NCBI GenBank assembly: GCA_929200485.1
Contig: CAKMZU010000030.1
Location: forward strand, 1-18,083
Direction: 5' to 3'
Length of the DNA: 18,083 nucleotides
From: an uncultured Gammaproteobacteria bacterium
Lineage (GTDB): Bacteria > Pseudomonadota > Gammaproteobacteria > Pseudomonadales > DT-91
Shown: positions 1 through 18,083 of the stretch, one piece after another
Numbering within the stretch: the first letter of the stretch is position 1
Layout of the letters: each line of letters starts with the position of its first letter
Program-made: the position numbers and the translations under genes
Notes under the pieces: generated by a model
What the model was told of the DNA's origin: nothing
Databases searched by the model: none
The model's input: the letters and a program-made list of their open reading frames with translations, nothing else

Positions 1-95
1 ATATAGATTGAGCGAAGAGGGATTCAATAAATTTCTTCGTCCAATTATTGGTTGTGTTTCAAATTTAAGGGCTTTTCTGTCAGGCACTAGTTATG

Positions 96-587
96 TTATT
101 TAGGCGAACAACGAAAAACAGGAATATCTCTGTCCGTTCGTGCCTGATATTCATCAAAGTCGGGGTAAAGGCTTAGTAAATGTGGCCAGATTTGAGCCTT
201 TTCTTCTGAAGAAATTTGCGTGGCGAGATACGCTTTGCTTTCACCGTTGACTAAAATTTCAATGTTCGGGTTGGCGGCAATATTGTTATACCATATAGGG
301 TTTTTGTTCATGCCACCTTGAGAAGCAACAAGATATTTATCATCGCCATGGGGTAGGTGGATTAATGGGATCTCTCGTTTCTTGCCGGATTTTTTCCCTG
401 TCATTGTCACTATACAAATCGGATAGCCGCCGGGAAAGTTTTTCATGAGCTTACCGTTTGTTTTCTTAAACACAAAAACATTCAAACGGGTATATAGCTT
501 AGTGATTGCACGTACCAGCCAAACCCACTTTTCGGGGATTTCGGCCACATCTTCTCGCTGGGTTTTCACGTAATCATATTTTTTCAT
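96..587 (-). CDS. Deazaflavin-dependent nitroreductase/quinone reductase family protein
   Basis: A small soluble protein of about 163 residues of the family that includes mycobacterial Ddn (split-barrel, F420- or flavin-binding reductases; PF04075-like). The family signature is visible: a TMTGKKSGKKREIPL segment followed by HGDDKYLVASQGG and NPIWYNNIAANPNIEILVNG, the usual strand-turn-strand layout of the fold. The frame can begin at a GTG at 608, but I prefer the ATG at 585-587 because a GGA-type ribosome site lies 7 bases before it, while the GTG has no convincing site. The gene stands alone on the minus strand, with the terminator of the next upstream gene separating them. F420 is not generally made by gammaproteobacteria, so the cofactor and substrate are unknown; FMN, heme or no cofactor are all possible. 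Family assignment is fairly sure, function is not. Confidence 0.8.
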   Translation of the reverse strand: MKKYDYVKTQREDVAEIPEKWVWLVRAITKLYTRLNVFVFKKTNGKLMKNFPGGYPICIVTMTGKKSGKKREIPLIHLPHGDDKYLVASQGGMNKNPIWYNNIAANPNIEILVNGESKAYLATQISSEEKAQIWPHLLSLYPDFDEYQARTDRDIPVFRCSPK

Positions 588-650
588 GTGTTTTTCCGGA
601 GTTACCACTTATTCTTGACTTTGTTATGGGGTCTTTCTGAACGGTTAGAG

Positions 651-679
651 AGAATAGAGCCTTTAGATTAAAAAGTCAG
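651..679 (-). promoter_or_regulatory. Possible sigma70 promoter of the deazaflavin-family gene
   Basis: Reading the minus strand, CTGACT (674-679) and TATTCT (651-656) are 17 bases apart, matching -35 and -10 consensus at four of six positions each. They lie about 65 bases before the preferred start codon at 587. This is only pattern matching; no regulator site is visible. Confidence 0.3.
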
Positions 680-706
680 TAGTTGATTAACACTTTTTAA
701 TAGGTG

Positions 707-732
707 AAAAAAAACCGCAGCTTGCTGCGGTT
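707..732 (-). terminator. Rho-independent terminator of the receptor/lipoprotein operon
   Basis: On the minus strand a perfect stem (AACCGCAG paired with CTGCGGTT, loop of four bases, 713-732) is followed directly by a run of eight T (A8 on the plus strand, 707-714). It lies about 20 bases after the stop codon of the lipoprotein gene, so it should end that transcript and insulate the downstream deazaflavin-family gene. Confidence 0.9.
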
Positions 733-753
733 CTAACTGGATTCAATAATGGC

Positions 754-2187
754 TTATTGAACAGCTTTTAGATCAGATTCCAGGTCGGTTGAGCCCTCGA
801 TAGTCCAGCCTTCCCACCAGGCTTCATCTTCATTCGGATCAATTGCACCGATGTAGTCGGTTTGTTCCAGATCCCCTTCAACAACAGTCTTGATAGTAAG
901 CTTTGCTGCGTCGCCTGCTAAAGCAAGGGTGTCGGTGAATACGACATTTGCATCTTCGAGCTTGGTCACTTCTGTGTCATAAGAAGCAGGCTGATCAATA
1001 TTTGATAATTTGATACCTTTAGATTCACACTTGCCGATTAGGATATTTTTAAAGGTTACTTGAGTATCTTCGTCTTTACCATTATCAACACGTAAGCAGT
1101 TGTGGTAGTTAACTGATAGGCTGTTGTAAAGGTTTACCTTAACATCGCCTCTGAAACGTGTTCCTGATTGCTCGCTTAGATTTTTTTCACCTGCGCCTGA
1201 ACTTGGTTCTGAACGAACTAAGTCTGAACCAATAATCGAAATATTGGATAAATAAGCCTGCGTTACTTTAACAGAATCTTCATCGGAACTGTTAGCTTCG
1301 ATTCCGCGAGGGTCGTTACTGCCTGTAGGGTAGTCCTTATTTTGATTTTTGATAATAAGCGCATATTGAATGCTGCCTTTGTAACCTTCGTCGAAATCTA
1401 AGTCGTCATCATCGTTATTCGTCAACACTGCATATTTTAAATTAGCTGTGCCGCCGAACCATTCGATACCGTCATCCAGGTTACCATGGACTTGGATGTA
1501 TTCAAGATTTGTTTCGCTGCCCACACCTTGAAGGGTTAAGCCATTAATTTCATTGCCTTCTGAAGCTTGATAACCACCTTCTGCGATAACAACATATTTT
1601 AATGTGCCGCTATAGTCTTTTTCGTCATCGCCACCAAAGTAAGCAACATTTTCTCCCCCTTCACCTTGTACGTTACAGTTGCCGCCTTCATGGCATGCTT
1701 TGCTTGTGCCAGGGCTGTATTGAGGTGCAAAACCTTGAATGATAATGCCTCCCCATTCACCAGAGCCGTCATAGTTTGAATCTTCTGAACTGAAGACGAT
1801 CGGCGCTGTTTTTTCGCCCGCAGCTTCAATTTTTGAGCCGCGTGTTACAATCAATGAGCCATCAGAATCTGCTTTGATTTCTGCGTCTTTTTCGATGGTT
1901 AATGTCACGCCATCATTGATGACTTTTTGAAGGTTGTCATCAGTGATTTCCTGATCACCGTTACCTACGTTGACTGTCCCTTTTAGTGTCCATGGTGCAC
2001 TGGCGTCAAGTGTCACATCTTCACAAATTCTTCCAGATATAACGCGGTTTTCTTTGTCAACTGACTCGTCAATGGATACGTTGCAGGCAGAATATGTTGA
2101 TGATGCGCTGCTGTCATTATTATCACCGCAACCTGCAAGCATGAGTGTACTCACAGAACTAGCTAAAAGGAGTTTTGAAAATTTCAT
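754..2187 (-). CDS. Outer-membrane lipoprotein, probable right-handed parallel beta-helix, partner of the TonB-dependent receptor
   Basis: A 477-residue lipoprotein. Residues 1-19 form a lipoprotein signal peptide ending in the lipobox LAGC with the acylated cysteine at residue 20. Position +2 is Gly, not Asp, so sorting to the outer membrane is expected. After a Ser/Asp linker the chain alternates short strands and turns rich in Gly, Asn and Asp (for example DGSLIVTRGSKIEAAG, SGEWGGIIIQG, GIEWFGGTANLKYAVLTNNDDDD), the look of a parallel beta-helix. An acidic DDDDLDFDEG stretch could bind calcium. The start ATG has an AAGGA site 7 bases upstream. It is the second gene of a receptor-lipoprotein pair: the receptor stop is about 115 bases before it and a terminator follows it. 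By analogy with other receptor/lipoprotein pairs it probably captures substrate at the cell surface; the substrate is not evident. Databases sometimes give such proteins unrelated names, so I assign no gene symbol. Confidence 0.8.
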   Translation of the reverse strand: MKFSKLLLASSVSTLMLAGCGDNNDSSASSTYSACNVSIDESVDKENRVISGRICEDVTLDASAPWTLKGTVNVGNGDQEITDDNLQKVINDGVTLTIEKDAEIKADSDGSLIVTRGSKIEAAGEKTAPIVFSSEDSNYDGSGEWGGIIIQGFAPQYSPGTSKACHEGGNCNVQGEGGENVAYFGGDDEKDYSGTLKYVVIAEGGYQASEGNEINGLTLQGVGSETNLEYIQVHGNLDDGIEWFGGTANLKYAVLTNNDDDDLDFDEGYKGSIQYALIIKNQNKDYPTGSNDPRGIEANSSDEDSVKVTQAYLSNISIIGSDLVRSEPSSGAGEKNLSEQSGTRFRGDVKVNLYNSLSVNYHNCLRVDNGKDEDTQVTFKNILIGKCESKGIKLSNIDQPASYDTEVTKLEDANVVFTDTLALAGDAAKLTIKTVVEGDLEQTDYIGAIDPNEDEAWWEGWTIEGSTDLESDLKAVQ

Positions 2188-2253
2188 GAGGTTTCCTTTA
2201 GGAGGTTATTTAGATTACTTAAAAACTAGGCTTATATTGGCTTGAATTTGTGT

Positions 2254-2285
2254 CATAAAAGTGACGCTTGTATGTCACTTTTATG
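2254..2285. repeat. Perfect inverted repeat between receptor and lipoprotein genes
   Basis: CATAAAAGTGAC (2254-2265) and GTCACTTTTATG (2274-2285) are perfect complements separated by 8 bases. The pairing extends one more base pair outward to 13 (2253 with 2286). No T-run follows on either strand, so it is not a standard terminator. It sits in the 115-base gap inside the predicted operon and could be an mRNA hairpin that sets the receptor to lipoprotein ratio, or an operator. Confidence 0.75.
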
Positions 2286-2302
2286 AATATTTGACGGCTA
2301 TA

Positions 2303-5245
2303 TTAAAAGTTCATACTGATTTCTAGATCCCAGCCGGTTCCTTTGTAATACGACTCAGTCACCTTGTTATCTTTTTTATACTTAGTCGCTGGGTTGAATA
2401 GATTCGAGCCTTTGGCTTTAAGCTCAAACATCTCATTGATTTGCCATTGATAGACCAGATCAAGTTTCCATCGGCCTTCTTCAATTTTGTTAGGCGTAAA
2501 TTTTTCTACGCGGTAGATACGATCACTAAAATAATTACCAGAAAGGGACAAACTTTGCTCAGTTGTTAGGTGGTCAATGCCCAGCTGAATATTCGCCAGG
2601 AAATCAGATTGTCCCTGTAATTGACGAGAATCGTTGCTTTCAAACTCTTCTGATCGATTCTCATCTGATAGTGTCACTTCGGCATCAATATAGGAGAGGT
2701 TGCCTTTAGCAAAAGTAGCCCATTGGTCCATTTCAAATAAACTAACATCAAAGTCCAGTTCCAATCCCAAGATGGTTGCTTTTTTTTGGTTTCCGAACGT
2801 GTAGCCCTCGCAAGCACTTCCTGAGCATTTAAATTTTCCTATTTCTATAGGAGCATCGAGTATTTTATTAAATAAAGCTAAAGAGACTTGGTTTTTATCG
2901 TCAAAATAATACTCTGCTCGAATGTCCATATTTATGATGTCGGTTTTTTCGAGATTAGGTCGGCCATAGAATTCATCATCAGTCTCTGGGTCGTAAAATT
3001 TGGATGTTGAACGCTCCGTTAAGCCGGGTCTGGAAACAGTTTGGCTAATACTTCCGCGCAATTGCCATGCATCATCTATATACCAGGTTAATGAGCCAAT
3101 GGGCATAAGATCGCTGCTGTCAAATGTATTGTCTGCAATACTATTATCAGGGTATGCCAGGTTTTGCTCGTAATTCTCCATTCTTACACCCGCTAATAAG
3201 CTGACAGTGTCAGCTATATTGGACTCAAGAGATACATAGGCTGCAGTGAGTGTTTCGTCTGCAGTATAATTTGCATTGATCCCTGTTTTTTTGATAAGAG
3301 AGGAAGGTGTTTCTAAGGCTTCTTCTAATGTTTGACCTGCTTTGGTGTCGTTTGAGACGGCAAAACCAAAATTACCTATTTTTGCATCGCGATCTTTTGC
3401 GGAAATGTATGTGCCGACTTTTGCAATATTAGTAATCGATTCGCCTAAGTCGAAATTAATTTTATAATTTAGCGAGAAATCCATTGCGGATTCTGTCATG
3501 TCACCGAATCGGCGGTTAACTTCACTGAGGATGGGTAGCTGGCCTAAAATCGTGTAGGATCTTCGATCGGGTTCGTAACGGTTAGTTTGCCCGAAGGATG
3601 TAAACCAGTGGAGTTCTTGAGAGCCATCCAATAATTGGTGTTTGCCTTCAAATTGCTGTGAAAGATAAGTGTTTTCAATCCATTGAAGGATGTATTTTTC
3701 ACTTTCTCTTTCTTCTTTATCAGTGCCTTTGGTTACCTTTGTTGTGTCAGATGCCTGATGAAGGTAGATGGTTTTGCTGGTTACATCATGATTGTCGGTT
3801 TGATAACCTAAAGCGAGGTAACCAGACAAATCTGCATTATACGTTGAACGCTTGTAAGTGAACTTGCCTTCTCTATCATCTATAAAAGCTTCTCTTCTAG
3901 CTTCCCATCCGGAGTTATAACTTACTGCGTTATAAAAACTTAAATTACCATCGCCAATTTCAAAGCTATTGCCTAGAGAGTAAGACAATTTCATATCAGG
4001 CGTTGCTTTTTTGTTTTTAATTGCGTAGTTGTTGCTAAGTTCGTTTTCTAAGTTGAGGCTAGATGGTGGAGTTTCTCGACCAAAATTTGTTGCCTCATCA
4101 ATAGATTCAGGCAGTTTGCGTTCACCATCATCATAACCAAATATATCCGTACTGCCGCCATCGTAACTGACGACATTTTTACCTGTAACGCCTGAGGTGT
4201 AGCCTGTGCCAATAGTTAATTTTTGAGTGTATTCATCGGATGGCTTCTTGGTGACAAGATTAATTTGTCCACCTGTTGCAGTACCTAATAGTTCAGGTCT
4301 AAAACTTTTTTCAATTTCAATCCCCTCTAGAATGCTGGATGGAAAAATATCTAAGGCAACATCACGTCGAGTCGGGTTAAGGCTTGGCATCGCACCACCA
4401 TTTAATGTGGTTGCAATAAAACGCCCCTGTAATCCTCGAATAACGGCATATTTGCTGCCAACCAACGAGACGCCTGCAACACGCTTAAGTGCATCGCCTG
4501 CTGATGAATCACCAAATCGTGCCATGGCTTTGGCATCTAACACATCAACAACATTTAATGCAAAACGCTCTTTATCGACAAAATCGTTCGCTTTGTATTT
4601 GCCAACGACCTCAACTTCTTCAATATCGCCTTGCGCTTCACCAAAGCTAAAGTTAACGCTTTTATTAGCGAAGGCAACAACTCGGAAATTGTTAATGGAT
4701 CGTTCACCAATTTCAGGATGGTTAATTAGTAAAGTATAAATACCTCGAGGTGCATCCAGTTCGAAATAACCATCTGTATCAGTGGTGGCTGAAATGTCAG
4801 TTCCTTTAAGAGCTAGAGTTGCACCAGTCAGAGCGCCTGTATTGTTTGAGATGACTTCGCCTGAAATATAGCCTTCGGGTTTTTTGTCGTTTGTGTCATT
4901 GGTTGCTGAATAGCTATCAATAAGTACAGTTGGCTTTTCGCCTTCATTAATAACTACGCTAATGTCTGTGTTGTTATCGGACTTTTGATCAAAGCTAAAT
5001 GAAAAAACTGAAGTTTTGTCATTCGTTAAGATATTGACTTTGTGGGTGCCAGTTGCGAATGATTTATTTAGTGTGCCATTGGCGTCCAGCGGATAAATGG
5101 TTTCATTGATGCTGACAAGTTTGTCTGCCGCTGGGCGATCATTGATATACACATAAAGTGCCATCGATTCCGCAATGACTGTCTGGCCAAAGAGACACAG
5201 CGCAAACAGTGCCAAGCCTTGTTGAAGGCGTGATAGGGGCGTCAT
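2303..5245 (-). CDS. TonB-dependent outer-membrane receptor with N-terminal carboxypeptidase-regulatory-like domain
   Basis: A 980-residue outer-membrane active transporter. A signal peptide (about 1-25, cut near VIA/ES) is followed by a first small beta domain of about 85 residues (26-112) that I do not recognise with certainty. Next come a carboxypeptidase-regulatory-like beta-sandwich (about 124-203, with GEVISN, TDTDGYFELDAPRGIYTLLI), a candidate TonB box IEEVEVVG (208-215), a plug domain (about 225-337, with DALKRVAGVS, AVIRGLQGRF and GTATGGQINLVTK) and a 22-stranded-type beta-barrel ending in Phe (LEISMNF). Length is large but normal for receptors with N-terminal extensions. The ATG at 5243-5245 has a GAGGA site. 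No TonB or ExbBD genes are in the window, so energy must come from elsewhere. It is co-directional with the beta-helix lipoprotein and preceded by a Pho-like promoter, suggesting phosphate-controlled uptake. The ligand is unknown; it shows none of the neighbours expected of a siderophore receptor. Confidence 0.93.
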   Translation of the reverse strand: MTPLSRLQQGLALFALCLFGQTVIAESMALYVYINDRPAADKLVSINETIYPLDANGTLNKSFATGTHKVNILTNDKTSVFSFSFDQKSDNNTDISVVINEGEKPTVLIDSYSATNDTNDKKPEGYISGEVISNNTGALTGATLALKGTDISATTDTDGYFELDAPRGIYTLLINHPEIGERSINNFRVVAFANKSVNFSFGEAQGDIEEVEVVGKYKANDFVDKERFALNVVDVLDAKAMARFGDSSAGDALKRVAGVSLVGSKYAVIRGLQGRFIATTLNGGAMPSLNPTRRDVALDIFPSSILEGIEIEKSFRPELLGTATGGQINLVTKKPSDEYTQKLTIGTGYTSGVTGKNVVSYDGGSTDIFGYDDGERKLPESIDEATNFGRETPPSSLNLENELSNNYAIKNKKATPDMKLSYSLGNSFEIGDGNLSFYNAVSYNSGWEARREAFIDDREGKFTYKRSTYNADLSGYLALGYQTDNHDVTSKTIYLHQASDTTKVTKGTDKEERESEKYILQWIENTYLSQQFEGKHQLLDGSQELHWFTSFGQTNRYEPDRRSYTILGQLPILSEVNRRFGDMTESAMDFSLNYKINFDLGESITNIAKVGTYISAKDRDAKIGNFGFAVSNDTKAGQTLEEALETPSSLIKKTGINANYTADETLTAAYVSLESNIADTVSLLAGVRMENYEQNLAYPDNSIADNTFDSSDLMPIGSLTWYIDDAWQLRGSISQTVSRPGLTERSTSKFYDPETDDEFYGRPNLEKTDIINMDIRAEYYFDDKNQVSLALFNKILDAPIEIGKFKCSGSACEGYTFGNQKKATILGLELDFDVSLFEMDQWATFAKGNLSYIDAEVTLSDENRSEEFESNDSRQLQGQSDFLANIQLGIDHLTTEQSLSLSGNYFSDRIYRVEKFTPNKIEEGRWKLDLVYQWQINEMFELKAKGSNLFNPATKYKKDNKVTESYYKGTGWDLEISMNF

Positions 5246-5330
5246 GATATTTTGTCCTCAAAATAGGCGTTATTTAATCGTTAATGCATCGAAAGGATTT
5301 GCAATGCATTGTTGGAATTTTATGTGGGGT

Positions 5331-5386
5331 AATATAGAGAATGAAGATGATGGTTTTGTAACAGTTGTGTTTCAGTATTGTTACAT
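5331..5386 (-). promoter_or_regulatory. Candidate PhoB-controlled promoter (four 11-bp repeats plus -10)
   Basis: On the minus strand, four consecutive 11-base units read ATGTAACAATA, CTGAAACACAA, CTGTTACAAAA and CCATCATCTTC (5386 down to 5343). Two of them match the E. coli pstS Pho-box (two 11-bp units starting CTGTCAT) at about 16 of 21 positions. The last unit keeps C..TCAT and is followed, after exactly 10 bases, by TATATT (5331-5336), the spacing known from Pho promoters such as pstS. It lies about 90 bases before the receptor start. No good -35 hexamer is present apart from the repeats, as expected for a PhoB-activated promoter. Confidence 0.6.
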
Positions 5387-5459
5387 TGGTGATGTAGCGA
5401 TCAGGAAATTCTTTTGTTTTTTCAGTTTTATTATACTTTTGTCATTATTTTATTATTCG

Positions 5460-5600
5460 TGACTGTTTTGTTTCTTTTCTTAATGCTATCTGAATTTGAT
5501 CATGAAGAATGTGGTTGGTTTGAAGGGTGGCTTACGAATATAAGCGGACATCTCATCTATTCACCCTGAGCAACGTCTGTAGATTTATAGAAGAGGAGTT
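5460..5600. other. Gap between the receptor promoter and dusC with no recognised element
   Basis: The stretch from 5246 to 5600 holds the receptor promoter and 5' leader at its left end. The remainder up to the dusC stop holds no ORF with a plausible start, no hairpin with a T-run for dusC termination and no repeat that I can support. Transcription from dusC could therefore run into the receptor operon, though the Pho-like promoter argues for independent control. Confidence 0.5.
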
Positions 5601-6623
5601 TTAATTAAATAGTTCAATATAAAAATCGGATAGATCAAGTTGGCCCACGCTTAAGTTATCTTCAATAGGTTTAGCTCTTTCTCTAATGGTTTTATAGAGG
5701 GCACATTGGATAGCTTTAGCGGATGTTAGCTTTTTTACCTCTTCAAAAAATAAATGCGCCTCACCATATTGATAGCGTAAATAAATCAACCACTGTTTTA
5801 ATAAGGCATGTTGATATTTTTCAGGGCAGTCCGTTTCTAAGTTTTTAGCATAATAAAGAAGTAATAAGCAGATGTGCCCCCAGGTGATGGGAGAGATTTG
5901 GATACCTTTTGCACGAAGCGCTAATTCCGGGCACGCTAAAGCCCCACGGCCTAGCATGATATCTGTTACGCCTGTAATCTTGATTGCACGCTCAATATCC
6001 TGAGTGCTCCACATCTCGCCATTGGCAATCAGTTTAATATTTGTGTGTTGATTGATTTCGGCAATTTTGTGGTAGTGGGCGGGGGGTTTATAGCCTTGTA
6101 CTTTGGTTCTGGCGTGAATCGTAAGTTCACTAGCACCTGCTGACTCTATCGCCTTTACATTTTCCATAAACAAGCTGTCGTCTTTAAAGCCTAAACGAAC
6201 CTTAGCTGTGACGGTGATATGTTCGGGTAAAGCCTGTCGAATTTCGTGCACGATTGCATAGAGTTTGTCTGGAAACTGTAATAAAACCGAGCCTCCCCCT
6301 GAGTTATTGACGGTTTTAGCTGGGCAGCCAAAATTAATATCAATACTTTTCGCACCAAGTTGGGTCAGCTTCAAGGCGTTAGCAGCCATGGCTTGTGGAT
6401 TATCACCTAAAATCTGCGGTTTTACTGGTGTGTTATTAAAGGTTTTGCTACTACTATGCATCTCGGGATAAATTTTTTCATATACTCTTTTGGGGTAAGT
6501 TTTGTCTGTAATGCGAATAAATTCAGTCACGCATTGGTCTATGCCGCCAATAGCACATAACAGGCCTCTTAGGCGGTGGTCGAGTACACCTTCCATTGGT
6601 GCTAAATAAATCTGATTAAGCAT
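5601..6623 (-). CDS. dusC: tRNA-dihydrouridine(16) synthase DusC
   Basis: An FMN- and NADPH-dependent enzyme of 340 residues that reduces uridine to dihydrouridine in the D-loop of tRNA; DusC acts at U16. The N-terminal YLAPMEGVLDHRLR is the phosphate/FMN-binding start of the Dus TIM barrel. NFGCPAKTVNNSGGG carries the catalytic Cys at residue 100, and the later segments VTAKVRLGF, LTIHARTKVQGY, LIANGEM and MLGRGAL are conserved FMN-contact motifs. The C-terminal helical domain (about 240-340) binds tRNA. The ENFV/ITEF-type opening and the NGSGGG-like motif fit DusC rather than DusA or DusB. It reads as a single-gene unit on the minus strand, divergent from the oad operon. The ribosome site is weak. 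Nothing suggests transfer or damage. Confidence 0.93.
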   Translation of the reverse strand: MLNQIYLAPMEGVLDHRLRGLLCAIGGIDQCVTEFIRITDKTYPKRVYEKIYPEMHSSSKTFNNTPVKPQILGDNPQAMAANALKLTQLGAKSIDINFGCPAKTVNNSGGGSVLLQFPDKLYAIVHEIRQALPEHITVTAKVRLGFKDDSLFMENVKAIESAGASELTIHARTKVQGYKPPAHYHKIAEINQHTNIKLIANGEMWSTQDIERAIKITGVTDIMLGRGALACPELALRAKGIQISPITWGHICLLLLYYAKNLETDCPEKYQHALLKQWLIYLRYQYGEAHLFFEEVKKLTSAKAIQCALYKTIRERAKPIEDNLSVGQLDLSDFYIELFN

Positions 6624-7005
6624 GATTTTGCAGTGGATTAAACTATCTTCTGAGTTTGGTTGTTTTTGTCAGTATTTGGATCTTTTTTAACCGTTTTTAG
6701 CTTTTGCATTTAAGGGAATTCTGTTAGAGTACGCCAACCTTTTTGGGTGCACCTTGTTAGCGCAATAATGGCTAAGATAATAATATGGTTGCACTTCGAT
6801 AGGGCATTATATTAATTGGCATGTTCAGTGCATTTCTTCTTGAAAAAATGCTCCTTAAATTAGAGCTGCTGTTCATAGCTTCCCCTTTAAATCTTAAGGG
6901 GTGTTTGAGCTAATTGATGTTCCGGTTAGTGGTTTCTTCAAAGCCACAGCCATTTGTTAGAGCCGTCGGTTAAAAAGAATCGGTTAAAAAGAAAAGGGCA
7001 ATTTC
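6624..7005 (+). other. Intergenic region and structured 5' leader of oadGAB
   Basis: These 382 bases between divergent dusC and oadG contain no credible gene. They hold a possible promoter (TTTTGC 6702-6707, 17-base gap, TAGAGT 6725-6730) and several hairpins: GCATTT/AAATGC (6830-6851), CCCCTT/AAGGGG (6882-6901) and TGGTTT/AAAGCCA (about 6931-6948). A 14-bp tandem repeat precedes the ribosome site. None of the hairpins carries a T-run. The layout could be a regulatory leader RNA, but I recognise no named riboswitch class. Confidence 0.4.
6966..6993 (+). repeat. Perfect 14-bp tandem repeat just before the oadG ribosome site
   Basis: TCGGTTAAAAAGAA occurs twice without mismatch (6966-6979 and 6980-6993), immediately followed by AAGGG (ribosome site) and the oadG ATG at 7006. 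A complementary copy with one extra T (TCTTTTTTAACCG) lies at 6681-6693. The repeat may be a local duplication, a binding site pair or part of a leader RNA structure. Confidence 0.85.
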
Positions 7006-7272
7006 ATGCAGAATGAGTTAATTCAACAAGGCGTATCACTAATGCTATATGGCATGGGTACTGTGTTTGTCTTTTTGGCTGTTCTGGTTGTTGTTACCCT
7101 GTGTATGTCTGCCATAGTAAAGCGATTTTTCCCCGAAGTCGAGCCTCTAGCCCCCGTAAATACAGGCCCTGTTAATTCAGGTATGGCCGCTCAGCCACAA
7201 GCTGTAGATCCTAAACGCCTTGCTGTTATATCAGCCGCTATCAAAAAACACCGAGAAACCTCAGGTCGCTAA
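7006..7272 (+). CDS. oadG: Oxaloacetate decarboxylase gamma subunit
   Basis: An 88-residue inner-membrane protein with one transmembrane helix (about residues 12-36, LMLYGMGTVFVFLAVLVVVTL), a Pro-rich middle and a basic C-terminal tail. In the family the gamma chain anchors the soluble alpha subunit to the membrane beta subunit, and its C-terminal part stabilises the complex and binds zinc; an obvious His cluster is not present here. GMGTVFVFL is typical of OadG. AGGG at 6995-6998 is well placed before the ATG. It is first in the order gamma-alpha-beta, 39 bases before oadA, so the three subunits are made from one transcript. Confidence 0.93.
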   Translation: MQNELIQQGVSLMLYGMGTVFVFLAVLVVVTLCMSAIVKRFFPEVEPLAPVNTGPVNSGMAAQPQAVDPKRLAVISAAIKKHRETSGR

Positions 7273-7311
7273 CCCTGGCTTGTTTGTTGTTTCGCTCTAT
7301 AGGAAATCTTT

Positions 7312-9099
7312 ATGACTTTAATCAAAAAGCCATTAGGTATTACTGATGTCGTGTTGCGTGATGCACACCAGTCTCTATTTGCAACCCGATTACGTTTAGA
7401 TGACATGCTGCCCATTGCAGAAAAACTGGATCAAGTCGGTTTTTGGTCGCTTGAAACCTGGGGCGGTGCAACCTTTGATGCCTGTATTCGTTATCTCGGT
7501 GAAGACCCTTGGGAGCGATTACGTGAACTTAAAAAAGTCATGCCTAACACCCCACAACAAATGCTGTTTCGCGGGCAAAATATTTTAGGCTATCGCCATT
7601 ATGCTGATGATCTGGTGACTAAATTTGTTGAGCGTGCAGCGATTAATGGCATTGATGTGTTCCGTGTGTTTGATGCCATGAATGATATGCGTAACCTTGA
7701 GACGGCAATTAAAGCGGTTAAAGAGGTAGGTAAACATGCGCAGGGTACGATTTCTTATACCGTAAGTCCCGTTCATACCCTTGAAACCTGGGTAGAGTTA
7801 GCGGCTGATCTAGAGTCAATGGGTGCTGATTCTATCGCCATTAAAGATATGGCAGGTCTGTTAAAGCCTTATGTGGCTTATGATCTTGTCACTCAATTAA
7901 AGCAGCGAGTGAATATTCCGATTCATATGCAGTGTCATGCAACGACGGGTCTTTCTACGGCAACGGCACTAAAAGCGGTTGAGGCGGGTATTGATAATGT
8001 TGATACGGCAATTTCATCCATGAGTATGACCTATGGTCATTCACCAACAGAATCTGTGGTAGCTATTCTTGAAGGGACCGAGCGAGACACTGGCCTTGAT
8101 CTTAAAAAGTTAGAAGAAATTGCTGCTTACTTCCGAGTGGTTCGTAAGAAGTATGCCAAGTTTGAAGGTTCTTTGCGCGGTGTTGATTCTCGTATTCTTT
8201 TAGCGCAAGTTCCCGGTGGCATGTTAACCAATATGGAAAGCCAGCTAAAAGAACAAGGCGCGTTAGATAAATTTGATGACGTTTTGCAGGAAATTCCTCG
8301 CGTTCGTGAAGATTTGGGCTTTATTCCGCTTGTGACGCCAACGTCACAAATTGTTGGTACGCAATCAGTATTAAACGTTGTTACTGGTGAGCGCTACAAA
8401 TCGATCTCTAAAGAAACGGCTGCTGTTCTAAAAGGCGAATATGGTGCAACGCCAGCACCTGTTAACGCTGATTTGCAATCAAAAGTGCTTGATGGTGGTG
8501 AGGCTATTACTTGCCGTCCTGCTGACTTGTTGAATGATGAACTCGCTGCCATGACGAAAGAATGCAAAGAGAAAGCATCTGAACAAGGCATTAAGCTTGA
8601 AGCCGGTGAACGTGAGGTTGATGACGTATTAACCTATGCCTTGTTCCCGCAAGTGGGCTTGAAGTTTTTGAAAAACCGTGGCAACCCGGATGCATTCGAG
8701 CCTGCGCCAGTAGCAGCTGATGAGTCAGCATCAGATGAGCCAGGTGTTTATACCGTCACTGTTGAAGGTGAGAAGTATGTGGTTCAAGTTGAAGATGGCG
8801 GTGACATTCAGTCTGTTACCCCTGTTGGTGGTCAGCCGCAAGCCGTTTCTTCTGCGCCTGCTGCTGCGCCTGCGCCTTCAGGTAAAACCGAGTTGGTAAC
8901 AGCACCTTTGGCCGGGAATATCTTTAATGTGATCGTCAAGCCCGGTGATACCGTTCAATCGGGTGATGTTATCTTGATTTTAGAAGCCATGAAAATGGAA
9001 ACAGAAGTTCGTTCTCAACACGCGGGTGTGGTGCAAAGCATTTCCGTACGCGAGGGTGATGCTGTTGCCGTTGGTGATCAACTGGTCGCTTTAGCGTAG
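7312..9099 (+). CDS. oadA: Oxaloacetate decarboxylase alpha subunit (biotin carboxyltransferase)
   Basis: A 595-residue cytoplasmic subunit that moves the carboxyl group of oxaloacetate onto its own biotin, giving pyruvate. The carboxyltransferase TIM barrel fills about residues 8-290: [11 protein letters not shown] with the metal-ligand Asp17, [19 protein letters not shown] with the catalytic Lys region, and the metal-binding [10 protein letters not shown] conserved PYC/OADA domain (about 300-465) follows, then a Pro/Ala linker (near 505-523). The biotinyl domain comes last, with EAMKMET and the biotin-accepting Lys561, 34 residues from the C-terminus as expected. Length is the family norm. 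It is followed by oadB with only 8 bases between them, and the oadB ribosome site touches the oadA stop codon. It could be confused with the pyruvate carboxylase B subunit, but oadG and oadB neighbours settle the role. Confidence 0.96.
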
Positions 9100-9107
9100 G
9101 AGGTCAC

Positions 9108-10409
9108 ATGGAACATTTGTTAAATCTCTGGCTTAGTTCAGGGTTGGCTCAGCTTGCTTCAGGGCAGGCCATCATGATATTGGTCTGCTTTGGCTTGTTG
9201 TATCTGGCCATTCGAAAAGGCTTTGAGCCATTGTTATTATTGCCTATCGGTTTTGGCGGTATTTTGGCGAATATCCCTGGTGCAGGTTTAGCATTTTCAT
9301 CGATTGAAAATGCGATTTATGCTGGCAATGCGGATGTAATGGCTGCCGTTTCCACGCTCTTGGGTCAATCCTTCGAGTCTGGTAAAGAAATGTTAACGGC
9401 TTTAGGCAATACATCCTTCTCTGTGCATGGGCAAGCAGAGGCCATTGCTCAGGATCATGGTTTTAGCAATGGCATGCTCTATAACTTTTATAGCGTTGCG
9501 ATTGCTTCCGGTGTTGCACCTCTGGTTATTTTTATGGGTGTTGGTGCCATGACTGACTTCGGTCCGCTACTGGCAAATCCTAAAACCTTGTTCCTGGGTG
9601 CCGCAGCGCAGTTTGGTATTTTTGCAACGGTATTAGGCGCTGTAGGCTTAAGCGCTGCAGGATTAATGGATTTCACATTGGCGGATGCGGCGGCAGTCGG
9701 CATTATCGGTGGTGCCGATGGTCCAACAGCTATTTATGTTGCAAGCATGCTGTCACCTCATCTGTTGGGTGCGATTGCTGTAGCGGCTTATTCGTATATG
9801 GCATTGGTTCCTTTGATTCAGCCACCGATTATGAAGTTGTTAACTTCGGAGAAAGAACGTCAGATTGAGATGGTTCAATTGCGTAAAGTAAGCAAGTTAG
9901 AGCGAATTTTATTCCCGATTTCTTTGCTTGTCCTCGTTGCACTTTTCTTGCCTGATGCAGCCCCTTTATTGGGTATGTTCTGCTTTGGTAACTTGCTCAA
10001 AGAGTCCGGTGTGGTCGATCGCTTAAGTGATACGGTACAAAATGCACTGATTAATATCACCACTATCTTCTTAGGTTTATCTGTGGGTTCAAAGCTGAGC
10101 GCGGATAAATTCCTGGACGTTAAAACACTCGGAATTCTGGTTTTAGGTATTGCTGCTTTCTGTGTGGGGACAGCGACTGGTGTTTTAATGGCGAAATTAA
10201 TGAACTTTTTATCCACTTCTAAAGTCAATCCCTTAATTGGTTCTGCTGGTGTCTCTGCGGTACCAATGGCTGCTCGAGTATCAAACAAGGTTGGTCTTGA
10301 TGCAAATCCGCATAATTTCCTGATGATGCATGCTATGGGTCCAAATGTAGCAGGTGTTATTGGTTCTGCTGTTGCTGCGGGGGTCATGATTAACTTAGTT
10401 TCTCCATAA
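9108..10409 (+). CDS. oadB: Na+-transporting oxaloacetate decarboxylase beta subunit
   Basis: A 433-residue polytopic inner-membrane protein that decarboxylates carboxybiotin and couples this to outward Na+ transport. It shows many hydrophobic helices and the family motif [10 protein letters not shown], whose Asp204 corresponds to the Na+-binding Asp203 of the Klebsiella enzyme. Also conserved are [30 protein letters not shown] and the C-terminal [11 protein letters not shown], with [25 protein letters not shown] strong AGGAGG site precedes the ATG at 9108. The subunit closes the oad operon. Only a weak hairpin without a T-run follows (10418-10448), so read-through into gsp cannot be excluded. 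Confidence 0.96.
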
Positions 10410-10558
10410 AGACTAAACAGCTTTTTGCAGGGGTCGCTCTGCAAGCTGCCTGTTAAAATGCAACATGGAGGTGATACATTTTAAAAAAAACGTGTAAACT
10501 TAAGAAATACTGTCTTAAAAAACGTTTTTTATTTAATTTAGTCATTATGGAAAAATAA
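10410..10558 (+). other. Gap between oadB and the gsp operon
   Basis: A 149-base AT-rich interval likely to hold the gsp promoter. I see a 14-base perfect palindrome AAAAAACGTTTTTT at 10517-10530 and a weak hairpin at 10418-10448, but no consensus -35/-10 pair that I would defend and no ORF. The GG at 10549-10550 serves as a weak ribosome site for the GTG start of gspC. Confidence 0.4.
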
Positions 10559-11521
10559 GTGCCTCACCCCACGGTTGCAAAATTATCGGCATTAAGTGCT
10601 CAACTCACTGAGCAGGTCAGACGTTTGCCTCAAGATAAATGCCGATCAGTTTTAATGGTTGGTATTATCTTCATTGTCATTACTATTATCGGTAATAACT
10701 TCTGGTTTTTCTTCTCCTACGACGAAGTCACTCTTCCTCAAATTTCATCAAGACCCACCCAGTCAGCAAGCGCATCAAAGCAGCTCATTAGTTATGAAGA
10801 GGTAAAATCCTGGCAGTTATTTGGTGAAGAACCCCAAGTGACAGCAGAGGAAACAGAAACGCTTTTACCTCAGGTGACTGAGGAAGTAGATGAGAATGCC
10901 AGAGAAAACAGTCTTAATCTTCGCCTGGTTGGTATTATTAATGCCTCAGCCCCCCAAGAAGGTTACGCGATTATTCAACACGGCAGTGAAGCGGATTTAT
11001 ACAAAGTCGGTGACCCAATTCCTGTCGGCAACGATATCAGTCTGGCAAAAGTTTTAATTGATCGTGTGATCATAAATAATCGAGGAAATTTTGAATCATT
11101 AAAATTATTTGAGTCTGATAAGGTGCTGCCAGTAAAGCGTAGTGTACGCAAAGGGCCAGCAAAGGCACCGAAGACCTTAGATAAAAGAAACGACAGGCGG
11201 GTGACAGAGCTAATGACGGGATACCGCAAACAGCTTCTCAGCAATCCGATGTCGATGGCGAATGTCATACGTGTATCTTTAGCAACGGACGCCCAAGGTA
11301 ATACCATTGGGTATCGTGTTCGCCCGGGAAAGGCACGAAAAGAATTTGCTGAGCTAGGCTTAAGAAGCGGCGATATTATTACGGCCGTTAATGGGATCAG
11401 TTTATCCGATCAACAAAGTGCCATGCAGTTATACGGTAGTTTAGGCAGCTTGACCGAAGCGAATTTTGATATTAAACGTGGCAATAGTCATTTATCCATC
11501 TTAGTGAATTTATCGAATTAA
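10559..11521 (+). CDS. gspC: Type II secretion system protein GspC
   Basis: An inner-membrane protein of 320 residues that links the inner-membrane platform to the secretin. It has a short cytoplasmic N-terminus, one transmembrane helix (about 29-52, MVGIIFIVITIIGNNFWFFF) and a linker. The homology region follows (about 115-185, LNLRLVGIINASAPQEGYAIIQ with DLYKVGDPIP), which binds the GspD N0 domain. A C-terminal PDZ domain (about 230-318, GYRVRPGKARKEFAELGLRSGDIITAVNGISLSD) is thought to take part in substrate selection. The frame begins with GTG at 10559, which places the helix normally; the next Met (inside the helix) would remove the cytoplasmic part. gspD starts one base after its stop codon. 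Family and position agree, so the call is firm. Confidence 0.95.
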   Translation: MPHPTVAKLSALSAQLTEQVRRLPQDKCRSVLMVGIIFIVITIIGNNFWFFFSYDEVTLPQISSRPTQSASASKQLISYEEVKSWQLFGEEPQVTAEETETLLPQVTEEVDENARENSLNLRLVGIINASAPQEGYAIIQHGSEADLYKVGDPIPVGNDISLAKVLIDRVIINNRGNFESLKLFESDKVLPVKRSVRKGPAKAPKTLDKRNDRRVTELMTGYRKQLLSNPMSMANVIRVSLATDAQGNTIGYRVRPGKARKEFAELGLRSGDIITAVNGISLSDQQSAMQLYGSLGSLTEANFDIKRGNSHLSILVNLSN

Positions 11522-11522
11522 T

Positions 11523-13613
11523 ATGGGTTTATTTAACTTACGGACAATTACCTTGAAAACCTTTTTTACTCACAAACTATTTATTCTAGGCTTGGTGGCT
11601 TTGTCTAGTCTTGTGCTGGCTGAACCGATTGAGAGTGATTCGAATGGCAAGAGCGCAATTAATTTGCCTGAAGATAAAGAAGTCACCTACACCTTAAACT
11701 TCAAAGATGCTGACATAAAAGAGCTGATAAAGTTTGTTGCTGATACCACAGGTAAGATTGTCATTATTGATCCTAAGGTTAAAGGCAATATTGAGGTTAT
11801 CTCGAAAACGGAAGTCGGTGAGGAAGAATTATACGCCGTTTTCTTGAATATTCTTGAAGTCCATGGATTTACTGCCGTTGAAACTGAAGATAGCGATGTG
11901 ATTCGTATTATTCCTCAGAAAAACGCCAGGACCAGCGCGTTACCGGTTATTAAAGGCACAGCAACCATTGCTAACCCTGAATACGTGACCCAGATTATTC
12001 CATTGAAAAACGTCAATGCGTCTAAATTAATCCCTGTTCTTCGTCCGTTGATTCCTCAGCAGGGGCACATGGCCGCTTACACAGATACCAACAGTATTAT
12101 TGTTACTGATAACGCAAGCAATGTTGCCAAAATCGTCAAGATCATTAAAAATCTGGATCAGTCACCGCATAAAGATGTTGAGATTGTGAAATTGAAATAC
12201 GCTGCGGCTGATGAAATTACCAAGATGATCACCCAGATCAATAAAAACACAGGCAACAGTAAAAATCAGCCTGCTGAAGATTCTGTCGATATTGTGGCGG
12301 ATGACCGCAGTAACAGTGTTTTGTTGAACGGCACTTTGCAGGCGCGTGAACGCATCAAGAAAATTATCCGTGGTTTGGATGTTCAGCTGGCGCGCAGTGG
12401 TAATGCACAAGTTTTCCGTTTGCGTCATGCAAAAGCAAAAGAGCTGGCGCCTGTGCTTTCAAAAGTGGTGCAAAATATGGTGAAAATGACCGTCGATTTG
12501 AAGTCGAAGTCTGCATCACAAAAAAATGCCACCATCGAAGCGGATGCAGCGTCTAACTCACTGATTGTTACTGCCCAGCCCGATATTATGGAAAGCTTAA
12601 CTGGCTTGGTTCAGCAGCTGGATATCGCAAGGCAGATGGTTCTGGTTGAGGCCATCATCGCTGAAATTACCTTAAGTGATGACAAAGGATTAGGATTGGA
12701 TTTTCTATTCGCAGGTAAAAATTCAGGCATTGGTGGCTCGAATACCAGTGGTAATATTGGGAAGGCTTTTTCAGGTGCTTTGACTAGCAATACCGATGAT
12801 CAAGCAAAAGGCTTACTTGGAGGAATTGCTGGTATTGTTGGGGGGTTTGATTACAACCCAAACGGCAATTCATTTGGCGCGATTTTAACCGCGATTGAGA
12901 ATAATACGGATTCAAACATCCTGTCGACACCGAGCATCATGACCTTGGATAATAAAGAAGCCTCGATTGTCGTGGGCCGTCAGGTACCCTTTGTCACGGG
13001 TAGTTACACTTCTACGGGGTCGGGATCAAACCCGGGAAACCCATTCCAGACTATTGAACGAAATGATGTGGGTATTACGTTAAAAGTTACCCCGCATGTC
13101 AATAGCTCAGGGGAGGTGACGCTTGAAATTGTGCAGGAAGCCTCTGAAGCACCTGAAAGCAGCACGGGAACAATCGATCCCTCTCAGGTAGTGACGACTG
13201 AACGAAAAATTAACACCTCTGTACGGGTTAAAGACGGTGGTGTGGTGGTCTTAGGTGGTTTAATTCAGGATAAAGCGCAGGAGGTGGTGAAAAAAGTTCC
13301 GCTGCTGGGTGATATTCCAGTGATGGGGCATTTGTTTAAGAGTACAACCAGTACGACACGTAAAACCAATCTTGTGGTATTTATCCGCCCTAAGGTGATG
13401 GAAGATTCGTCAAGTGTAACCAATATTTCGAAGAAAAAATATCAACATATGCAGGCCAGTCAGGCAATGCAATATAACGAAGGCCTGGATTTCTTCCCCA
13501 AAGAACGTATCCCGGTATTGCCCGATTGGGAAGAGCAAATCCGAGCACTCGAAGGACCTGCTGGAAAGACAGACGGCATGTTCATTCCTGACCTTGATGT
13601 AGAAGCTCACTAG
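11523..13613 (+). CDS. gspD: Type II secretion system secretin GspD
   Basis: The outer-membrane channel of the type II system, 696 residues, forming a multimeric gated pore. The signal peptide covers about 1-33 (cut near VLA/EP). The N0 domain (about 52-125, YTLNFKDADIKELIKFVADTTGKIVIIDP) is followed by the repeated N1-N3 ring domains (about 150-370), each with the KLKYA/RLRHA-type start. The secretin barrel domain follows (about 385-615), with QMVLVEAIIAEI, the gate region, GITLKVTPHV and the hallmark VPLLGDIPVMGHLFKS starting at residue 592. A C-terminal S-like tail (about 630-696) would bind a pilotin; no pilotin gene is in the window. Start choice is supported by tight coupling to gspC; gspE follows 15 bases later with an AAGGCGG site. 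Everything looks intact. Confidence 0.97.
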   Translation: MGLFNLRTITLKTFFTHKLFILGLVALSSLVLAEPIESDSNGKSAINLPEDKEVTYTLNFKDADIKELIKFVADTTGKIVIIDPKVKGNIEVISKTEVGEEELYAVFLNILEVHGFTAVETEDSDVIRIIPQKNARTSALPVIKGTATIANPEYVTQIIPLKNVNASKLIPVLRPLIPQQGHMAAYTDTNSIIVTDNASNVAKIVKIIKNLDQSPHKDVEIVKLKYAAADEITKMITQINKNTGNSKNQPAEDSVDIVADDRSNSVLLNGTLQARERIKKIIRGLDVQLARSGNAQVFRLRHAKAKELAPVLSKVVQNMVKMTVDLKSKSASQKNATIEADAASNSLIVTAQPDIMESLTGLVQQLDIARQMVLVEAIIAEITLSDDKGLGLDFLFAGKNSGIGGSNTSGNIGKAFSGALTSNTDDQAKGLLGGIAGIVGGFDYNPNGNSFGAILTAIENNTDSNILSTPSIMTLDNKEASIVVGRQVPFVTGSYTSTGSGSNPGNPFQTIERNDVGITLKVTPHVNSSGEVTLEIVQEASEAPESSTGTIDPSQVVTTERKINTSVRVKDGGVVVLGGLIQDKAQEVVKKVPLLGDIPVMGHLFKSTTSTTRKTNLVVFIRPKVMEDSSSVTNISKKKYQHMQASQAMQYNEGLDFFPKERIPVLPDWEEQIRALEGPAGKTDGMFIPDLDVEAH

Positions 13614-13628
13614 AAGGCGGTACATCAA

Positions 13629-15203
13629 ATGTCTAAAGAACAAAACAATTTGTCTGATGAAACCCATGACACCCCGTTGGATATTCAGACTGATGGTGCA
13701 CCTCATGATGAATCAACTGGCTTTCAAGAGCCACAGTTCAAGGAAATCCCGTATCCTTATGCGTCAACGCATGGGATATTTCTAAAATCCAACGACGATG
13801 GCTATACCGCATTTTATAAAGATGGGCTGTTGCCTGATATTCTTTGTGAGGTCCGACGATTTGTTGGTGAGCATTTGACGCTTGAGCAATTACCTGAAGC
13901 AGACTTTCAAAAGCAATTATCCAAAGCGTATCAGCGTTCAGCGGATGAAGCTGTGCAAGCTGCGGAAGACATGAGCGATGATCTTGATCTCAGTCGCTTG
14001 GCGGATGAAATAAACGAAACTGGCGATTTAATGGATGCAGATGATGATGCGCCGGTGATTCGCTTGATTAATGCCATTTTGTCCCAGGCGGTTCGTGAAA
14101 ATGCATCAGATATTCATATTGAAACCTTTGAAAATGAGTTGGTAGTGCGTTTTCGCGTTGACGGTTCGCTTTATGAAGTATTAAAACCTAAACGCATGTT
14201 AGCGCCATTATTGGTGTCTCGCATGAAGGTTATGGCAAAACTCGATATTGCCGAAAAACGTATTCCTCAAGATGGTCGTATTTCGGTAAGAATTGCAGGT
14301 CATGCCATTGATATTCGTATGTCGACAAACCCTGTTGCGCATGGCGAGCGGATCGTATTGCGTTTGTTGGATAAAGATGCAGGGGCATTGAGATTATCTC
14401 AGCTTAAAATGACGCAACAAACGCTTGATGGTTATAAAAAATCCCTGGCTGCACCCCACGGGATTATTCTGGTGACAGGCCCAACCGGTTCTGGTAAAAC
14501 CACCTCGCTTTATGCCGGACTGACACATATCAATGAACCAAACAGAAATATTTTGACCATTGAAGATCCGGTTGAATATGTTTTGGCAGGGATTGGTCAA
14601 ACGCAAGTGAACCCTAAAGTCGGAATGACCTTTGCGAAAGGTCTTCGTGCAATTCTCAGGCAAGACCCTGATGTGGTGATGATTGGTGAGATACGTGATT
14701 TGGAAACCGCAGAGATTGCTGTTCAGGCAAGTTTAACTGGTCATTTGGTTATCTCGACCTTGCATACGAATACAGCCATTGGTGCGGTGACTCGTCTGGA
14801 TGACATGGGCGTTGAGCCATTTTTATTATCGTCAAGCCTGATGGCCGTGATGGCGCAACGTTTAGTGCGAACTTTATGTGAGCACTGTAAAGATCCTATG
14901 CATCCGAATGAGATTGAATGCAGGCTTTTAGACATTCCGTTTGAAAACTCTGAAAATGCAACCATTTATCGTGCAAAAGGCTGTGATAAATGTAATCAAC
15001 AAGGCTACCGTGGTCGTCTGGGTATTTATGAATTTATCGAGATTGATGATACCTTGCGAAAAATGATTCATGATCGTGAGCCCGAGCAGGTGATGACGGA
15101 CTATGCACATACCAAAGCACTGTCGATTCGTAATAACGGGTTTAAACAAGTCTTGCAAGGCTTAACGACGCTCGAAGAAGTGCTTAGGGTGACCTCGGGA
15201 TAG
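13629..15203 (+). CDS. gspE: Type II secretion system ATPase GspE
   Basis: The cytoplasmic hexameric ATPase that powers pseudopilus assembly, 524 residues. An acidic, poorly conserved N-terminus (1-40) leads into the N1E/N2E domains that contact GspL and GspF (about 40-270, including DAPVIRLINAILSQAVRENASDIHIE). The C-terminal RecA-like domain has Walker A GPTGSGKTTS (284-293, Lys290), the Asp box LTIEDPVEY, Walker B DPDVVMIGEIRD, and the His box TGHLVISTLHTN. The four-cysteine zinc site of true GspE proteins is complete: Cys417, Cys420, Cys452 and Cys455. This separates it from PilT-type ATPases. gspF begins four bases after the stop codon, so translation is probably coupled. Confidence 0.97.
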   Translation: MSKEQNNLSDETHDTPLDIQTDGAPHDESTGFQEPQFKEIPYPYASTHGIFLKSNDDGYTAFYKDGLLPDILCEVRRFVGEHLTLEQLPEADFQKQLSKAYQRSADEAVQAAEDMSDDLDLSRLADEINETGDLMDADDDAPVIRLINAILSQAVRENASDIHIETFENELVVRFRVDGSLYEVLKPKRMLAPLLVSRMKVMAKLDIAEKRIPQDGRISVRIAGHAIDIRMSTNPVAHGERIVLRLLDKDAGALRLSQLKMTQQTLDGYKKSLAAPHGIILVTGPTGSGKTTSLYAGLTHINEPNRNILTIEDPVEYVLAGIGQTQVNPKVGMTFAKGLRAILRQDPDVVMIGEIRDLETAEIAVQASLTGHLVISTLHTNTAIGAVTRLDDMGVEPFLLSSSLMAVMAQRLVRTLCEHCKDPMHPNEIECRLLDIPFENSENATIYRAKGCDKCNQQGYRGRLGIYEFIEIDDTLRKMIHDREPEQVMTDYAHTKALSIRNNGFKQVLQGLTTLEEVLRVTSG

Positions 15204-15207
15204 TCTC

Positions 15208-16437
15208 ATGGCAGCATATAGTTATCAGGCGCTTGATAGCAAGGGCAAGAAGGTTAAAGGGATTCTTGAAGGGGATTCCAGTCGTCATGTCCGTACACTC
15301 CTGCGCGAGAAACATCTAAGGCCGCTTGAAGTTGAATTGAGTGGTGAGACCAGCAAACAGTCTGAAGAAAAACAACGTTCACTTTTTTCAGGTTTTTCTC
15401 GCGTTAAGATGAGTACGAGTGAGCTGGCACTTTTCACCCGCCAGCTCTCCACATTGATATTGTCAGGGCTACCCCTTGATGAATCAATGAAAGCGGTTGC
15501 GCAGCAAACGGAAAAACCCCGTTTAAAATCTATGGTGCTTGATGTTCGTACCAAGGTGCTTGAAGGGCATTCATTGGCTTATGCATTAGGTGGCTATCCT
15601 AAAGTCTTTGATGGCATGTACCGTGCTATGGTCAATGCCGGTGAACAAGCCGGTTTTCTGGGTGTGGTACTTGAGCGTTTGGCGGATCATACTGAGAGCA
15701 GCCAATATACCCAGCAAAAAGTGAAATCCGCTATGGTCTATCCGATCATTTTGATGATTGTGGCGTTTGCAGTAATCACCGGGTTGATGGTGGGTGTTGT
15801 CCCGGATCTGGTAAAAGTCTTTAACTCGCGTGGCGCGGAATTGCCTCCTTTAACACGCGGTTTAATATGGACGAGTGATTATTTGGTTAATCATGGTTTT
15901 ATCACTTTGCTAGGCATTCTAGGTGGAATTATTGCGCTTCAACGTTTTATGCAAACACCAGCAAGGCAAATGTGGTGGGGAAAGATGAAGCTTAAGTTGC
16001 CCCTGGTTTCTAAGATTGTCCGTGCAGCTGAAACGTCGCGCTTTTCCAGTACGTTAAGCATGCTGGTTGCCAGTGGTGTCCCGCTTTTGCAAGCCATTAG
16101 AATTTCTGCCGCCGTTTTAAATAATCCGCATCTAAAAGCACTTTGTCAGGAAGTGGCTTTGAGTGTTCAGGAGGGTGGGAGTTTTGGTAAAGCCCTTGGT
16201 AACACGGGCGCATTTCCTCCGCTATTTGTACATATGGTCTCCAGTGGTGAGGCCAGTGGTGAGTTGGAGGCGATGCTGGCCAAAGTTGCACAAAATCAGG
16301 AACGCGAATTAGAAATGACACTGACTTCGTTGGTCAGTGTTTTAGAGCCCTTAATGATCGTCATGATGAGCGGCATTGTGATGACTATCGTAATGGCAAT
16401 TTTGCTGCCTATTATGGATATGAATACACTCGTTTAA
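15208..16437 (+). CDS. gspF: Type II secretion system inner-membrane platform protein GspF
   Basis: A 409-residue polytopic protein around which the pseudopilus is built. A short N-terminal segment MAAYSYQALDSKGKKVKGILEGDS is typical of the family. Two homologous cytoplasmic T2SSF domains occupy about 70-193 and 273-395. Each has the conserved pattern FTRQLSTLILSGLPLDESM or FSSTLSMLVASGVPLLQAI, and then GEQAGFL or GEASGEL. Three membrane helices are visible (about 175-197, 225-245 and 380-405). Order and spacing (gspE 4 bases before, gspG 13 bases after with AGGAGA) are canonical. Length is standard and no defect is seen. Confidence 0.96.
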   Translation: MAAYSYQALDSKGKKVKGILEGDSSRHVRTLLREKHLRPLEVELSGETSKQSEEKQRSLFSGFSRVKMSTSELALFTRQLSTLILSGLPLDESMKAVAQQTEKPRLKSMVLDVRTKVLEGHSLAYALGGYPKVFDGMYRAMVNAGEQAGFLGVVLERLADHTESSQYTQQKVKSAMVYPIILMIVAFAVITGLMVGVVPDLVKVFNSRGAELPPLTRGLIWTSDYLVNHGFITLLGILGGIIALQRFMQTPARQMWWGKMKLKLPLVSKIVRAAETSRFSSTLSMLVASGVPLLQAIRISAAVLNNPHLKALCQEVALSVQEGGSFGKALGNTGAFPPLFVHMVSSGEASGELEAMLAKVAQNQERELEMTLTSLVSVLEPLMIVMMSGIVMTIVMAILLPIMDMNTLV

Positions 16438-16450
16438 CAGGAGAAAAACA

Positions 16451-16885
16451 ATGAAGTCTCTGCAAATTCAGCGCGCTCGTGGTTTCAGCTTAATCGAAAT
16501 CATGGTGGTTTTGGTTATCATCGGCCTTTTGGCATCCATTATTGGTCCCCGTATTCTGGGTACGGCAGAAGATGCACGTAAGAAAAAAGTGCTGGCAGAT
16601 TTTGCCAATATTCAAACCGCATTGAAACTCTACAAGCTGGATAACTATGTTTACCCTTCAACAGAGCAAGGTCTTCAGGCATTAGTCGAAGAAACCACTA
16701 TTGCGCCCGTACCTAAAAACTTTAAGGATGGCGGTTATATGGAAAAATTACCGAAAGATCCTTGGGGGAACGATTATATTTATGTGTCTCCAGGTGATCA
16801 TGGTGACTTTGATATTTATTCCCTGGGCGCTGATGGGCAAGGGGAAGAAACACTCATTGGTAACTGGCAAACCGATCAGAAGTAA
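16451..16885 (+). CDS. gspG: Major pseudopilin GspG
   Basis: The main subunit of the type II secretion pseudopilus, 144 residues as precursor. A short basic leader ends in Gly11, and prepilin peptidase should cut before Phe12 in RARG/FSLIEIMVVLVIIGLL. Glu16 is the conserved fifth residue of the mature chain, and the hydrophobic helix runs to about residue 35. The C-terminal globular part holds YPSTEQGLQALV, DPWGNDYIY and the calcium-site loop GDHGDFDIYSLGADGQ, all GspG hallmarks. A strong AGGAGA site lies 7 bases before the ATG. The prepilin peptidase gene is not in the window. Confidence 0.97.
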   Translation: MKSLQIQRARGFSLIEIMVVLVIIGLLASIIGPRILGTAEDARKKKVLADFANIQTALKLYKLDNYVYPSTEQGLQALVEETTIAPVPKNFKDGGYMEKLPKDPWGNDYIYVSPGDHGDFDIYSLGADGQGEETLIGNWQTDQK

Positions 16886-16926
16886 CTCTAAAATACGCTT
16901 AAGCACCCACTATCTTGAAGTCAGCC

Positions 16927-17532
16927 ATGAAGCCAGCTATTCGACGTGTTAAAGGATTTACTCTGATTGAGTTGCTGGCAGTCCTGGTGATTATAGGGCT
17001 GGCTGCCTCCTTGACCGTTATCTCTTTGGGCAGGGGATTCGGTTCTGATAATCTTGATACCTTTACAAAACAATTTAGAAATACGTTGGCTTTTGCTGCT
17101 GAAGAGGCGGTACTGTTTCGTCATCAGGCTGGGGTTATTTTTGATCTTGAGAATATCGATGACGAAACCCGTTACACCTATCAATTTGTCATTCTTGATG
17201 AAAAGGTGAACCGTTGGGCTGAGAGTGAAGACCCTGATTTGAAAAAAGGTTACTTTCCACCCGATATTGAGTTAGAAATTGATGTGGAGGGTGAAGAGCT
17301 GACCATTGGTGCTCAAAGAGAAGCGAAATTTTTTATCTCCAAGAAAAAATCGGATGGCAAGGATGAAGAAGGGAAGTCTTTAGTGCCAGATGTTATTTTC
17401 TTCTCCAGTGGTGAAACGCAATCTTTCGTTATGACGTTGCGAACCACCAAAGGCACTCAAAAGGAATATAAAATCTCTTCAAGTATTTTAGGGCAGATCA
17501 CCGTAAAGCAACTGGGAGATGATGATGCCTAG
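16927..17532 (+). CDS. gspH: Minor pseudopilin GspH
   Basis: A minor pseudopilin of about 201 residues. The frame is open from a TTG at 16915, but I choose the ATG at 16927: GAAG lies 6 bases upstream of it, and the leader then has the usual length, MKPAIRRVKG/FTLIELLAVLVIIG with cleavage after Gly10 and Glu15 as the conserved Glu5 of the mature chain. The rest is a beta-rich globular domain (for example VLFRHQAGVIFDL, YTYQFVILDE). A Lys/Glu/Asp-rich insertion (around KKKSDGKDEEGKS) probably forms an exposed loop; GspH is the most variable pseudopilin. Its final codons overlap the start of gspI, implying coupled translation. Confidence 0.92.
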   Translation: MKPAIRRVKGFTLIELLAVLVIIGLAASLTVISLGRGFGSDNLDTFTKQFRNTLAFAAEEAVLFRHQAGVIFDLENIDDETRYTYQFVILDEKVNRWAESEDPDLKKGYFPPDIELEIDVEGEELTIGAQREAKFFISKKKSDGKDEEGKSLVPDVIFFSSGETQSFVMTLRTTKGTQKEYKISSSILGQITVKQLGDDDA

Positions 17533-17833
17533 ATTGTCTTCCGGAAAGCGGCATTCGAATAAACAAGCCCAGCAGGGTTTTACCTTAATTGAAGTTATGG
17601 TGGCAGTTGCTATTATCGGCGTGGCTTTGCCAGCGCTGATTATGAGCCTTTTAAGGCAAGTCGATAGCATCGCTTATGTGCGCGATAAGCTAGAGTCACA
17701 ATTAGTGGCTGCCAATATTATGACAGAGTTGCGCATACGCAACGAATTAACAGGAGAAATTCCTAAAAAAGAGCAAGGACAAAAGCCAATGGGGGAGCGG
17801 GTATGGTTTTTCGAAACCGATTTTAAAGAATAA
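17525..17833 (+). CDS. gspI: Minor pseudopilin GspI, N-terminal part (frame interrupted)
   Basis: A minor pseudopilin whose frame stops after about 102 residues, short for a family that usually has about 120-130. Three ATG codons stand in a row (17519, 17522, 17525). GGGAG at 17514-17518 gives a good distance only to the last, so I use 17525. The prepilin segment is clear: QAQQG/FTLIEVMVAVAIIG, cleavage after Gly18 and Glu23 as the conserved Glu5. The globular part runs normally through LVAANIMTELRIRNEL and GERVWFFETDF, where GspI proteins have a Trp-rich strand, and then meets TAA at 17831. The missing last strand is found in the +1 frame downstream. GspI forms the pseudopilus tip with GspJ and GspK, so a truncated protein would probably be inactive. 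Confidence 0.85.
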   Translation: MPRLSSGKRHSNKQAQQGFTLIEVMVAVAIIGVALPALIMSLLRQVDSIAYVRDKLESQLVAANIMTELRIRNELTGEIPKKEQGQKPMGERVWFFETDFKE

Positions 17834-18032
17834 ACAAAAAAACACGCCCGCGCAGCTAAAGCACGCCCTCTTCTTTTTTTTTTTTTGGGGGCCGCTCTTT
17901 AAAGTAGAAAAAATCACGATTAAACTGCCCAAGGTGGAAAATGCACCGGGTCAAAAAAGCAGTTCATCAAGTGGTAGCGGCTCGGGTGTTTCGAGTGGTT
18001 CTGGCTCAAGTAGCTCAGGTTCAGGGAATTAG
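17834..18032 (+). pseudogene. gspI: C-terminal remainder of GspI in the +1 frame, with Ser/Gly tail
   Basis: From just after the gspI stop, the +1 frame is open to TAG at 18030-18032. The part from 17892 reads PLFKVEKITIKLPKVE, which looks like the last beta strand of GspI (compare the usual P-x-LRRVEVRV pattern). It is followed by a Ser/Gly tail of about 25 residues (17946-18029). Between the halves lie A7 (17836-17842), T13 (17874-17886) and G5 (17887-17891), giving an implausible F5-W stretch in translation. A single net +1 shift before 17831, or removal of a spurious insert, would restore one gspI. I judge a sequencing or assembly error likelier than a true mutation. Confidence 0.6.
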
Positions 18033-18040
18033 GATCTGAG

Positions 18041-18083
18041 ATGAGAATAGCAACATTCAATAGATCCCCCCACTGTTCAAAAC
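18041..18083 (+). CDS. gspJ: Start of minor pseudopilin GspJ (partial, runs off the window)
   Basis: ATG at 18041 opens a frame (MRIATFNRSPHCSK) to the window end. It lies 8 bases after the gspI remainder's stop, with AGGA at 18031-18034 as ribosome site. The prepilin cleavage motif is not yet reached, so the call rests on position: gspJ regularly follows gspI. A basic, polar leader like this one is compatible. Confidence 0.55.
   Translation, partial: MRIATFNRSPHCSK

Follow-up and report, generated by a model that had tools for sequence, protein, structure and literature searches.

A putative PhoB-box array ahead of an ElpS-type TonB receptor and lipoprotein gene pair in an uncultured gammaproteobacterium

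The receptor and lipoprotein genes

The window (the whole stretch of 18,083 nucleotides that was analyzed) carries on its minus strand the genes for a TonB-dependent receptor and an ElpS-like lipoprotein, with four Pho-box-like units and a -10-like hexamer ahead of the receptor gene (Table 1). The start of the lipoprotein gene lies 115 bp past the receptor stop codon, and its own best upstream box scores only 10.1 bits. The receptor matches Pfam PF13715, PF07715 and PF00593, all over cut-off; its match to TIGR01782, at 192 bits, is under the cut-off of 310.

Table 1. Coordinates of the features in the window, with matrix scores for the 7-mers of the array
Feature	Position	Strand	Description
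Pho-box unit 1	5376..5386	(-)	ATGTAACAATA; 7-mer 6.3 bits
Pho-box unit 2	5365..5375	(-)	CTGAAACACAA; 3.8 bits
Pho-box unit 3	5354..5364	(-)	CTGTTACAAAA; 5.8 bits
Pho-box unit 4	5343..5353	(-)	CCATCATCTTC; 0.1 bit in the window
-10-like hexamer TATATT	5331..5336	(-)	10 nt past the unit 4 7-mer CCATCAT
TonB-dependent receptor	2303..5245	(-)	980 aa; CarboxypepD_reg-like domain, plug, beta-barrel
ElpS-like lipoprotein	754..2187	(-)	477 aa; lipobox LAGC at residues 17-20; predicted right-handed beta-helix
F420H2-dependent quinone reductase-like gene	96-608		3' of the lipoprotein gene; kept in locus L099
T2SS genes	10559-17833		gspC, D, E, F and G by Pfam, then pseudopilin-like ORFs

The lipoprotein matched nothing in Pfam or NCBIfam, and none of the Pfam families, SusD included, was reached at E values up to 0.001. 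Among the matches listed from a large protein collection, 120 relatives carry the precomputed Pfam assignment PF28492. The closer named relatives include proteins from a Cellvibrionales MAG (51% identical) and a BD1-7 clade bacterium (50%), which points to a source among gammaproteobacteria of this sort. A confident structural model gave a fold match by which the lipoprotein is predicted to be a right-handed parallel beta-helix of the pectin-lyase type; a sequence comparison with solved structures gave no relative at E values up to 1. Protein P0165 of Caulobacter endophyticus aligns with the window lipoprotein at 32% identity over 432 columns (E 8e-51), and it is on P0165 that the ElpS-type assignment rests. 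Judged by sequence, the pair is of the ElpS/CC0171 type and so a member of a known family. The sequence-only reading had called the operon uncharacterized, a label that does not hold, given this 32% identity to an ElpS relative from Caulobacter and the published reports of phosphate-starvation induction among its kin.

A search with the lipoprotein yielded, among the matches listed, 80 loci in named genomes (577 confirmed). Both genes were recognized in 69 of these, always on the same strand and in 66 cases with a gap of less than 500 bp. The 74 lipoproteins counted in loci L145-L224 contain one (23 proteins), two (44) or three (7) copies of the domain. In one protein of 637 aa, P0236, a PstS-like piece (PF12849) precedes the lipoprotein domain. 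This may be an artefact of gene calling or a frameshift, but it would put pstS directly before the lipoprotein gene.

The Pho-box array

Four contiguous 11-base units had been claimed for the minus strand, and we located them there: the strand from 5386 to 5343 consists of four units in 11-bp phase, followed by ATTCTC and by TATATT at 5336-5331. The accompanying claim of exactly ten bases before TATATT holds if the count starts right after the 7-mer CCATCAT; after the complete fourth 11-mer, the distance is 6 nt. The -10 hexamer (5331) is 85 bp from the receptor start (5245). PhoB promoters, according to two papers, have 7-bp direct repeats separated by 4-bp A/T-rich spacers and strict spacing to the core promoter, and in Escherichia coli the PhoB box usually replaces the -35 element (PMC4971064, PMC10294691). 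Compared with PhoB-activated promoters as described there, the window array has four units rather than two, most of which are off consensus.

The array was scored with a PhoB matrix trained only on the pstS and phoB upstream regions of relatives, with receptor promoters left out. Training used 57 of 60 loci (three were dropped for want of a usable ORF) and gave 52 sites with the consensus CTGTCATATAACTGTCAT; on the wrong strand, 12 of the 57 training regions also scored above the same threshold. Two sets of control upstream regions, of 185 and 753 sequences, were used for box scoring, mostly with a threshold of 12 bits. The controls still include some true Pho genes, which makes comparisons with them conservative.

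Taken as a single 18-mer, the best window site scores 13.1 bits, a value reached by 10 of the 185 control upstreams (fraction 0.054); a preliminary matrix, partly trained off target, gave a shuffle p of 0.085. A strict single-box pattern run across the draft genome (512 contigs) found 8 matches, the same number as its reversed control and thus chance level, and the window site was not among them. One 18-mer is not distinctive in this AT-rich genome, and we discarded the single-box score as proof of a PhoB site. The phased array is another matter. Three phased units together score 15.9, matched by none of 1000 dinucleotide shuffles and 3 of the 185 controls, and four score 16.0, matched by none of 1000 shuffles and 2 controls. 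As one 18-mer the window site is marginal; as a phased array it is clearly above chance. Scoring with a PhoB matrix, proposed with the sequence-only reading as a check, therefore came out in its favor for the array, with the single 18-mer weak. Given that single boxes occur at chance level and the window site is not matched by the strict pattern, we base the argument on the array and its conservation and not on any one box.

Conservation within the genus

Four other genomes of the genus were available. Three have the receptor gene, and the fourth, 84% complete, gave no match. The promoters of the three (L099, L098 and L106) align with the window gap-free and unit by unit through all four units, with flanks that are poorly alignable. 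The counterparts of unit 1 are TTGTAAC (L099), ATGTAAT (L098) and ATGTCAT (L106). All four aligned promoters have TGAAA in unit 2 and CTGTT in unit 3. Unit 4, which adds next to nothing to the matrix score in the window and 0.7 bit in L099, is CCGTCAT in L098 and L106, where, at 8.1 bits, no other unit outscores it. The -10 counterparts (TAAAGT in L099, TATAGT in L098 and L106) all follow the last 7-mer at a distance of 10 nt. Since L098 and L106 closely resemble each other here, the comparison amounts to about three lines of conservation and not four. The weak units vary by species, as if the array shares out PhoB affinity.

These results bear on two other explanations of the array. The first is that it arose by chance or has decayed, and that the operon is not under phosphate control in this organism. 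The weak single-box score and the chance frequency of single boxes in the genome would fit such an explanation, but we consider it highly improbable in view of the array statistics and the retention of array and -10 hexamer across the genus. The second is that another regulator binds an inverted repeat, TGTAACA-N15-TGTTACA (5385-5379 and 5363-5357), and that PhoB does not act here through direct repeats. In the window TGTAACA and TGTTACA, from units 1 and 3, are indeed complementary at all 7 positions. Only 6, 5 and 4 of the 7 positions are complementary in L099, L098 and L106, respectively, whereas the units there keep their direct-repeat phase and their distance from the -10 hexamer, and we give the inverted-repeat explanation very little credence. 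Sites for Fur, TyrR and CRP/FNR were rejected: in the window and in five relatives, their consensus strings, compared by string match, did no better than in shuffled sequence. Binding of PhoB to the direct repeats remains the reading we prefer.

Boxes ahead of related receptors

At the order level, boxes of 12 bits or more lie upstream of 13 of 17 receptor genes (the window counted), whereas 12 of the 185 control regions contain one (p 4e-9, Mann-Whitney test). The more distant of these receptors are about 29-37% identical and may not all be orthologues; L108, with a receptor gene truncated at the end of its contig, is left out of the set. The lipoprotein was found by blastp in 13 of the 16 other loci; the contigs of L107 and L109 end inside the receptor gene. 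In L110, a 25.8-bit box lies 33 bases inside the longest ORF, and blastp gave no lipoprotein match. Four of the 17 are below 12 bits, and the receptor genes of L111 (8.0 bits) and L112 (-2.1 bits) are not preceded by a box. The L112 receptor gene comes after the lipoprotein gene and a TonB cluster, so that a box may have to be sought elsewhere than at the receptor start.

Among the 69 named loci with both genes, 65 could be scored (gap of less than 1500 bp and enough upstream sequence). A box of at least 12 bits was present in 52 of the 65, and in only 38 of the 753 control regions (p about 1e-26, Mann-Whitney test); 13 units fell below 12 bits, and on the opposite strand of the same 65 stretches 14 scored at least 12 bits. 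The loci are mutually related, and the p-values of both comparisons therefore overstate independence and are not true probabilities. We also surveyed the distance from the last called unit to a -10-like hexamer in 51 units with a box of at least 12 bits, using a fixed background and no gap filter. With 40 offsets compared, the commonest was 10 nt (11 of 51 boxes); the second commonest, 32 nt (8 of 51), equals 10 + 22, or two further 11-mers. The window geometry is the common geometry of related boxes. A comparison of the regions upstream of related receptor genes had also been suggested as a check, and it found the boxes conserved both in congeneric genomes and in wider relatives.

As a negative control we took 15 TonB receptors that are more distant, and they failed in that role: 5 of the 14 that could be scored (L030, L031, L032, L033 and L034) are preceded by a box of 12 bits or more, a rate well above that of the general controls. 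Boxes are accordingly not confined to the receptor group of the window. Either these distant receptors are also phosphate-controlled, or the matrix scores regions upstream of receptor genes too liberally. L030 and L031 (G017:C18 and G058:C4) each have an 18-bit box; they belong to one genus and are not independent. The L030 receptor adjoins phoB and pstS, and receptors of the L030/L031 type may be another phosphate-controlled group.

Pho and TonB genes in the genome and around the pair

The draft genome encodes PhoB (G000:C47; 336 bits, cut-off 296.2) and has PhoB-type boxes ahead of phoB (22.0 bits), pstS (20.3 bits) and a phosphate-selective porin gene (16.8 bits). The porin gene (PF07396; L095:12865-13974) precedes pstS, and its box suggests that passive and TonB-type routes across the outer membrane may coexist.

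Genes of the pst, phoU, phoB or phoR type were found by blastp in 24 of the 80 listed named loci, in flanks of up to 10 kb per side and with thresholds of our own choosing, some of them lenient. With one or two pst/pho clusters per genome of about 4 Mb, chance linkage would be estimated at about 1/100. The PstC query (L095:9739-11607) was named by its position and blastp and has no Pfam match; all 24 linked loci would still count without it, and a few, such as L155 and L221, rest on a single weak match. In the Porticoccaceae, pstC-pstB-phoU (L150) or pstB-phoU (L156) lie beside the pair, and in Alteromonas (L174) phoB-phoR-pstS are near it. Further regulators adjoin the lipoprotein gene. In L103 and L108 it is followed by a second PhoB-type regulator that scores over the family cut-off (L103:14110-14853, L108:5431-6147), and in L160 a response regulator with receiver and winged-helix domains (11367-12077) lies just 3' of it.

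TonB, ExbB, ExbD, DUF3450 or TPR-type genes occur in 27 of the 80 listed named loci by blastp. In L102, which belongs to the window's own family, Pfam confirmed DUF3450, two MotA/ExbB proteins, ExbD and TonB, and boxes precede the receptor gene (20.8 bits), the lipoprotein gene (16.7 bits) and the DUF3450 gene (21.6 bits). In L242 the first gene of the DUF3450 cluster has a PhoB-type box of 18.1 bits, and the receptor/lipoprotein pair is not on the same contig. The DUF3450/ExbB/ExbD/TonB cluster may be a private motor of the importer. Clusters of DUF3450, MotA-ExbB, ExbB, ExbD, TonB and TPR genes were seen at L102:573-4454, L100:12646-17723, L174:15712-20753 and L242:417-2551. An ExbB1-like gene of the window's own genome, on a short contig (G000:C386, L239), has two in-frame stops, from decay or an assembly error.

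Comparison with ElpS and with SusCD-type systems

Among the closest known systems is a pair in Caulobacter crescentus. As reported in one study, ElpS is made under phosphate starvation and is encoded beside a TonB-dependent receptor; its overproduction was accompanied by higher activity of secreted alkaline phosphatase, and its release required the type II secretion system (PMC2996285). By RT-PCR, for which that study does not show the data, the receptor gene cc0171 was constitutive, which counts against the phosphate-starvation reading, although elpS was induced (PMC2996285). The window pair resembles ElpS (CC0170)/CC0171, so described, in the receptor gene next door, T2SS genes in the wider vicinity, the probable link to phosphate starvation and the position of the lipobox, which is at residues 17-20 in both lipoproteins (PMC2996285). 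It differs in order and control: in the window the receptor gene comes first with the box ahead of it, whereas in Caulobacter, to judge from the gene numbers, the receptor gene is second to that of the lipoprotein, and it is the one reported as constitutive (PMC2996285).

The T2SS genes also differ in position. In the window gspC (Pfam T2SSC) is on the other strand, 5.3 kb from the receptor start, and dus and oad-type genes separate the pair from the gsp genes, unlike in Caulobacter. Its upstream region has no PhoB box (2.7 bits). The order in L099 is gsp, oad, dus, receptor, lipoprotein and F420-type reductase. A Phenylobacterium locus (L190) contains a lipoprotein gene, an 864-aa receptor ORF (11149-13743), a gspC (T2SSC) with a 20.3-bit box and a GspD-like gene.

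These neighbors are relevant to a further possibility, in which the array would be a PhoB target but the lipoprotein would be mainly an accessory to a secreted phosphatase, released from the surface, with the receptor functioning separately. The reported Caulobacter findings on alkaline phosphatase and T2SS-dependent release are consistent with such a role, as are the T2SS genes in the window, their presence in 10 of the 80 listed named loci and the box of the Phenylobacterium gspC. The unvarying same-strand adjacency of the two genes and the 27 loci with TonB/ExbB/ExbD-type neighbors fit import instead, and we regard the accessory role as unlikely, though worth bearing in mind.

A second point of comparison is in the Bacteroidota. 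In Flavobacterium johnsoniae, according to a study of that organism, Fjoh_0545 (a TBDT) and Fjoh_0546 (lipoprotein FII) are induced by Pi depletion and cluster with phoBR, and Fjoh_0546 is related to the Caulobacter protein and to structures like those of pectate lyases and polygalacturonases (PMC8115612). The window pair is like Fjoh_0545/0546, so described, in combining a receptor with a lipoprotein. The study also describes PusCD/SusCD-type complexes, induced by Pi depletion, in which a TonB-dependent gate works with a surface lipoprotein (PMC8115612). Unlike SusCD systems, the window pair has a lipoprotein that lacks a SusD Pfam match and is predicted to be a beta-helix. In open-licence PubMed Central, searches on DUF3450 with phosphate, TonB receptor with PhoB and Alteromonas, and ExbB and TonB with phosphate starvation turned up nothing that we recognized on the gammaproteobacterial pair.

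Proposed mechanism and significance

We think it very probable that the four-unit array is a PhoB-driven phosphate-starvation promoter of the receptor and lipoprotein pair, which would serve the import of a phosphorus compound. Our confidence is kept despite the failed control with distant receptors: what counts for the window is the array, together with its retention within the genus. The assignment to the phosphate-starvation regulon made by the sequence-only reading is supported, as judged from sequence: array statistics, conserved boxes, linkage to pst and phoB and the published induction of relatives agree.

When phosphate is low, phosphorylated PhoB would bind the array at 5386-5343, stand in for a -35 element and recruit sigma-70 RNA polymerase to the -10 hexamer. 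The receptor and then the lipoprotein gene would be transcribed, most likely as one operon. The receptor is most likely a TonB-energized gate in the outer membrane, and the beta-helix lipoprotein is most likely its surface-exposed partner, which would capture a phosphorus compound or help to release it. Uptake of such a compound by the pair is likely, the transport role being deduced from the family and the neighboring genes.

More tentatively, and with rather less than even confidence, we suggest that an import machine of this kind is widespread outside the Bacteroidota. It would consist of a TonB gate, a lipoprotein of one to three beta-helix domains in a SusD-like capture role, and a PhoB-driven TonB-ExbB-ExbD/DUF3450/TPR motor. 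The window pair itself is a well-supported new example and not a new kind of system. It belongs to a mostly unnamed receptor/lipoprotein family, found here mainly in marine gammaproteobacteria, that its promoters tie to phosphate starvation across many genera. The prediction that follows is that phosphorus compounds would pass the outer membrane of these bacteria actively, driven by TonB.
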